In this document: in pieces, positions 1-50,740 of the stretch
Numbering within the stretch: the stretch's first letter is position 1
Layout of the letters: the number at the start of each line of letters is the position of its first letter
Virus record (IMG/VR): IMGVR_UViG_3300037628_000359
Coordinates: 1 to 50,740 of that record
Length of the DNA: 50,740 bases
From: a virus
Strand: one strand, 5' to 3'
Notes under the pieces: generated by a model
What the model was told of the DNA's origin: nothing
The model's database searches: none
The model's input: only the letters and a program-made list of their open reading frames with translations
Translations under genes and position numbers: made by a program

Positions 1-127
1 GATCTACCTCTTCATGATATACATTCTGAAGGTGCAGATTCTTTTAGGCAATTTGGGCAATGTTGCCAAAGTGAACGGTTAGAGCCTAAGAAAAAGAAAG
101 TTAAAAGAACTTACGCTTCAGTATGTA
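1..127. repeat. Left copy of 127-bp terminal direct repeat
   Basis: Bases 1-127 are identical to bases 50614-50740. The repeat lies inside the terminase reading frame, and joining the ends restores one uninterrupted gene. This is the signature of a circular assembly cut open with a k-mer-sized overlap, not a biological terminal repeat. It fits a circularly permuted, headful-packaged genome. Confidence 0.95.
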
Positions 128-132
128 GATAG
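1..132 (+). CDS. Terminase large subunit, C-terminal end (continues from 49183-50740)
   Basis: Frame 1 is open from base 1 to the TAG at 130-132. It encodes the last 43 residues of the large terminase begun at 49183. The fragment includes the acidic/histidine stretch HDIHSEGAD, which probably supplies the third metal-binding site of the nuclease, and ends in a lysine-rich tail. The portal gene starts 10 bp later. Confidence 0.9.
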   Translation, partial: DLPLHDIHSEGADSFRQFGQCCQSERLEPKKKKVKRTYASVCR

Positions 133-141
133 GATAAAACA

Positions 142-2436
142 ATGCCAACGAATATAGATTATAGTGATCATGCAAAAGTTCTTGTGTTAATTCAAGAGGC
201 GCAGGATAACGAACGAGATCAGCGAGCGCGAGTCGAAGAGGCTCAGTTGTTTATCACAGAAAAGGATGGTCAATGGGATCGATACGCCATTAGCAAAATG
301 GACGGTCGTTTTCGTGGCACGTTTGATATGTGTACCCCTATCGTTGATGGTATTGCCGGTGAAATAACTCAATCAGATTTTAGTATTCGTGTAAGTCCTG
401 CTAATGGAGTAGCAACAAAACAAATAGCTAAAACTTATGATGGGCTTATTCGTAACATTAGAAACGTATCGAATGCTGATACACTATTTAATGACATGGG
501 GCGCACTAATGTTGTTGGTGGGTTTGATGCGTGTGAAGTTGTCCAAGATTTTATAGAGCCTGATTCATTTAACCAAGGCTTATTAATTAAAAAAATTGCC
601 AATGCAGTTCGATCAGTTTGGTGGGACCAAGGTTCTATTGAGCAAGATCGCCATGATGCCGATTGGGGTATTAAGCTAAAAACCATTCAAAAATCTGAAT
701 ATGATGAAAGATGGTCTAAGGGTTCAGGTGTATCTATCGGTGATAACGCTGTAAACCAAACAGTTAAAAACACAACCAATGCTACAGATACCGTTACCAT
801 CGGTAAGCTTTACTATAAAAAACCTTTAAATATTGAAATCGTTCAAATGACGGACGGCTCAGTTTATAAAGATGATGAAAAATTCAAATCTATTCAGGAT
901 GAACTTTCACAGCCGACAGAGGATGCACCAGAAGGCATTAAAATTGAAACTGATGACGATGGTAAAGAGAAGCGCAGAAAGGTTAAGCAATGGAGAGTAT
1001 GGACTCGTCTACTTGATGGCTCGGACTGGCTAGACGTTGAAGAAGAGACAGTTTTTGATTATATACCACTAGTGCCTATTTACGGCAACTTCACCATCAT
1101 CGATGATAAGTATATTTATTTTGGTAAGCTTCAAAACCTATTTGATCAACAGCGTGTATTAAATTATTCAACTAGCCGTGACATTGAGGACGGGGCATTA
1201 GGTCCATCTGAAAAAATAGCGATGACCACCGATCAAATCGGCAATAACGATTATTCAAAAATAAACACTGAACGCGATCCTATCTTTGAATACGATAATG
1301 ACGAAAAATCCAAGTCACCACCATATAAAATGGCAGGGGCGCAACCTAACGCAGCATTGCAAACCACAATATCAAACATGCAACAAATGATGAATTCGTC
1401 ATCTAACACCTTTCAGGCACAACAAGGTAACGCACCATCAACACAGAGTGGTATAGCAGGGATGCAGCAGATAGAACAAGCCAATATAGGCTCTATCAAG
1501 TGGTTTACGCCTTTAGAGGTAATGATATGTCAAATCGGTAGAATTATCGTTAATTCTGCCCCTAGAGTTTATGATGGTACGCGACTAGAGAGAATACTTG
1601 AAGAGGATGGTAATTCAAATTTCGTAGAGTTAAATAAAAAGATATTTGATGATGAAACCAAAAAAAATATTGTTATTAATGATTTATCATTGGGTCAATA
1701 TGACTCTGTTTGTGAATCAGGCCCAGCATTTAATAGCTCACAAAAAGAAGCAGCGAGAGCTATTGAAACTATCATGACAATTAATCCGCAATTAGCAGCG
1801 GAAAATATGGATATATATCTTAAGAACAAAAAAGAGCCGGGCTTTGATTTAATGGCAGAGCGTGAAAGGGAGAAAATATTTAACGCTGGCTTAATCCCTG
1901 AATCACAATGGACTGATGAAGAAAAACAGCAAGTAGCCGATCAGCAAGCAGCAGCAGAAGGTCAGCCACCACAAGAAGATCCTGCACTAAAAGAAGCTAA
2001 TGGTATTGAAATGTCTGGTCAAGCTGATTTAACTAATGCTAATACCAAGCAGCAAGAGGCGCAATTTAACGCTCAAGTTAAAGCGGCTCAGGTCGCGGTA
2101 GACCAAGATAAAGTTGCACTTGAAAGAGAAAAGCTTCAATTTGACGTTCAGAAATTCTTAAAAGGCCAAGATGATAAATTCAATGTTGATGCAGCAACTA
2201 TTCAGTTAAATGTAGAGAAGCAAGATTTAGCACAAAGAAAACAAGAGTTTGATGAGTTTATAGTGGTTAGTAAGCAACAATTTGAACAGCAGCAGCAAGC
2301 GGTCAATGACGCTATCAACAACCTGAAAACTATACAAGACGCTAGTGGTGATACGACTATTATAGGCCCAGGATTAGTTGATAATATGAAAACTCAAAGC
2401 GATATTGTTAGCGATAAGCAAGACGAATCTGATTAA
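142..2436 (+). CDS. Portal protein, P22 gp1-like
   Basis: This 764-residue protein is the dodecameric portal through which DNA enters and leaves the head. Its size and order (terS-terL-portal) match P22 gene 1 (725 aa). The N-terminal half carries the family pattern around QWDRYAISKMDGRFRGTFD and a later VPIYG segment. Residues of roughly 600-740 are a Gln/Ala/Lys-rich coiled coil, as in the long C-terminal barrel helix of P22 portal. The ATG follows an AGGATAAAACA leader, only 10 bp after the terminase stop, so the two genes are cotranscribed. The stop overlaps the convergent HNH gene by 4 bp. Confidence 0.92.
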   Translation: MPTNIDYSDHAKVLVLIQEAQDNERDQRARVEEAQLFITEKDGQWDRYAISKMDGRFRGTFDMCTPIVDGIAGEITQSDFSIRVSPANGVATKQIAKTYDGLIRNIRNVSNADTLFNDMGRTNVVGGFDACEVVQDFIEPDSFNQGLLIKKIANAVRSVWWDQGSIEQDRHDADWGIKLKTIQKSEYDERWSKGSGVSIGDNAVNQTVKNTTNATDTVTIGKLYYKKPLNIEIVQMTDGSVYKDDEKFKSIQDELSQPTEDAPEGIKIETDDDGKEKRRKVKQWRVWTRLLDGSDWLDVEEETVFDYIPLVPIYGNFTIIDDKYIYFGKLQNLFDQQRVLNYSTSRDIEDGALGPSEKIAMTTDQIGNNDYSKINTERDPIFEYDNDEKSKSPPYKMAGAQPNAALQTTISNMQQMMNSSSNTFQAQQGNAPSTQSGIAGMQQIEQANIGSIKWFTPLEVMICQIGRIIVNSAPRVYDGTRLERILEEDGNSNFVELNKKIFDDETKKNIVINDLSLGQYDSVCESGPAFNSSQKEAARAIETIMTINPQLAAENMDIYLKNKKEPGFDLMAEREREKIFNAGLIPESQWTDEEKQQVADQQAAAEGQPPQEDPALKEANGIEMSGQADLTNANTKQQEAQFNAQVKAAQVAVDQDKVALEREKLQFDVQKFLKGQDDKFNVDAATIQLNVEKQDLAQRKQEFDEFIVVSKQQFEQQQQAVNDAINNLKTIQDASGDTTIIGPGLVDNMKTQSDIVSDKQDESD

Positions 2437-2912
2437 CCATGATTGCAGAATTCTCCATGTAAGCACTCTCTGGCTGCCTCTACCACCTTCTTAGCTTCTG
2501 GTAGTTCAGAGAAATAACCCAAGGTTATTTGTTTTTTGTCCTTGCATATATTGACAACCCATTTGCTATGATTCTTACACCAGCTAACGCCCTTGACGCC
2601 AGATGTATTGTTTTTATACAAAGATGTATTCATTTTATTTTTTGAATTATCGCAAGGCCTTAAGTTTTCTATTCTATTGTCAGATTTAATCCCGTTAATA
2701 TGATCTATTTGGTCAGGAAAGTAACTAAAGTGATACATAAATATCAATCTATGAGCTCTATGCATTTTACCATTTATTTTTATATTAACGTATCCTGTGT
2801 AGTTTAATGAACCGGCCGCACTACCTTTTTTACATCTGCCTGAACTCGTTTTGTATAAAAGTTTCCCGTCTTTATAATCAAATAAAGAAATTAATTCATT
2901 TAACTCAATCAT
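2433..2912 (-). CDS. HNH homing-type endonuclease with AP2 DNA-binding domain
   Basis: This 159-residue protein has the HNH_3 core around residues 55-90 (HRLIF, then DQIDHINGIKSDNRIENL, with Asn-rich DNSKNK). A C-terminal AP2-like domain follows (SGVKGVSW, then W, then LGYF). Such proteins are free-standing selfish nucleases of phages. It sits at the very end of the leftward operon, its ATG overlaps the upstream stop (ATGA), and its stop overlaps the portal stop. It therefore marks the boundary between head genes and cargo island. A paralogue with the same architecture lies at 25823-26314. Confidence 0.9.
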   Translation of the reverse strand: MIELNELISLFDYKDGKLLYKTSSGRCKKGSAAGSLNYTGYVNIKINGKMHRAHRLIFMYHFSYFPDQIDHINGIKSDNRIENLRPCDNSKNKMNTSLYKNNTSGVKGVSWCKNHSKWVVNICKDKKQITLGYFSELPEAKKVVEAARECLHGEFCNHG

Positions 2913-3058
2913 AAGATTGCATTCCTATAAGTATCAAATAAAAAACCCGGCAACTTAACGTTATGACCGATAGGATTAATATAAATAAAATCCAGATCAA
3001 TCCTAAATACCTGCTCCCACTTTTCAAGCTTCCAGTTGTATCTATATCTTGGTTTCAT
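2909..3058 (-). CDS. Hypothetical protein, 49 aa
   Basis: A short basic and aromatic protein (starts MKPRYRYNWKLEKW). I do not recognise it. The start overlaps the last codons of the 173-aa gene by 17 bp and the stop overlaps the HNH start as ATGA, so it looks translationally coupled within the leftward operon. It was chosen over an opposite-strand frame at 2963-3193 because of these couplings. Confidence 0.6.
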   Translation of the reverse strand: MKPRYRYNWKLEKWEQVFRIDLDFIYINPIGHNVKLPGFLFDTYRNAIL

Positions 3059-3563
3059 TTACACACTCCGCCCATGCACATGGATCACTTAGTGGTTCGT
3101 AATTTAAATTATAACCCTTACCGAATAATGATTTATAATATTTATCGTTATGTGATACGAGGGCACCAACTTCATATCCAAGATTCTCTATAAAATCAGG
3201 AAGAGCAATATCCTTGTTAAGTTGCGCTCTATCAAATATATCGCTTAATGATTTGTTGTAAATTTTCTGTGGATCATTAAGGTTTAATTGAATACCATCA
3301 GTCACCTCAACCATGATACCATCAGTCATTTTATAACGTATACCGTCAATAAAGGTGATTATTTCACCTTCCCTTATAGCGGTAGCAGGTTCCCAATCAA
3401 TAAATAATGGATCAACTTTCTTCTTAGTTACTTTGTAATCGATAGCAGGAGTAAAACTAACACCCACTGGACTAACTCTAGCATCTATGGGTATTTGTAT
3501 TTCCTTAATCTCAAACCCGCTAGCCTCTATAAAAGCTTTAAGTAGTTTCTCTGCGTTATCCAT
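3042..3563 (-). CDS. Hypothetical protein with C-terminal carbohydrate-binding-like segment
   Basis: This 173-residue protein is of unknown function. The last ~45 residues resemble the small CBM5/12 (chitin-binding-like) fold often found on phage tail proteins: a GALVSHNDKYYKS strand pair, then a gap, then a tryptophan (PCAWAEC). The middle has short repeated DGI motifs (TFIDGIRYKMTDGIM, then TDGIQL), suggesting a beta-hairpin array. It belongs to the leftward operon that starts at 4858. It could be a virion or surface-binding protein, but that is inference. Confidence 0.75.
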   Translation of the reverse strand: MDNAEKLLKAFIEASGFEIKEIQIPIDARVSPVGVSFTPAIDYKVTKKKVDPLFIDWEPATAIREGEIITFIDGIRYKMTDGIMVEVTDGIQLNLNDPQKIYNKSLSDIFDRAQLNKDIALPDFIENLGYEVGALVSHNDKYYKSLFGKGYNLNYEPLSDPCAWAECVNETKI

Positions 3564-3729
3564 TTAATTTAAACTCCTCGATTTCAAATTCATTATAATT
3601 ATTAGAGTCATCATTCTTTTTTGCCTTAGACATTTCTATTTCAGCCAGTGATTTATCCGAATAAACACCTAACACCACTGTCGCTTCATAAGGGTAATGG
3701 ATGGTTAATACGTAAACTGTGTTATTCAT
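3556..3729 (-). CDS. Hypothetical protein, 57 aa
   Basis: Small acidic protein starting MNNTVYVLTIHYPYEATVVLG and ending in an Asp/Asn/Glu-rich tail. Its start lies within an 8-bp overlap with the upstream 53-aa gene and its stop overlaps the next ATG, as expected in a tightly packed operon. The N-terminus looks like a single beta-rich small domain (VYVL..HYPYEA). No family recognised. Confidence 0.65.
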   Translation of the reverse strand: MNNTVYVLTIHYPYEATVVLGVYSDKSLAEIEMSKAKKNDDSNNYNEFEIEEFKLNG

Positions 3730-3883
3730 TATCTTCTACCTTAATAAAATCACTGTGCTGCTTAACATCTATCATATAAGCATCATTCCAACGCTTTCTA
3801 GAGTGTATATCACCCATACTATGCCAATGTCCGGTATAAAGTGCTTTGTATCTTGTTTGGTCGTTACAGGGTGAATCAGTCAT
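3722..3883 (-). CDS. Hypothetical protein, 53 aa
   Basis: Small protein starting MTDSPCNDQTRYKALYTG, with His and Trp residues in GHWHSMGDIHSRKRW. The ATG overlaps the stop of the upstream zinc-finger-like gene by 4 bp. No family recognised. The operon packing and absence of gaps support its reality. Confidence 0.6.
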   Translation of the reverse strand: MTDSPCNDQTRYKALYTGHWHSMGDIHSRKRWNDAYMIDVKQHSDFIKVEDNE

Positions 3884-4242
3884 TTTAATCTCCCGCTGCA
3901 ATTTAGATTATCGCAGAAATCAGAGTGCGGGAAAGTCGATTTTGTTCCACATATTACACAACACCCTTTATCCATAGTCTTTTGGTGCTCTACTGGACGT
4001 TTAAACACAAGAACATCGGTATGATTATAAAGCAGACCATTTTTAAATGAGTTATACGCGATACTTGTAATAACTTTAGTAAACGGCTTTAAATACCAAG
4101 GAATGACAACTTTATATTTACTAAACTTAATCGCCATTTCCTCTTCTCTTTTTTGGAAAATGTTTTCCTTAGACCTTGAAAGTAAACGCTTGGCTGGCAT
4201 GTTTTCTAGGAATTCATTTACTATTTTTTTAATGTTTGACAT
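3880..4242 (-). CDS. Small protein with C-terminal zinc-binding Cys pairs
   Basis: About 120 residues. The C-terminus has CCVICG followed some 12 residues later by CDNLNC, a treble-clef/zinc-ribbon pattern. The N-terminal half is basic and probably helical. Three nearby ATGs are possible. I choose the one at 4242 (MSNIKK) because GGAGG lies 5 bp upstream of it, whereas the earlier ATGs sit on or inside that Shine-Dalgarno site. It overlaps the preceding gene by 14 bp. Confidence 0.7.
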   Translation of the reverse strand: MSNIKKIVNEFLENMPAKRLLSRSKENIFQKREEEMAIKFSKYKVVIPWYLKPFTKVITSIAYNSFKNGLLYNHTDVLVFKRPVEHQKTMDKGCCVICGTKSTFPHSDFCDNLNCSGRLK

Positions 4243-4420
4243 CATCCCCTCCATTCATTTGACTCTTAACAGTTTCCATCATCTTACCCTCATCCGCTCC
4301 AGCATCAACAGCAGCTTGAGCAAGCGCTATTAAAGCCTCTGTCATATCGTCTACTGTTATAAACTGTTGATCGTGGAGTATGAAGTTCTTGTTTATTTTT
4401 GTTCTGGTGTATTTAATCAT
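4229..4420 (-). CDS. Small protein of the HTH cassette (AGADE family), copy 1
   Basis: A 63-residue protein. It is homologous to the 60-residue product at 9711-9893: both share INKN, then LH, then F-T--DM, then AV-AGADE-K in the same order and spacing. Function unknown; it looks like a single helical domain. It is the third gene of the leftward HTH-headed set, 8 bp overlapped with the gene before it. The same gene kind occurs in the second HTH-headed set at the other end of the cargo island. Confidence 0.8.
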   Translation of the reverse strand: MIKYTRTKINKNFILHDQQFITVDDMTEALIALAQAAVDAGADEGKMMETVKSQMNGGDDVKH

Positions 4421-4658
4421 TATATAAAAACCTCGTCAAAAACATTTCTTTTATCGAATTAACTACGATACATTTAAAAAATCCATCATTATTTGCCGAC
4501 ATTGGACTTCGTAATACTTCATCCATATTAGCGTTATCGCAAGAGTCGTAATATAACCCTGTAAAGTTTGCGTATTCGTATTTATCACCCATCTTTAAAA
4601 CGTGCGTTGCATTTCTTGGTGCTTGCTCGTGAAATTCTGTAAGTGTTTTAAGTTTCAT
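4413..4658 (-). CDS. Hypothetical protein coupled to HTH regulator, copy 1
   Basis: An 81-residue protein with start coupled as ATGA to the stop of the HTH gene (4-bp overlap). The equivalent position in the second cassette is the 66-aa gene at 10079-10279, with the identical 4-bp overlap. Sequence similarity between the two is weak (Lys-rich N-terminus, a C-terminal IKEM/LQEM helix). Not recognised. Confidence 0.75.
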   Translation of the reverse strand: MKLKTLTEFHEQAPRNATHVLKMGDKYEYANFTGLYYDSCDNANMDEVLRSPMSANNDGFFKCIVVNSIKEMFLTRFLYND

Positions 4659-4858
4659 AACTCACCCCATAAAGCAAAGACCGATAACTTACACTTAAAC
4701 ACCTCAAGCAATCTTTCCTGCATATCAGCCCCAGGTTTCTTTGTGCCATTACATAAGCGGCTAACGTGTGCGGCTGTGATTGAAAGCTCTTTAGCTAACC
4801 ATCGTTGATTATTATTCTTTATCGCTAGTCCGACTCTTATAGCCTGTCCTGTATCCAT
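4655..4858 (-). CDS. Small HTH (Cro/CI-type) regulator, copy 1
   Basis: A 67-residue protein that is essentially one helix-turn-helix domain. The recognition segment is WLAKELSITAAHVSRLCNG, followed by KKPGADMQERL, as in XRE/Cro proteins. It is the first gene of the leftward operon. A good sigma70 promoter lies 40-70 bp upstream (4900-4928) and a divergent promoter drives the ter operon. It most likely represses one or both of these promoters. Confidence 0.88.
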   Translation of the reverse strand: MDTGQAIRVGLAIKNNNQRWLAKELSITAAHVSRLCNGTKKPGADMQERLLEVFKCKLSVFALWGEL

Positions 4859-4899
4859 ATTAACCCCTGAATAAATTTATATTGTTACCATTGCGATAG

Positions 4900-4928
4900 A
4901 GTATAAGTTAATTCTACTTGGTGGTCAA
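4900..4928 (-). promoter_or_regulatory. sigma70 promoter for leftward HTH operon
   Basis: On the minus strand, TTGACC and TATACT are separated by exactly 17 bp. It is upstream of the HTH gene at 4858 and back-to-back with the promoter at 4998-5026, leaving about 70 AT-rich bp between the two -35 boxes where operators would be expected. Confidence 0.75.
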
Positions 4929-4997
4929 TTAAATACACCCTTACTCATAATAAATAAAACATTACAAAAATAAATAATATAAATGTGATAAAATACG

Positions 4998-5026
4998 TTG
5001 ACACAATCAAACCGTATGTATAGTAT
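4998..5026 (+). promoter_or_regulatory. sigma70 promoter for the ter operon
   Basis: TTGACA and TAGTAT are separated by exactly 17 bp, 22 bp before the 49-aa gene that leads the terD-terB-terC operon. This is one of the best consensus promoters in the window. Confidence 0.8.
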
Positions 5027-5047
5027 GTTTCATGTCGAGAGGATAAA

Positions 5048-5197
5048 ATGAAAACTTTGACAATATCACAAGTAATGAAAGCTCCAGGTCTTTTAAAAAA
5101 AGAGTTAGAAAAAGGCCAAGTGAGATTAATCTGGAAAGAACCAAAACCAAATGGGTTAATAGTTTTTTCCGCAATTGTAAAAAAAGAGGAAAGTTAA
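5048..5197 (+). CDS. Hypothetical protein, 49 aa, first gene of ter operon
   Basis: A lysine-rich small protein starting MKTLTISQVMKAPGLLKKEL. GAGAGGAT precedes the ATG. It ends one base before the terD start. Not recognised; its position suggests a regulator or accessory factor of the Ter module. Confidence 0.65.
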   Translation: MKTLTISQVMKAPGLLKKELEKGQVRLIWKEPKPNGLIVFSAIVKKEES

Positions 5198-5198
5198 A

Positions 5199-5765
5199 AT
5201 GTTAGATATTATTGCGAAAGGCGAAACATTCGAATTAAGCGTTAAATCAAAGCAAGAAGGCCCACAGGTATTTTACTTTGGTGCCGGTTGGGATAATCCA
5301 GACGGTCCGGTTGATTTAGATATCGTTTGTGCCGCGTTAGTTGACGGTAAATTATCAAGCAACAGTAACTTTGTTTACTTTGGTAACCGCTTTGCTCCAG
5401 GTATTTCTTTATCAGAAGATAATCAAACCGGCGATGGCGATGGCGATGATGAAGATATTGTTATTGACACTTCAAAAGTAGATTCTACCGTTGATAAAAT
5501 CGTTATCGGTTTAGCTGCTTATGCTGGTGCTGATCTACATAGCGCTCCTAACCCACATTTTCGTGTTTGCGATGGCGATAACGAAAATAGCGATCAGATC
5601 GGCGATGTTGTTGTTACTGGTGGTGCAACCGCTGGCGATACGGTTCTTGTAGCGTTTACATTGATGCGCACATCTTCAGGATGGGTGTTAGAAAACAATG
5701 CTGAGTTCCATAAAAAAGGACAAGGCACCGGCGCGATTCAAGGTTTCGGCTCATTGTTTGAGTAA
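5199..5765 (+). CDS. terD: TerD-family protein
   Basis: A 188-residue member of the TerD/TerE calcium-binding family, which in bacteria belongs to the ter locus (tellurite resistance, phage inhibition, colicin resistance). The calcium-site segments are visible: PVDLDIVCA at about residue 40, and DNQTGDGDGDDE at about 75-86 followed by IVIDTSKV. The usual family length is ~190 residues, so it looks complete. No signal peptide. It is followed by a short hairpin, then terB and terC, making a compact three-gene Ter module unusual in a P22-like phage. Confidence 0.92.
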   Translation: MLDIIAKGETFELSVKSKQEGPQVFYFGAGWDNPDGPVDLDIVCAALVDGKLSSNSNFVYFGNRFAPGISLSEDNQTGDGDGDDEDIVIDTSKVDSTVDKIVIGLAAYAGADLHSAPNPHFRVCDGDNENSDQIGDVVVTGGATAGDTVLVAFTLMRTSSGWVLENNAEFHKKGQGTGAIQGFGSLFE

Positions 5766-5793
5766 CCGCTATCTAGTTTAAAATTACTTTAAT

Positions 5794-5809
5794 GGCGGCT
5801 TAGGTCGCC
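5794..5809 (+). terminator. Weak hairpin between terD and terB
   Basis: GGCG, an 8-nt loop, then CGCC, followed by TTATTTATTTT. The stem is short and the T tract interrupted, so it is more likely an attenuator or a 3' end that lets terD be made in excess over terB/terC than a full terminator. Confidence 0.4.
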
Positions 5810-5831
5810 TTATTTATTTTGGAGAATTAAA

Positions 5832-6269
5832 ATGTGGGATAAATTAAAAAACCTTGCATCAAATGTATTAAGTGAAGGTGAAAAAGTTTTAACGCGAGCT
5901 ATCGATAAAAATAACTTTAAAAGAATTATTTTTGCCGGTTATCTTATAGCTCAAGCTGATGGTGATTTTGACAGCGATGAAAAATCAGCGCTTGCTAAAA
6001 TCGTCAAAAAAGAATTACCCCAATTCGATATTCAAGACATTATCGACGTGATCAATAAATGCGATGAAAAAGTATCGTTTGATAAACGTTTAGGTGTTTC
6101 AGAATTACTTGATTTTATCGGTGGTGCAGATAAAGAAAACGCTGAATTGATAATGCGCATATGCTGCTTTATTGGTGAGGCCGATGGTAAGTTTGATGCT
6201 GATGAAAAATTAGTAGCAAGAGATATTGCCATTCGTCTTAATGTAACACCTTCGAGATACGGGCTATGA
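5832..6269 (+). CDS. terB: TerB-family protein
   Basis: A 145-residue all-helical TerB domain. It has the family's repeated acidic calcium/metal motif twice: ADGDFDSDEKSAL at about residue 43 and ADGKFDADEKLVA at about 117, each after a helix of the form FAGYLIAQ / MRICCFIGE. TerB links TerC at the membrane with cytoplasmic Ter proteins in the bacterial system. TTTTGGAGAATTAAA precedes the ATG. The stop overlaps the terC start by 4 bp, indicating translational coupling. Confidence 0.93.
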   Translation: MWDKLKNLASNVLSEGEKVLTRAIDKNNFKRIIFAGYLIAQADGDFDSDEKSALAKIVKKELPQFDIQDIIDVINKCDEKVSFDKRLGVSELLDFIGGADKENAELIMRICCFIGEADGKFDADEKLVARDIAIRLNVTPSRYGL

Positions 6270-7141
6270 TTGACTCAATAGGATTTCCACCTTTAACGGT
6301 CGGTATATTTCTATTGTGTGTGGCTGGACTTCTAGTTATGGATTTCTGGTCACACAGAAAAGATTCAATTGTATCATTAAAGTCTGCTATATCATGGTCA
6401 TTATTTTATATCTTCTGTTCTTTAGCTTTTGCAGGTTATTTATATTTAGATCATGGTAAAGAAAGTGCTAGCCTATTCTTGACGGGTTATTCATTAGAGA
6501 AGGTATTGGCATTCGATAACCTTTTTGTTTTTTCAATGATATTCGCTTACTTCAAGATACCTGAAGAAAGGCAACATGCTGCTTTATATTGGGGTATAGC
6601 TGGAGCTATAATTTTCAGGATGATATTTGTTGCCATAGGTGTAACATCATTAAATAAAATAGGCCCGATTGCCGAGGTAATTTTTGCTTTATTAATTATA
6701 TTTTCTGTATATTTGATTATTAAAGGCGGTGATGATGATGTTGATTATGATAACGCATGGTACACAAAAGCTATAAGGAAAGTATACCCAGGTGCATCGA
6801 TATTTTTTATAGCGGTATGTGTTATCGAGATAAGCGATATTATGTTCTCTTTTGATAGTGTGCCGGCAATTATAGCGATAACTAAAGATCCATTGCTAAT
6901 ATATAGTTCAATGATATTTGCAATACTAGGATTAAGATCTATGTACTTTATTATATCTTCATTATCTAGATTTTTTGTTTACATGGATCAGGCTGTGATT
7001 TTTGTTCTTTTATTTATTGCAGGAAAGCTTTTATTTGGAACGCTTGGGATGCACGTAGAGCCTAATATTAGTTTAGTGATTATATTGGGAATTCTTACTT
7101 GTGGTGCTGGCGCATCAGTAATTATTGGAGAGAAAAAATGA
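6266..7141 (+). CDS. terC: TerC-family integral membrane protein
   Basis: A 291-residue protein with eight or nine hydrophobic segments. TerC hallmarks are the EKVLAFDNLFVFSMIFAYF segment (residues ~70-90) and IMFSFDSVPAIIAIT (~195-209), with intramembrane acidic residues, then GLRSMYF. TerC proteins are inner-membrane transport-like proteins of the tellurite-resistance and metal-homeostasis superfamily. It overlaps terB (ATGA) upstream and a small membrane protein downstream (ATGA). The length fits the shorter bacterial TerC forms. Confidence 0.93.
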   Translation: MIDSIGFPPLTVGIFLLCVAGLLVMDFWSHRKDSIVSLKSAISWSLFYIFCSLAFAGYLYLDHGKESASLFLTGYSLEKVLAFDNLFVFSMIFAYFKIPEERQHAALYWGIAGAIIFRMIFVAIGVTSLNKIGPIAEVIFALLIIFSVYLIIKGGDDDVDYDNAWYTKAIRKVYPGASIFFIAVCVIEISDIMFSFDSVPAIIAITKDPLLIYSSMIFAILGLRSMYFIISSLSRFFVYMDQAVIFVLLFIAGKLLFGTLGMHVEPNISLVIILGILTCGAGASVIIGEKK

Positions 7142-7389
7142 TTAAGCTTATTAAAAAATACTCAGTAGGGTTGGTAAAGTCCTATTTGATAAAAGTAGCC
7201 GTTATAATTGTTTTGGTTATAATTGCCATTGGAGTCATATTTAAAACGATTAGTTACAGTTCTAGCCGCTATGCTTGCCATGTGCAATGGGTAGAGAGCG
7301 GTATTGAATACAAATACACCTTAAGAGGTGGTTGTTTGTTAAAACGTGGTACTGGTTGGATACCGGCCAAAAACTTTAGAGTTGAATAA
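7138..7389 (+). CDS. Small single-pass membrane protein after terC
   Basis: An 83-residue protein starting MIKLIKKYSVGLVKS, with one strong hydrophobic segment (VAVIIVLVIIAIGVIF) and an exported or cytoplasmic C-terminal part with two cysteines. I choose the ATG at 7138, which overlaps the terC stop as ATGA, rather than an in-frame upstream ATG at 7099 inside terC. Tight coupling to terC suggests a partner, but no family is recognised. Confidence 0.75.
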   Translation: MIKLIKKYSVGLVKSYLIKVAVIIVLVIIAIGVIFKTISYSSSRYACHVQWVESGIEYKYTLRGGCLLKRGTGWIPAKNFRVE

Positions 7390-7401
7390 AGGGGTATTAT
7401 C

Positions 7402-7626
7402 ATGTTTGGAAGTTTATTTGATAAAATCGTAGATACGGCCGAAGATTTCTTAGACGACCCAATTAATACATCTGTAAATATAGCGACATCACCACTTCGT
7501 AATAGTTTAGATGTGGTCGATGGATTAACAGAGGGCGAATTAAGACTTAAGGCAATCGCTAGTTTAGGTTCGGATATTGCCGGAGATATGTTGCTAGAAG
7601 AATTAATCGACTGGCATAATAGTTAA
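7402..7626 (+). CDS. Hypothetical protein, 74 aa
   Basis: Acidic protein starting MFGSLFDKIVDTAEDFLDDP, probably helical, with GELRLKAIASLGSDIAGDM in the second half. AAAGGGG lies upstream of the ATG, 12 bp after the preceding stop. No family recognised. It continues the ter operon. Confidence 0.7.
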   Translation: MFGSLFDKIVDTAEDFLDDPINTSVNIATSPLRNSLDVVDGLTEGELRLKAIASLGSDIAGDMLLEELIDWHNS

Positions 7627-7672
7627 CCACCCATAACAAGGACGTTATTAACTAACTTAACTGGAGAAAATT

Positions 7673-7900
7673 ATGACTAAATTAGAAAAACAAATGATTA
7701 TTGGTGTTTTGGTAGTTGGTGTCCTCGGTGCCATGGCGATTCATAATATAATTAATCAAGGAGGTAAAGCTTACGAGCTATACAAAATAACTACCGATGC
7801 ACACAAACAAAAGTGTTTAGATAAATTCAAGACTATAGAATATGAGATGGTAAACGATGTTCTATACTGTAAATCTACTAACGGGTTAGTGAAATATTAA
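7673..7900 (+). CDS. Small single-pass membrane protein, 75 aa
   Basis: One N-terminal hydrophobic segment (MIIGVLVVGVLGAMAIHNII) acts as signal anchor, followed by a ~50-residue domain with two cysteines (KCLDKF and LYCKS), so probably periplasmic with a disulfide. CTGGAG precedes the ATG. Not recognised. Confidence 0.7.
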   Translation: MTKLEKQMIIGVLVVGVLGAMAIHNIINQGGKAYELYKITTDAHKQKCLDKFKTIEYEMVNDVLYCKSTNGLVKY

Positions 7901-7926
7901 TTTATAGTTAACTAACTGGAGGATGT

Positions 7927-8058
7927 ATGACAGATGCAGAATTAATATTTCATATTGCTGTTTTGGTTGCTGTAGTTTGGTTAATTTATCAGTTAATAAG
8001 CATACATATCTCTGTTGAGAAATGGCTAAAAAGTTTAAAATCAGATGATAAGGAATGA
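7927..8058 (+). CDS. Small membrane protein, 43 aa
   Basis: Starts MTDAELIFHIAVLVAVVWLIY, a single transmembrane helix followed by a short Lys/Ser-rich tail. AACTGGAGG precedes the ATG. Not recognised. Together with 7138-7389 and 7673-7900 it makes three single-pass proteins directly after terC. Confidence 0.65.
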   Translation: MTDAELIFHIAVLVAVVWLIYQLISIHISVEKWLKSLKSDDKE

Positions 8059-8061
8059 TGT

Positions 8062-8520
8062 ATGAACAGAGAAATAAACAAAAAAGGTTACGCTGCAATA
8101 GGGCTAGACAACCCTAAATCGAGCTGTAACGTTGGCTCTGTGCTTCGCGCTGCTGGCGTGTACGATGCCGCTCTTGTTGTAGCGTCTCGCAAGCGTTGGC
8201 AAACTAGCGCTACTGATACTATGTCAGCATACAAACATATGCCATTTATTCATAACGTTGATGAATTACATGACTATATTCCTTTTGATTGTGTGCCCGT
8301 TGCTATTGAACTAATCGAAGGCGCAACACCATTGAATGAATTTAAACATCCAGAGCGAGCGTTCTACATCTTTGGCGCTGAAGATGCAACACTAGGTCAT
8401 AGGGTATTGAAGTATTGCAAACATACCGTTTATGTGCCAACTAACGGATGTATGAACCTAGCCGCCACGGTTAACGTAGTTTTATATGACCGACTAGCTA
8501 AGCAATTAAATAATCTATAA
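8062..8520 (+). CDS. SPOUT-class (SpoU/TrmH-like) RNA methyltransferase
   Basis: A 152-residue protein with the three SPOUT knot motifs: NVGSVLRAA (residues ~22-30), YIFGAEDATLG (~110-120) and MNLAATVNVVLYDRL (~134-148). The fold binds S-adenosylmethionine in a trefoil knot and usually methylates a 2'-O-ribose in tRNA or rRNA. It has only the catalytic domain, comparable to TrmL-type enzymes (~155 aa). The target could be host or phage tRNA; three tRNA genes lie elsewhere in this genome. It starts 3 bp after the preceding stop. Confidence 0.9.
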   Translation: MNREINKKGYAAIGLDNPKSSCNVGSVLRAAGVYDAALVVASRKRWQTSATDTMSAYKHMPFIHNVDELHDYIPFDCVPVAIELIEGATPLNEFKHPERAFYIFGAEDATLGHRVLKYCKHTVYVPTNGCMNLAATVNVVLYDRLAKQLNNL

Positions 8521-8538
8521 CAAGTATAAGGGGTAACT

Positions 8539-8808
8539 ATGAACATAAATAACTTGCCGATGAGGCTTAACGGTTTAAGGGTTGTTATATCTAAGCCAGT
8601 AAAATGTGAAATAAAAATAAAACGAACATGGAAAGAACGATTATTTACATGTCCATTCAAACCCTTTACTAAAACTAAAATAAGCTATGAATTAAAGGAA
8701 ACTTTAATAGACGGTCAAGTATTAAATATGGGTGATCATTTGATTATGACAGCCAAAACTTGGCATGCTTGTGAAATAGTAATGAACGAAGAGATGAATC
8801 ACCAATAA
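8539..8808 (+). CDS. Hypothetical protein, 89 aa
   Basis: Starts MNINNLPMRLNGLRVVISKP; beta-rich and basic with a WKERLFTCPFKPF segment. AAGGGG precedes the ATG. Its neighbours are the SPOUT enzyme and a cysteine-rich broken gene. No family recognised. Confidence 0.7.
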   Translation: MNINNLPMRLNGLRVVISKPVKCEIKIKRTWKERLFTCPFKPFTKTKISYELKETLIDGQVLNMGDHLIMTAKTWHACEIVMNEEMNHQ

Positions 8809-8818
8809 GGGGTAAGGT

Positions 8819-9054
8819 ATGGAATATTACACGCCTGATATGTGCGGCAGTGGACAACAAGGTATTTGCGCTAAATGTAAAAACCACCAACTGTAGAAGG
8901 TCACGATGGGTGCCTTGGTGTACTGCCAAGAGGTGAGGTAATGAACGCTTGTTGTGGTCATGGTAATGATAATCAAGCTTACGTTCAGTTTTGGAGTAAA
9001 CCAAGAATATCAGGACAAGATGCAATTAAATATATAACAGAGAATAAACTATGA
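8819..9054 (+). pseudogene. Cys-rich phage protein split by a -1 frameshift
   Basis: Frame A starts at ATG 8819 (MEYYTPDMCGSGQQGICAKC) and stops at 8894-8896. Frame B continues as KPPTVEGHDGCLGVLPRG, then VMNACCGHG and AYVQFWS, to the TGA at 9052-9054. Together they read as one conserved phage zinc-ribbon-like protein with a CxxC pair followed by GCLG-LP---VMNACCGHG. The break is at a run of five A (8879-8883); one extra A would restore the frame. It may be a sequencing or assembly slip, a real mutation, or programmed -1 slippage at AAAAAC. An alternative is translation of the second half alone from ATG 8941 (37 aa). Confidence 0.7.
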
Positions 9055-9467
9055 CCACAATAGCCTATCACCACGGTGATAAACAAATAGCAATTGATAG
9101 CCGTACGACAAGCGGCGGATTAATAAATACAGACAAAGCGATTAAGGTTTATAAATTTAACAATTACATACTATTTATGTGCGGTAGCCTTTCAGATATT
9201 GAAATTTTTATTGGTGAGTATCCAGATATAAAAACAAATGTTGATTGTGGTGGGTTTTTAATTGAAAACAAAGTGGCTTACGGGGTTTACGAGAAAGACG
9301 GTAAATTATGCAAATTCACGCTAACTTATAACGATGCTGATGGTAGTGGTTACGCATTTGCCCTAGCTGCTATGGACTTCGGTTGTGATGCAAGAGGCGC
9401 GGTTAAATATGCTATGACACGAGATATTTATACAGGCGGTAGAATCAAAGTTATTGACGTTAAATAA
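9051..9467 (+). CDS. Proteasome-like Ntn hydrolase (HslV/20S beta family)
   Basis: A 138-residue protein starting MTTIAYHHGDKQIAIDSRTTSGG. After Met removal a Thr would be the N-terminal nucleophile. The DSR at residues ~16-18 and the Lys in TDKAIK (~29) match the Asp17 and Lys33 positions of proteasome beta subunits. The glycine-rich turn at DGSGYAFALAAMDFGCDAR matches the family's G-SG-YA-gA pattern, where many proteasome-like proteins have glycine. It is shorter than HslV (~175 aa) and has no ATPase partner nearby. The start overlaps the previous stop as ATGA. Likely a phage protease or a self-assembling Ntn protein. Confidence 0.85.
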   Translation: MTTIAYHHGDKQIAIDSRTTSGGLINTDKAIKVYKFNNYILFMCGSLSDIEIFIGEYPDIKTNVDCGGFLIENKVAYGVYEKDGKLCKFTLTYNDADGSGYAFALAAMDFGCDARGAVKYAMTRDIYTGGRIKVIDVK

Positions 9468-9470
9468 CCT

Positions 9471-9701
9471 ATGACCAAATGCAACAAAATATCATTTCAC
9501 TCTCAACTTGAAGCAGCGAACTATATAAAATTTCTAAACGGACAGCCTAAGAAGAATAAAGGCCATTTAAAGAAGCTTAGAACTTACTATTGCTGGTACT
9601 GTAAAGAATGGCATTTAACGAGCCAAACAAAGCATTCAGCTAACGTAGTGAGACGTAAAAAGAGGGAGGATAGAGAAAGCGAAAAGCCTAGCGATGACTA
9701 G
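9471..9701 (+). CDS. Small zinc-ribbon-like phage protein
   Basis: A 76-residue basic protein with YYCWYCKEWHLTS (CxxC then H) and an Arg/Lys-rich tail. Similar short proteins with a YxCxxCxxWHLT motif are common in phages, function unknown. The SD-free start is 3 bp after the Ntn-hydrolase stop. Its 3' end forms the left half of a terminator hairpin. Confidence 0.75.
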   Translation: MTKCNKISFHSQLEAANYIKFLNGQPKKNKGHLKKLRTYYCWYCKEWHLTSQTKHSANVVRRKKREDRESEKPSDD

Positions 9702-9705
9702 GCTT
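9684..9705. terminator. Bidirectional terminator between convergent genes
   Basis: AAGCCTAG, loop CGATGA, CTAGGCTT: a perfect 8-bp stem followed by AATTTTTAA on the plus strand and preceded by an A-rich stretch that gives a U tract on the minus strand. It separates the rightward cargo operon (ends 9701) from the leftward HTH cassette 2 (ends 9711). Confidence 0.85.
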
Positions 9706-9710
9706 AATTT

Positions 9711-9893
9711 TTAATGTTTGTTTTTGCCTGGAGATACTAGAAGCTTTAACTTATTTTCATCTGCACCAGCCTTAACCGCGAAGTCAATAAGCCCGTTTAA
9801 TAATTGCTTCATATCAGAATATGTCACAAATACTTCTTTGTGTAATTCTGGGTTCTTGTTTATGTCGCGTATCTTGTATTGTTGAATACTCAT
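9711..9893 (-). CDS. Small protein of the HTH cassette (AGADE family), copy 2
   Basis: A 60-residue homologue of the 63-residue product at 4229-4420 (shared INKN, LH, F-TY-DM, AV-AGADE-KL). It is the last gene of the second leftward HTH-headed set. Unknown function. Two diverged copies in one genome suggest the protein works with its own HTH partner. Confidence 0.8.
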   Translation of the reverse strand: MSIQQYKIRDINKNPELHKEVFVTYSDMKQLLNGLIDFAVKAGADENKLKLLVSPGKNKH

Positions 9894-9935
9894 TTGTTAT
9901 TCCTTATTTATAAATTAATATATTCAAGCCACTCG

Positions 9936-10067
9936 TTACTTTTGCTTAAATAATTCCAAAACCCATAAGATAAAATCTCTTGCATCTTCTGAATTTTCAG
10001 CTTTATTTTTTATATCCGTTAAAACACCTTTCGCTTGCTCTTCTGTTAACTTATCTATAGTGATCAT
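9936..10067 (-). CDS. Hypothetical protein, 43 aa
   Basis: Acidic helical small protein starting MITIDKLTEEQAKGVLTDIK. TAAGGAATATAATA precedes the ATG. This gene has no counterpart in the first cassette. Not recognised. Confidence 0.6.
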   Translation of the reverse strand: MITIDKLTEEQAKGVLTDIKNKAENSEDARDFILWVLELFKQK

Positions 10068-10078
10068 TATTATATTCC

Positions 10079-10279
10079 TTAAGTGTTAAGTTGATTTACC
10101 ATTTCTTGCAAAGTATCTTTATAAAAATATACTGCAAATTCTTGTTCGCAATTCCAGTTTAAAACTTCTTTATTGACGAAGCATGGATATTCTTTAGGGT
10201 CTTCCGCTTCATCTCCTAAGAATATATTATCTAATTTCCAATTTTCAAACTCTAACTTGCTTTTTAAAAGCTTTATCAC
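10079..10279 (-). CDS. Hypothetical protein coupled to HTH regulator, copy 2
   Basis: A 66-residue protein whose ATG overlaps the HTH stop by 4 bp (ATGA), exactly like 4413-4658 in cassette 1. Acidic middle (LGDEAEDPKEYP), aromatic second half. Not recognised. The conserved coupling argues for a partner or antagonist of the HTH protein. Confidence 0.75.
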   Translation of the reverse strand: MIKLLKSKLEFENWKLDNIFLGDEAEDPKEYPCFVNKEVLNWNCEQEFAVYFYKDTLQEMVNQLNT

Positions 10280-10476
10280 TTACACTCCTTTATCAGTTCC
10301 CATAACTCACAATCAAGCGCTTTACTTATCTCTTCAAGCAAACCAAATGACGGTACGCGCTCGTTATTGCATAAACTGCACATGTATGGTCGAGTCACAC
10401 TAACAGCCTTTGCAAGCTTAGTTTGACTCATTTTCTTTCTTGCTAACATCAATCTAATACCTAATCCTAAATCCAT
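10276..10476 (-). CDS. Small HTH (XRE/Cro-type) regulator, copy 2
   Basis: A 66-residue HTH domain: MSQTKLAKAVSVTRPYMCSL forms helices 2-3, with SFGLLEEISKALDCELWELI as the C-terminal helices. It heads the second leftward set and lies back-to-back with the scaffold-coat operon, so it is well placed to control late head-gene expression as well as itself. Confidence 0.88.
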   Translation of the reverse strand: MDLGLGIRLMLARKKMSQTKLAKAVSVTRPYMCSLCNNERVPSFGLLEEISKALDCELWELIKECK

Positions 10477-10548
10477 AGTAAACCCTTTGTTAACGATATG
10501 CGTATCTATACCCTGTATTCTACCATTTATACCACTATTAGCAACGGC

Positions 10549-10577
10549 TTATGTAGTTTAACGCTAAACGGTATAAT
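10549..10577 (+). promoter_or_regulatory. Promoter candidate and operator-like palindrome upstream of scaffold gene
   Basis: A perfect -10 TATAAT (10572-10577) has a weak -35 TTATGT 17 bp upstream. Between them lies the inverted repeat GTTTAACGCTAAAC (10556-10569), the right place for a repressor. The 180-bp leader before the scaffold start is otherwise non-coding. Head genes need this promoter because the cargo island separates them from the portal. Confidence 0.55.
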
Positions 10578-10657
10578 TAACAAGTGGCGACAACAGCCTT
10601 GCATCCGCAAAAAGTTGGCCGACTTACGAGTCTATACCTATTCAAGGGCGTTATATC

Positions 10658-11545
10658 ATGAGTGAAGACACACAGCTACAAAACGATGCTGCTGAGGCAG
10701 AAGTAAATCTTAATCAAGCAGAAATCGCAGAGCCAGAAAAAGGCACAGGGTTAGCTCCTGAAAAGAGTGAAGCGGAACACAAAGAAAAGCCGCAAGTTGA
10801 TGATGCAGAGGCTGAAGCAGCAGCACAAAAAGCTAAAGCGCAAGAAGGCATTCAGAAGGCTATCAATAAAAGCCATCGAGAAGCGAGAGAAGCCGAGCGT
10901 AAAACCGCAGAGCTACAAACAAAACTTGATGAGATAGAAACGGAAAAACAGGAAAAACTAGCCGCTTCGGTTGCTAATATTCCAGATTTACCAGTTTATC
11001 CTTCAGAGCCTTTTGATGCAAATTATGCTGAGCAAGTAGCTAATTACAATCAAGCAATTATTGATCGTGATGCGAAGATACAAGCTAAAGCAACGTTTGA
11101 TGCAAATCAAAATATTTTAACGCAACAAACACAGTATCAACAACAACAACAGGCACAAGTAAAAGCTAACGAAATGGCAGAATTAAGTAATAGCTTTTTC
11201 GGGAACGCTAGAGATACAGGCGCTACAGACACTGAAATAAATTCAGTGATCAATTTATTAAATAACGCTGGTATGACTGGTGATCTAGGTGCAGCTATCA
11301 TGACTGATAAAACAGACGGTTATTTTATTGCTAAACATTTAGCGGAAAACCTTGTTGAAGTACATGAGTTGATGGCTATTAACCCGATTATGGCAGGAGC
11401 TAAATTAGCAGAAATCAAAGCTAAAGCTAGTGCATTAAAACCGAACACAACGCAAACCCCTAAACCTACGCAGGATATTAAAGGCGCAGGAGCTAAAACG
11501 GATTTGAATAAATATCCAAATAGCGATGGGGCAAAATTTACATAA
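10658..11545 (+). CDS. Scaffolding protein, P22 gp8-like
   Basis: A 295-residue protein (P22 gp8 is 303). It directs coat assembly and leaves the head before packaging is complete. Sequence signs: acidic, low-complexity N-terminus; Ala/Glu/Lys coiled coil (residues ~45-105); Gln-rich stretch (QQTQYQQQQQAQ); and a basic C-terminal end for coat binding. It lies directly upstream of the coat gene. Identification rests mainly on composition and position. Confidence 0.8.
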   Translation: MSEDTQLQNDAAEAEVNLNQAEIAEPEKGTGLAPEKSEAEHKEKPQVDDAEAEAAAQKAKAQEGIQKAINKSHREAREAERKTAELQTKLDEIETEKQEKLAASVANIPDLPVYPSEPFDANYAEQVANYNQAIIDRDAKIQAKATFDANQNILTQQTQYQQQQQAQVKANEMAELSNSFFGNARDTGATDTEINSVINLLNNAGMTGDLGAAIMTDKTDGYFIAKHLAENLVEVHELMAINPIMAGAKLAEIKAKASALKPNTTQTPKPTQDIKGAGAKTDLNKYPNSDGAKFT

Positions 11546-11560
11546 ACAGGAGCCACACTC

Positions 11561-12844
11561 ATGGCTAACAACTTTAACAATTTTACGCTAGAGATAGCTA
11601 AAGCATTCCTTGACGGCTTCGAGTCGGCAAGGGTTCTATCAAAAAACGTCAACACGCAAATGTTAGACGGTAAATTCAATCCTGATACGGGTACAGTCAC
11701 AGACTTTAAACGCCCTACTGACTATTTAACCGTTCGTTCATCTACTGGTGATGTATCTGGTGCTACAGCTTCTGATATCGTTACTGGTCGTGCACATGGT
11801 ACGGTTCAGGACTACTTTACATCGTTTGTCGAGTTTGACGAAGCAGATGAAGCCCTTAAAATGGGTAACCTAAAAGAATTGCTAGCGCCTATGGCTTTGC
11901 GAATGGTTACTGATTTAGAGCTTGATTTCGGTAAGTTTATGATGAGCAACGTAGGTTTATTATCTGGCACACCAGGAACTGCGATCACAACATGGTCCGA
12001 TGTGGCTAATGCTGGTGCGGTAATGAAATCAACCGGTGTCCCTAAAGATGGTGATTGGATTGCAGCGGTCAACAGTTTCACTCAAACCGCATTAGCTGAT
12101 ATTCAGCGCTCATTAGGTTCTGGTGGTTCAGCAGGTGCTTTAATCTCTGACGCTCATAAAAACGCTATTATCAGTGATAACTTTGGGGGTCTTAAAGTAA
12201 TGACAGCTGATACATTAGCTGCATATACCACGGATGCCGAAGCTGATAGGGCGGGTGTAATTGCTGCTGGTGGCCTTAACATTACTTATGTTGGCGCAAA
12301 AGATACTATGACGCAGGATATCGCTGTTAGTGGCTTCGGTGCTGGTGCAACAGTGATTAAAGCTGGTGAAGTGGTACAAATCACTGGTCGTAATCGCCTA
12401 AATCTAGCCACTCGCGAGTTAATGCTTGATGCTTCTGGTTCTGCAATCCTGTTCACAGGTGTTGTTACAACTGAAGTTACGTTGGCCGCTGGCGCTGGTA
12501 CTATCAATATTACTGGACCTGCAATCTTTGAGAGTGCTGCTGGTACAGGTGCTTACAATACGGTGGATACAGCGCCTATTATCGGTGATGTTGTTACCTT
12601 GTTAGGCCCTGCCGCAACGACTATTCAACCTAGTTTGTTCTGGCATAAGAACGCCTTCTCCATCGGTTCCGTACCTATCAAACGCCTTAGCGCTCAAGAT
12701 ACGTTTGCAGAGACTAAAGACGGTATTCAAATGCGTATTACTCAAGGTTCAGATTTCCTTGCGAATACCAACAAAGTCAGAATTGATATTCGACCTGCTT
12801 TTGCCGCACTAAACCCTTTCTGGGGTGGTCACCTTTACGGCTAA
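11561..12844 (+). CDS. Major capsid (coat) protein, P22 gp5-like
   Basis: A 427-residue protein (P22 gp5 is 430). The N-terminus MANNFNNFTLEIAKAFLDGF is followed by an E-loop region (VTDFKRPTDYLTVRS), P-domain helices (LAPMALRMVTDLELDFGKFM) and a Gly/Ala/Thr-rich inserted domain at ~220-345. The C-terminus resembles gp5, with DIRPAFAALNPFWGGH. It forms the procapsid with the scaffold. CAGGAGCC precedes the ATG. Confidence 0.88.
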   Translation: MANNFNNFTLEIAKAFLDGFESARVLSKNVNTQMLDGKFNPDTGTVTDFKRPTDYLTVRSSTGDVSGATASDIVTGRAHGTVQDYFTSFVEFDEADEALKMGNLKELLAPMALRMVTDLELDFGKFMMSNVGLLSGTPGTAITTWSDVANAGAVMKSTGVPKDGDWIAAVNSFTQTALADIQRSLGSGGSAGALISDAHKNAIISDNFGGLKVMTADTLAAYTTDAEADRAGVIAAGGLNITYVGAKDTMTQDIAVSGFGAGATVIKAGEVVQITGRNRLNLATRELMLDASGSAILFTGVVTTEVTLAAGAGTINITGPAIFESAAGTGAYNTVDTAPIIGDVVTLLGPAATTIQPSLFWHKNAFSIGSVPIKRLSAQDTFAETKDGIQMRITQGSDFLANTNKVRIDIRPAFAALNPFWGGHLYG

Positions 12845-12860
12845 TAAGTAGTTTATTTAT

Positions 12861-12885
12861 AAAGGGGTCAGATTCTTGGCCCTTT
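12861..12885 (+). terminator. Hairpin downstream of the coat gene
   Basis: AAAGGG, a 13-nt loop, then CCCTTT, followed by CATTTAAAA. Without a real T tract it is more likely a 3' stabiliser or partial terminator that keeps coat mRNA abundant relative to the tail genes downstream. Confidence 0.45.
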
Positions 12886-12907
12886 CATTTAAAACAAGAG
12901 ATAAATT

Positions 12908-13150
12908 ATGAAATTACTAACTGAATGGGTAAAGCCAAGTGGCGCACGACTAATGTTGAATGACGAAGATGCAACAGTTGAGCAAGCGGAAAAGAATGGC
13001 TGGATACGTTACAGCGAGACAGAAGAAGGACTTGCGGCCGCTAAAGAGTTTTTAGCCGCACAAGTGGCACAAGCTGAGTCTACGGTAAATGCAGCGAAAG
13101 CAAAACAGAAAGGTAAACCCGGACCAAAACCAAAGCAACCGCAGGATTAA
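12908..13150 (+). CDS. Hypothetical head-operon protein, 80 aa
   Basis: Small protein starting MKLLTEWVKPSGARLMLND, with a helical middle (AEKNGWIRYSETEEGLAAAKEFLAA is split by Gly/Trp) and a basic Pro/Lys/Gly C-terminal tail (GKPGPKPKQP). It sits between coat and the gp4-like gene in many similarly arranged phages. Role unknown; a minor head protein is possible. Confidence 0.75.
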   Translation: MKLLTEWVKPSGARLMLNDEDATVEQAEKNGWIRYSETEEGLAAAKEFLAAQVAQAESTVNAAKAKQKGKPGPKPKQPQD

Positions 13151-13153
13151 ATA

Positions 13154-13633
13154 ATGGAAACGGCTGAAAGTTTAATTAACGACTCACTCCAAGAGTTGAT
13201 AGTACAAGCATCTGAGCAGCCTATTCAACCAGTGGACTTTCAGACCGCTAAGCGCTATTTAAACCGCATGATGGCTGCTCTTGACTCTATCGGTATAGCT
13301 TTGGGCTACACGGTTGTAGTTGAGCCAGAAGACCCTATAACCGTTCCCGCTGGCGCTATCGAAGGGATGATTAAAAACTTAGCAGTTAAATTATCAACAC
13401 AATATAGCGTACCTGTTGGACCTCTTTTATTTCAGGAAGCTAAAGACGGCATAACGACAATGCGTAAGATCGCGCGTGTACCTCGTCGAACTGAATTGCC
13501 TTGCACATTACCAGTCGGTCAAGCCAACGAACATTTTGATAGCGACTGGCATTTCTTCCCATGCCCTGAAAGCGAATTATTAACAGAGCAGGGTGGCTCG
13601 ATTCTTTTAGAGGATGAAACAGCTAATGAATAG
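13154..13633 (+). CDS. Tail accessory factor / head-completion protein, P22 gp4-like
   Basis: A 159-residue protein (P22 gp4 is 166). It binds the portal after packaging and builds the neck. Family features are the helical N-terminus with LNRMMAALDSIGIALGY, the AIEGMIKNLAVKLSTQYSVPV helix, and the C-terminal DSDWHFFP motif matching the LNEWHYFPG of gp4. Its position between coat and gp10 fits. Confidence 0.85.
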   Translation: METAESLINDSLQELIVQASEQPIQPVDFQTAKRYLNRMMAALDSIGIALGYTVVVEPEDPITVPAGAIEGMIKNLAVKLSTQYSVPVGPLLFQEAKDGITTMRKIARVPRRTELPCTLPVGQANEHFDSDWHFFPCPESELLTEQGGSILLEDETANE

Positions 13634-15188
13634 CAAAAAAGAGAGTCAGTTTACAGCAGTTCCAGATTTCTCACCCGGTGATTTAGTCACAGGATTAAGA
13701 GGTGCTGGCAATGTAAACTTTCCTTATAGCGCTTTATTCGCTGCTATGAGCGGTTTATCATCACTTAACCAAGTTGGTGATCCTTTAGGCGCTCCAATAC
13801 TTGACCAGCCAGGTGCAGGCGTTAATAATTTCCGTAATATTGAATCAAGCAAAGGTATTATTGCAGCAGTAAGCGCTCAGGATGGCGTTGTTTTAGGTGC
13901 TAACTTTGTACAGAGTACGACAGGCTCGCCAATTATAAAAGACTTAAATGCGCTTCAATATCAGATTAGATCATTGGTTGGTGGTAGTGATATAAATATC
14001 GCGCCATCACCGGACGGAAATTCATTAGTAGTAAGTTTTGTCGGTGGTGGTACATCAACTAAAACAGTTGTTGTATCTCAAGAGTCTGATTTACCAGTTC
14101 CAGTAGCAGGAATAATCACTTTAGCTGATGATACAGATTATCTTTTTGTTCAAGATTTAACTACATCAAATAGATTTGTAAAAGGTGATAACCAAGTCCT
14201 ACGAGCGGCGGATTCTTCAATAGTAAAATTAACCTATACCGGCGTGGATACAATGTTCACCAGTGTAGATAAATCAAATAAAATTACAAAGATCAAGCTA
14301 AATGCTCCAAACGGTAAATTATTCGATATAACCGCAACATCTCCCGGTAAGGTTTTTCAATTTGTTAACGCTACTGTTGAATCATGCGATACCATCGGAA
14401 CTATTGGAAGTATGACAGCAGTCCAACTTTCAGATGTAGCATGGAATGATAATATAACGGATGGACTTCTATTAACAGGTTCGTTTACATTTTTCTTTAT
14501 TGGATTAAATATAGTTACGCAAAACAGCGGTGATTTTCTTGATTTGGGTACAGCAACCTTTGATGGGTTCACTGGTACTAATATTTTTGCAACTTTAGCG
14601 GGTGGAACATCTTTATTAAAAGGTGCTGCATCTAGTGCAAATATAAATAGCGGCGGATTAGGAGTATTAGAAAATACAAGAAAGAATGGCGCTGGTAGCA
14701 TATTATCAGGAATAACGGTAGATGATGCGAGATGGAATTTCGCGATCAATGATGATATACCTGACACTAGACCAGATGGTTTATTGTCGATGCAAGGCAA
14801 TGTAACAAATACAGTTATTTCAGGTATAGGCACTCCTGTATTAGTGGCTGGAGCGTGGGTAGTTGACTCAACTAGTCAAATGATAGGGACTACTGCTGGA
14901 AGATTGACGTATAACGGTGGCAAAAATGCTAAGTTACCGATCACTTCAAGCGTAACTGTTTCCCCAATTTCAGGCGGAACTATATCTGTATCTGCCGAAA
15001 TAGCCATTAACGGCACGGTAGTTTCGGGATCTAAAAGATCCGCATCTACATCAGCAGGAGGTAGTTCTTCAATAACAATTCCGTGGCAATTTGATTTTGC
15101 TACAACTAATTTTGTAGAAGTATTTGTAACCAACGAGGATAGCACTGTTGATCTTTTAGTATCATCCGCTATCCATAGGGTTAACTAA
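13626..15188 (+). CDS. Putative tail appendage/tailspike-like structural protein
   Basis: About 520 residues, Gly/Ser/Thr/Asn-rich and almost all beta by appearance. The first ~75 residues (SQFTAVPDFSPGDLV, then GAGNVNFPYSALFAAMSGL) look like a virion-attachment region. The remainder has repeated short strands and a C-terminal beta-sandwich-like segment. A start at 13626 (MNSKKESQF) overlaps the gp4 stop. An in-frame ATG at 13614 lies directly against AGAGG and is less likely. No enzymatic motif seen. Its place between gp4 and gp10 differs from P22, where nothing intervenes. Confidence 0.65.
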   Translation: MNSKKESQFTAVPDFSPGDLVTGLRGAGNVNFPYSALFAAMSGLSSLNQVGDPLGAPILDQPGAGVNNFRNIESSKGIIAAVSAQDGVVLGANFVQSTTGSPIIKDLNALQYQIRSLVGGSDINIAPSPDGNSLVVSFVGGGTSTKTVVVSQESDLPVPVAGIITLADDTDYLFVQDLTTSNRFVKGDNQVLRAADSSIVKLTYTGVDTMFTSVDKSNKITKIKLNAPNGKLFDITATSPGKVFQFVNATVESCDTIGTIGSMTAVQLSDVAWNDNITDGLLLTGSFTFFFIGLNIVTQNSGDFLDLGTATFDGFTGTNIFATLAGGTSLLKGAASSANINSGGLGVLENTRKNGAGSILSGITVDDARWNFAINDDIPDTRPDGLLSMQGNVTNTVISGIGTPVLVAGAWVVDSTSQMIGTTAGRLTYNGGKNAKLPITSSVTVSPISGGTISVSAEIAINGTVVSGSKRSASTSAGGSSSITIPWQFDFATTNFVEVFVTNEDSTVDLLVSSAIHRVN

Positions 15189-16654
15189 TGCCTAAAGCCA
15201 CTCTTCAACTCGACGGTTTTTATGAATCTCAAACATTAGATTTATCAGAGCAAGAGTGTGTAAATTGGTATCGTTTAATTACTAAAAGCCCCGGTGATAT
15301 TTCGCTTATTTCTTTACGCGGTAGTGTAGGTATTGAGCAAAAATTAACAACGGGTGATCTAACTCAAGTCAATAGAGGATCACACGTTAAGGCTGGTAAA
15401 GCTTATTTTCTGAATGGTGAAACACTTGTAAGAATTGATATTACCTTTGATGAGTTTGGAGAGATGATATTTACCCCTGTAACAATCGGCACTATACCGG
15501 GTGATGAACGCGTATCAATGGCTGATAACGGTGTTCAGTTAATGGTTTTAGTACCTGGAGGTAAGGGTTACATTATCACAACCGGAACGCCTGAAACTCT
15601 TACTGAGATAGTTGACGCAAGTTTTACAGCGAACGGTAACCCTCAACATGTGAGATTTAATAACTCATTTTTTGTAGTCACAACTGATACTAAAAAATTC
15701 ATTCGTTCAGATGCCAACGATGGTACATCATGGAGCGCTTTAAATGTATTTAGCGCTGAATCTGACCCTGATATTATCACAGCCATACATACTAGTAATA
15801 ACCGTGTTTATATCGGTGGCAGCGAGACAATAGAAGAGTTTAATTTTAACGGCACTATTTACCAACGAACTGGTTTTTTTATCGATAAAGGTATTTCCGC
15901 TCCATTTGCCGTTGAGTCAACAAATAAATCTTTCATGTGGATAGGTGCAGGAGAAAATGAAAGCCCTGCAATTTGGCGATTAGTTGGTAATACTCCGGTA
16001 AAAATATCAACAACAGTCATCGATAAAGTCTTACAAGGATTTTCAGCGGAAGAAATAGAGCAAGCATTTAGTTATTCATTTGCTCAAGACGGCGCTTATT
16101 TTATCGGTTTTTCTTTCCCAACTGTAACATTTGAATTTAATACAGTGACAGATAAATGGAACGAGCGCAAAAGTCAGATTATCAATTCTAAAGGCATAAC
16201 AGAGGTTATTAGATGGCGGGTTAACTCAGTGGCTTTCGTTAATCCTATGTTGCTTTGTGGTGACTCTCAAGATGGTAGGGTTGGAAGTATTAGCCCTGAT
16301 ATCTATTCAGAATATAATTGCGAGATAATCAGAACTTGCACGATTCAACCACTAACAAATCAAGGTAACTCTATTTCGATAAGTGAACTAGAGCCAACAT
16401 TTAAAACGGGCGTTGCTACACAGGAAACACCAGACCCGCAAATTAGGTACTCAGCATCTAATAATGGTAAGCACTTAAGAAATGAGACTAGCCGATCAAT
16501 TGGTGGAGTAGGTCAGTATGATCATAGGTCTATTTGGTATAAACAAGGTCGTTTTCCTCGATCAGTTTTCCTTAAATTTACCATGAGCGATAAAGTACAG
16601 TCTGAATTCGTTAAATTAGAGGCGATAATTCAAGGAGGACAAGGTGGCAATTGA
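15188..16654 (+). CDS. Packaged-DNA stabilisation protein, P22 gp10-like
   Basis: A 488-residue protein (P22 gp10 is 472), the hexameric tail hub that plugs the neck. N-terminal SEQECVNWYRLITKSPGDISLISLRGS is split in two conserved parts (CVNWYR; LRGS). Repeated beta-propeller blades follow (VYIGGSETIEEFNFNG; MWIGAGENESPAIWRL). The start overlaps the preceding stop by one base. Confidence 0.88.
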   Translation: MPKATLQLDGFYESQTLDLSEQECVNWYRLITKSPGDISLISLRGSVGIEQKLTTGDLTQVNRGSHVKAGKAYFLNGETLVRIDITFDEFGEMIFTPVTIGTIPGDERVSMADNGVQLMVLVPGGKGYIITTGTPETLTEIVDASFTANGNPQHVRFNNSFFVVTTDTKKFIRSDANDGTSWSALNVFSAESDPDIITAIHTSNNRVYIGGSETIEEFNFNGTIYQRTGFFIDKGISAPFAVESTNKSFMWIGAGENESPAIWRLVGNTPVKISTTVIDKVLQGFSAEEIEQAFSYSFAQDGAYFIGFSFPTVTFEFNTVTDKWNERKSQIINSKGITEVIRWRVNSVAFVNPMLLCGDSQDGRVGSISPDIYSEYNCEIIRTCTIQPLTNQGNSISISELEPTFKTGVATQETPDPQIRYSASNNGKHLRNETSRSIGGVGQYDHRSIWYKQGRFPRSVFLKFTMSDKVQSEFVKLEAIIQGGQGGN

Positions 16655-16937
16655 TAATAGTGAAATTAGTTTTGATAAGCCAATAATCGAAGTTGACGCA
16701 ACTCTAACATTACAAAGTCGTAATTATTTTCTGGCTCTTGATTCTACTATACAAGCACTACGTGCTGAACTTGAATTTCAAACCCTTATTGTTGGCACTG
16801 GCAGCCCTGAAGGTGTAGTTGACGCTTTACCGACAAAAAGATATATGGATGATGCAGGAGTAGCAAATACTATTTGGTATATAAAGCGCGATGCTGATAT
16901 TGCTGGTGATACTACAAAAGGGTGGATATTAACATGA
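16644..16937 (+). CDS. Small virion-operon protein, 97 aa (GTG start)
   Basis: The start is GTG, supported by AGGAGG five bases upstream and by its 11-bp overlap with the gp10-like gene. The protein has a hydrophobic-helical middle (RNYFLALDSTIQALRAELEF) and an acidic Asp-rich end. It occupies the place of the tail needle gene 26 in P22 but is far too short to be one. Role unknown. Confidence 0.75.
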   Translation: MAIDNSEISFDKPIIEVDATLTLQSRNYFLALDSTIQALRAELEFQTLIVGTGSPEGVVDALPTKRYMDDAGVANTIWYIKRDADIAGDTTKGWILT

Positions 16938-17815
16938 GTGGGGCATTAGTAGGAGCAGCGGGTCCAGCAGTTTTTAATTTAGGTGCGCTAAAGGTTATAG
17001 ATGATATTTGTGTTAGCGATAAAAAAGCCAACAGGAAGAAAATCCTTGATTTTGAATTAATAGCCAAGACATTCCCACAAATTGAAATACCTGTTACACA
17101 TCGTATTCATGGTGGTATGTACGCAAGAGAAATAACAATACCCAAAGATACAATTTTAACTGGTCATATTTATAAGTTCGATCACTTTGATGTAATGATT
17201 AGTGGAGATATAACAGTATCGACAGATACCGGTGAAAGAAAAAGATTTACTGGCTATAACTGTTTTAAAGGTATGTCTGGTAAAAAACGTGCTGGATATG
17301 CGCATGAAGATACAATATGGATAACATTCCACCCCTTCACTGGTGATAATGGTAATGACATACAAAAATTTATTACCGCTGAAAGCTTTGAAGAATTAGA
17401 GTTTTTTAATTGTGAAATAAATAAAGCAGATTATAAATCTATGATTTCAGAAATGGATATCAACGAAGATGAAATGGATGAACAGGTAAAAAATACTAAT
17501 GATATGACTGAGTTACCAGATGATTATTCTCATATATATTTAGATAACTCAAGCATAGATAAACAAGGTTTGTTTAGTGAATTAAAAATACTGTCAGGCG
17601 ATATTATTTGCCCGTCGAGAATAAAAGATAAAAGAACCATAGCCGGTAGATATACGAATCATGCTTTACAGCCAAATGCTGAAATGATTTTCGATGGTGA
17701 GAATATAAATTTAGTTTCAAATAGAGATATCGAAGCTAATGAAGAAATAACAGTTAATTATAGGTATGTCTTAAAGACAAGAAACTTAGAAGGCGATTTA
17801 TCATGTCAGGAGTAG
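16934..17815 (+). CDS. Cupin-like protein fused to a C-terminal SET domain
   Basis: A 293-residue protein. Residues ~55-140 form a cupin-like barrel known from phage genomes: GGMYAREITIPKDTILTGHI, a His (FDHF), GDITVST, and KRAGYAHEDTIWITFHP. Residues ~205-277 carry SET lysine-methyltransferase motifs: a G-FS start, NHALQPNAE (NHxxxPN motif) and RDIEANEEITVNY (ExxxxY motif). Both SET signatures are intact, so it is likely to bind S-adenosylmethionine and methylate a lysine. An acidic linker separates the domains. The ATG at 16934 overlaps the previous stop as ATGA. Lying among virion genes, its substrate may be a capsid or ejection protein. Confidence 0.85.
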   Translation: MSGALVGAAGPAVFNLGALKVIDDICVSDKKANRKKILDFELIAKTFPQIEIPVTHRIHGGMYAREITIPKDTILTGHIYKFDHFDVMISGDITVSTDTGERKRFTGYNCFKGMSGKKRAGYAHEDTIWITFHPFTGDNGNDIQKFITAESFEELEFFNCEINKADYKSMISEMDINEDEMDEQVKNTNDMTELPDDYSHIYLDNSSIDKQGLFSELKILSGDIICPSRIKDKRTIAGRYTNHALQPNAEMIFDGENINLVSNRDIEANEEITVNYRYVLKTRNLEGDLSCQE

Positions 17816-18369
17816 CGGTAGCAATAGGGGCTTCAGCAGTGATCGGAGCAATATCTTCTGAAAGAGCAGGAAGTAAAGCAGCAAAAGCAACAGGTAAAGC
17901 AGCTGACACAGCAGCAGCAGAGACTAGACGATCTGCCGATGAGGCAAGGGAAGATTTATTTAAATTATTTCCAGCAGCGCAACAGAATGCACAACAAGGC
18001 TTTCAGGGCGCTTTAGATGTGTTTGGTCAAGTAGTACCAGCACAACAACAAGCTTTTCAAGGTGGTAATTTAGCAGCGCAGCAGCAGATCCTAGCAGGAT
18101 TACCGCAGATACAAAACGCGATCCTTGGTAATCAGGTTGATTTTAGTCAATTACAACCATTCCAATCACCACAGCAAGATTTAAGTTTTTTACAGCAGCA
18201 ATTACCACAGTTTATAGATCCATTTGCACCACAACCAAGTGAAATGACAGTAAATCCTATAGGTGGATCAAGTAATATTTTAGGTGGTCGGTTTGACTTT
18301 AATGGTATTTCACCAATTCTCGGTGGCCCTAATGTATTTAATAGAAAAATTAGAAGTTTGGAGAGATAA
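17803..18369 (+). CDS. Ejection-type virion protein, gp7-like
   Basis: A 188-residue protein. The N-terminus VAVAIGASAVIGAISSERAG is a Gly/Ala hydrophobic segment of the kind that lets ejection proteins enter membranes. An Ala-rich helix and Gln-rich stretches follow. First of four genes in the place of P22 genes 7-20-16. It overlaps the SET gene by 13 bp. Confidence 0.7.
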   Translation: MSGVAVAIGASAVIGAISSERAGSKAAKATGKAADTAAAETRRSADEAREDLFKLFPAAQQNAQQGFQGALDVFGQVVPAQQQAFQGGNLAAQQQILAGLPQIQNAILGNQVDFSQLQPFQSPQQDLSFLQQQLPQFIDPFAPQPSEMTVNPIGGSSNILGGRFDFNGISPILGGPNVFNRKIRSLER

Positions 18370-18371
18370 TA

Positions 18372-19766
18372 ATGGCTTTACCATTTCAAAATACAAGGCT
18401 AGGACAAAGAATACAGCCATCATTTCAACCTGCTATTAAACGCACATTACCTGTTATCGGGCAACAACCGCGCGGCACATTACCTGCTAATCAATTTGCA
18501 CCACAACAACCACAACAACAATTTGGTTTAGGTGGAGCTGAACAAGCATTACAAGCAGGATTGGCAGGAGGTGTTAGTGCTTTAGATATAGGGCAAAGAG
18601 CTGGTTTAAATACCCTTCAATTCGGTAATGCATTAGCACAAAACCAACTAGGTCAAGGCAGGCAAGTATTACAGCAAGCAGGGTTAGGCGCTCAAAATCA
18701 AATACAACAAGGTGTTAATGCGCTAGGTGGTAACTTTAACGCTAGTGCAGCACAGGTTGACCAAAACACAGGACAACCATTATTTCAACAGGCTGCGGCT
18801 GGTGTTAATCAGTTTTCTCCTGCTGGATTACAGGCTCAGGGGTTGCAATCTGCATTAAGCGGGGTGCAAGGGCAGCAAGCGTTTGATCAAGCCTTATTAA
18901 ATAACCCCCTGCAAAACTTTTTAAATCAAAGAGGCCAACAGGCTTTAGCTAATCAAGCAGCGGCAAGTGGCGGATTAGGTAGTGGTCAATTTCAGCAAGA
19001 GTTACAGCAATTAGGGCAAGCTCAAGCGGGACAGCAACTACAACAGCAAGTACAAAATTTGGTCGCGTTATCTGGTCAAGGATTACAGGCGGCAGGATTA
19101 GGCGGTCAATTCCTAAGTCAGGCAGGACAGCAACAGGGTAACTTAGCAGCGCAAAACGCACAATTAGGCACACAGGCCAATCTAGCTAACGCAAGAAATA
19201 GATTACAAGCAGCAGGTCAACAAGCGCAGTTATTTGGTCAAGGTGCAGGACTACAACAACAACTAGGCGGTCAGCAGGCTCAACTATTTGGTCAGGGTGC
19301 AGGTATAGGTGCTAATTTGGCAGGACAAGGTGCGCAAGCTCAGTTTGGTACAGGTATTAACGCAGCAAATTTATTAAGTGGCACAGGTCAAAATATCGGT
19401 CAAGCAAGATTGCAAGCAGGTAGAGATATCGCCTCTCAAATCGGTCAAAGCACATCAGTATTATCTCAACTAGCAAACCAGCAAGGCAGCGGAATAGCTG
19501 ATATAATAGGTGCAGGCGGTAGTAATATCGCTAATATATTAAGTGGGGCAGGGCAATTAAATGCACAGCAGCAAACACAGTTAGCTCAACTTTTAGCTAA
19601 TATATCGACCGGTACAGGATCACAACTTAGTAATATTGCACTAGGGCAAGGACAGCAGGCTGCTAATACTGCTTTACAGCAGGGCGCTAATCAGCAACAG
19701 TTGATAGGTAATCTAGTAGGTGCGTTTGGTCAATTTAAAGGTCAACAGCCAGCAGTAACACCATAG
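18372..19766 (+). CDS. Gln/Gly/Ala-rich ejection-type protein
   Basis: A 464-residue protein of very low complexity, rich in Gln, Gly, Ala and Leu. Internal repeats include QAQLFGQGAG, which occurs twice near residues 285-312, and many short (A/G)QQ/GQ units. This composition is typical of phage DNA-transfer proteins that must unfold through the tail. No enzymatic motif. It starts 3 bp after the previous stop with GGAG upstream. Confidence 0.7.
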   Translation: MALPFQNTRLGQRIQPSFQPAIKRTLPVIGQQPRGTLPANQFAPQQPQQQFGLGGAEQALQAGLAGGVSALDIGQRAGLNTLQFGNALAQNQLGQGRQVLQQAGLGAQNQIQQGVNALGGNFNASAAQVDQNTGQPLFQQAAAGVNQFSPAGLQAQGLQSALSGVQGQQAFDQALLNNPLQNFLNQRGQQALANQAAASGGLGSGQFQQELQQLGQAQAGQQLQQQVQNLVALSGQGLQAAGLGGQFLSQAGQQQGNLAAQNAQLGTQANLANARNRLQAAGQQAQLFGQGAGLQQQLGGQQAQLFGQGAGIGANLAGQGAQAQFGTGINAANLLSGTGQNIGQARLQAGRDIASQIGQSTSVLSQLANQQGSGIADIIGAGGSNIANILSGAGQLNAQQQTQLAQLLANISTGTGSQLSNIALGQGQQAANTALQQGANQQQLIGNLVGAFGQFKGQQPAVTP

Positions 19767-19777
19767 AGGAATAAAGG

Positions 19778-20968
19778 ATGGCTTTTAATCCATTACAGAA
19801 TTTTAATCAGGGCTTTGCTTCAGGGCAGCAGCAAAGGATTAGTGGACTGCAAAACACACTTGCCGGGCAAGTTCAGCAAGGAGGTTTTGATCCTGCATCT
19901 AGCGTTGAGTTTTCACAATTAAGCGTCTTAGATCCTGAAAGAGCATCAGCAACATTAAATACATTTCAATCTTTAAGTAAGGAGAGAAAAAAAGCTTATC
20001 ACGAAGATTTACAAGACGGCCTTAGAGCTTTGGAGACTGGTGACGGTGGTAGATTTTTGGATGTTATGAATGACAGATTAGGCGCTATTGAAAAATTAAA
20101 CGGTGACCCATCAGGCACACAGTTTTTGTTAAATAAATTTAATGATGGTGCTATTGATGAGCTAATTTCTGGATTAAGACAAACAGAGCAAGCAGGAATA
20201 ATCGGGGAGTTTTTACCTGACCCTCTTGGCTCAAGAAAAGGAAGATCAGTTCAGTCATCCAAAATACTTGATGATGGCACTGTCATTGAGGTTTTAGGGG
20301 GTGGTGGTAGACAGGTTATATCACCAACAGGCAAGATAGTAACAGGTACTGAGGCGAGGGATATTGTCGCAGCAGCTAGCAAAAAGGTTCAACAAAGAAA
20401 AATAGAGCTTAAAAAGCTAGACCAGACAATTAAACGAGAACAAGCAAAAGAAGGGCTGTTAACGGATCAGCAAAAATCAATACAACGCGGAAATATTAAA
20501 AGGCTTGGCGCGTTATCTAATACTGCATCAGGAAGGAGTTCTGCAACAAAGAAAGCGACTAAGTTTAAGTTGGCGCTAGAAAGAGGTGAAGCTTCCTCTG
20601 GTGCGGGACGTAAAGCAGCACAATTTATACCCGGAGTTTTCACTAGCCAAGGTCAATTTGATGAACAATTTAACGCCTTCGCTGAAGTAGCAGCAAGGCA
20701 ACAATTAAAGGCTTCTGGAGAAGTTAGACCAACTGATGCTGATGTAAAGGGTATGAAACAAGCTATGTTTGGCATCGGTAGAGATGAAGCGGTTAACATT
20801 CAGTTATTAACAGACTTTATTAATGATCAAAACGCTCAAAATGATGAGTTAGATCAGCTAATAGATGCTAGTAGGAGCGGTAATTTAGGTGGGTTCACTT
20901 TTACCGCGCAGCAACCAGTAATTAAACCAGACCTAACCAAGCTTTCAGACGATGAGTTATTTAACTAA
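19778..20968 (+). CDS. DNA transfer/ejection protein, gp20-like
   Basis: A 396-residue protein. Starts MAFNPLQNFNQGFASGQQQR, followed by helical coiled-coil segments (VVAAASKK near 195, then KVQQRKIELKKLDQTIKRE). The C-terminus DLTKLSDDELFN is a short acidic tail seen on several phage internal proteins. P22 gp20 is 471 aa. The assignment is by gene order and composition. Confidence 0.65.
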   Translation: MAFNPLQNFNQGFASGQQQRISGLQNTLAGQVQQGGFDPASSVEFSQLSVLDPERASATLNTFQSLSKERKKAYHEDLQDGLRALETGDGGRFLDVMNDRLGAIEKLNGDPSGTQFLLNKFNDGAIDELISGLRQTEQAGIIGEFLPDPLGSRKGRSVQSSKILDDGTVIEVLGGGGRQVISPTGKIVTGTEARDIVAAASKKVQQRKIELKKLDQTIKREQAKEGLLTDQQKSIQRGNIKRLGALSNTASGRSSATKKATKFKLALERGEASSGAGRKAAQFIPGVFTSQGQFDEQFNAFAEVAARQQLKASGEVRPTDADVKGMKQAMFGIGRDEAVNIQLLTDFINDQNAQNDELDQLIDASRSGNLGGFTFTAQQPVIKPDLTKLSDDELFN

Positions 20969-22680
20969 TGGCTAATACAAGAGAGAAATGGCAAGAAATT
21001 GCCAACAGGGGTTTACAAGATAAATTCGATCCTCAAACTAGATCTAAATTTGATGAGGCGGTTAACCGTGGATTAATAACATTACCACAACAACAACTTC
21101 AACCAGCATTAAGGCCCGAGCAAGCAGCAACACCAATTAGTGAGGACTTTATTCCTACAGAAGAGGCTTTAGCCATTCCAGCACCGGGAGCACCAGAAAG
21201 AACACTGGGCGAGCAGGTTATTGGTGCCGGTGAGGCTGCATTGACTACAGCAACCGGAATAACTGGTGGTGCCTTAGGTTTTGGTGCAGGATCACTAAGT
21301 GGTGCACTAGGTGAGCTTACCGGCAGATTAAAGCCAGGTGAAGGTCTTGAAGAGGCTCAGGCATTGGCGGCTAAATTAACGTTTGTACCAAGAACAGAGG
21401 CGGGGCAAGAATTTGTTGGTGATATCGGCGAGGCGTTAAGCACACTTCCGCCTGTCGGTTTAACTAACGGCATAATACCTAAAATAGCCGTTCCTAATAT
21501 CAGGCTACCTAAAAGTACAAACAAAGCCATAAACGCTATTAGCGAGGCGGGACCAGAAAATTTACAAAAGAGTTTCACTAAAAAATTAGGTGATGATAGG
21601 TTTGAGCCTCGTATTTTTGGCTTAGTTAAAGAGGCTAGGAAACAGGGTTTTGATGATTCTGTCACTACTTTGATAGCTAACGCAGGTCCTAGAACCAAGC
21701 GAAGAATGCTAAAACAGGTATTAACGGTCGAAAAAGGTAAGGGTGACACTAGAGCAAAGGCGCTACTTAGGACAGCAGACGAGGCTGGAGAGGCAGTAAT
21801 TAAACAGTTTGATTTTGTCAAAAGAAGTAACGAACAAGCAGAGACTCAGCTAGGAAGGGTTACAAAGGGATTGAAAGGCAAGAGTGCTGATGTAAGCGAA
21901 CCAATAAATTCATTCTTTAAACGATTAGAAAATCTAGGTGTAAAATTTGATGAAGACGGAAAGCCTAACTTTGAGACAGCAGTTTTTGAGGGTTCTACAC
22001 CAGCAGAAAGCCTAGTAAATAAAATAGCTTTGAGAATAAAAAGAAATAAAGGGTTTGATGATACTGATGGATTTAAAGCGCACGAGTTCAAAAAATTCAT
22101 AGATGAAAATGTGAACTTCGAAAAGTCAGAAGGTGGCCTTAGTGGCAGGGTTGATAGAGCCGTAAAGTCTTTAAGAAGTGATATCAATGAAAGTATAAAT
22201 AATATTTCTGATAGATATAAACAGGCTAATAAACAGTTTTCTGACACGATAACGACACTAAATGAGATGCAAAAAGTTGCGGGTAGGAATCTGGATTTCT
22301 CTGGTCCTAATGTAAACAAAGCTGTTGGCACGTTATTAAGACGGCAGACAGGCAACGACAAATCTAGAGCAAACCTATTGACTGCTATAGACAACCTTGA
22401 AAAAACAACTAGGAAATATGGCGGATCATTCGATGATGATATATTGAGCTTATCAATTTTTGCCGATGAATTAGATGCTGTTTTTGGTAGCGGTGCTAGA
22501 ACGTCACTGCGGGGAGAGGTTGGCAAGGCTGGTGTAGATGCAGCCATTGATATATCACAAATGACATTGACGGGTGCCGCAGCAGTAGGGGCGAAAGCAT
22601 TGAACAGAAAAAGGCTAGGTATCAACGAGAAAAACCAATTAAAAGCAATCAAGGATCTTTTAAAAAGTAAAAACAACTAG
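20968..22680 (+). CDS. DNA transfer/ejection protein, gp16-like
   Basis: A 570-residue protein (P22 gp16 is 609). A Gly/Ala hydrophobic stretch at ~70-110 (TTATGITGGALGFGAGSLSG) could insert in membrane; the rest is helical with many Lys/Arg/Asp residues. A second hydrophobic Ala/Gly segment lies near 540. Start and preceding stop share a base (TAATG). It is the last gene of the head/tail operon. Confidence 0.65.
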   Translation: MANTREKWQEIANRGLQDKFDPQTRSKFDEAVNRGLITLPQQQLQPALRPEQAATPISEDFIPTEEALAIPAPGAPERTLGEQVIGAGEAALTTATGITGGALGFGAGSLSGALGELTGRLKPGEGLEEAQALAAKLTFVPRTEAGQEFVGDIGEALSTLPPVGLTNGIIPKIAVPNIRLPKSTNKAINAISEAGPENLQKSFTKKLGDDRFEPRIFGLVKEARKQGFDDSVTTLIANAGPRTKRRMLKQVLTVEKGKGDTRAKALLRTADEAGEAVIKQFDFVKRSNEQAETQLGRVTKGLKGKSADVSEPINSFFKRLENLGVKFDEDGKPNFETAVFEGSTPAESLVNKIALRIKRNKGFDDTDGFKAHEFKKFIDENVNFEKSEGGLSGRVDRAVKSLRSDINESINNISDRYKQANKQFSDTITTLNEMQKVAGRNLDFSGPNVNKAVGTLLRRQTGNDKSRANLLTAIDNLEKTTRKYGGSFDDDILSLSIFADELDAVFGSGARTSLRGEVGKAGVDAAIDISQMTLTGAAAVGAKALNRKRLGINEKNQLKAIKDLLKSKNN

Positions 22681-22692
22681 TTCAAATATGTT

Positions 22693-22788
22693 TTATTTTT
22701 TAAAAGTGAACGCAATACCTGCACAGGCACCGACAATACAAGATAGTGCAAGGTAGGTTAGAAATAAATAATAGGCTGTATATAACAT
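22693..22788 (-). CDS. Possible tiny membrane protein, 31 aa
   Basis: MLYTAYYLFLTYLALSCIVG is a single hydrophobic helix followed by a short basic end. The ribosome-binding site is poor. Convergent to the gp16-like gene. Weakly supported. Confidence 0.3.
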   Translation of the reverse strand: MLYTAYYLFLTYLALSCIVGACAGIAFTFKK

Positions 22789-22826
22789 GGTAAAATCAAC
22801 CTTAAATAAAATCAGTATAGCACAAA

Positions 22827-23438
22827 TTAAAAATACTCCTTTGATAGCCTGATTAGTGCGCTCTTTAGTGGTTCAATCTGCTTTAAAGCTATTTCTAATA
22901 TAGCTTTTGATTTAAACCTTTTATATACACTATGAGCTTCATCTAAAGTTTTATAATACCCCAAGCACTTGCGGTTTCCTAATACACTGCATTGTGCTAT
23001 AAACCTTTTATCTCTTTCGCTAAAGCAGATCCCCATAGGTAGATCTCCTCTTTTTGAGTCATTCGTTCCGAGAAGTCTATTTATTTTAGGGTCAACAAAT
23101 AGACATGTAGATGGACTGTATTCTTTATTCCCTTGAAATAAAATATCTTTATCAAGGTCCTTCTTTTGCCAGTCTTGCTTTTCCATCCATGCTTTAAATA
23201 CAGAAAACGTAAGCCACTCATCGTACACTGTGCAGTCTTTGTATGTTGGATTCTTTGCGTGAAACACGGTAGAATAGCATCTGTTGAGCATGCTTGACCA
23301 TTTCCTGTAGTACGGACACCTTTGATACTTACCATTTATTTTTGGGTTTACCCTATAAAGAGCGTCATTAATTCCTACACCTAAATGAAGTTTTCTTTGT
23401 GCTAAAGAGTTTTTGTTTGCTGAAATTTCTATAAACAT
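22827..23438 (-). CDS. HNH/AP2-like homing endonuclease-type protein
   Basis: A 203-residue protein with the pattern YRKWSSMLNRCYS, then P-YKDCTVYDEW--F--F--WM, as in phage homing-endonuclease-like proteins. An AP2-like C-terminal domain follows (GICFSERDKRFIAQCSVLG, LGYYKTLDEAH). It lies at the boundary between the ejection genes and the tail operon and points against both. Confidence 0.7.
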   Translation of the reverse strand: MFIEISANKNSLAQRKLHLGVGINDALYRVNPKINGKYQRCPYYRKWSSMLNRCYSTVFHAKNPTYKDCTVYDEWLTFSVFKAWMEKQDWQKKDLDKDILFQGNKEYSPSTCLFVDPKINRLLGTNDSKRGDLPMGICFSERDKRFIAQCSVLGNRKCLGYYKTLDEAHSVYKRFKSKAILEIALKQIEPLKSALIRLSKEYF

Positions 23439-23541
23439 AATAATTACCTTAGTGTAATTGCTTAGAATTGAGGTTTTGCGCCAGCCTGTTCTAAGTTCAG
23501 GTTTTCGGGTTCGATGCCCTAGACGCTATTTAACCATAGCA
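23439..23541. other. Structured spacer with tRNA-3'-half-like sequence
   Basis: Contains CTTAGAA and TTCTAAG as a 7-bp inverted repeat, CCTG/CAGG around TTCTAAGTT, and GGGTTCGATGCCC, which looks like a T-arm. No 5' acceptor partner for the following TAGACGCT is present, so it is not an intact tRNA. It may be a tRNA remnant or an old attachment site. Confidence 0.4.
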
Positions 23542-23570
23542 TTTATATTAAAGTGTTACCATGGTATAAT
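23542..23570 (+). promoter_or_regulatory. sigma70 promoter for tail operon
   Basis: TTTATA and TATAAT are separated by exactly 17 bp, with a perfect -10. It lies about 30 bp before the ATC-start tail gene and independently supports that gene's upstream start. Confidence 0.65.
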
Positions 23571-23599
23571 AATTTAATTCTATAATTAAGGAGAAATCT

Positions 23600-24424
23600 A
23601 TCTCTAGATTCGTCTCGCCCATTACGGATATGCGCCCAAACGGAAGTTTACGCTTCTTTAGATCCGGCACGAATACCGAGTTAATCACTTTTAAAGATGA
23701 TCTAGAAACCATACAAAACCCGACTATCGTACTAGTATTACCCAACGGAAATGTAGAGAATGTATTTTATAGTGGTTCAGCTAAAGTAATTTATCTTGAT
23801 GAGTTTGATGTTCAATATGCAGAGAGAGATCCTGTTGGCGCAGAAAGAGAATTAGGTAATTTCTCAATATGGGATACTGTTGTTAGTTATGACATAAATA
23901 ATATTGTTCAAGGTTCAGACGGTAAATTTTACGTATCACTATCAAACGCCAATATAGGTAACGACCCAACAATAACACCTAGCCAGTGGGAAGAGTGGCC
24001 GGTTAATGGTATTTATAACGCAAACATCCCTTACAGTGTTGGTGAAGTTGTACAGACAACGGTAGGTAATTTCTGGAAATCTTTAGTTGTATCTAATTTA
24101 GCTAATAACCCTGAAACTGATGATGGTACAAATTGGGAGCCAGCATTTAACGATAGTTTCAAAAAAATAATAGTTGATACTGTGTTAAAAATCGGCAATA
24201 GCTATTTCAGCACAGTAACAAAATCACACACTGTACCGGCTGGTGTAAATACTGGTGATAAGATAATAATCACATGGAAAGACGGCACGACAATGACACT
24301 AACTTCAGCCAGTAATATGTCAGTAACAGGTGCAACAAAAACAACCGATACCACATGGGTATTTACTAATTTTATAACTGTCTTAACGCTTGTTTGGGAT
24401 GGTGCAGAGTGGGGGATTAAATAA
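23600..24424 (+). CDS. Tail fibre/appendage protein with two CBM-like repeats; probable ATC start
   Basis: If read from ATC at 23600, the product is 274 residues and begins (M)SRFVSPITDMRPNGSLRFF, the attachment-type N-terminus common in podoviral fibre proteins. A perfect AAGGAG lies 6 bp before the ATC and nothing comparable lies before the first ATG (23630), which would lose ten conserved residues. The middle has two carbohydrate-binding-like repeats: YDINNIVQGSDGKFYVSL to QWEEW, and YSVGEVVQTTVGNFWKSL to NWEPAF. The C-terminus is a beta-rich domain. Function: probably receptor or glycan binding. Confidence 0.75.
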   Translation: MSRFVSPITDMRPNGSLRFFRSGTNTELITFKDDLETIQNPTIVLVLPNGNVENVFYSGSAKVIYLDEFDVQYAERDPVGAERELGNFSIWDTVVSYDINNIVQGSDGKFYVSLSNANIGNDPTITPSQWEEWPVNGIYNANIPYSVGEVVQTTVGNFWKSLVVSNLANNPETDDGTNWEPAFNDSFKKIIVDTVLKIGNSYFSTVTKSHTVPAGVNTGDKIIITWKDGTTMTLTSASNMSVTGATKTTDTTWVFTNFITVLTLVWDGAEWGIK

Positions 24425-24801
24425 TGGCTAATTGGGATGATCTATTTAGTGGGGGGTTTACAGATACATCTATCGACCCATTGCAAAATATAGCCTCTGG
24501 TGTTACTGGTGATATATTTACGCCAGCAGCGCCAGCAGCAAATGAGAAGATTAGAATTACGGGGTTATGGGCTGGCGCTGCACAGGCAGGGATAACTATT
24601 GAGTTTGGTGGGGTAGAAAGGTTATCATTATCAACTATTGGCACTGCTATAAATACACCAAATACAGGGGAGTTTACTATTGGTGCTGCCACTACTATGT
24701 GTAACTACATAGAGGGCGGTATTGGTGAGTCACTTGTAATTAAAAAAAATGTAGGTAATACGGCGGCGGCAATAAGTGTCCTAATAAAATACGGAATGTA
24801 A
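24424..24801 (+). CDS. Small structural protein downstream of fibre gene
   Basis: A 125-residue Gly/Ala/Thr/Ile-rich beta protein starting MANWDDLFSGGFTDTSIDPL. One-base overlap with the fibre gene (TAATG) indicates coupling. Compact repeated strands (IRITGLWAGAAQAGITIEFGG) suggest a beta-sandwich such as a fibre tip or chaperone. Not recognised. Confidence 0.65.
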   Translation: MANWDDLFSGGFTDTSIDPLQNIASGVTGDIFTPAAPAANEKIRITGLWAGAAQAGITIEFGGVERLSLSTIGTAINTPNTGEFTIGAATTMCNYIEGGIGESLVIKKNVGNTAAAISVLIKYGM

Positions 24802-25320
24802 CTAAAACGCATACTCAACAAACAAGCCGACACCATACGTTTTAACCGTAGCTGCTGGCTTATCTTTTTCATAATACCGAGTAGCTTTTAACGATACAGA
24901 CCATTGATTATCTAAATTGTATTTAACACCTACTGTCGGGCCTAAATCAAAATCATGGTCAAGTCCTGAATAGTTACTACCAGTTAACCAGCCTTTGTAT
25001 TCATAATACCCAACACCCCAAAACGCAGACCAATCATTGACATCATATTTATACAGTATTTCCAATTCAAGAACTTTATCAGTTCTAACCGCCCACGCAC
25101 TACCAAAGCTATCTTTAGCAGAGTTACCTATACCGTAAGCCGCCCTAACGCCAAATCCTGCATCATTAAACGCAGATAATGATAGAGAGTGTATCTGTGT
25201 ATCAAAACGGGCTATATGGCCCCATGTATGTCTCACGTTTTGATAGCCGTAGCCGACTGAGTATTTAGTTGCTAACGCATGACTACTTAATAACATTAGC
25301 GGTATAATTAAATATTTCAT
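24802..25320 (-). CDS. Outer-membrane beta-barrel protein with signal peptide
   Basis: A 172-residue protein. MKYLIIPLMLLSSHALA is a classical Sec signal peptide ending in an A-x-A site. About eight alternating amphipathic strands with aromatic girdles follow (YSVGYGYQNV, AFWGVGYYEY, PTVGVKYNL, WSVSLKATRYY). The last strand ends GLFVEYAF, with the terminal Phe needed by the Bam machinery. Size fits eight-stranded Ail/Lom/OmpX-type barrels. Phage-encoded barrels of this kind alter the host surface. It is the last gene of the leftward operon and convergent with the tail operon. Confidence 0.85.
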   Translation of the reverse strand: MKYLIIPLMLLSSHALATKYSVGYGYQNVRHTWGHIARFDTQIHSLSLSAFNDAGFGVRAAYGIGNSAKDSFGSAWAVRTDKVLELEILYKYDVNDWSAFWGVGYYEYKGWLTGSNYSGLDHDFDLGPTVGVKYNLDNQWSVSLKATRYYEKDKPAATVKTYGVGLFVEYAF

Positions 25321-25359
25321 TTTCTTACCTTTTAGTTATAATTAACTTGTTTCATGATT

Positions 25360-25393
25360 AGCCGGTAGAATTCAGAGCCCTACTGGCTTTTTT
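25360..25393 (+). terminator. Rho-independent terminator facing right, against the leftward operon
   Basis: AGCCGGTAG, 11-nt loop, CTACTGGCT with one G-T pair, then TTTTTT on the plus strand. It would stop tail-operon readthrough after it has run antisense through the outer-membrane protein gene. Confidence 0.75.
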
Positions 25394-25820
25394 ATTTACA
25401 GCCTAACCAGCCAAAATAAGCAGCTGATCGCGTATCTTCGTTACTTCTACCTGTCCAGCCAGTCACTTTTTCAAACTGTGATTTATCCTTTTTCCACATC
25501 TTTGATATTTTATGATGAACTATTTTGACACCTTTGGATTCAAAAAAACGCTCCAACTCTAATTGTGCTTGCTTGCACATACCAATATTTTGAGCCATTT
25601 TTAGTTTCACATGGATATTTGCTTTTTTATCCCTCGCCATGAATGCCGCACTGACACCATTAACATCTTCAATGTGTACCTCAAAACTATCATCCCAATC
25701 GGTATAATTCATAATATCAACTAGTGACATGCATCGTAAATCAAGCAATTCACCATCACTATAAACTGCAATACCGTGCGCCTTACTGTCCGGATCGCAC
25801 CCAATGATAATTTTTGACAT
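25392..25820 (-). CDS. RuvC-like Holliday-junction resolvase (RNase H fold)
   Basis: A 142-residue protein. Catalytic acidic residues are in GCDPDSKAHGIAV (D9), VHIEDVNG (E51) and SNEDTRSAAYFGW (D130), the RuvC order. Lys-rich segment KISKMWKKDK may bind DNA. It is slightly shorter than RuvC (~170). It would resolve branched replication or recombination intermediates before packaging. Confidence 0.85.
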   Translation of the reverse strand: MSKIIIGCDPDSKAHGIAVYSDGELLDLRCMSLVDIMNYTDWDDSFEVHIEDVNGVSAAFMARDKKANIHVKLKMAQNIGMCKQAQLELERFFESKGVKIVHHKISKMWKKDKSQFEKVTGWTGRSNEDTRSAAYFGWLGCK

Positions 25821-25822
25821 AA

Positions 25823-26314
25823 TTAACTCCCGTGATTTTCATGAAAATTATATTTATTTATAGCTTTAGTCCTAGCCTTTGCCGCATCATCTATGTTGTG
25901 AAAGCAACCTAGGCTTTTCTTTTTTCCATCAACCATTATTTCAGCGGACCACTTACCTATCTGTTTATGCCACCAAACACCGGTTACACCACTGGTATTA
26001 TCTGATCTTTTTGAGATGTTTTTATTGTTTGTAGCCTTATCAACAACTCTTAAATTAACAATCCTGTTATCTGTTCTTATATGGTTTATGTGATCGATAT
26101 CACCATTGGGGAATCCACCATTTACATAAAGCCAAACAAGCCTGTGTTGCGTGTACATCTTATAGTTAATTCTTAACTGATAGTACCCGTCTTTATTTTT
26201 ACTAACTGGAATACTGCCTTTTTGAGCGCTACCGCAAGTGGTAATTAGTCGAGTAAACATTCCAGTATCAAAATCATAAGAAACAATCCCTTTAAGTTCG
26301 TCTTGAGTAATCAT
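25823..26314 (-). CDS. HNH homing-type endonuclease with AP2 domain, second copy
   Basis: A 163-residue protein. HNH core: HRLVWLYVNGGFPNGDIDHI, DNRIVNLRVV. AP2 part: SGVTGVWWHKQIGKWSAEI, LGCFHN. It is inserted 2 bp upstream of the RuvC-like gene and separated from the Ref-like gene by 57 bp. Same architecture as 2433-2912. Confidence 0.9.
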   Translation of the reverse strand: MITQDELKGIVSYDFDTGMFTRLITTCGSAQKGSIPVSKNKDGYYQLRINYKMYTQHRLVWLYVNGGFPNGDIDHINHIRTDNRIVNLRVVDKATNNKNISKRSDNTSGVTGVWWHKQIGKWSAEIMVDGKKKSLGCFHNIDDAAKARTKAINKYNFHENHGS

Positions 26315-26371
26315 AAATAAACCTTTTTACTTAATAGGTATTAAGTATAACACAAGAATACTCTATAATAC

Positions 26372-26740
26372 CTATAACATCTCCATGACTTGTTTTAACA
26401 AATCCTGCTCGCTACCATAACTATTTTCCCATGCTTTACGTCCAGCGTGAACAGCAACACCATAACCGCCTGTTCGATGATGTCCGTGACACAAAGGTAT
26501 AACTTCATAGTTTGAAGCGCGTTTACCCATCGTTCCGTTGCCTATGTGATGAATTTCCGCTGGCACATCAAACGCAAATCCATTATTGCAAACAATACAG
26601 CCTAATTCTGCCACTTTAGACATGTGCTTTTTTTCTTTTACGGTCGATTGTTTACTCAATTTCAAATGCTCCAAACTGTTGACTATTACTATTTTAATTT
26701 CTTGCTTAACCAAACTAAGCCACCCAAGAATAAATTTCAA
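26372..26740 (-). CDS. Ref-like RecA-dependent HNH nuclease
   Basis: The core is C-terminal: VAELGCIVCNNGF, then AEIHHIGNGTMGKRA, then VIPLCHGHHRTGG, then HAGRKAWENSYGS. This matches the phage P1 Ref family, which cuts DNA at RecA-made D-loops. The conserved region begins near STVKEKKHMSKVAELGC; the true start may be a TTG or GTG downstream of the ATG at 26740, because the first ~25 residues overlap the next small gene and look non-conserved. Neighbours RuvC-like and MazG-like fit a recombination set. Confidence 0.8.
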   Translation of the reverse strand: MKFILGWLSLVKQEIKIVIVNSLEHLKLSKQSTVKEKKHMSKVAELGCIVCNNGFAFDVPAEIHHIGNGTMGKRASNYEVIPLCHGHHRTGGYGVAVHAGRKAWENSYGSEQDLLKQVMEML

Positions 26741-26807
26741 CTAACGCTATTGCTGTAATAAAAACAATAAGCGCCATTTGTAATCTTGCTTTTGCTTGTT
26801 TTGTCAC
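26715..26807 (-). CDS. Tiny membrane protein, 30 aa (GTG start)
   Basis: GTG start with TAGGAG 8 bp upstream; product has a single hydrophobic helix (MALIVFITAIALVEIYSW). It overlaps the 5' end of the Ref-like gene. The strong Shine-Dalgarno site is the main support. Confidence 0.5.
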   Translation of the reverse strand: MTKQAKARLQMALIVFITAIALVEIYSWVA

Positions 26808-26824
26808 GTTATTTCTCCTATTAG

Positions 26825-27028
26825 CTAATCAAATATTCTCTGGCAAATTCTAAACTTAAAATGCAACTCGTCATGAATTCTTCTGGTGTTACTTTGCCAA
26901 CCATAACGCCACCAAACCGATCGATCTAAATCCCAGTGATTTCGGTCTCTCTTTATAATAACGACATACCAAAACCAATATTCAAAAACTTTGAGTTTGC
27001 ATTTAATATATTTAAGTAAATTGATCAT
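26825..27028 (-). CDS. Hypothetical protein, 67 aa
   Basis: Very aromatic and basic (FEYWFWYVVIIKRDRNHWDL, W-WRYGWQ). Preceded by TAGGAGGGGTT in the repeated TAGCTAATAGGAG spacer. Not recognised. Confidence 0.6.
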   Translation of the reverse strand: MINLLKYIKCKLKVFEYWFWYVVIIKRDRNHWDLDRSVWWRYGWQSNTRRIHDELHFKFRICQRIFD

Positions 27029-27039
27029 AACCCCTCCTA

Positions 27040-27243
27040 TTAGCTAAATTTCCATTTATGAGTAATACCATACCTAATAGCGAAAAATCCAAGTACAACA
27101 CCGCGCAAAGGTAATCCATCATACTTATGAGAATAACATTCAAATGAAATAGGCCAATTAAACTCAATAAGAATAAAGCCAGTGCCGATATTTGTATCGC
27201 CACCCTTGTATAATTTACGCCATTTTTCCCACTCATACTTCAT
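27040..27243 (-). CDS. Hypothetical phage protein, 67 aa
   Basis: Starts MKYEWEKWRKLYKGG; the second half CYSHKYDGLPLRGVVLGFFA resembles short phage proteins with an HYDG...L..G core. An overlapping frame at 27012-27236 is rejected because this frame has the spacer/SD arrangement of its neighbours. Function unknown. Confidence 0.65.
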   Translation of the reverse strand: MKYEWEKWRKLYKGGDTNIGTGFILIEFNWPISFECYSHKYDGLPLRGVVLGFFAIRYGITHKWKFS

Positions 27244-27245
27244 GG

Positions 27246-27449
27246 TTATTGTCCTTTTTCTCGTATTTTGTTTTTATTAGCAGAATTATCATTTAGCCAG
27301 TGCATTGTTGAGCAGTTTTTACATGTTAATACTGTCTCATACTGTATGGTTGTTTCTTCTGCGTTAGCGGGGTATTCTTTGTGCTTGTATTCAAACTCAT
27401 CATTACAACCACAGTTACCGCAAATAACGTGTAATCTTGCTCTGACCAT
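27246..27449 (-). CDS. Zinc-ribbon protein, 67 aa
   Basis: CGNCGC near residue 10 and CKNC near residue 43 form two zinc knuckles ~30 residues apart, with an acidic linker. It ends 3 bp before the next gene. Small phage zinc ribbons often bind host transcription proteins, but no family is recognised here. Confidence 0.7.
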   Translation of the reverse strand: MVRARLHVICGNCGCNDEFEYKHKEYPANAEETTIQYETVLTCKNCSTMHWLNDNSANKNKIREKGQ

Positions 27450-27475
27450 CTTCTTTCTCCTATTAGCTATAATGG

Positions 27476-27679
27476 TTAACTACACGGATCTAAGTTCATT
27501 AAATACTCTGACAACTCATTAATAAGCTTTGTTGCCTCAAATTTATTTAATTCATAATTATTAGTAATAGTCTCAAAAGTGTGGCCACCATCTGATGAGC
27601 AATCACTTTCTTGTGTAATAAATATTTCTAAAAAATGATTATTAATAACTGTTTCGAATTCACCGTTTTTTGATTTCAT
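27476..27679 (-). CDS. Hypothetical protein, 67 aa
   Basis: Acidic Asn/Glu-rich protein starting MKSKNGEFETVINNHFLEIF. Good spacing in the leftward operon; AAGGGGGAGTT precedes the ATG. Not recognised. Confidence 0.65.
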   Translation of the reverse strand: MKSKNGEFETVINNHFLEIFITQESDCSSDGGHTFETITNNYELNKFEATKLINELSEYLMNLDPCS

Positions 27680-27688
27680 AACTCCCCC

Positions 27689-28054
27689 TTAATAGCTTTT
27701 GCCATTAACTTTTTTACGATTTTCTTTTTTATGATCTGGTCGAGTGGCGTTGTATTCAAGTTTTTCCACAATAGCACCACCAAGATCAAGATTTAACGCA
27801 CCGGCTAAGTCGGCAATTCTTATCATTGCATCAGCCAATTCGACCTCAATCATTGCTCTGTGCGGCAATTTATCATCCATTAAGTTTTTGCGATCACCTT
27901 CCATAGCTTCAGCGATTTCAGAAACAATCAGCATTAAGCATCTAGGCACGGTTTCCCAAGTTTTTTCTCTATCCCACCAACCCGCTTTTGAAGCTGCCCC
28001 GTGTGAACTATCAACTAATTCTTGTACGTATTCTTTTAATTTTGCTTTACTCAT
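27689..28054 (-). CDS. MazG-like nucleotide pyrophosphohydrolase
   Basis: A 121-residue protein. Metal-binding pattern of the all-alpha NTP-PPase fold: SEIAEAMEGDRK (E-x2-E around residue 46), then EVELADAMIRIADL (E-x3-D around 71). It would hydrolyse (d)NTPs, possibly (p)ppGpp-related alarmones as proposed for phage MazG. GTGATATG precedes the start. Confidence 0.87.
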   Translation of the reverse strand: MSKAKLKEYVQELVDSSHGAASKAGWWDREKTWETVPRCLMLIVSEIAEAMEGDRKNLMDDKLPHRAMIEVELADAMIRIADLAGALNLDLGGAIVEKLEYNATRPDHKKENRKKVNGKSY

Positions 28055-28063
28055 ATCACCCTC

Positions 28064-28312
28064 TCAACTTATCAACTTATCACTAATTAAATTAAAAATG
28101 GTTACTCGTTTACCGTGGCTATGGTTATGCTGCACTCTCGTTAGTGCTGACATTTCCTTAATGGCTCTTTTTGATAAAACGGGGTTTGGGCGGCGACCCA
28201 AATCAGGAGTTTCTTTACTCTGACTGAGTAATTGAACACAGGCCCCGTTATCCATGAAAATATCTATTTCAGTTATGGTGTACGAGTGCCGGCCAATTTT
28301 TAACGTAATCAT
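28064..28312 (-). CDS. Hypothetical protein, 82 aa
   Basis: Starts MITLKIGRHSYTITEIDIFM; the middle SKETPDLGRRPNPVLSKRA and the C-terminal TRVQHNHSHGKRVTIF are basic, suggesting nucleic-acid binding. GGGGTTAAT precedes. Not recognised. Confidence 0.65.
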   Translation of the reverse strand: MITLKIGRHSYTITEIDIFMDNGACVQLLSQSKETPDLGRRPNPVLSKRAIKEMSALTRVQHNHSHGKRVTIFNLISDKLIS

Positions 28313-28417
28313 ATTAACCCCAAGTATTCTAATTAAATTTATGCGCCTAACTCAAAACAGGGTGCTGATCTTACGGGTAGCAGTTCAAGTTAGACGACTT
28401 TACGCTAGCTAGGCGAT

Positions 28418-28633
28418 TTATTTTTTAGTTGAATCAATGCCGTTTTGAGTTGCATAATTAAGCTCACTAACTACTGAGCGAGCTTGCATAATTGCTTGTT
28501 CAATAATCCGATCTGAACAAGCAAAAGCATTAACAACTATTCCGCAATTTTTCTCATTTAGCGACTCTGATACTTTGCTTTTTAAAATCATATATTCAGC
28601 GACTTGATCGCATAAACCTGTATTACTGGCCAT
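28418..28633 (-). CDS. Hypothetical protein, 71 aa
   Basis: Helical protein (GLCDQVAEYMILKSKVSESL). Its start shares one base with the preceding stop. The ~105-bp gap after it (28313-28417) holds no gene that I can see. Not recognised. Confidence 0.65.
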   Translation of the reverse strand: MASNTGLCDQVAEYMILKSKVSESLNEKNCGIVVNAFACSDRIIEQAIMQARSVVSELNYATQNGIDSTKK

Positions 28634-28851
28634 TACCTTTCCTTAATTGATAAATTATTGTTAATACATTCCAATTCATCACAATGATGAATAATTTCTG
28701 TACTTAACGAGTTACGCAGGGTTTTGACCTCAGCTTCAAGCGCTTTAATTTGTTCATCTTTAGCATTAGCGCGACGAATAAATTTACTGAATTGCTCGGC
28801 AACCTCTTCATCAACTTCATAAGGTAGATTGTTAATATTTACTGTTGCCAT
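28633..28851 (-). CDS. Hypothetical coiled-coil protein, 72 aa
   Basis: Starts MATVNINNLPYEVDEEVAEQ, followed by a heptad-like helix (KDEQIKALEAEVKTLRNSL). It resembles small phage proteins with a V-INN-PYEVD-EVA N-terminus. Function unknown. Confidence 0.7.
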   Translation of the reverse strand: MATVNINNLPYEVDEEVAEQFSKFIRRANAKDEQIKALEAEVKTLRNSLSTEIIHHCDELECINNNLSIKER

Positions 28852-28859
28852 ACTAACCT

Positions 28860-29075
28860 CTACGTTAATGTAATTAAGAATGGAGAGTATTCAAAAATCA
28901 ACTTCCATCCATAATAAATAGCAATCCCTAAAAGTATTGTTGCGACCTTGCCATACCATTTTGTCGGTACACCACCAATATTGTATTGTGGTAATGTCTG
29001 CGTACAAATCAGAAAGTAAAAACCTGTACCAAATAAACCAACAATAAATAAAAATATAAATCCAATAATAGCCAT
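28860..29075 (-). CDS. Membrane protein, 71 aa, two helices
   Basis: Start chosen at 29075 (MAIIGFIFLFIVGLFG) with AAGGGA upstream; an in-frame ATG at 29147 lies inside the preceding gene. Two hydrophobic helices with a polar loop (CTQTLPQYNIGGVPTKWYGK). Not recognised. Confidence 0.65.
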   Translation of the reverse strand: MAIIGFIFLFIVGLFGTGFYFLICTQTLPQYNIGGVPTKWYGKVATILLGIAIYYGWKLIFEYSPFLITLT

Positions 29076-29085
29076 AATTATTCCC

Positions 29086-29304
29086 TTAGTTTTCCAACTG
29101 ATTTGATAGTTGCAATTTAAGCCGTTTAAGTTCATAAAAATCAACACGCTTAACTACGCCAAAATCACTTAAGTTAATAATTACATCCTGTTTTAAATCT
29201 GAGCCAAGCAAGAAGCATTTTAGCCAAAAAAATCTAGCTTCTGAATCAAAGCGCCATAACCATCTAAACGCTTGGTATTTATTCATAGCGGTAACTCTAA
29301 GCAT
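29086..29304 (-). CDS. Hypothetical protein, up to 72 aa
   Basis: Aromatic and basic (MNKYQAFRWLWRFDSEARFF; YELKRLKLQLSNQLEN). Two starts are possible: 29304 (AGGG upstream) or 29286 (MNKYQAF). Not recognised. Confidence 0.6.
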   Translation of the reverse strand: MLRVTAMNKYQAFRWLWRFDSEARFFWLKCFLLGSDLKQDVIINLSDFGVVKRVDFYELKRLKLQLSNQLEN

Positions 29305-29315
29305 GGTAAGTACCC

Positions 29316-29585
29316 TTATTTCAAAGCCGTATTAAGTTTAGCTTTAACTTCGTTCAAATCAGATAAACGATGAAACACGCCGACTAAATCAGGGTGTTCG
29401 CCAATGATTAATTGATAGGTATGGCGAGTATCAGCAAAGACAGCGGCTAGATGTTTAATACCATCACGAACGATTGTAAAAACAGCTATAGGAGCTTCGT
29501 CGTTAGCAGCGATAATCAGCGCTTTAATTTCTTTGATTCCCTTAGGGTGAAACATTTCTGTTGTTGATATAAATTTGTATGGCAT
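29316..29585 (-). CDS. Hypothetical protein, 89 aa
   Basis: Start chosen at 29585 (MPYKFISTTEMFHPKG) with AAAGGA 9 bp upstream; the frame is open further but that part overlaps the structured element. A compact alpha/beta domain is likely (ALIIAANDEAPIAVFTIVRD). Not recognised. Confidence 0.65.
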   Translation of the reverse strand: MPYKFISTTEMFHPKGIKEIKALIIAANDEAPIAVFTIVRDGIKHLAAVFADTRHTYQLIIGEHPDLVGVFHRLSDLNEVKAKLNTALK

Positions 29586-29612
29586 GGTAAATCCTTTATT
29601 TGATTTATTGGC

Positions 29613-29791
29613 AGTCTGTATTAAAAATGAGTTAGGTAGGTCGTAACCCCTACTAAGAGTCGCTTTCGACACCAGAGTTTTTTTAAGCCGTACTCAAGAG
29701 GTATTGTTGCTAACCAAAACCTCAAACGTAAAGTGCTTTTCTTTTAAGCGATTCTACTTTCAGCGCCGCTAACTCATTTTTAATACAGACT
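29613..29791. ncRNA. Structured intergenic element A with 23-bp perfect terminal stem
   Basis: Bases 29613-29635 and 29769-29791 are perfect inverted repeats (AGTCTGTATTAAAAATGAG... and its complement) enclosing 133 bp. Inside are further hairpins: GTAGG/CCTAC, GTCG-CTTT-CGAC, GAGT/ACTC, GAGGT/ACCTC, GCTT/AAGC. The 29586-29886 gap has no supported gene, so this element is its main content. The terminal stem closely matches that of element B (35771-35883). Confidence 0.6.
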
Positions 29792-29886
29792 ATTGTTTTG
29801 AGGCTTTAATTATTAGCCTTAACTGTTGAATTGTAAAAGGATTTCTTAGAACCAATAAGCATAAAGAAAAGATTAATATAACCAGA

Positions 29887-30330
29887 TTAAAACCAACTCA
29901 ACAATTGATTAATAACGTTATCATCAGCACCATCATTAAATATATTATCTAGTGCCGCTTGAGTCATTCGTTTATAAAATACTTGCCTTTCATCATCCGG
30001 CATTGACTCGTATTTCAAGCTTAAAGGCACTATTTCAAAGTGTATTCCATCACGGTTAAATACTTGCTTATGGTAACCGGCTGCAATGGTTAACTTGCGC
30101 CTGGTGCGGTCAAATTGATACTGGCATTTACTAGCCTCCATATCACCGTAATAGTAATTAGTGCAAAATTTAAAAAAGCCGAATATTTTTTTGTGAAGTT
30201 CGTAGTTATGATTAACTTTAACATCAGCGCTATAAACATCGCCTTTTTTAAGTTTGGCTATCTTGAGTTCGGCCTCTTCATCTACCGGCCAAAATTTACC
30301 ATTAGCGGTTTTAATAAAATTAATTATCAT
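29887..30330 (-). CDS. DUF1367-like protein
   Basis: A 147-residue protein. MIINFIKTANGKFWPVDEEA, KLKKGDVYSADVKVNHNYEL and HKKIFGFFKF match the start of the DUF1367 family found in the nin-like regions of lambdoid phages. Role unknown, usually beside recombination and modification genes. It overlaps the cytosine methyltransferase stop by 4 bp. Confidence 0.7.
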   Translation of the reverse strand: MIINFIKTANGKFWPVDEEAELKIAKLKKGDVYSADVKVNHNYELHKKIFGFFKFCTNYYYGDMEASKCQYQFDRTRRKLTIAAGYHKQVFNRDGIHFEIVPLSLKYESMPDDERQVFYKRMTQAALDNIFNDGADDNVINQLLSWF

Positions 30331-31265
30331 AATAAACCTTTAAAAATATGCACTATCACATCGTGAGTCCATCCATTGCCAAGCATCTTGTATAATTGAG
30401 TATTACTAATACCTGAATTTAATAGTGTATCTATGTGGCGCTCTGGTACTGTTTGTAGTCTTGCGCATTCGCGTGGAGTAAGTTGCCGGCATAGTCCTTT
30501 ATCCCTCATCTCGCTAAACGCACCAGATTGTGTCGCTAGCGCCGGCCGGCCATCTCCGTTAATTCCTTTATAGTAAGCAACCGTTAAGCATAAAAACTTA
30601 TCGCCGCCGGTTAAATTTATTTGTCTTGGTGTACCCTTTCGTACCGTGGCTGGTTTAAGATCTATATCTGACGGCTCAATTACCGACTTATAAGTAATTC
30701 CACTTTCAACTGGTTGCTCAATCCCGGCAATATTTGTCCAATAATATCTAACGCGATTCTGAGCGCTTACCAGGGCGCTGTTAATACAAATAGGATTAAC
30801 ACCAAACAAATTATTAATGTAATCAAGAAACTCTTTTTTCATCTTGACGTTTTCAAACATAAATTTAACCGGTTTTTTTCCTACCGCAGCGCGACATAAA
30901 TTAATTTGCTTCCATATACTTATTAAATCGTGAACTAATGCGCCGCGGGGGTCGTTATCACCTTTTTGTTTTCCTGCCATAGACCACGCCTGGCATGGGA
31001 AACCTGCCAGTAATAAATCAACATCACCTAAATCAAAGTCTTGATTGATAAATTCCCAATCCTGCCACTTAGTCATATCACCCAATTGAATTGTGTCCGG
31101 GAATAAAAGTTGCGCTGCGAGTATTGCGTGTTTATCAATTTCGCTAGAATAATAATTAGCAACCGGTATGTTTAAAGTTTCTAATGCCATTCGCCCAAAG
31201 CTCATGCCGTTAAATAAACTCAATACGGTTATTTCATCGGTTACTTTCAATTTTTTATCATTCAT
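30327..31265 (-). CDS. DNA (cytosine-5) methyltransferase
   Basis: A 312-residue protein with C5-methyltransferase motifs in order: LSLFNGMSFGRMAL (I), LLLAGFPCQAWSMAG (IV, catalytic Cys), FENVK (VI), ALVSAQNRVRYYW (VIII), RQLTPRECARLQ and YKMLGNGWTHDVI (X). A solitary enzyme without a nuclease, so probably anti-restriction. Same leftward operon as two adenine methyltransferases. Confidence 0.93.
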   Translation of the reverse strand: MNDKKLKVTDEITVLSLFNGMSFGRMALETLNIPVANYYSSEIDKHAILAAQLLFPDTIQLGDMTKWQDWEFINQDFDLGDVDLLLAGFPCQAWSMAGKQKGDNDPRGALVHDLISIWKQINLCRAAVGKKPVKFMFENVKMKKEFLDYINNLFGVNPICINSALVSAQNRVRYYWTNIAGIEQPVESGITYKSVIEPSDIDLKPATVRKGTPRQINLTGGDKFLCLTVAYYKGINGDGRPALATQSGAFSEMRDKGLCRQLTPRECARLQTVPERHIDTLLNSGISNTQLYKMLGNGWTHDVIVHIFKGLL

Positions 31266-31307
31266 TGTATTATCCAGTTGTTGTTATTGCTGTTGCTCAA
31301 GTGTTTT

Positions 31308-31339
31308 GCCGCTATCCTTTATTGAATAGCGGCTTTTTT
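31308..31339 (+). terminator. Rho-independent terminator on plus strand, opposing the leftward operon
   Basis: GCCGCTAT, 10-nt loop, ATAGCGGC, then TTTTTTA. The T tract is only on the plus strand, although both neighbouring genes run left. It would stop antisense transcription entering from the other direction. Confidence 0.75.
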
Positions 31340-31871
31340 ATTTTCCATACAATTCTTTTTTAGTAATATAAGTTGTAACCCTTGCGCCAATTTTGAACGG
31401 GTTAAATATCAAAACAAATTGCGGTTTATTATTTTGTTTGCCGGGATTACCTTCAGCATCATGAAATGCGATTCTTCCGATAGAATAACCACCTGATTCT
31501 TTTTCATCACCGATAAGAAAACGAACTTCGCTTAAAAACTTAATAGCTTCAGCGAACCAACTAACACTAGTATCAGCATTAAGCACCATGACAACGCCAA
31601 GCCCTTTTGATTGAGCTAAAACCGCTTGTTTAACCCATGGCATTGGCTTTGAATAAGGTGGATTACAATAAACATACTTAGTTGAAACACTATCAGTAAA
31701 ATAAGTTTTTATTTCTTCATCCCAATCAAAGCTAAGGCTATCTTGATTTTCAGTAAATCCAATAGAACAAAGTTGATTTTCTCTATTGCAAGCCATGTCA
31801 GCCACAAAGTTAAATTCTTTATTCAAAGTATTGAACACTTCAGGCGGAGTCCGCCAATTATCATTTGACAT
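31338..31871 (-). CDS. Phage N-6-adenine methyltransferase (Dam family)
   Basis: A 177-residue protein. N-terminal DNWRTPPEVFNTLNKEF and VADMACNREN, catalytic VYCNPPYSKPMPWVK (NPPY motif). This is the short phage DNA-N6-adenine methyltransferase family. One-base overlap with the preceding small gene. Confidence 0.9.
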   Translation of the reverse strand: MSNDNWRTPPEVFNTLNKEFNFVADMACNRENQLCSIGFTENQDSLSFDWDEEIKTYFTDSVSTKYVYCNPPYSKPMPWVKQAVLAQSKGLGVVMVLNADTSVSWFAEAIKFLSEVRFLIGDEKESGGYSIGRIAFHDAEGNPGKQNNKPQFVLIFNPFKIGARVTTYITKKELYGK

Positions 31872-31993
31872 TAGCGAATAACTCCTTCAATTTTGGCTTT
31901 GTTATAGCCAGCCATATATAAAATGATGTTTCCAACAGGGTTGGGTTCTAAACCTAGCAAGCCATCTTGGAAACCTATGTTGTAATAAATCAT
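31871..31993 (-). CDS. Hypothetical phage protein, 40 aa
   Basis: Starts MIYYNIGFQDGLLGLEPNP and ends with YMAGYNKAKIEG; a Y--GF-DG...P-P...Y--GY--A pattern seen in small phage proteins. Linked by ATGA overlap to the preceding gene. Chosen over a longer overlapping frame at 31902-32087. Confidence 0.65.
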   Translation of the reverse strand: MIYYNIGFQDGLLGLEPNPVGNIILYMAGYNKAKIEGVIR

Positions 31994-32139
31994 GATTTGT
32001 TATCCTTTTTAGGGGTTGAAATATAATTAAGAATAAGCATTGAAGCCCACCATTCAAAAGACCAACTTTTAACGCCAAGTAGCGCAAGAATTAAAATGAT
32101 AGTAGCGCCGGTTATAAGGGCTCTTAAGTATTTATTCAT
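31990..32139 (-). CDS. Small membrane protein, 49 aa
   Basis: MNKYLRALITGATIILILAL is a transmembrane helix; a second hydrophobic stretch (WWASMLILNYIS) follows. AAGGAATC precedes the ATG. Not recognised. Confidence 0.6.
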   Translation of the reverse strand: MNKYLRALITGATIILILALLGVKSWSFEWWASMLILNYISTPKKDNKS

Positions 32140-32174
32140 ATTGATTCCTTGTTGTTTAAACTGCTATACCGATA

Positions 32175-32339
32175 TTAAAAAACTAAATTAATAAATCCAA
32201 CTATCATCCATGCATATACCATTACTGCGAATAACTTCTCATTAAATACCATGTGAGCAGATATAGCTCTGCCAGTATCTTTTTCTAATACAGAAGAAAT
32301 AAACCAAATAATAGACAATAACTGTGCTAACTCGATCAT
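32175..32339 (-). CDS. Small membrane protein, 54 aa
   Basis: Two hydrophobic segments (LAQLLSIIWFISSVL; LFAVMVYAWMIVGFINLVF). It has the same 28-bp leader and SD as the D12 methyltransferase gene. Not recognised; a holin-like role is possible but it sits in the early operon. Confidence 0.6.
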   Translation of the reverse strand: MIELAQLLSIIWFISSVLEKDTGRAISAHMVFNEKLFAVMVYAWMIVGFINLVF

Positions 32340-32364
32340 CTTCTTTATCTCCGTTATTAGTTAA
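32337..32364 (-). repeat. 28-bp direct repeat, copy 1 (leader plus start codon)
   Basis: Identical to 33074-33101. On the minus strand it reads from TTAACTAATAACGGAG through AAAGAAG to the ATG, so it duplicates a stop/spacer/Shine-Dalgarno/start unit. Confidence 0.85.
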
Positions 32365-33076
32365 TTAAACTCTCATAAGTAAAAAGCCTCTCTATACTGT
32401 TTTTGTTTCCGCCAATTTTTCCATTGGCACTTAATGAACTTTTAACTTCTTTTTGCCAAACACAATTGAAATCTTCTGGCGCGTTATATTCAGAAATAAA
32501 AATACTATGACCTTGTTTTGATTTTTCTCTGCACCATTGCCAGAAAGCATCATGATCAAAATTGTCTTTATATTTTGTTGTTCCCTTATACGGAGGATCA
32601 CAATAAACAATGCTGTTAGGAGGAATATCTAATTCATCATATCCAGCACAAACAAACTTAATACCTTTGATGTTTGGTAATTGCTTTATTACATTGGCTA
32701 AAGCTTCAGCTTGATAGTCTCTAACTCCGCCTTTAGTATTTACTTTTCCAGCAAAACCGCCAAACCATTTACCCGAATAAGAACAGCAAATACCAACCCA
32801 GCCAACCAAATGTTTAGGGTAATCTTGCTTGTTGTTTTTAATTGCTTGATATTGCTCTTTTGTGATCACTGGTGGCAACCAGCCTTTTTCTAATTGAATC
32901 CACATTTCAGCAATATATTCATTTAATTCACCGCCGATACGAATGCCATCAACTTTATCAATTGAATTAGCACCACCAACCATAGGCTCAACATACGGCT
33001 GCTTAGGCTTCCTATCCTTTAAAATTATTGGCAAGATATGTTTTGCTATTCTCGCCTTGCTGCCCATGTACTTCAT
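32357..33076 (-). CDS. D12-class DNA adenine methyltransferase (Dam-like)
   Basis: A 239-residue protein. MKYMGSKARIAKHILPII (motif X-like start), YVEPMVGGANSID (motif I) and SIVYCDPPYKGTTKY (motif IV DPPY). This is the D12 architecture of T4 Dam and DpnM. It probably methylates GATC-type sites and protects phage DNA. Confidence 0.92.
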   Translation of the reverse strand: MKYMGSKARIAKHILPIILKDRKPKQPYVEPMVGGANSIDKVDGIRIGGELNEYIAEMWIQLEKGWLPPVITKEQYQAIKNNKQDYPKHLVGWVGICCSYSGKWFGGFAGKVNTKGGVRDYQAEALANVIKQLPNIKGIKFVCAGYDELDIPPNSIVYCDPPYKGTTKYKDNFDHDAFWQWCREKSKQGHSIFISEYNAPEDFNCVWQKEVKSSLSANGKIGGNKNSIERLFTYESLIN

Positions 33077-33101
33077 CTTCTTTATCTCCGTTATTAGTTA
33101 A
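33074..33101 (-). repeat. 28-bp direct repeat, copy 2 (leader plus start codon)
   Basis: Second copy of the repeat at 32337-32364, here serving as ribosome-binding leader of the D12 methyltransferase gene. Confidence 0.85.
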
Positions 33102-33376
33102 ATTAATTCAAGCTCAGCATTGGTCGTATATTCAAACAAATAACCGCCAGTTTTATCGTTAATTTCTTCGCGAGTTAAATAACCTTTACTAAAGAGATTT
33201 TTTAATTGCTGAGATGCGTTTTGAACACAAATATCATATTGATCTGCAATGTCTCGGCTAGTTGCTTTTTTGCCATGCAAATACTGAATTAATTCAAACT
33301 GCCTTTTGCTTATTGATAACTCTCTCAATCTCACATAGTTGTTAATTGATATTTTCATTAATTCGATATTAGTCAT
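33098..33376 (-). CDS. Winged-helix (MarR-like) DNA-binding protein
   Basis: A 92-residue protein. ISKRQFELIQYLHGKKATSR, DIADQYDICVQNASQQLKNL and FSKGYLTREE read as a winged helix: helix, recognition helix, wing. It is the third gene of the leftward early operon and a likely regulator. Confidence 0.78.
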   Translation of the reverse strand: MTNIELMKISINNYVRLRELSISKRQFELIQYLHGKKATSRDIADQYDICVQNASQQLKNLFSKGYLTREEINDKTGGYLFEYTTNAELELI

Positions 33377-33403
33377 GTTATTGCCTTATTAGTTAATTCC
33401 TAT

Positions 33404-33955
33404 TTAAAAACCAATGTTCTTTAATTGGATCATAGTTTGCGGCCCGTAATGCCTGTATAAATATTTATCTTTCATTTCTTTTTTAATAGAAGATGGTATT
33501 TGATCAATACTGGTTAGTTGATGTTGCTTAAGAAGATTTAAAACTTCTGCTTCAGTATTAATTCCAATAGATTGATCCTGCTCCTGCTTGCTTATTTCAG
33601 TCATTACATGCTCAGGATTAAAACCAGTCCAACCACCAACAACCGCTGGAGCTAATGACTCATTCACCGTAAGCCCATTTTTAGATAATGTATGTAAGTG
33701 CGGTGCAATCGTATCAATATAAGTTTGAGTCATAATACAGCCGCGCTTAGCTCTTCGAGACTTGATTAAATCCTCAAAAATACGTCTGTCCGGCACGGTC
33801 GGCCACTCTGAAAAATCCCACCCACCGAAGCTAGTCTCAGTCTCAGGCTTTTCCGGTGATAAATTTTGCACAGCCCAAGTGACAGCATCACGGTCAGTTT
33901 TATTTAAGTGCACGCATTCAGACATTAAGACTAATCGCTTTAGTTCTTTGCACAT
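33404..33955 (-). CDS. Putative replication-associated protein
   Basis: A 183-residue protein. A central segment FSEWPTVPDRRIFEDLIKSR, then LSKNGLTVNESLAPAVVGGW with TGFNPEH, resembles the C-terminal domain of phage replication initiator/loader proteins (pattern W---L--R, L--L---G, S---GW-GF-P). It lacks the usual N-terminal winged helix, but a separate wHTH gene lies directly downstream and a Cro-like gene upstream. A split origin-binding system is possible. It overlaps the HTH gene by 16 bp. Confidence 0.5.
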   Translation of the reverse strand: MCKELKRLVLMSECVHLNKTDRDAVTWAVQNLSPEKPETETSFGGWDFSEWPTVPDRRIFEDLIKSRRAKRGCIMTQTYIDTIAPHLHTLSKNGLTVNESLAPAVVGGWTGFNPEHVMTEISKQEQDQSIGINTEAEVLNLLKQHQLTSIDQIPSSIKKEMKDKYLYRHYGPQTMIQLKNIGF

Positions 33956-34155
33956 GGCATATAACTCACTTTTTTATCAATGATTTTCTCCAAACCGATA
34001 TCTTTTAAAATATCTTTGGTCGGCTCCTTTTTACCAAGAGTAATATTATTTATATGAGTTGTTGAAAACCCTTTATGATTTGCGTAACTAACTTCAGTGC
34101 CAAAGTTATCGGCGATGTATTTCTTTAATTTTGTGATCATACTTTTTTTATTCAA
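33940..34155 (-). CDS. Cro-like small HTH protein
   Basis: A 71-residue protein. VSYANHKGFSTTHINNITLG then KKEPTKDILKDIGLEKI form a Cro/CI-type HTH. First gene of the leftward early operon, with its promoter at 34186-34213. No CI-like partner with a dimerisation or cleavage domain is visible. Confidence 0.78.
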   Translation of the reverse strand: MNKKSMITKLKKYIADNFGTEVSYANHKGFSTTHINNITLGKKEPTKDILKDIGLEKIIDKKVSYMPCAKN

Positions 34156-34185
34156 TTGTAAACCCTCGTTTATGTGATTAATTTA

Positions 34186-34213
34186 ATTATACTCTTAGAT
34201 GAACTAATTACAA
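34186..34213 (-). promoter_or_regulatory. sigma70 promoter for leftward early operon
   Basis: Minus strand: TTGTAA and a perfect TATAAT with 16 bp between them, ~30 bp upstream of the Cro-like start. The region to 34292 is AT-rich and probably contains the divergent rightward promoter as well, which I cannot place with confidence. Confidence 0.7.
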
Positions 34214-34292
34214 GTTTAAATTAAAACTAGATTGAGGTTGATTAAATTATGTTTATTTGTTAAGGTTAATACGTGATTAAATAAAAGGAAAA

Positions 34293-34841
34293 ATGATGAA
34301 ATATAAAAACATTAAAAAAGGTATGGAGTTTACCAAAACCAAGGCATCGTCAGATTATTTTACCAAAGGTGAGAATTATACGGTAGTTGATAAATATGAT
34401 TTCATGGTAGGTTTTATTAGTGATACAGGGAATGATCACTCGCTGAGCATGGGTTTTTTAAAGGATAATTTTGAATTATTTATTAAAACTCCAATATACA
34501 CGCAAGCCATGGCAGACAATGGCGAGTTACCTAGTGTTGGTATGGAGTGTATGGTTCAAGTATCAGAAGGTTTTTTATTTGAGAAATGTGAGGTTATAGG
34601 TCTATACAAAGATGAAATTTTATGTATTTATCTTTATGGTGCTAATTCAGTTTACGGTGTAAACCTAAAAAATAAAGGGTATGTTTTTGAGCCTATCGAT
34701 ACCCGTAGCAACGAACAAAAAGCTATTGATAATTTATTAAAAATAACAGGTAGCGAATTAACTAAAACAGCAATGGCATCATATATATTAAACAACATAA
34801 AAAGTGGTCGCATTCACGGTGTAACATTCAATAATATTTAA
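34293..34841 (+). CDS. Hypothetical phage protein, 182 aa
   Basis: First rightward early gene. N-terminal KYKNIKKGMEFTKTK and a later ADNGELPSVGMECMV, then PIDTRSNEQKAID, are motifs recurrent in hypothetical early phage proteins. AAAGGAAAA precedes two consecutive ATGs; the second (34296) has better spacing. Probably two small beta barrels plus a helical end. Function unknown. Confidence 0.7.
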   Translation: MMKYKNIKKGMEFTKTKASSDYFTKGENYTVVDKYDFMVGFISDTGNDHSLSMGFLKDNFELFIKTPIYTQAMADNGELPSVGMECMVQVSEGFLFEKCEVIGLYKDEILCIYLYGANSVYGVNLKNKGYVFEPIDTRSNEQKAIDNLLKITGSELTKTAMASYILNNIKSGRIHGVTFNNI

Positions 34842-34867
34842 TCTATTCAACAATAAAGGATAAGAAG

Positions 34868-35044
34868 ATGAGTAAGAAAAACTATTTCATATATGATGAT
34901 CGAGCTAACTACGATGTTAAATCAGCGCGGGCAATTGAGTGCTTTAAGGCTATAAACGATAACGAAGCAGCAAAGTATCACGCTAGAAATTACAAAGGCC
35001 ATGACACGGTGCTGTGTGATTCTGAAGATAAAATTATTTATTAA
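34868..35044 (+). CDS. Hypothetical protein, 58 aa
   Basis: Starts MSKKNYFIYDDRANYDVKSA; mixed charge with AKYHARNYKGHDT. GGATAAGAAG precedes the ATG. Not recognised. Confidence 0.65.
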   Translation: MSKKNYFIYDDRANYDVKSARAIECFKAINDNEAAKYHARNYKGHDTVLCDSEDKIIY

Positions 35045-35055
35045 GGAGTAATAAT

Positions 35056-35181
35056 ATGAGTAACGATATGTGCGGATGGGCGATGTTAACCCTATCAATA
35101 TTTCTTTTTATTGCTGGAAATACTAACGGAGCGCTTACGTGCTCATGCACCGCAATTATTTTATTTTCATTAAAGGAGTAA
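35056..35181 (+). CDS. Small membrane protein, 41 aa
   Basis: MSNDMCGWAMLTLSIFLFIA then a second hydrophobic stretch ending FSLKE; two short helices with a Cys pair (CSC). TTAAGGAG precedes the ATG. Not recognised. Confidence 0.6.
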   Translation: MSNDMCGWAMLTLSIFLFIAGNTNGALTCSCTAIILFSLKE

Positions 35182-35184
35182 GTA

Positions 35185-35352
35185 ATGAGTGAGTTAAAAG
35201 AACTTCTTAATGATGCGTTTATAACAGCAAACAGCACTCCTTCAGGGGAATATAGCGTAAACATAAAAGTTAGAACATTGAAAGAGTGCCATCTTGTTCA
35301 TAGGGAAATCATAAATATAAGACAAGGGAAAGTTAAACTTGAAAAAGGATAA
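35185..35352 (+). CDS. Hypothetical protein, 55 aa
   Basis: Starts MSELKELLNDAFITANSTPS; small alpha/beta, basic C-terminus. TAAAGGAG precedes the ATG and lies inside the previous gene's end. Not recognised. Confidence 0.6.
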   Translation: MSELKELLNDAFITANSTPSGEYSVNIKVRTLKECHLVHREIINIRQGKVKLEKG

Positions 35353-35507
35353 TAAATAAACGATAATAGTTGTGCAGTGTGATAGCTGTTTGAATTGAAA
35401 TTGATAAAGGGTAATTAAAACTGTGATCTTTGGTGGGTTTTACATCAATTTCACCCCTCTATCAACAGAGTGATCAGTTTTAAGTACCTTTTTTAATGCT
35501 TAAAATT

Positions 35508-35584
35508 CAGGGTGTAGGGCAGTCTGGTAGCCTGTTTGACTTGGAATCAAAATGTCGGAGGTTCGAATCCTCCCACCTTGACCA
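35508..35584 (+). tRNA. tRNA-Pro (TGG)
   Basis: 77 nt including encoded CCA. Acceptor CAGGGTG pairs with CACCTTG (one G-T). D-arm GGGC/GCCT. Anticodon stem TTTGA/TCAAA with loop CTTGGAA (anticodon TGG). T-arm GGAGG-TTCGAAT-CCTCC. All four stems close. Confidence 0.95.
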
Positions 35585-35593
35585 CTTTATTAT

Positions 35594-35670
35594 GCGTCCT
35601 TGGCCCAATTGGCAGAGGCATAAGACTTAAAATCTTAGAGTTCTGGGTTCGACTCCCAGAGGACGCACCA
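35594..35670 (+). tRNA. tRNA with Leu anticodon TAA, short variable loop
   Basis: 77 nt with CCA. Acceptor GCGTCCT/AGGACGC; anticodon stem TAAGA/TCTTA, loop CTTAAAA (TAA); variable loop GAGTT; T-arm CTGGG-TTCGACT-CCCAG. Bacterial tRNA-Leu normally has a long class II variable arm; this one is class I shaped. A73 fits Leu. Confidence 0.9.
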
Positions 35671-35674
35671 TAAT

Positions 35675-35751
35675 ACCCCTTTAGCCCAATTGGTAGAGGC
35701 GCTAGATTTAGAATCTAGATGTTCACAGTTCGACTCTGTGAGGGGGTACCA
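35675..35751 (+). tRNA. tRNA with Leu anticodon TAG, short variable loop
   Basis: 77 nt with CCA. Acceptor ACCCCTT/AGGGGGT (one wobble pair); anticodon stem CTAGA/TCTAG, loop TTTAGAA (TAG, reads CUA); variable loop ATGTT; T-arm CACAG-TTCGACT-CTGTG. Class I shape again, 4 bp after the previous tRNA and sharing its D-arm. Confidence 0.9.
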
Positions 35752-35770
35752 ACCTTTCAAGCATCTCCAT

Positions 35771-35883
35771 AGTCTGTATTAGTGAAATGAGTTACAGGGA
35801 ACGTCCTTTTGATGGCTATTGATAAGCCTAGGTGACAGATAAATTAATCTCTTATCCTGTTAGCTCATTTCACAATACAGATT
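35771..35883. ncRNA. Structured intergenic element B with ~27-bp terminal stem
   Basis: AGTCTGTATTAGTGAAATGA... pairs with ...TCATTTCACAATACAGATT across 113 bp, with two single-base bulges and two G-T pairs. Internal hairpins GGCT/AGCC and AGAT/ATCT give a branched, cloverleaf-like shape. The stem sequence matches element A at 29613-29791. It lies 19 bp after the tRNA cluster, probably on the same transcript. Confidence 0.65.
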
Positions 35884-36209
35884 ATCAACTGCCGATGTTC
35901 TCGGTAATCAACGTACAAAATATACCGCATAACTAGCTAAGTTTAAAAATAAGCAATTAGTTTTTATACAATTCGACCTTTGATAGACGGGATAAACAGC
36001 CTTTAGCGGTGAAATAAAAAATCTAATTAGTAGTTTAAATTAGTGGGTACTGGTTTCGTGAGCCAGTTAATTCAAGGATTGAATGAAATTACAGCTGATT
36101 ACTGAATTGTATATTGTGGTTAAAGAGGATAGATAGATTAAATAGGGGTTCATCCCACGGTCTATCTAATGACCCTTATATTTTTAATTAAACACTATGG
36201 AGAATAGAA
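35884..36209 (+). other. Non-coding structured segment between element B and next gene
   Basis: No gene supported. It contains the hairpins CCGA-TGTTC-TCGG, ACTGG/CCAGT, ATTCAA-GGA-TTGAAT, and TAGATAGA/TCTATCTA (36130-36137 and 36161-36168) with GGGTTCATCCC inside. A GCGGTGAAA motif at 36006 is shared with other spacers. With element B it forms ~440 bp of probable RNA structure. Confidence 0.45.
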
Positions 36210-36662
36210 ATGATAGATATGAACAGGAGACTTATTTACTCACTTATAAACGAGTGTGAACATAATTCTTTTATGAGAATATTTAAAGAGTGTGATGTTA
36301 TAAAAGAAGAATTAGAAAAAACAAGCGAATATAAATTGCACCGTGATATTTACAGTATATATAGCGGCTTAGACTTCTTGTTTCACGGAAAGTATATTGA
36401 CCACACAATGAAAAAATCGTTTTTCAGTTATGGGCTATATCCTATGAAACTGGAAGATTTAATGAACAACCCAAGCGATGAGTTTTTAAAAATAATATCC
36501 CAGCATGTTTGTTATTCAAAAGGATATGAAGAAAGTAAAACATTTATAAGTGACAACTACGGGTTTAAATTATGCGCGCTAGGTGGAAGTGTTAGCGACT
36601 ATATAGACAATAATTTAAATAGTGGAATGAAAATATTAAAAACAAAAAACGGCAAGTGGTAA
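36210..36662 (+). CDS. Hypothetical protein, 150 aa
   Basis: Helical, charged protein (MIDMNRRLIYSLINECEHNS; KECDVIKEELEKTSEYKLHR). TATGGAGAAT precedes the ATG. First protein gene after the tRNA/structured region. Not recognised. Confidence 0.7.
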   Translation: MIDMNRRLIYSLINECEHNSFMRIFKECDVIKEELEKTSEYKLHRDIYSIYSGLDFLFHGKYIDHTMKKSFFSYGLYPMKLEDLMNNPSDEFLKIISQHVCYSKGYEESKTFISDNYGFKLCALGGSVSDYIDNNLNSGMKILKTKNGKW

Positions 36663-36688
36663 GACTTAATAACAACCGGAGAACCAAA

Positions 36689-36874
36689 ATGAACACAAAC
36701 GAAAGATTTGAATACATGGCAGATTTATTTTACAAAGAAACTTTGATGATGGCACCGGGAAAGGATTCCCCAGCGGCTTTCGGAGTTACTGACCACGAAG
36801 AACGCGATCTAGCATGGCGTGAATGGTTAGAAGTATTCTATAGTGATTTATTTGATCTGCATGCTAATAAATAG
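36689..36874 (+). CDS. Hypothetical protein, 61 aa
   Basis: Start at 36689 (MNTNERFEYMADLFYKET) with CCGGAG upstream. Acidic, helical (DHEERDLAWREWLEVFYSDL). It resembles small phage proteins of the form RFEYMA-LFY-ET--MAPGKD. Function unknown. Confidence 0.7.
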   Translation: MNTNERFEYMADLFYKETLMMAPGKDSPAAFGVTDHEERDLAWREWLEVFYSDLFDLHANK

Positions 36875-36900
36875 GTAATTTAACTACGGAGAATAAAACA

Positions 36901-37083
36901 ATGAGCAACTTAATGTTTTGCGATCATAAAAAGACCAAACAAAAGCTCTATGCATGGGCTATTGATTGTCGAGGCAAGCACGAGCAAGGTTTCATCATGA
37001 GAGAATGTTGTTCTGCATGTGGCTGCCTGGCTGATAATAAAAATAAGAGCCAATCCAATCAACCAAAACAATATCAAAAATAA
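36901..37083 (+). CDS. Cys-rich small protein, 60 aa
   Basis: One FCDHKK and later CCSACGC give a probable zinc site; C-terminus Asn/Gln/Lys-rich. ACGGAGAATAAAACA precedes the ATG. Not recognised. Confidence 0.65.
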   Translation: MSNLMFCDHKKTKQKLYAWAIDCRGKHEQGFIMRECCSACGCLADNKNKSQSNQPKQYQK

Positions 37084-37095
37084 ACCAATATCTAG

Positions 37096-37124
37096 TTGAC
37101 TTAAAGTAAACGTTAAACTAGTAT
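37096..37124 (+). promoter_or_regulatory. sigma70 promoter, strong
   Basis: TTGACT and TAGTAT with exactly 17 bp between them. The spacer contains GTAAACGTTAAAC, similar in sequence to the palindrome GTTTAACGCTAAAC at the scaffold promoter (10556-10569). It drives the rightward genes from 37169. Confidence 0.75.
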
Positions 37125-37168
37125 TAATTTCATCAACACAAACTAACGAAACAAACGGAATAAATAAG

Positions 37169-37477
37169 ATGAAAAAAAAACTAATGTTTTTATCAGTACA
37201 AAGTGAAACAGCATATAAAGAGCAGTACCTTCAACACATACAAGATTTGTATAATCTAAGACTGGATAGTGCTGTAACTGGCCAACAACTAAAAGATGCT
37301 TTGATATTAAAATTTAAAGATAACAGTAATTCCGACGCGTTTATTTTAGCTGTTAATGAATGGGTTGAATTTAACATAGAAGACAATAAAGAATGGCTTT
37401 CTCTTACTGTGATCCCTAGCCCTGATGACGGGGAAGAAAATCACTTTATGGTTATGGATATGATTAACGCCAACTAA
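37169..37477 (+). CDS. Hypothetical protein, 102 aa
   Basis: Starts MKKKLMFLSVQSETAYKEQY; mixed alpha/beta, acidic second half. First gene after the strong promoter at 37096-37124. Not recognised. Confidence 0.65.
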   Translation: MKKKLMFLSVQSETAYKEQYLQHIQDLYNLRLDSAVTGQQLKDALILKFKDNSNSDAFILAVNEWVEFNIEDNKEWLSLTVIPSPDDGEENHFMVMDMINAN

Positions 37478-37545
37478 CCCGAGGGTATCACCCTTGAAGG
37501 AGATGTAACGTGTGAATCTCATCACATATGGTTAACGAGACCCTA

Positions 37546-37587
37546 AGCCGATTAAGTTCGGTTTTGCGGTGAAAGTATATTAATTAA
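37546..37587 (+). promoter_or_regulatory. Conserved leader module: hairpin plus GCGGTGAAAGTATATT
   Basis: AGCCGA-TTAAGT-TCGGTT hairpin, then a 22-bp sequence beginning GCGGTGAAAGTATATT that is identical at 43118-43139, then the Shine-Dalgarno site of the next gene. Confidence 0.6.
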
Positions 37588-37596
37588 GGAAATAAA

Positions 37597-37887
37597 ATGA
37601 ATACAGCAGCAGGGTGTGATTCACCACAAAGAACATCAAGAGTAGATGGTTTACTTAATTCGGTAAGTCAGGTTAACGAACTATTAAATCGTATTGAGGG
37701 GTTAGCTGATTTATTAGGCATCAATATCCCACCAAAATCAATGGAACCATTGGGTGAAGTTAAACAATTAGTTGAACCAAAAAGAAACACTTTAGTTGGG
37801 TTGCTCAATGAATTACCTATGAAAATAAGTAATTCAACTGAAAGCGCACATCAGCTTTTATCTCAAATTGAGAATGAATTGAGCTAA
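37597..37887 (+). CDS. Hypothetical protein, 96 aa
   Basis: Helical protein (MNTAAGCDSPQRTSRVDGLL; SQVNELLNRIEGLADLLG). Two amphipathic helices suggest oligomerisation. Conserved leader module immediately upstream. Not recognised. Confidence 0.65.
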   Translation: MNTAAGCDSPQRTSRVDGLLNSVSQVNELLNRIEGLADLLGINIPPKSMEPLGEVKQLVEPKRNTLVGLLNELPMKISNSTESAHQLLSQIENELS

Positions 37888-37905
37888 TCGACACAACCAC
37901 CCCAC

Positions 37906-37927
37906 AAGCCCGTCACTAGATGGGCTT
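37906..37927 (+). repeat. Intergenic hairpin repeat, copy 1
   Basis: AAGCCCGTC-ACTA-GATGGGCTT (9-bp stem with one G-T pair) followed by TAAGGGTGAAG. Other copies are at 38612-38633 and 43481-43502. No T tract, so not a simple terminator. Confidence 0.8.
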
Positions 37928-37949
37928 TAAGGGTGAAGCCAAAGTATTT

Positions 37950-38058
37950 TTAGTTATCAGGTCGGTGTTAGTTAAATCAATTATGGGGATGGCAATCCCG
38001 TTGAGATAAAGGCCGTTAAAGGGTTACAGCACCAGCAGAACTAAGACCTGATAACTAA
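37950..38058. ncRNA. Structured intergenic element C with 14-bp perfect terminal stem
   Basis: TTAGTTATCAGGTC (37950-37963) and GACCTGATAACTAA (38045-38058) enclose 81 bp that contain GGGAT-GGCA-ATCCC, GGTG/CACC and other pairings. The 37888-38130 spacer holds this element between hairpin copy 1 and a terminator-like hairpin and has no gene. Confidence 0.6.
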
Positions 38059-38073
38059 GAGTATTTATTTATG

Positions 38074-38094
38074 CCCGGCACTTGTCGGGATTTT
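38074..38094 (+). terminator. Terminator-like hairpin after element C
   Basis: CCCGGC-ACTT-GTCGGG (one G-T pair) followed by ATTTTGGG. It would end a short RNA carrying element C, but the T run is only four. Confidence 0.45.
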
Positions 38095-38130
38095 GGGTAC
38101 TAAAGCATCAATAACGCAGAGGATAGAACA

Positions 38131-38592
38131 ATGAGCAAGAACAATTTTAAGATGGGTGACGATTTAGTTTTAATAAGACCTTTTAAAGGTAATTTACATG
38201 CTAAAACATTACAAACGCTAAAGGCTAAATTCTCAGTATCTTATTGTGATACTGAAAGTGAATTTATTAATGTTAAAGATAAGACAGGTATGGATCATCT
38301 TGGAGTTTATGCTGATAGATTTGAACTAGCAAACAAATACCCTAACCCACCACATAAACACGTTAACGAAATGATCGCGTTTGCGGAAGGTGCTGATATT
38401 GAGTACTTAAATACTGTTAAAGAGTGGACTTATATTAAAGACCCATCATGGGGTTTATGTAACAAATACCGCATCAAACCACAAAAAACAGCCAAACAAA
38501 CAGAAATTGAACGTATAGAATCAGCACTACGCAAACAAGCTGAAATAACCGCTAAACTAGCTGATGATTTAAGCGCTGTAAAAGCTAGCTGA
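38131..38592 (+). CDS. Hypothetical protein, 153 aa
   Basis: N-terminal small beta domain (MSKNNFKMGDDLVLIRPFKG, later GVYADRFEL), middle acidic helix, and a C-terminal coiled coil (IERIESALRKQAEITAKLAD). AGAGGATAGAACA precedes the ATG. Not recognised. Confidence 0.65.
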   Translation: MSKNNFKMGDDLVLIRPFKGNLHAKTLQTLKAKFSVSYCDTESEFINVKDKTGMDHLGVYADRFELANKYPNPPHKHVNEMIAFAEGADIEYLNTVKEWTYIKDPSWGLCNKYRIKPQKTAKQTEIERIESALRKQAEITAKLADDLSAVKAS

Positions 38593-38611
38593 TAACTAAT
38601 TAACCAACCAT

Positions 38612-38633
38612 AAGCCCGTCACTAGATGGGCTT
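38612..38633 (+). repeat. Intergenic hairpin repeat, copy 2
   Basis: Identical 22 bp to copy 1 (AAGCCCGTC-ACTA-GATGGGCTT), followed by TAAGGGTAGA. It lies between the 153-aa gene and the next Cys-rich gene. Confidence 0.8.
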
Positions 38634-38665
38634 TAAGGGTAGATAGATAAACAAGCGAGAACATC

Positions 38666-38911
38666 ATGAGATGCAAAGTAAGTGACGACATAGCAAACAA
38701 AGCAAACGAGCCTGAACCTGAATACTGTGACTGTGGCTCACAAATGACACTTGGCATTGATAACAAATTTAAGTGCGACGATGAGTCATGTGAAATTGAA
38801 CGGTGTGAAGCTAAAGAATGCGTAGGCTCTCTTGAGGTAGATGATGACTATCCTAAATATGTATGCTGCGATAGATGCAGTTTTTCAAAATTACGCGATG
38901 ATATTTTATAG
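38666..38911 (+). CDS. Cys-rich zinc-binding-like protein, 81 aa
   Basis: YCDCG, KCDDESCEIERCEAKEC and YVCCDRCSF give at least three Cys pairs, consistent with one or two zinc sites; strongly acidic overall. Not recognised. Confidence 0.65.
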   Translation: MRCKVSDDIANKANEPEPEYCDCGSQMTLGIDNKFKCDDESCEIERCEAKECVGSLEVDDDYPKYVCCDRCSFSKLRDDIL

Positions 38912-38920
38912 GAGATTGAA

Positions 38921-39175
38921 ATGTTAAAAATTTACATAAGCACAAATGGCGAGTTATTAAAAAACGGTGAGCCATGCTTGCTCGTATCGCAATTTAAGCC
39001 AACAGCATTAGAGGACCATGAAACAATCGAAGTTATTGAGCACCACTTTAATTTAAGTGATACTGAAATATTAGATTTTTGTGCAGGAGTTCGCGCTAAA
39101 CGTGATCCAACTAATAGCGAGTTACAAAAAGAAGTTGATAAACTTAAGTTATTATTAGGGGAATGTGATGAGTAA
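38921..39175 (+). CDS. Hypothetical protein, 84 aa
   Basis: Starts MLKIYISTNGELLKNGEPCL; a short beta hairpin start followed by helices. GGAGATTGAA precedes the ATG. It overlaps the exonuclease start by 8 bp. Not recognised. Confidence 0.65.
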   Translation: MLKIYISTNGELLKNGEPCLLVSQFKPTALEDHETIEVIEHHFNLSDTEILDFCAGVRAKRDPTNSELQKEVDKLKLLLGECDE

Positions 39176-40040
39176 TTATGAAGGAAAGCATTTTTTAAAT
39201 GATGTCATCTATAGGGCAGCTGACGGATTAGCCAATAGTGACGCACAGATGATTGAAAAGAATCCTGGTAACTTTATATGGGCAAAGAGCGCACCAAGAA
39301 ACGGAGCTAAATCAAAAACAACTGATATAGGAACCGCTTTACATTGCGCCATATTAGAGCCGGAAAAATATAAAGATCATATTGTAGTTTCTGAATTCAA
39401 AGGGCGAACAGCTAAAGGATTTGAAGCGGAGCAAAAAGAAAATGTAAACAAGGTTGTATTAACTAAAGATGAATATGACCAAGTTAATTTAATGGCTAAG
39501 TCTGTATTTTGTCACCCTTCAGCAAAGTCTATACTTGATTTAGTCGGTGACTGTGAGTCGTCAGTATTTGTTAAAGACAAAGAAACAGGCGTTAACTTAA
39601 AGTGCCGACCTGATAAGGACGCTGTGGAATCTGCCGGAATAGTTATCGACGTTAAAACAACAGCAAACATTGATGATTGGCGCAGTGATAAAGAATGGAT
39701 AAACCCACTATATAAGTTTAACTACGGTCATGGCGCTAGTTTCTACACTGACGTTTTAGAGCAGCACTATAAAACTGAGATTGACAGTTTTATTTTTCTT
39801 GTAATACAAAATAGTGTCGAGCTAGGTCGTTATCCGGTAGCAGTTTTTCAAATATCAAGGCAGGAACTTATTGATCTAGGTTTTTGGGATAGACATAGAT
39901 CAAATATTTCTGAGTTTAGTAGATGTAAAAGCGGCAACGATTGGATTCATACGGAAACATTTAATTTCGTCGGACGTGATAATAATTATGTTATTGAAGA
40001 TGATATTGAAGTAACTTTTGAGGACGTTAATAATGCTTGA
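39168..40040 (+). CDS. RecE-like PD-(D/E)XK exonuclease
   Basis: About 290 residues. N-terminal LANSDAQMIEKNPGNFIWAK and TDIGTALHCAILEPEKYKDH match the exodeoxyribonuclease VIII/DUF3799 family; the nuclease motif is CRPDKDAVESAGIVIDVKTT (D, then D-x-K). It would resect double-stranded ends 5'-3' for annealing. Start at ATG 39168; a GTG one codon earlier is possible. The usual neighbour follows at 40033. Confidence 0.88.
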   Translation: MSNYEGKHFLNDVIYRAADGLANSDAQMIEKNPGNFIWAKSAPRNGAKSKTTDIGTALHCAILEPEKYKDHIVVSEFKGRTAKGFEAEQKENVNKVVLTKDEYDQVNLMAKSVFCHPSAKSILDLVGDCESSVFVKDKETGVNLKCRPDKDAVESAGIVIDVKTTANIDDWRSDKEWINPLYKFNYGHGASFYTDVLEQHYKTEIDSFIFLVIQNSVELGRYPVAVFQISRQELIDLGFWDRHRSNISEFSRCKSGNDWIHTETFNFVGRDNNYVIEDDIEVTFEDVNNA

Positions 40041-40455
40041 TTTATCGGGAACAATAAAAGCAAAGTCTGATCAATTGAATGCTGATGATTTTATATCAGG
40101 TGACAAAATGGTACAGGTCGAAGGTGTCAACCTTGTCAAAGACCCTCAGCAGCCTGTGCAGATATATTATTACGGGTGTGAAGGTAAGCCATTTAAGCCA
40201 TGCTTAACAGTTAGACGTATATTGATTAAGTTATGGGGTCTTGATGGTAGCCAGTGGACTGATAAGTGGATGAACTTATACGTTGATCAATCAGTAAGTT
40301 TTGGCAAGCAAAAGAATATAGGTGGTATTCGTGTTAATGCCTTATCTCATATACCAAGTGCAGCAACGATATCTTTATCAATAAGACGAGGTGTAAAACA
40401 GCACTTTGTAGTGCAGCCAATACAACTAGAAGACAACCAACAATTAACCAAGTAA
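40033..40455 (+). CDS. Conserved phage protein beside RecE-like exonuclease
   Basis: A 140-residue protein starting MLDLSGTIKAKSDQLNADDF, with PVQIYYYGCEGKPFKPCLTV, RRILIKLWG and VGGIRVNALSHI-type segments (IGGIRVNALSHIP). This family recurs next to phage exonucleases; function unproven. GAGGACGTTAATA precedes ATG 40033, inside the exonuclease 3' end. Confidence 0.75.
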   Translation: MLDLSGTIKAKSDQLNADDFISGDKMVQVEGVNLVKDPQQPVQIYYYGCEGKPFKPCLTVRRILIKLWGLDGSQWTDKWMNLYVDQSVSFGKQKNIGGIRVNALSHIPSAATISLSIRRGVKQHFVVQPIQLEDNQQLTK

Positions 40456-40469
40456 GGGGTTTAATTAAA

Positions 40470-40661
40470 ATGGACGCTAAAAAGATAGAGAGAATATCAA
40501 AACTAAACCAAGCTATAGAAAATTTTAAGTGTTGCTATGAGGGGAATGAATTATGGGGCGTTATCGACGGACCAGTTCCATATGAGAAATTAATAGAGTT
40601 TCTTATTAATAACACTGAATTTCATGATATAGCGCAGCAAATAAGCAAGCTAGATAAATAA
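40470..40661 (+). CDS. Hypothetical protein, 63 aa
   Basis: Helical protein starting MDAKKIERISKLNQAIENFK. AAGGGGTTTAATTAAA precedes the ATG. Not recognised. Confidence 0.6.
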   Translation: MDAKKIERISKLNQAIENFKCCYEGNELWGVIDGPVPYEKLIEFLINNTEFHDIAQQISKLDK

Positions 40662-40716
40662 CTATTAACCAGTACATTTAATTTAACTAGCGGTTAATAG
40701 CCGCAAGCGAGATAAC

Positions 40717-41091
40717 ATGCAAATACCACCAGATGCACATTGCCGAACCCTAGACGGATTAGCGATCAAGTTGGGCGCATATAATAACCTTTATAAACGT
40801 GTCGGTACTAAATGGCGTCCTATGTATAAGGATGATCGTGTTATCTCTCGGTGTGAAGATGCTATAAGAACTGGAAAGCTCCAGGTTATCAAATTTGAAA
40901 TCAAAAGCGGACATGAAAAGAAAAGGGATATAAAAATGGACCGTATATTAAATGCGCTGAAAGAAAAACCTATGACGCCAGAACAGTTAGCGAAACATTT
41001 AAATATCAGTGTATACACAGCGTGGGATCATACCAATAAATTAAGTTTGAAAGGTAAGATTATCAAGGGTTGCTTAGTGGTGGTATCGTGA
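40717..41091 (+). CDS. Protein with C-terminal winged helix, 124 aa
   Basis: C-terminal segment RILNALKEKPMTPEQLAKHL, NISVYTAWDHTNKLSLKGKI is a winged helix. N-terminus has KVGTKW-like basic/aromatic residues. Likely a DNA-binding regulator of the early region. It overlaps the next gene as GTGA. Confidence 0.7.
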   Translation: MQIPPDAHCRTLDGLAIKLGAYNNLYKRVGTKWRPMYKDDRVISRCEDAIRTGKLQVIKFEIKSGHEKKRDIKMDRILNALKEKPMTPEQLAKHLNISVYTAWDHTNKLSLKGKIIKGCLVVVS

Positions 41092-41357
41092 AAAATCTAG
41101 ACGTTTACATAATCACAGATAAAGACCCTCGTCGAGAGAGTTTAATCCAAGAGCAATTAGCGTCTGGAATTTTAAAACGACATCCAGATGACGAGAAAAA
41201 CAAGAAAAAACCGAGTCGATATACTAATGAGTATTTACTCGAAATGTTCAATAAATACGAATCACACAATGGCACTAGGAATTCCTTTTGTACTAAATAT
41301 AATTTAACTAAAAATTTTTTCAATAAATTTAGAGATAGATACGAGGATTTATTATGA
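41088..41357 (+). CDS. Hypothetical protein, 89 aa (GTG start)
   Basis: GTG at 41088 overlaps the previous stop. N-terminal VKNLDVYIITDKDPRRESLI; C-terminal NKYESHNGTRNSFCTKYNLT is HTH-like. Linker very Lys-rich. Not recognised. Confidence 0.65.
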   Translation: MKNLDVYIITDKDPRRESLIQEQLASGILKRHPDDEKNKKKPSRYTNEYLLEMFNKYESHNGTRNSFCTKYNLTKNFFNKFRDRYEDLL

Positions 41358-41509
41358 AATACATTACATTAATATTATGTATAACACCGATATTAATCTA
41401 CGCACTAACTAGTTATCTATCGACTTGCAAGCTCTGTAGTAATCATAGCGCTGTAATTGATAGAACTTGCTGTGATTGTGTGGTTAAAGAAATTGAGGAG
41501 CAAAAATGA
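41354..41509 (+). CDS. Membrane-anchored Cys-rich small protein, 51 aa
   Basis: One N-terminal transmembrane helix (ITLILCITPILIYALTSYL) then CKLC and CCDC pairs and an acidic end. ATGA overlap with the preceding stop. A zinc- or redox-active periplasmic or cytoplasmic domain is possible. Confidence 0.6.
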   Translation: MKYITLILCITPILIYALTSYLSTCKLCSNHSAVIDRTCCDCVVKEIEEQK

Positions 41510-41513
41510 TACA

Positions 41514-41747
41514 ATGATAGCTCAGCACATAACGAGATTAAATATGATTGAGCTAATTGTTGTATTTGTAACACTCCTTCCTGGCGATATGGTCTTACAT
41601 GAAACTAGAGTAATATCTAATATAGAATCAATATCAATGTGCAAAGATAAGCTTATACCTAATATTTTGGTAAAGTATAAAGAAGAGCCTGATAGGAAAA
41701 TGTTATCGCTCTATTGTAAGGAAACAAAAGAGCGTGAGAGCGCTTAA
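41514..41747 (+). CDS. Small possibly exported protein, 77 aa
   Basis: Start at ATG 41514 or at the internal ATG 41544 (MIELIVVFVTLLPGDMVLHE), which would give a short signal-like N-terminus. Rest alpha/beta with two cysteines. Not recognised. Confidence 0.55.
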   Translation: MIAQHITRLNMIELIVVFVTLLPGDMVLHETRVISNIESISMCKDKLIPNILVKYKEEPDRKMLSLYCKETKERESA

Positions 41748-41756
41748 CCTAGATAT

Positions 41757-41993
41757 TTATGCTGTATATTCATCTCCGTTAAACCATAAGTCTTGTAATT
41801 CGCTTTCTGGCGTTGCTTCCTGTGCATCCTTAATCGCCTTGTCAGCTAAATAATCACGCACTGCTTTAGTTGCTATTCCCTCGCGAGTTTTAGGGACAGG
41901 CTCAACAGGAATTTCAGAGCGATTTTTATACTGATTAAAAAAACCGTCTTTGCATTGTTCTATTGAGTCTTTATCGTTTGAATTGATGCTCAT
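41757..41993 (-). CDS. Hypothetical protein, 78 aa
   Basis: Acidic, with IPVEPVPKTREGIATKAVRD and TPESELQDLWFNGDEYTA. First of three small leftward genes facing the rightward early genes. Not recognised. Confidence 0.65.
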   Translation of the reverse strand: MSINSNDKDSIEQCKDGFFNQYKNRSEIPVEPVPKTREGIATKAVRDYLADKAIKDAQEATPESELQDLWFNGDEYTA

Positions 41994-42001
41994 TATTAAT
42001 C

Positions 42002-42166
42002 CTAAAACATTAAAGTTTGCGACAACCGACTAGGACTACAAATAGGCTCTGGCGGATGCTTATCAGGATTACGCGCATAATAATCAGCCAAGTAAAAATC
42101 TTCGATGATTGATTGACGCTTGTTTAAATCTGCAATCTTTGCTAATTTTCGTGTTTTAGTTTTCAT
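42002..42166 (-). CDS. Hypothetical protein, 54 aa
   Basis: Basic start MKTKTRKLAKIADLNKRQSI and a Pro-rich end (NPDKHPPEPICSPSRL). Shares the A of its ATG with the previous stop (TAATG). Not recognised. Confidence 0.6.
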   Translation of the reverse strand: MKTKTRKLAKIADLNKRQSIIEDFYLADYYARNPDKHPPEPICSPSRLSQTLMF

Positions 42167-42321
42167 TACTTACACTCCTTTTTATGTGCTTTCATTATTA
42201 AGTCAGCAATAATTTTTACTTTATTATCTATCAATGAGCCATCAAATCGACGTTGAGTTACAAGCTCATTTAATAGTTTATCAATGTTTGGGTTTAGCGC
42301 TACAGCGTTCTTACTAGCCAT
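42166..42321 (-). CDS. Small DNA-binding-like protein, 51 aa
   Basis: MASKNAVALNPNIDKLLNEL, then TQRRFDGSLIDNKVKIIADL and a Lys-rich end. It may be ribbon-helix-helix-like; low certainty. Heads the small leftward set opposite the promoter at 42368-42396. Confidence 0.6.
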   Translation of the reverse strand: MASKNAVALNPNIDKLLNELVTQRRFDGSLIDNKVKIIADLIMKAHKKECK

Positions 42322-42367
42322 TTTTTATCCTTGTTTAATTAATATGTAATAAATATTAGATTAATAC

Positions 42368-42396
42368 TTGCACAAAGTCAAATTATATATTATTGT
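42368..42396 (+). promoter_or_regulatory. Probable sigma70 promoter
   Basis: TTGCAC and TATTGT, 17 bp apart, ~35 bp before the 131-aa gene. Confidence 0.5.
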
Positions 42397-42432
42397 TTAG
42401 GGGTAAACAAAATTTAACGAATGGAGATTGAA

Positions 42433-42828
42433 ATGAGTAAGATTGAACTTTCGGATACAACAATGAGCGTATTAATGAAAATGTCAGAAGGCAACCCAGG
42501 CGCTATTAAGGCGTTGATGGATATCTTAGAGAAAGGTGAAGCGATTGACCCACAAGGCGCGCTTGGTGCTATGGGTAGTATCATGCTTCTTGATACGTGG
42601 GAAATTTACGGCTCTGATATCTACATTTTATGGAATGATAAGTGCCAATGTGATTGCCGTAAAATGCTTATGATAATGCGCTCTTGCCAGATGGGAAATT
42701 TCAGTCACGTAAAATTAAAAGAGATGGCGGCTGACCAGATGCGTGAAATAGATTTGACCGCTAATGAATGGGAAGAACACGATAAATGGGTTTGCGATAA
42801 TTTATCTGGATTTCAAAAGGCAGCGTAG
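42433..42828 (+). CDS. Conserved phage protein, 131 aa
   Basis: Start at 42433 (MSKIELSDTTMSVLMKMSEG) with GGAG upstream. SEGNPGAIKALMDILEKGEA, then LLDTWEIYGSDIYILWNDKC, then RSCQMGNF match a family common in phages, with no assigned function. Confidence 0.75.
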   Translation: MSKIELSDTTMSVLMKMSEGNPGAIKALMDILEKGEAIDPQGALGAMGSIMLLDTWEIYGSDIYILWNDKCQCDCRKMLMIMRSCQMGNFSHVKLKEMAADQMREIDLTANEWEEHDKWVCDNLSGFQKAA

Positions 42829-42870
42829 TCATTAATTAATCAACAACGATAACAAAGAAAGGAAAGTATT

Positions 42871-43086
42871 ATGTTTAAGAAATCATTAGCAGCATTAAAT
42901 ATCATATTAGGTATGGCAACACCGATTAATGGTGTAGTAAACGCATTAAACTATGCTGCACCTCTACTTAACTCAATGTCACATACCTCACGCGGTAAAT
43001 CTGGCCGAGTATCAAGTAAACCAAGCGGTGCAGCAGTATTAAAACGTGCAGCTAAAAAGCGCAATAATATTCGCAAGCACAACTAA
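42871..43086 (+). CDS. Basic small protein, 71 aa
   Basis: Hydrophobic start (ALNIILGMATPINGVVNALN) and very basic C-terminus (KRAAKKRNNIRKHN). AAAGGAAAGTATT precedes the ATG. It could bind nucleic acid or membranes. Not recognised. Confidence 0.65.
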   Translation: MFKKSLAALNIILGMATPINGVVNALNYAAPLLNSMSHTSRGKSGRVSSKPSGAAVLKRAAKKRNNIRKHN

Positions 43087-43095
43087 CCACCAACC

Positions 43096-43139
43096 AACCG
43101 GCTTAATTGCCGGTTAAGCGGTGAAAGTATATTAATTAA
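43096..43139 (+). promoter_or_regulatory. Conserved leader module, second copy
   Basis: AACCGGC-TTAATT-GCCGGTT hairpin followed by AA and the 22-bp sequence starting GCGGTGAAAGTATATT, identical to 37566-37587, then the SD of the next gene. Confidence 0.6.
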
Positions 43140-43154
43140 TTAAAGGAAATAATC

Positions 43155-43472
43155 ATGAAATACCCATGGGAAGTAGAACAAATAAATCACGTTACCAACG
43201 GCTATGATGTTAAGTGCACTCACTCAGGACAAAGGAGGGCATACGGTGATTCGTTCAAAGAGTTCACTATAAAAACAGATAAACCAGAAAGCGAGGTTAA
43301 GGATTACTGTACAGAACAAGTTCACCAATGCAACCTGACTAGCGAACAATATCTCAAAGAAGAAAGGGCTGGTGTAAAGGATTTTGGCGATCACTTTCGG
43401 TCTAATTACAAATTTAAAAAGGTTGCTGAAGGTGAGTATTTTTATCAAGTAACATCGCCCTCGACACACTAA
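43155..43472 (+). CDS. Hypothetical protein, 105 aa
   Basis: Beta-rich start (MKYPWEVEQINHVTNGYDVK), acidic and Lys-rich, with two cysteines. Leader module upstream, hairpin repeat copy 3 just downstream. Not recognised. Confidence 0.65.
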   Translation: MKYPWEVEQINHVTNGYDVKCTHSGQRRAYGDSFKEFTIKTDKPESEVKDYCTEQVHQCNLTSEQYLKEERAGVKDFGDHFRSNYKFKKVAEGEYFYQVTSPSTH

Positions 43473-43480
43473 CCACCCAC

Positions 43481-43502
43481 AAGCCCGTCATGAGATGGGT
43501 TT
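43481..43502 (+). repeat. Intergenic hairpin repeat, copy 3 (compensated)
   Basis: AAGCCCGTC-ATGA-GATGGGTTT followed by TAAGGGTAGA. It differs from the other copies in the loop and in one stem base, where a G-C pair becomes G-T, so pairing is kept. Confidence 0.75.
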
Positions 43503-43530
43503 TAAGGGTAGAAGCAACAGGAGAGTAACC

Positions 43531-43701
43531 ATGTACTACCACGAAGAAATAAAAAACGGCCAATTAATGTGCCGTCATACTCCAAAGGGTGCATGGAAGC
43601 CTGTAACTGCTGTCGTAATGGCTGAAGTGATTCAATACCAAGCCGATGAGATTGAACGCTTAAAATTAATCATTAAAGACGCAGGTCTTGAAGATGCCTA
43701 A
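43531..43701 (+). CDS. Hypothetical protein, 56 aa
   Basis: Start at 43531 (MYYHEEIKNGQLMCRHTPKG) with CAGGAG 8 bp upstream. Ends in a helix (YQADEIERLKLIIKDAG). Not recognised. Confidence 0.65.
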   Translation: MYYHEEIKNGQLMCRHTPKGAWKPVTAVVMAEVIQYQADEIERLKLIIKDAGLEDA

Positions 43702-43888
43702 CTCAAAACTAAGCGATCAACTATCATCATGGAGAAATTCAGAACCGGACGATGTGATGATGACTAAATTTATTCGCATGGCAAAAAGTCTTGAGCGTGA
43801 AGTTGAAGAGTTGAAATTTAAATTAAACAAATCAGCAGAAATAATTGAAAACATGATTAAAGAAGCTGAAGAGCCTGAGCAGTTATGA
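43694..43888 (+). CDS. Hypothetical helical protein, 64 aa
   Basis: Start at 43694 (MPNSKLSDQLSSWRNSEPDD) overlapping the previous stop. C-terminal coiled coil (LEREVEELKFKLNKSAEIIE). Not recognised. Confidence 0.6.
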   Translation: MPNSKLSDQLSSWRNSEPDDVMMTKFIRMAKSLEREVEELKFKLNKSAEIIENMIKEAEEPEQL

Positions 43889-43940
43889 TTTGGTGTTGTT
43901 ATGTTACCGCCACTGAATTTAATTTTATTTGAAATTAGGC

Positions 43941-43969
43941 TTTACTTTAATACGATTAGTGTCTATACT
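43941..43969 (+). promoter_or_regulatory. sigma70 promoter before 84-aa gene
   Basis: TTTACT and TATACT with exactly 17 bp between them, ~48 bp upstream of the next ATG. It may start the transcript leading into the late region. Confidence 0.6.
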
Positions 43970-44017
43970 ATATTCAAAGGTTAGGAGTTCACCGAGCCAC
44001 TGAAAAGAGTAAATATT

Positions 44018-44272
44018 ATGAGTAACTTACAAAACGTTATTAACCTTTACAACGCTGGTGGTTTCTCAGTAATTGAAGATTTTGGTTTTACTGCTGCTAG
44101 CGAGATTACAAAATTAGTAGAGTCATTTAACGAAGGTGATTTAAAATCATTTATTTCAAACGCCAAGGGCGTATCAAACAATATTAAATTATTCGATGTT
44201 GAAGATTTGCTTTGTGAGTTAATGGGCGACGATGACGCTGCATGTGATTGGATTGAAGAAAATGAATCTTAA
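44018..44272 (+). CDS. Hypothetical acidic protein, 84 aa
   Basis: Starts MSNLQNVINLYNAGGFSVIE; ends with a very acidic segment (ELMGDDDAACDWIEENES). Helical. Its stop overlaps the next start by 11 bp. Not recognised. Confidence 0.65.
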   Translation: MSNLQNVINLYNAGGFSVIEDFGFTAASEITKLVESFNEGDLKSFISNAKGVSNNIKLFDVEDLLCELMGDDDAACDWIEENES

Positions 44273-44462
44273 AAAGCAAGGTGGTAAGCGCACTGGGGCA
44301 GGACGCCCCACTATCGCGCCAGAACTTAAGAAAAAAGCGGTTAATTTAAAGATAGCTGGATGGTTAAATGATTGGCTTAATGATCAAGAAGAAAGTAAGA
44401 TTTCATTAATTGAACAGGCAGTAATTGAGAAATATAAATTAAAACCGCCAACCTTAGTTTAG
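44262..44462 (+). CDS. GGxRxGAGRP-type phage protein, 66 aa
   Basis: Start at 44262. The N-terminal KQGGKRTGAGRPTIAPELKK motif resembles AT-hook-like starts of small phage DNA-binding proteins; the rest (WLNDWLNDQEESKISLIEQA) is a helix pair like an RHH/plasmid-partition fold. Possible DNA binding. Confidence 0.65.
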   Translation: MNLKKQGGKRTGAGRPTIAPELKKKAVNLKIAGWLNDWLNDQEESKISLIEQAVIEKYKLKPPTLV

Positions 44463-44535
44463 TAATATAACACTACTACTAGTAGGAATAATACCCGTTT
44501 ACGCTCATACATGTTAAAATAACATAGAGGTTTAT

Positions 44536-44910
44536 ATGAAACATTTCACGTTAATCAGAAGTTATCTACCCCATAAGACAACTGGTGTAATGATCCATGA
44601 AGAATTTAAGATTAAAACGCTTGAATTGCCTTGGCTAAAAAATGCAGTAAATATAAGTTGTATATCTGAAGGTGATTATATTGTCTATCGTGACAAATAT
44701 GGACGCCATCAATATTATGCCATTCAAAACGTAGTCAATAGAACGTTCATTGAAATGCACATAGCAACAAACGTAAAGGATTTATTAGGCTGTATTGGCT
44801 TTAGTCGTGATGATATCGAAAGCCTATTAAAATATGTCGGTGATAACTCATTCACGCTGACAATAACGCATTTTAATCCAGTATTTATGACAGCTAAAAC
44901 GATAGGGTGA
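44536..44910 (+). CDS. DUF5675-like protein (L,D-transpeptidase-like motif)
   Basis: A 124-residue protein. ELPW and SCISEGDYIV in the first half; RTFIEMHIATNVKDLLGCIG in the second. The His...Asn...GCI order resembles the H-x-N...SHGCIR catalytic site of YkuD L,D-transpeptidases. It opens the putative lysis region, so it may act on peptidoglycan; no other endolysin is visible. Weak promoter region and a CTACTAGTAG palindrome (44476-44485) lie upstream. Confidence 0.7.
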   Translation: MKHFTLIRSYLPHKTTGVMIHEEFKIKTLELPWLKNAVNISCISEGDYIVYRDKYGRHQYYAIQNVVNRTFIEMHIATNVKDLLGCIGFSRDDIESLLKYVGDNSFTLTITHFNPVFMTAKTIG

Positions 44911-44913
44911 TAC

Positions 44914-45309
44914 ATGATAGGGAAAATGACACCATCGGCATTCAATAAAATAATAGAGCAAGATATTGAATGGCTAGAATGCAACACAATCGAATCAGCC
45001 AAAAATAACTCATTAGAATTCGATCACATTATAAATACATTGCGTTATGCGGCTAATCAATATGGTGACAACGGTAAACGCATAGATGAAATAACAAGGA
45101 CGGTTAAGGTGTTAAATTGCTATTGCGGTGCTGAAGCATTAATTGAAGATGATTGCTGTGAATTAGATATAATACGTTGTAGTGATTATTGTAATGATGA
45201 AATGAGTATTATTTTTGCGTCATGCAGTACAGGGCGAAAGTCGGAGGCTGTTGATCAATGGAATGCAAAAATCACGAAGTTTAAAAAATCCGTCACTATA
45301 GGAGAATAA
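44914..45309 (+). CDS. Protein with C-terminal Lar-like (restriction alleviation) zinc fold
   Basis: A 131-residue protein. The C-terminal half VLNCYCGAEALIEDDCCELD, then RCSDYC, then SEAVDQWNAKI follows the Lar/CPxCG-A...C--C...A---WN pattern. N-terminal half helical. Lar proteins modulate type I restriction-modification; that role is inferred. Confidence 0.6.
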   Translation: MIGKMTPSAFNKIIEQDIEWLECNTIESAKNNSLEFDHIINTLRYAANQYGDNGKRIDEITRTVKVLNCYCGAEALIEDDCCELDIIRCSDYCNDEMSIIFASCSTGRKSEAVDQWNAKITKFKKSVTIGE

Positions 45310-45313
45310 GCAA

Positions 45314-45730
45314 ATGAAAGCGAATAAAATATTTTTAGGTGGAACTTGTAACGAAACAACGTGGCGCGATGAGTTGATCAGTTTAATTCAAGTTGATTAT
45401 TTTAATCCTGTTGTTGATGATTGGACAGAAGAATGTATTACTATCGAAGATGCTGAAAAAGCAACATTTTGTAATGTTCATCTATACGTAATCACCGCTG
45501 ATATGCTAGGTGTTTATTCTATAGCTGAAGCTGTTCAATCCAGCTTAACTAAAGGTATAACAACAATATTACACGTTATGCCTGACGGTTTCGGAAAAGA
45601 ACAACTAAAGAGCCTTGATGCCACTTGTGGATTAGTTCGTAATAACGGCGGTATTGCTTATATTGACGATGAATTATCAAGGACAGCCAGAGTTATAAAC
45701 TTTGGGTTTAAGACGACTGATTTTAGTTGA
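45314..45730 (+). CDS. Nucleoside 2-deoxyribosyltransferase-like protein
   Basis: A 138-residue protein. NKIFLGGTCNETTWRDELIS, DYFNPVVDDWTEEC and LYVITADMLGVYSIAEAVQS match the deoxyribosyltransferase-like fold: GGT-binding strand, NP-V-DW, acidic catalytic helix. It could act on nucleosides or, as in some family members, bind NAD-derived signals. Confidence 0.8.
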   Translation: MKANKIFLGGTCNETTWRDELISLIQVDYFNPVVDDWTEECITIEDAEKATFCNVHLYVITADMLGVYSIAEAVQSSLTKGITTILHVMPDGFGKEQLKSLDATCGLVRNNGGIAYIDDELSRTARVINFGFKTTDFS

Positions 45731-45760
45731 TTAACACTATAAACCAAAGCAAGGTGATAC

Positions 45761-45883
45761 ATGAAAGATAAATTTAAAGAACATCTTAAACGTTGTGCTG
45801 AAACCGTAAAAAAATGGCCGAAGTGGAAGCGTGACAACTTCTTAATGTTATCAAGAAACCAAAGTGACTATACAGGACCATAA
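45761..45883 (+). CDS. Hypothetical protein, 40 aa
   Basis: Basic helical peptide (MKDKFKEHLKRCAETVKKWP; WKRDNFLM). GCAAGGTGATAC precedes the ATG. Not recognised. Confidence 0.55.
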   Translation: MKDKFKEHLKRCAETVKKWPKWKRDNFLMLSRNQSDYTGP

Positions 45884-45885
45884 TT

Positions 45886-46056
45886 ATGTGGACATTTATT
45901 AACATAGTATTAATCATAATCGGTATTTGCTGTTTAGCATATTCTTTCAAAATTGACGGCACTGAGAGTTACAATGTATTTTTCTATCATGTCATGGCAT
46001 CAGTATTCGGCGGCGGTGGATTTATCAGCGCATTAGTTCAAGAGGCAATAAAATGA
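45886..46056 (+). CDS. Small membrane protein, 56 aa (holin candidate)
   Basis: Two hydrophobic helices: MWTFINIVLIIIGICCLAYS and VMASVFGGGGFISALV, short polar loop. The stop overlaps the lipoprotein start as ATGA. Position beside a lipoprotein suggests a lysis role; unproven. Confidence 0.6.
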   Translation: MWTFINIVLIIIGICCLAYSFKIDGTESYNVFFYHVMASVFGGGGFISALVQEAIK

Positions 46057-46283
46057 AAAAGACAATTTTTGCAGTATCAATATTTTTATTCTCAGGCTGT
46101 TCAATAATGTCTGGAATAATGGATAAAGGTGCAGAAATCAACGACGAGGCTTTAGTAAGCTCTGAATTTATTATCTGTAGTGGTGCAAGCGTTGGAGCAA
46201 TTGAGCGGAGATATAACACCGTAGAATTGCTTGAGGCTCGTAAAACTCTTTGTGATAAAGATATTATAGTGATTGAACCATAA
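46053..46283 (+). CDS. Small lipoprotein (o-spanin-like candidate)
   Basis: A 76-residue protein. MKKTIFAVSIFLFSGCSIMS has a signal with lipobox LFSGC, so Cys16 would be lipidated. Mature part ~60 residues with two cysteines. It could be an outer-membrane spanin; the partner is not obvious. Overlaps both neighbours. Confidence 0.7.
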   Translation: MKKTIFAVSIFLFSGCSIMSGIMDKGAEINDEALVSSEFIICSGASVGAIERRYNTVELLEARKTLCDKDIIVIEP

Positions 46284-46678
46284 TGACTCACTTGCCAGAT
46301 GAAAGAAATAGATTTTACGGCGATGTTGTAACCGAGTGGATAGCCGACGAGTCAAGGATGATGAGACTAAAAGAGGACTTTTCTTTCATCGATGGCAGCG
46401 GAAAGAAATGGTTGGCACCAGAAGGAAGTTTAATAGACGGGGCAAGTATACCTCGTTTTTTTTGGCGTGTAATAGGCTCACCATTCTTCGGTCATTTTCG
46501 GCGCGCATCAGTAATTCATGACGTCTATTGTGTAACCAAATCAGAACCATATAAAAAAGTTCATAAAATGTTTTACAATGCCATGATAGCCGATGGAGTT
46601 AGCAAACGAAAAGCCAAGGCTATGTACTGGGCTGTTAAGATGGGTGGACCAAAGTGGCCAAGTAAATTAAAACCGTGA
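46283..46678 (+). CDS. DUF1353-like protein
   Basis: A 131-residue protein. FIDGSGKKWLAPEGSLIDGA, SIPRFFWRVIG and RRASVIHDVYC follow DUF1353 (VP-GF-TDGASIPR, then HD-LY). The family occurs near phage lysis and tail genes; role unknown. Its start shares one base with the lipoprotein stop. Confidence 0.82.
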   Translation: MTHLPDERNRFYGDVVTEWIADESRMMRLKEDFSFIDGSGKKWLAPEGSLIDGASIPRFFWRVIGSPFFGHFRRASVIHDVYCVTKSEPYKKVHKMFYNAMIADGVSKRKAKAMYWAVKMGGPKWPSKLKP

Positions 46679-46682
46679 TATA

Positions 46683-46916
46683 ATGAATACTATTAAAACC
46701 AATAAAAACGGAATTAAGATGTTTGAATCTAGCTTAGGCGCAGTAAAAACACCAGCAGGATCAATATTAACAGCAATGGCAGTAAAGGCCCAAATGTCAT
46801 GGGCGGAGTGGGGAAGTGGTTTGGTAGATGCACTAACTGATATTTTTGGGTTAGTTGTAGTATTTTTTTTGGTTATTCATTGGTATCGACAGATTTTTAA
46901 AGATAAGGGTAAGTAA
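46683..46916 (+). CDS. Small single-pass membrane protein, up to 77 aa
   Basis: One helix (DIFGLVVVFFLVIHWY) near the C-terminus and a basic end (KDKGK). Start at 46683 or 46719 (MFESSLGAVKTPAG). Stop overlaps next ATG by one base. Holin-like or minor virion protein. Confidence 0.6.
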   Translation: MNTIKTNKNGIKMFESSLGAVKTPAGSILTAMAVKAQMSWAEWGSGLVDALTDIFGLVVVFFLVIHWYRQIFKDKGK

Positions 46917-47371
46917 TGGCAATTTCAACAGATGCAGCTATAGAATTTTTTGGCACACAAGATACATTAGGTACTACAAGTGCTGCGGTTGCTGTTGATG
47001 CGTTTAGTATCGCTGGTGACTTATCCACTTGGACTAATGATGATGATGCACCACAGGCAAGTGTAGTATTATTAGCTAACTTCTCTGGAGCGCCAGATGC
47101 TAATTCATCTATTAATTTATATTTAAGATTATTAGATTTACAGTCAACTAATGACCAAGATGTGCCTGATGCCAACTTCCAACATGTATACGTAGGTTCA
47201 TTCCCCCTGAATGATACTACAGCTGCACAGTATATACCTATAAGTATAACCCTACCTAACAACGTAACCTCGCAGCAGTATGAGGTCTATGTAGAGAATA
47301 AGTCAGGGCAGAGTTTACCAGCTGGATGGGATATTTACATAACACCTAAAACAATTGGCCCTCACGCATAA
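46916..47371 (+). CDS. Putative structural protein, 151 aa
   Basis: Beta-rich protein (MAISTDAAIEFFGTQDTLGT; SINLYLRLLDLQ; YEVYVENKSGQSLPAGWDIY). Looks like a single jelly-roll or Ig-like domain. Part of the late operon before the 320-aa appendage protein. Not recognised. Confidence 0.65.
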   Translation: MAISTDAAIEFFGTQDTLGTTSAAVAVDAFSIAGDLSTWTNDDDAPQASVVLLANFSGAPDANSSINLYLRLLDLQSTNDQDVPDANFQHVYVGSFPLNDTTAAQYIPISITLPNNVTSQQYEVYVENKSGQSLPAGWDIYITPKTIGPHA

Positions 47372-47380
47372 GGCTCTAAC

Positions 47381-48343
47381 ATGGCGCTTTATACACTACC
47401 TAAACAATACCATCCTGATTTTGCTGATCTGCGCAAAAAGCCGATTAGTGATGTTAAGATTGATAGAGCTAATGTTTTTGGTAAAAACATTACTATTAGC
47501 TTAGTATCACCTGAAATTACTAACTCAATAAATAGTAGCGAAAGTATTTTTACTACAAAAGTTGTTAATGGTAGCAGAGGATATTTTTTTAAAGATGCTT
47601 CGGTAAATCAACGATTAGAGTTTAGTAACACAGATAAAATAGAAGTTCAAAACTTCAGCACTGTAACTCAATTTTCACTGCCAGATGGTAGTACGGACTC
47701 TGCGTATATATATAATGTGGGCGGAAGGGTAAACTTATCTATAGGTCGAGAAGGGGTTTCAGCCGGAAACATGGGCTTTAGCTACTACGATGGAGCATTT
47801 AGGCCGGTAAATATAACAACTGCATTTAATGCGACAGATGTATATACAATAGGAATTTCTAAATCTGAAGGATCTCCATTAAAAGCAGTGTTTTTCAGAA
47901 ATGGAGCGCTTGAATTTTCAGGCGAAACATCAGCAACCGGAAATGTAATTTACGGCACAAGCCGAACAGCTACGCTTGGGAATCTTGGGGATTGGGCAAG
48001 CCCTTTAGTTAATAATCAAAATATTGCGGTATTTAGCCACGTATTTTCACCTAAAGGACTATCAGAACAAGATTTGATAAAATGGTGCCAATTACCCTAC
48101 CAAGCATTTAAGCCAGCAATACCACAAGCATACTTCACTGCTGAAGCTGATGGTGGTATAACAATAACAGATACGAGATTTAACGGAACCACTCCGAACC
48201 TACAATTTAACGGTGATTTAGAAAGTTTTAATTTTAATGGTATAATATCAACACAGAACATAAATGGCACACTATCAAGCTTGATTTATAATGGCTCGAT
48301 AGATGATTTAGAATTTAATGGTGAAATACAGACGGATTGCTAA
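47381..48343 (+). CDS. Virion appendage protein: LamG-like fold plus C-terminal nonapeptide repeats
   Basis: A 320-residue protein. Residues ~40-235 have a LamG/concanavalin-type beta-sandwich look (TKVVNGSRGYFFKDASVNQR; IGISKSEGS; NGALEFSGETSATG; NNQNIAVFSHVFSPKGLSEQ). Residues 267-320 are six consecutive 9-residue units starting FNG/ING/YNG, a likely beta-solenoid tip. Glycan recognition is plausible. RBS weak; starts 9 bp after previous stop. Confidence 0.7.
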   Translation: MALYTLPKQYHPDFADLRKKPISDVKIDRANVFGKNITISLVSPEITNSINSSESIFTTKVVNGSRGYFFKDASVNQRLEFSNTDKIEVQNFSTVTQFSLPDGSTDSAYIYNVGGRVNLSIGREGVSAGNMGFSYYDGAFRPVNITTAFNATDVYTIGISKSEGSPLKAVFFRNGALEFSGETSATGNVIYGTSRTATLGNLGDWASPLVNNQNIAVFSHVFSPKGLSEQDLIKWCQLPYQAFKPAIPQAYFTAEADGGITITDTRFNGTTPNLQFNGDLESFNFNGIISTQNINGTLSSLIYNGSIDDLEFNGEIQTDC

Positions 48344-48708
48344 TGGCTAACTTAACGAATAATAGTGGGCAAACTTTTAAGACACATATAACAGAAGAGG
48401 GTGATCCCACAATAACTATTGAGGCGAGTTCATTTACTGAGGCCTTATATAGAATATTTGCAGCGGATTGTACAACTGCCTTGGTAACAGCCAGCTTGTC
48501 AGGTGGTGAAATTGCAGTGGTAGCAGATGTAGATGACGAGGGTAATCCTATCACTGTATTTGAAACAACCCTTCAAAAGGCACAGATGCTTGATACTATT
48601 GTTCCTGCATCACAATATACACATTCTTTTGTGGTTACTAACTCAGACTCGTTACCTTTACCACCCGTATTTCAGAACTCTGTCACGGTAGTTAGGGCGT
48701 GTGATTAA
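48343..48708 (+). CDS. Hypothetical structural protein, 121 aa
   Basis: Start at 48343 (MANLTNNSGQTFKTHITEEG), sharing a base with the previous stop. Beta-rich with acidic segments (ALVTASLSGGEIAVVADVDD). Immediately before terS and overlapping it by one base. Not recognised. Confidence 0.65.
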   Translation: MANLTNNSGQTFKTHITEEGDPTITIEASSFTEALYRIFAADCTTALVTASLSGGEIAVVADVDDEGNPITVFETTLQKAQMLDTIVPASQYTHSFVVTNSDSLPLPPVFQNSVTVVRACD

Positions 48709-49205
48709 TGGCAGCAACTAAAGGAAATAATTTCTATTTAAAGCGCTCAAAGCATGGGAGAGATAAGATATTCAAAACTTCTGATATTATGTGGAAGGCT
48801 GCGCTCGAATACTTTAAAGATGTAGCAGAGAATCCATTAGAAAAAGCTATAGTATACCAGGGTGAAATATCAAATAAACCTGAGCCATTAATGCGCGCTA
48901 TGACAATTAAAGGACTATGTATTTATTGGGGTACACACTCAACATACCTAAATGATTTCGTTTCATCGCTCGACCTAGACAAAAAAGAAGATAAAGATTT
49001 TTCCCAAGTCATAAGTACAATCAAGGAAATTATCGAGACTCAGAAGTTTGAAGGAGCCAGTGCAGGGTTATTAAATCAAAACATTATAGCCAGAGATTTA
49101 GGGCTTGCAGACAAAAAAATAGTAGATGGCGATATTCTAAATCCATTAACGGAAGTCATTAGAGAAATATCAGGGAATACTCTTGGCCCTAATTCCAGCG
49201 ACTAA
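48708..49205 (+). CDS. Terminase small subunit, P22 gp3-like
   Basis: A 165-residue protein (P22 gp3 is 162). MAATKGNNFYLKRSKHGRDK, LMRAMTIKGLCIYWGTHSTY, and QKFEGASAGLLNQNIIARDL closely follow gp3. It recognises pac and starts headful packaging with TerL. One-base overlap with the upstream gene; the large-subunit start lies inside its 3' end. Confidence 0.93.
   Translation: MAATKGNNFYLKRSKHGRDKIFKTSDIMWKAALEYFKDVAENPLEKAIVYQGEISNKPEPLMRAMTIKGLCIYWGTHSTYLNDFVSSLDLDKKEDKDFSQVISTIKEIIETQKFEGASAGLLNQNIIARDLGLADKKIVDGDILNPLTEVIREISGNTLGPNSSD
48994..49014 (+). other. Candidate pac site inside terS
   Basis: AAGATTTTTCCCAAGTCATA lies at the codons for KDFSQVI, which align with the EDLSEVV codons of P22 gene 3, where the P22 pac maps. 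From memory about 16 of 21 bases agree with P22 pac. Homology of the codons alone could explain part of this. Confidence 0.45.
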
Positions 49206-50740
49206 AATACCCAAAAATGACAAGGAACTAAAAGAATGCCTTAAGGATCCTTGGTGGCGTTTTAGTAGTGGGTATTTATACAAAATAATGATTAAGGGTG
49301 ATAATGATGAAGATGATCTTGTTATCCCTTTTATTCCTAACGATGCACAAATTAACTTAATTGAAAATATGCACACAAGGAATGATATATTAAAAGCTAG
49401 GCAATTAGGCTTTACCACAGAGATAGCTATATTATTTTTAGACTGTTGTTTATTTCGTAAAAACGTAAGGGCGGCAATAATAGCTCATAACGAAGATGCG
49501 GCAAAAAAGATATTCAGAGATAAGGTGATGTTTGGATATAAAAATCTACCGGTATCCTTAAAAGAAGCAATGCCACTCGAAGTTGAAAATACTAGTGAGT
49601 TAATATTTGCTCACAATAATAGCGGTATAGAAGTAGCAACATCAGTCCGATCAGGCACAAAGCAATACTTACACATATCAGAGTTCGGCAAGATATGCGC
49701 TAAATTCCCAGATAGAGCGGAAGAGATAATTACTGGCTCTATCCCGGCAGTACCTACCAACGGCTTATTATTTATTGAGTCAACAGCAGAAGGTCAAGAC
49801 GGTCACTATTACAAGATAACTAAACGTGCCGAGGCTTTAATGTTATCAGGTAAGAAGTTAAACCCTAAAGATTATAAATTGCATTTCTATCCGTGGTGGG
49901 GCGCTGAAGATTATGTTACCAACCCAGATAATGTATTAATAACTGATAAAGATAATGAATATTTTGATAAAATAGAGAGTGACGCTAAATGTGAAATATC
50001 ACCAGAACAACGTGCATGGTGGGTAATGACCCGCGACTCTGAATTCTCGGGCGAAGAGGAAAAGATGTGGCAAGAATACCCTAGTACCATCAAAGAAGCT
50101 TTTCAAAAATCTAAGGAAGGTTGTTATTACACCGTACAAATGACAGCGCTTAGAAAACAAGGTAAAATAACTAATGTACCATATCGCCCAGGATATCCGG
50201 TAAACACGTTTTGGGACATAGGTAGCGGTGACGGTACGGCTATTTGGTTACATCAAAGAATAGGGCAGCAAGATAATTTTATTAAGTTTATTGAGGGATG
50301 GGGTGAGCCTTATTCGCATTTTGTTGCTGAACTGCAAAAAACCGGTTACGTGTGGGGTACGCATTATTTACCCCATGATGGCGGTCATACAAGGCAAGGA
50401 ACGACAGAGAATTTATCGCCTGAGAAATCATTAAAGAAACTCGGGTTAAATAATATTGAAATACTACCGAGGGTTGATGATATATCTCACGGTATACAAG
50501 CCACAAGAGACGCGTTTGCAACTTGTTGGATTGATGAAACTGAATGTAAAGAAGGTATAGTTCATTTAGATTCATATCGCAAAAGATGGAATAGAACAAC
50601 TGAGAGATTTACGGATCTACCTCTTCATGATATACATTCTGAAGGTGCAGATTCTTTTAGGCAATTTGGGCAATGTTGCCAAAGTGAACGGTTAGAGCCT
50701 AAGAAAAAGAAAGTTAAAAGAACTTACGCTTCAGTATGTA
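49183..50740 (+). CDS. Terminase large subunit, ATPase/nuclease (ends at base 132)
   Basis: 520 residues when joined to 1-132. No ATG exists at the 5' end. TTG 49183 is the likely start: AGGG seven bases upstream, frame open only from 49150. ATPase: LKARQLGFTTE (Walker A-like, Arg73) and YLHISEFGKI (Walker B region, Glu167). Nuclease: FWDIGSGDGTAIW (D345), YLPHDGGH (D399), HDIHSEGADSF (D483/D490). It pumps DNA into the head and makes headful cuts. The start overlaps terS by 23 bp. Confidence 0.9.
   Translation, partial: MALIPATKIPKNDKELKECLKDPWWRFSSGYLYKIMIKGDNDEDDLVIPFIPNDAQINLIENMHTRNDILKARQLGFTTEIAILFLDCCLFRKNVRAAIIAHNEDAAKKIFRDKVMFGYKNLPVSLKEAMPLEVENTSELIFAHNNSGIEVATSVRSGTKQYLHISEFGKICAKFPDRAEEIITGSIPAVPTNGLLFIESTAEGQDGHYYKITKRAEALMLSGKKLNPKDYKLHFYPWWGAEDYVTNPDNVLITDKDNEYFDKIESDAKCEISPEQRAWWVMTRDSEFSGEEEKMWQEYPSTIKEAFQKSKEGCYYTVQMTALRKQGKITNVPYRPGYPVNTFWDIGSGDGTAIWLHQRIGQQDNFIKFIEGWGEPYSHFVAELQKTGYVWGTHYLPHDGGHTRQGTTENLSPEKSLKKLGLNNIEILPRVDDISHGIQATRDAFATCWIDETECKEGIVHLDSYRKRWNRTTERFTDLPLHDIHSEGADSFRQFGQCCQSERLEPKKKKVKRTYASVC
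50614..50740. repeat. Right copy of 127-bp terminal direct repeat
   Basis: Identical to 1-127; overlap created when a circular assembly is linearised. It lies in frame in the terminase gene. Confidence 0.95.

Follow-up and report, generated by a model that had tools for sequence, protein, structure and literature searches.

Results

Gene content and organization of the ter locus

The locus is a conserved unit made up of a promoter, a 49-aa leader ORF, TerD, a hairpin, TerB, TerC, and an 83-aa single-pass protein. It lies in a phage genome held as one whole IMG/VR virus record (IMGVR_UViG_3300037628_000359, 50,740 bp), which is referred to below as the window; the features discussed are collected in Table 1. 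A first-pass annotation of this DNA had proposed a TerD, TerB, and TerC trio, and all three proteins score above the curated Pfam cut-offs; the TerC and TerB profile matches, on which that proposal had been made to depend, are strong. TerC also matches TIGR03718 (257 bits, cut-off 246), whereas comparison of a TerC model with the PDB gave no useful match.

Table 1. Positions of the features described in the text (window coordinates unless a record is named)
Feature	Location	Strand	Evidence or remark
P22-like portal	142–2436	+	PF16510, 9.7e-102; left border of cargo locus
Cro/CI-type HTH protein	4655–4858	-	HTH_3, 4.6e-05; divergent from ter operon
Sigma-70-type promoter, TTGACA-17-TAGTAT	4998–5026	+	TTGACAC and TA[GC]TAT kept upstream of leader ORF in six phages
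49-aa leader ORF	5048–5197	+	55–84% identical in 5 other phages; start equidistant from promoter
TerD	5199–5765	+	PF02342, 7.9e-20, 71.5 bits (cut-off 25.3); PDB TerD 3ibz/2kxt
GC-rich hairpin with T-rich tail	5794–5809	+	between TerD and TerB
TerB	5832–6269	+	PF05099, 2.7e-12, 47.5 bits (cut-off 24.4); PDB TerB 2jxu, 1.5e-12
TerC integral membrane protein, 291 aa	6266–7141	+	PF03741, 1.3e-40, 139.5 bits (cut-off 27.8)
83-aa protein	7138–7389	+	one predicted membrane helix; two conserved cysteines; ATGA overlap with TerC
SpoU-type RNA methyltransferase, 152 aa	8062–8520	+	PF00588, 1.6e-16; cargo locus, outside Ter unit
Scaffold	10658–11545	+	phrog_8865, 2.2e-20; right border of cargo locus
TerD–TerB–TerC locus L002/L017	UViG 3300023222_000094		
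TerD–TerB–TerC locus L003	UViG 3300022690_000347		12-kb fragment
TerD–TerB–TerC locus L018	UViG 3300023223_000319		
TerD–TerB–TerC locus L019	UViG 3300023222_000040		
TerD–TerC only	L004/L020		

The sequence motifs named in the annotation are present, namely the calcium motif DNQTGDGDGDDE of TerD, ADGDFDSDEK and ADGKFDADEK in TerB, and FDNLF and FDSVP in TerC. When aligned with plasmid TerD, TerE, and TerZ, the phage TerD retains an intact calcium motif (GWD...DLD...DNxTGxGDGDDE) and is predicted to have the Ca2+-binding fold and to bind the ion. In TerC, the residues E78, D84, N85, E188, D191, and D197 of the intramembrane acidic motifs (E...FDN; E..D..F..DS.P) are invariant in 40 sequences, and the acidic residues are common to the window TerC, Escherichia coli Alx, and plasmid TerC in the alignment. 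All three genes are under purifying selection (dN 0.10–0.17 versus dS >1.3, window compared with L003).

ATGA overlaps, as previously claimed, join TerB to TerC (6266–6269) and TerC to the 83-aa ORF (7138–7141), and the TerB–TerC overlap recurs in all five full TerD–TerB–TerC (D-B-C) operons. TerD and TerB are uncoupled, with 66 nt and the hairpin between them. A GC-rich hairpin occupies this position in each of the five D-B-C loci, with shuffle z-scores of -1.1 to -3.5 that are individually modest, and in the window locus it is followed by the T-rich tail; it is possibly a partial terminator or attenuator.

The near-consensus promoter reported earlier requires some qualification. As a lone match it is no better than chance, since the scan returned 39 promoter-like sites against 38.1 expected, but in six phages TTGACAC and the TA[GC]TAT box are conserved ~20 nt ahead of the same leader ORF, in surroundings that have diverged. 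Among other phages, the exact 29-base promoter string occurs only in the L017 contig. The leader itself, which went unmentioned in the annotation, is the first ORF of the 5048–7389 interval and is conserved with a low dN/dS. It has no Pfam, sequence-profile, or PDB sequence match. Its AF2 model (pLDDT 90) has the order b-a-a-b-b, and Foldseek repeatedly matched it to YefM-type antitoxins, none of the matches being significant (E 0.5–0.8, TM ~0.6); as a fold lead, this makes a Phd/YefM-like DNA-binding protein possible, one that would autoregulate the operon. Judged from its sequence, the divergent Cro/CI-type HTH protein is another possible regulator. Control by a Mn riboswitch was dropped from consideration because no yybP-ykoY element was found in the window.

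Homologues of the 83-aa protein follow TerC in L002, L003, and L018 and follow TerB in L275, and in the scan of viral contigs its close relatives occur only at ter loci. The ORF shares 30–69% identity with these relatives. Both it and the leader ORF are real genes, given their conservation in relatives with dN well below dS. The protein has one hydrophobic stretch behind a lysine-rich start, and its two cysteines are invariant in all five homologues; its C-terminus would be periplasmic. Of the three new single-pass proteins previously assigned to the module, it is the only one that recurs, the two later ORFs not being found in the conserved unit.

Multiple TerD paralogues, TerA, TerF (vWA), TelA, and a PRTase arm were not found among the 69 other ORFs, nor was TelA found elsewhere in the window phage genome. 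The locus is thus distinct from a complete terZABCDEF operon, whose other members are absent and whose B-C-D-E order is replaced by D-B-C; it is instead an abbreviated phage Ter operon, with TerC accompanied by TerB and TerD in a phage genome.

The phage genome and its cargo locus

A 127-bp direct repeat is found at both ends of the genome and indicates a complete record. The description of the phage as P22-like is borne out by its portal together with a P22-type coat, scaffold, gp10-like stabiliser, and tail accessory factor. The closest portal is that of Pseudoalteromonas phage H6/1 (37%), and among 50,697 phage records no near DNA relative was found for the first 20 kb. The gap between portal and scaffold is 8.2 kb in the window phage, far longer than in phage H6/1 (~850 bp) or Vibrio phage 234P9 (~115 bp), and the ter genes therefore occupy a cargo locus. 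No tyrosine integrase was found in the genome, and so a temperate moron expressed from a prophage, with a long lysogenic benefit, is not supported.

Other genes were observed in the cargo locus and beyond it. The SpoU-type methyltransferase has a 65% identical copy in the L018 cargo. An HslV/proteasome-like peptidase-family ORF (9051–9467; weak Proteasome match, phrog_1040) has a 43% homologue ~1.5 kb upstream of the Ter leader ORF in L017. Three HNH-endonuclease-type ORFs, likely homing elements, lie at 2436–2912, where the cargo locus meets the portal, and at 22830–23438 and 25826–26314 (minus strand), the latter two being assigned from sequence. A single SET-domain protein (PF00856, 2.6e-8), odd in a P22-like phage, is probably the ORF at 16922–17815 between structural genes, to judge from a sequence ending ...NHALQPNAEM...EITVNYRY. 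An outer-membrane beta-barrel-like protein (PF13505, 8.6e-7), probably the minus-strand ORF at 24802–25320, an assignment made from sequence, could itself alter the receptor surface. Three consecutive tRNA genes, Pro(tgg), Leu(taa), and Leu(tag), span 35508–35751, and three near-identical 33-nt repeats with a hairpin-like core (CCACAAGCCCGTCACTAGATGGGCTTTAAGGGT) lie between early genes at 37902–37934, 38608–38640, and 43477–43509.

The operon in other phages

Viral contigs were scanned with TerC, TerD, TerB, and the 83-aa protein as queries, and the D-B-C operon was found in four of them, giving five loci with the window. One of these, L018, belongs to a P22-like relative of the window phage (portal 54%, scaffold 38%) and carries the ter island at the same site, so that the trio sought between portal and scaffold is present in a second phage. 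L002 and L019 have other packaging genes with no match to the window portal, and no such match was found in the L003 fragment. Yet the window TerC is 77% identical to those of L002 and L003 and only 59% identical to that of L018. The Ter operon and the head genes consequently differ in history, direct evidence that the operon has passed from phage to phage, and the module is both real and mobile. At each end of contig 3300023222_000094 there is a terB copy (L002 64–498 and L017 10627–11061) with a terC start; the two copies are not identical, and they reflect a tandem duplication or else closure through mixed strains.

Three more contigs, L274, L275, and L276, came from a scan with the leader, and the last two are alike in the region read. 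These represent two further phage lineages in which TerB and a small membrane ORF come after the same promoter and leader; the membrane ORF of L275 is homologous to the 83-aa protein (46% to the L018 copy). Whole-record profile searches of the three found TerB and no TerC or TerD above cut-off, in records that may be fragments. Promoter, leader, TerB, and membrane peptide are the shared denominator, and leader, TerB, and peptide look like the core. Because two lineages keep only the leader, TerB, and the small membrane protein, TerC does not appear essential to the job of that core.

Phylogeny of TerC and cellular relatives

A TerC tree of 47 sequences was constructed with IQ-TREE. The phage proteins group with ter-operon TerC, including that of IncHI2 plasmids, and apart from the Alx branch (support 100/100). 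The clade holding the window TerC (window, L002, L003, L019, L018, and L004) is phage-only, with support 100/99. From the well-supported branches, TerC must have switched between phage and cellular lineages two or more times. Among the bacterial ter loci found, most are ordered B-C-D-E. A GTDB scan with the phage TerD gave no cellular relative at that sensitivity, and the sole match in one with TerC was L026, a Methylococcales MAG contig of 11 kb carrying a frameshifted D-B-C, a small membrane ORF, and chromosomal-looking flanks. This damaged locus is the only cellular one found with D-B-C, and the scans thus yielded no close cellular source of the operon.

Discussion

The operon is best read, at about even confidence, as a mobile and self-expressed phage moron encoding a reduced Ter membrane complex, which would buffer the infected cell against stress at the envelope and from divalent metals. 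The host-type promoter would drive TerD together with the leader as putative autoregulator, and the hairpin behind TerD would probably make this soluble protein more abundant than the downstream membrane products, with coupled translation of TerB, TerC, and the 83-aa protein. TerD, with its Ca2+-binding fold, and TerB may assemble on the inner face of TerC, a putative exporter or handler of Mn/Zn-type divalent ions, while the 83-aa protein would extend into the periplasm. Such a complex could keep the cell intact until the phage has finished, and through the same effect on the envelope competing phages could also enter or grow less well. Counted in favor of this stress-buffering role are the families and motifs, the five-phage operon, the six-phage promoter, the five hairpins, the dN/dS values, a TerC on the ter branch, and a cargo locus nearly empty in cultured relatives; counted against it are the riboswitch and integrase searches, which found neither, and the TerC-less lineages.

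In published work, Klebsiella pneumoniae requires TerC to tolerate polymyxin B, ofloxacin, and cetylpyridinium (PMC9933665), and loss of terC lowers Zn, Mn, and Te tolerance (PMC12054061). TerC lowers cell Mn in Vibrio parahaemolyticus (PMC13274385), and the TerC proteins of Bacillus subtilis metalate exported Mn enzymes (PMC10550928). In a different K. pneumoniae strain, however, metal resistance did not depend on TerC (PMC9933665), which counts against the metal part. As PMC12054061 and PMC9933665 disagree on metals, the envelope-stress part is held more firmly.

Exclusion or stress tolerance is the published reading of phage Ter genes (PMC7824862), and it agrees with bacterial ter genetics (PMC12054061, PMC9933665). 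The main rival to stress buffering is superinfection exclusion, in which the membrane complex alters the envelope and thereby keeps later phages from entering or growing, and competition with phages would be the selected function. Exclusion has been suggested for the Ter genes of jumbo phages and certain other phages (PMC7824862); R478 no longer inhibits phage once terC, terD, or terZ carries an insertion, and plaques are larger on K. pneumoniae lacking terC (PMC12054061). The operon's own promoter and its passage between phages also fit, but in bacteria the genes affect phage only partially (plaque size, with few changes in EOP) and no integrase was found that would give a long-lived carrier state; exclusion as the selected function is a possibility we would advance only tentatively. 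We think it improbable that the module serves counter-defence, shielding the infected cell from membrane-damaging abortive-infection effectors of the host much as the ter cluster confers resistance to pore-forming colicins, according to work cited in PMC6392093. The L018 cargo locus also has RtcB, Prs-like, NAMPT-like, and SpoU genes, and Prs/NAMPT lie near TerC in 7 phage loci examined; those loci, however, represent few lineages, the window phage has no RtcB, Prs-like, or NAMPT-like enzyme, and no PADLOC match was obtained, which also disposes of a known defense system. The Ter–NAMPT association is seen from the TerC side and not from the NAMPT side, where ter genes occur at 1 of 80 viral loci (L018 itself), and is a lead only.

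The L018 genes in question lie after the Ter operon at 12612–16946, the Prs-like one being of the ribose-phosphate pyrophosphokinase/Adps-like type and the NAMPT-like one perhaps Namat-like. The Prs and NAMPT pair is a candidate for the NARP1 NAD+ reconstitution pathway (PMC12774641).

A tellurite resistance gene kept for the benefit of the host would match the family names, and a minimal terBCDE does give tellurite resistance in E. coli (PMC8123226). Yet the other members of the full operon are absent from the window phage, TerB-only versions exist, and tellurium is very rare in nature, making this reading highly unlikely and tellurite an unlikely natural substrate. Nothing beyond the cellular names of the families favors an artefact or passenger, that is, a bacterial segment joined by misassembly, which the first-pass annotation had named as a refuting outcome, or a decaying hitchhiker. 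The terminal repeat of a complete genome, the operon in five contigs including four other viral ones, its place at the same site in L018, the phage-only clade, and purifying selection have already refuted it.

A broader and more speculative view, which we find doubtful, is that the loci belong to a phage-specific, horizontally traded class of Ter cassette with an autoregulated promoter–leader unit. Its irreducible core would be TerB and a small membrane peptide facing the periplasm, with TerD and TerC as additions in some phages; the cassette would then be an envelope-level device for exclusion or counter-defence and not a gene for metal resistance. For decades it has been unclear what ter genes do in nature, tellurite being too rare to account for them. 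A compact version under purifying selection in small phages offers a minimal system of ~2.3 kb, or 0.8 kb in the TerB-plus-peptide form, for telling phage inhibition apart from metal handling and from envelope tolerance by simple expression tests.

Comparison with known Ter systems

The IncHI2 plasmid operon terZABCDEF (L109; R478 type) shares with the window phage TerB, TerC (41% identity), and the TerD family, with the same calcium and acidic motifs. It runs Z-A-B-C-D-E-F and has a divergent phosphoribosyltransferase/ATP-grasp arm, whereas the phage has D-B-C only, together with the 49-aa leader and the 83-aa membrane protein, and the phage TerC is shorter because it lacks a loop insertion of ~45 residues. 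Alx and other TerC-type Mn exporters match TIGR03718 and have the same conserved acidic residues as the window TerC, but they form a separate branch, and the window is without their yybP-ykoY riboswitch. Abbreviated phage operons in jumbo phages (PMC7824862), Brevundimonas phage Bambus, Cronobacter phage GAP52, and phi92 likewise combine a phage-borne TerC with TerD and/or TerB, although they have TelA, TerF-like, TerZ, PRTase, or Prs/NAMPT partners, larger genomes, and TerC of other clades. TerB or TerC has also been reported in Paracoccus and Pseudomonas syringae phages (PMC6536676, PMC11256456).

The novelty implied for the trio did not survive this comparison. TerC is present in 174 of 50,697 phage records, and the cultured, non-jumbo Vibrio phage BUCT194 (Schitoviridae, 73 kb) already has the order TerD–TerB–TerC. 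It differs from the window phage in having two TerD-like genes and a second TerB after TerC (D-B-C-B), in showing no leader ORF or 83-aa homologue, and in a TerC that adjoins plasmid TerC in the tree. Modules of this kind are therefore already known, and the novelty lies in the compact D-B-C layout with its conserved leader, promoter, hairpin, and membrane peptide, along with the TerB-only sister form.
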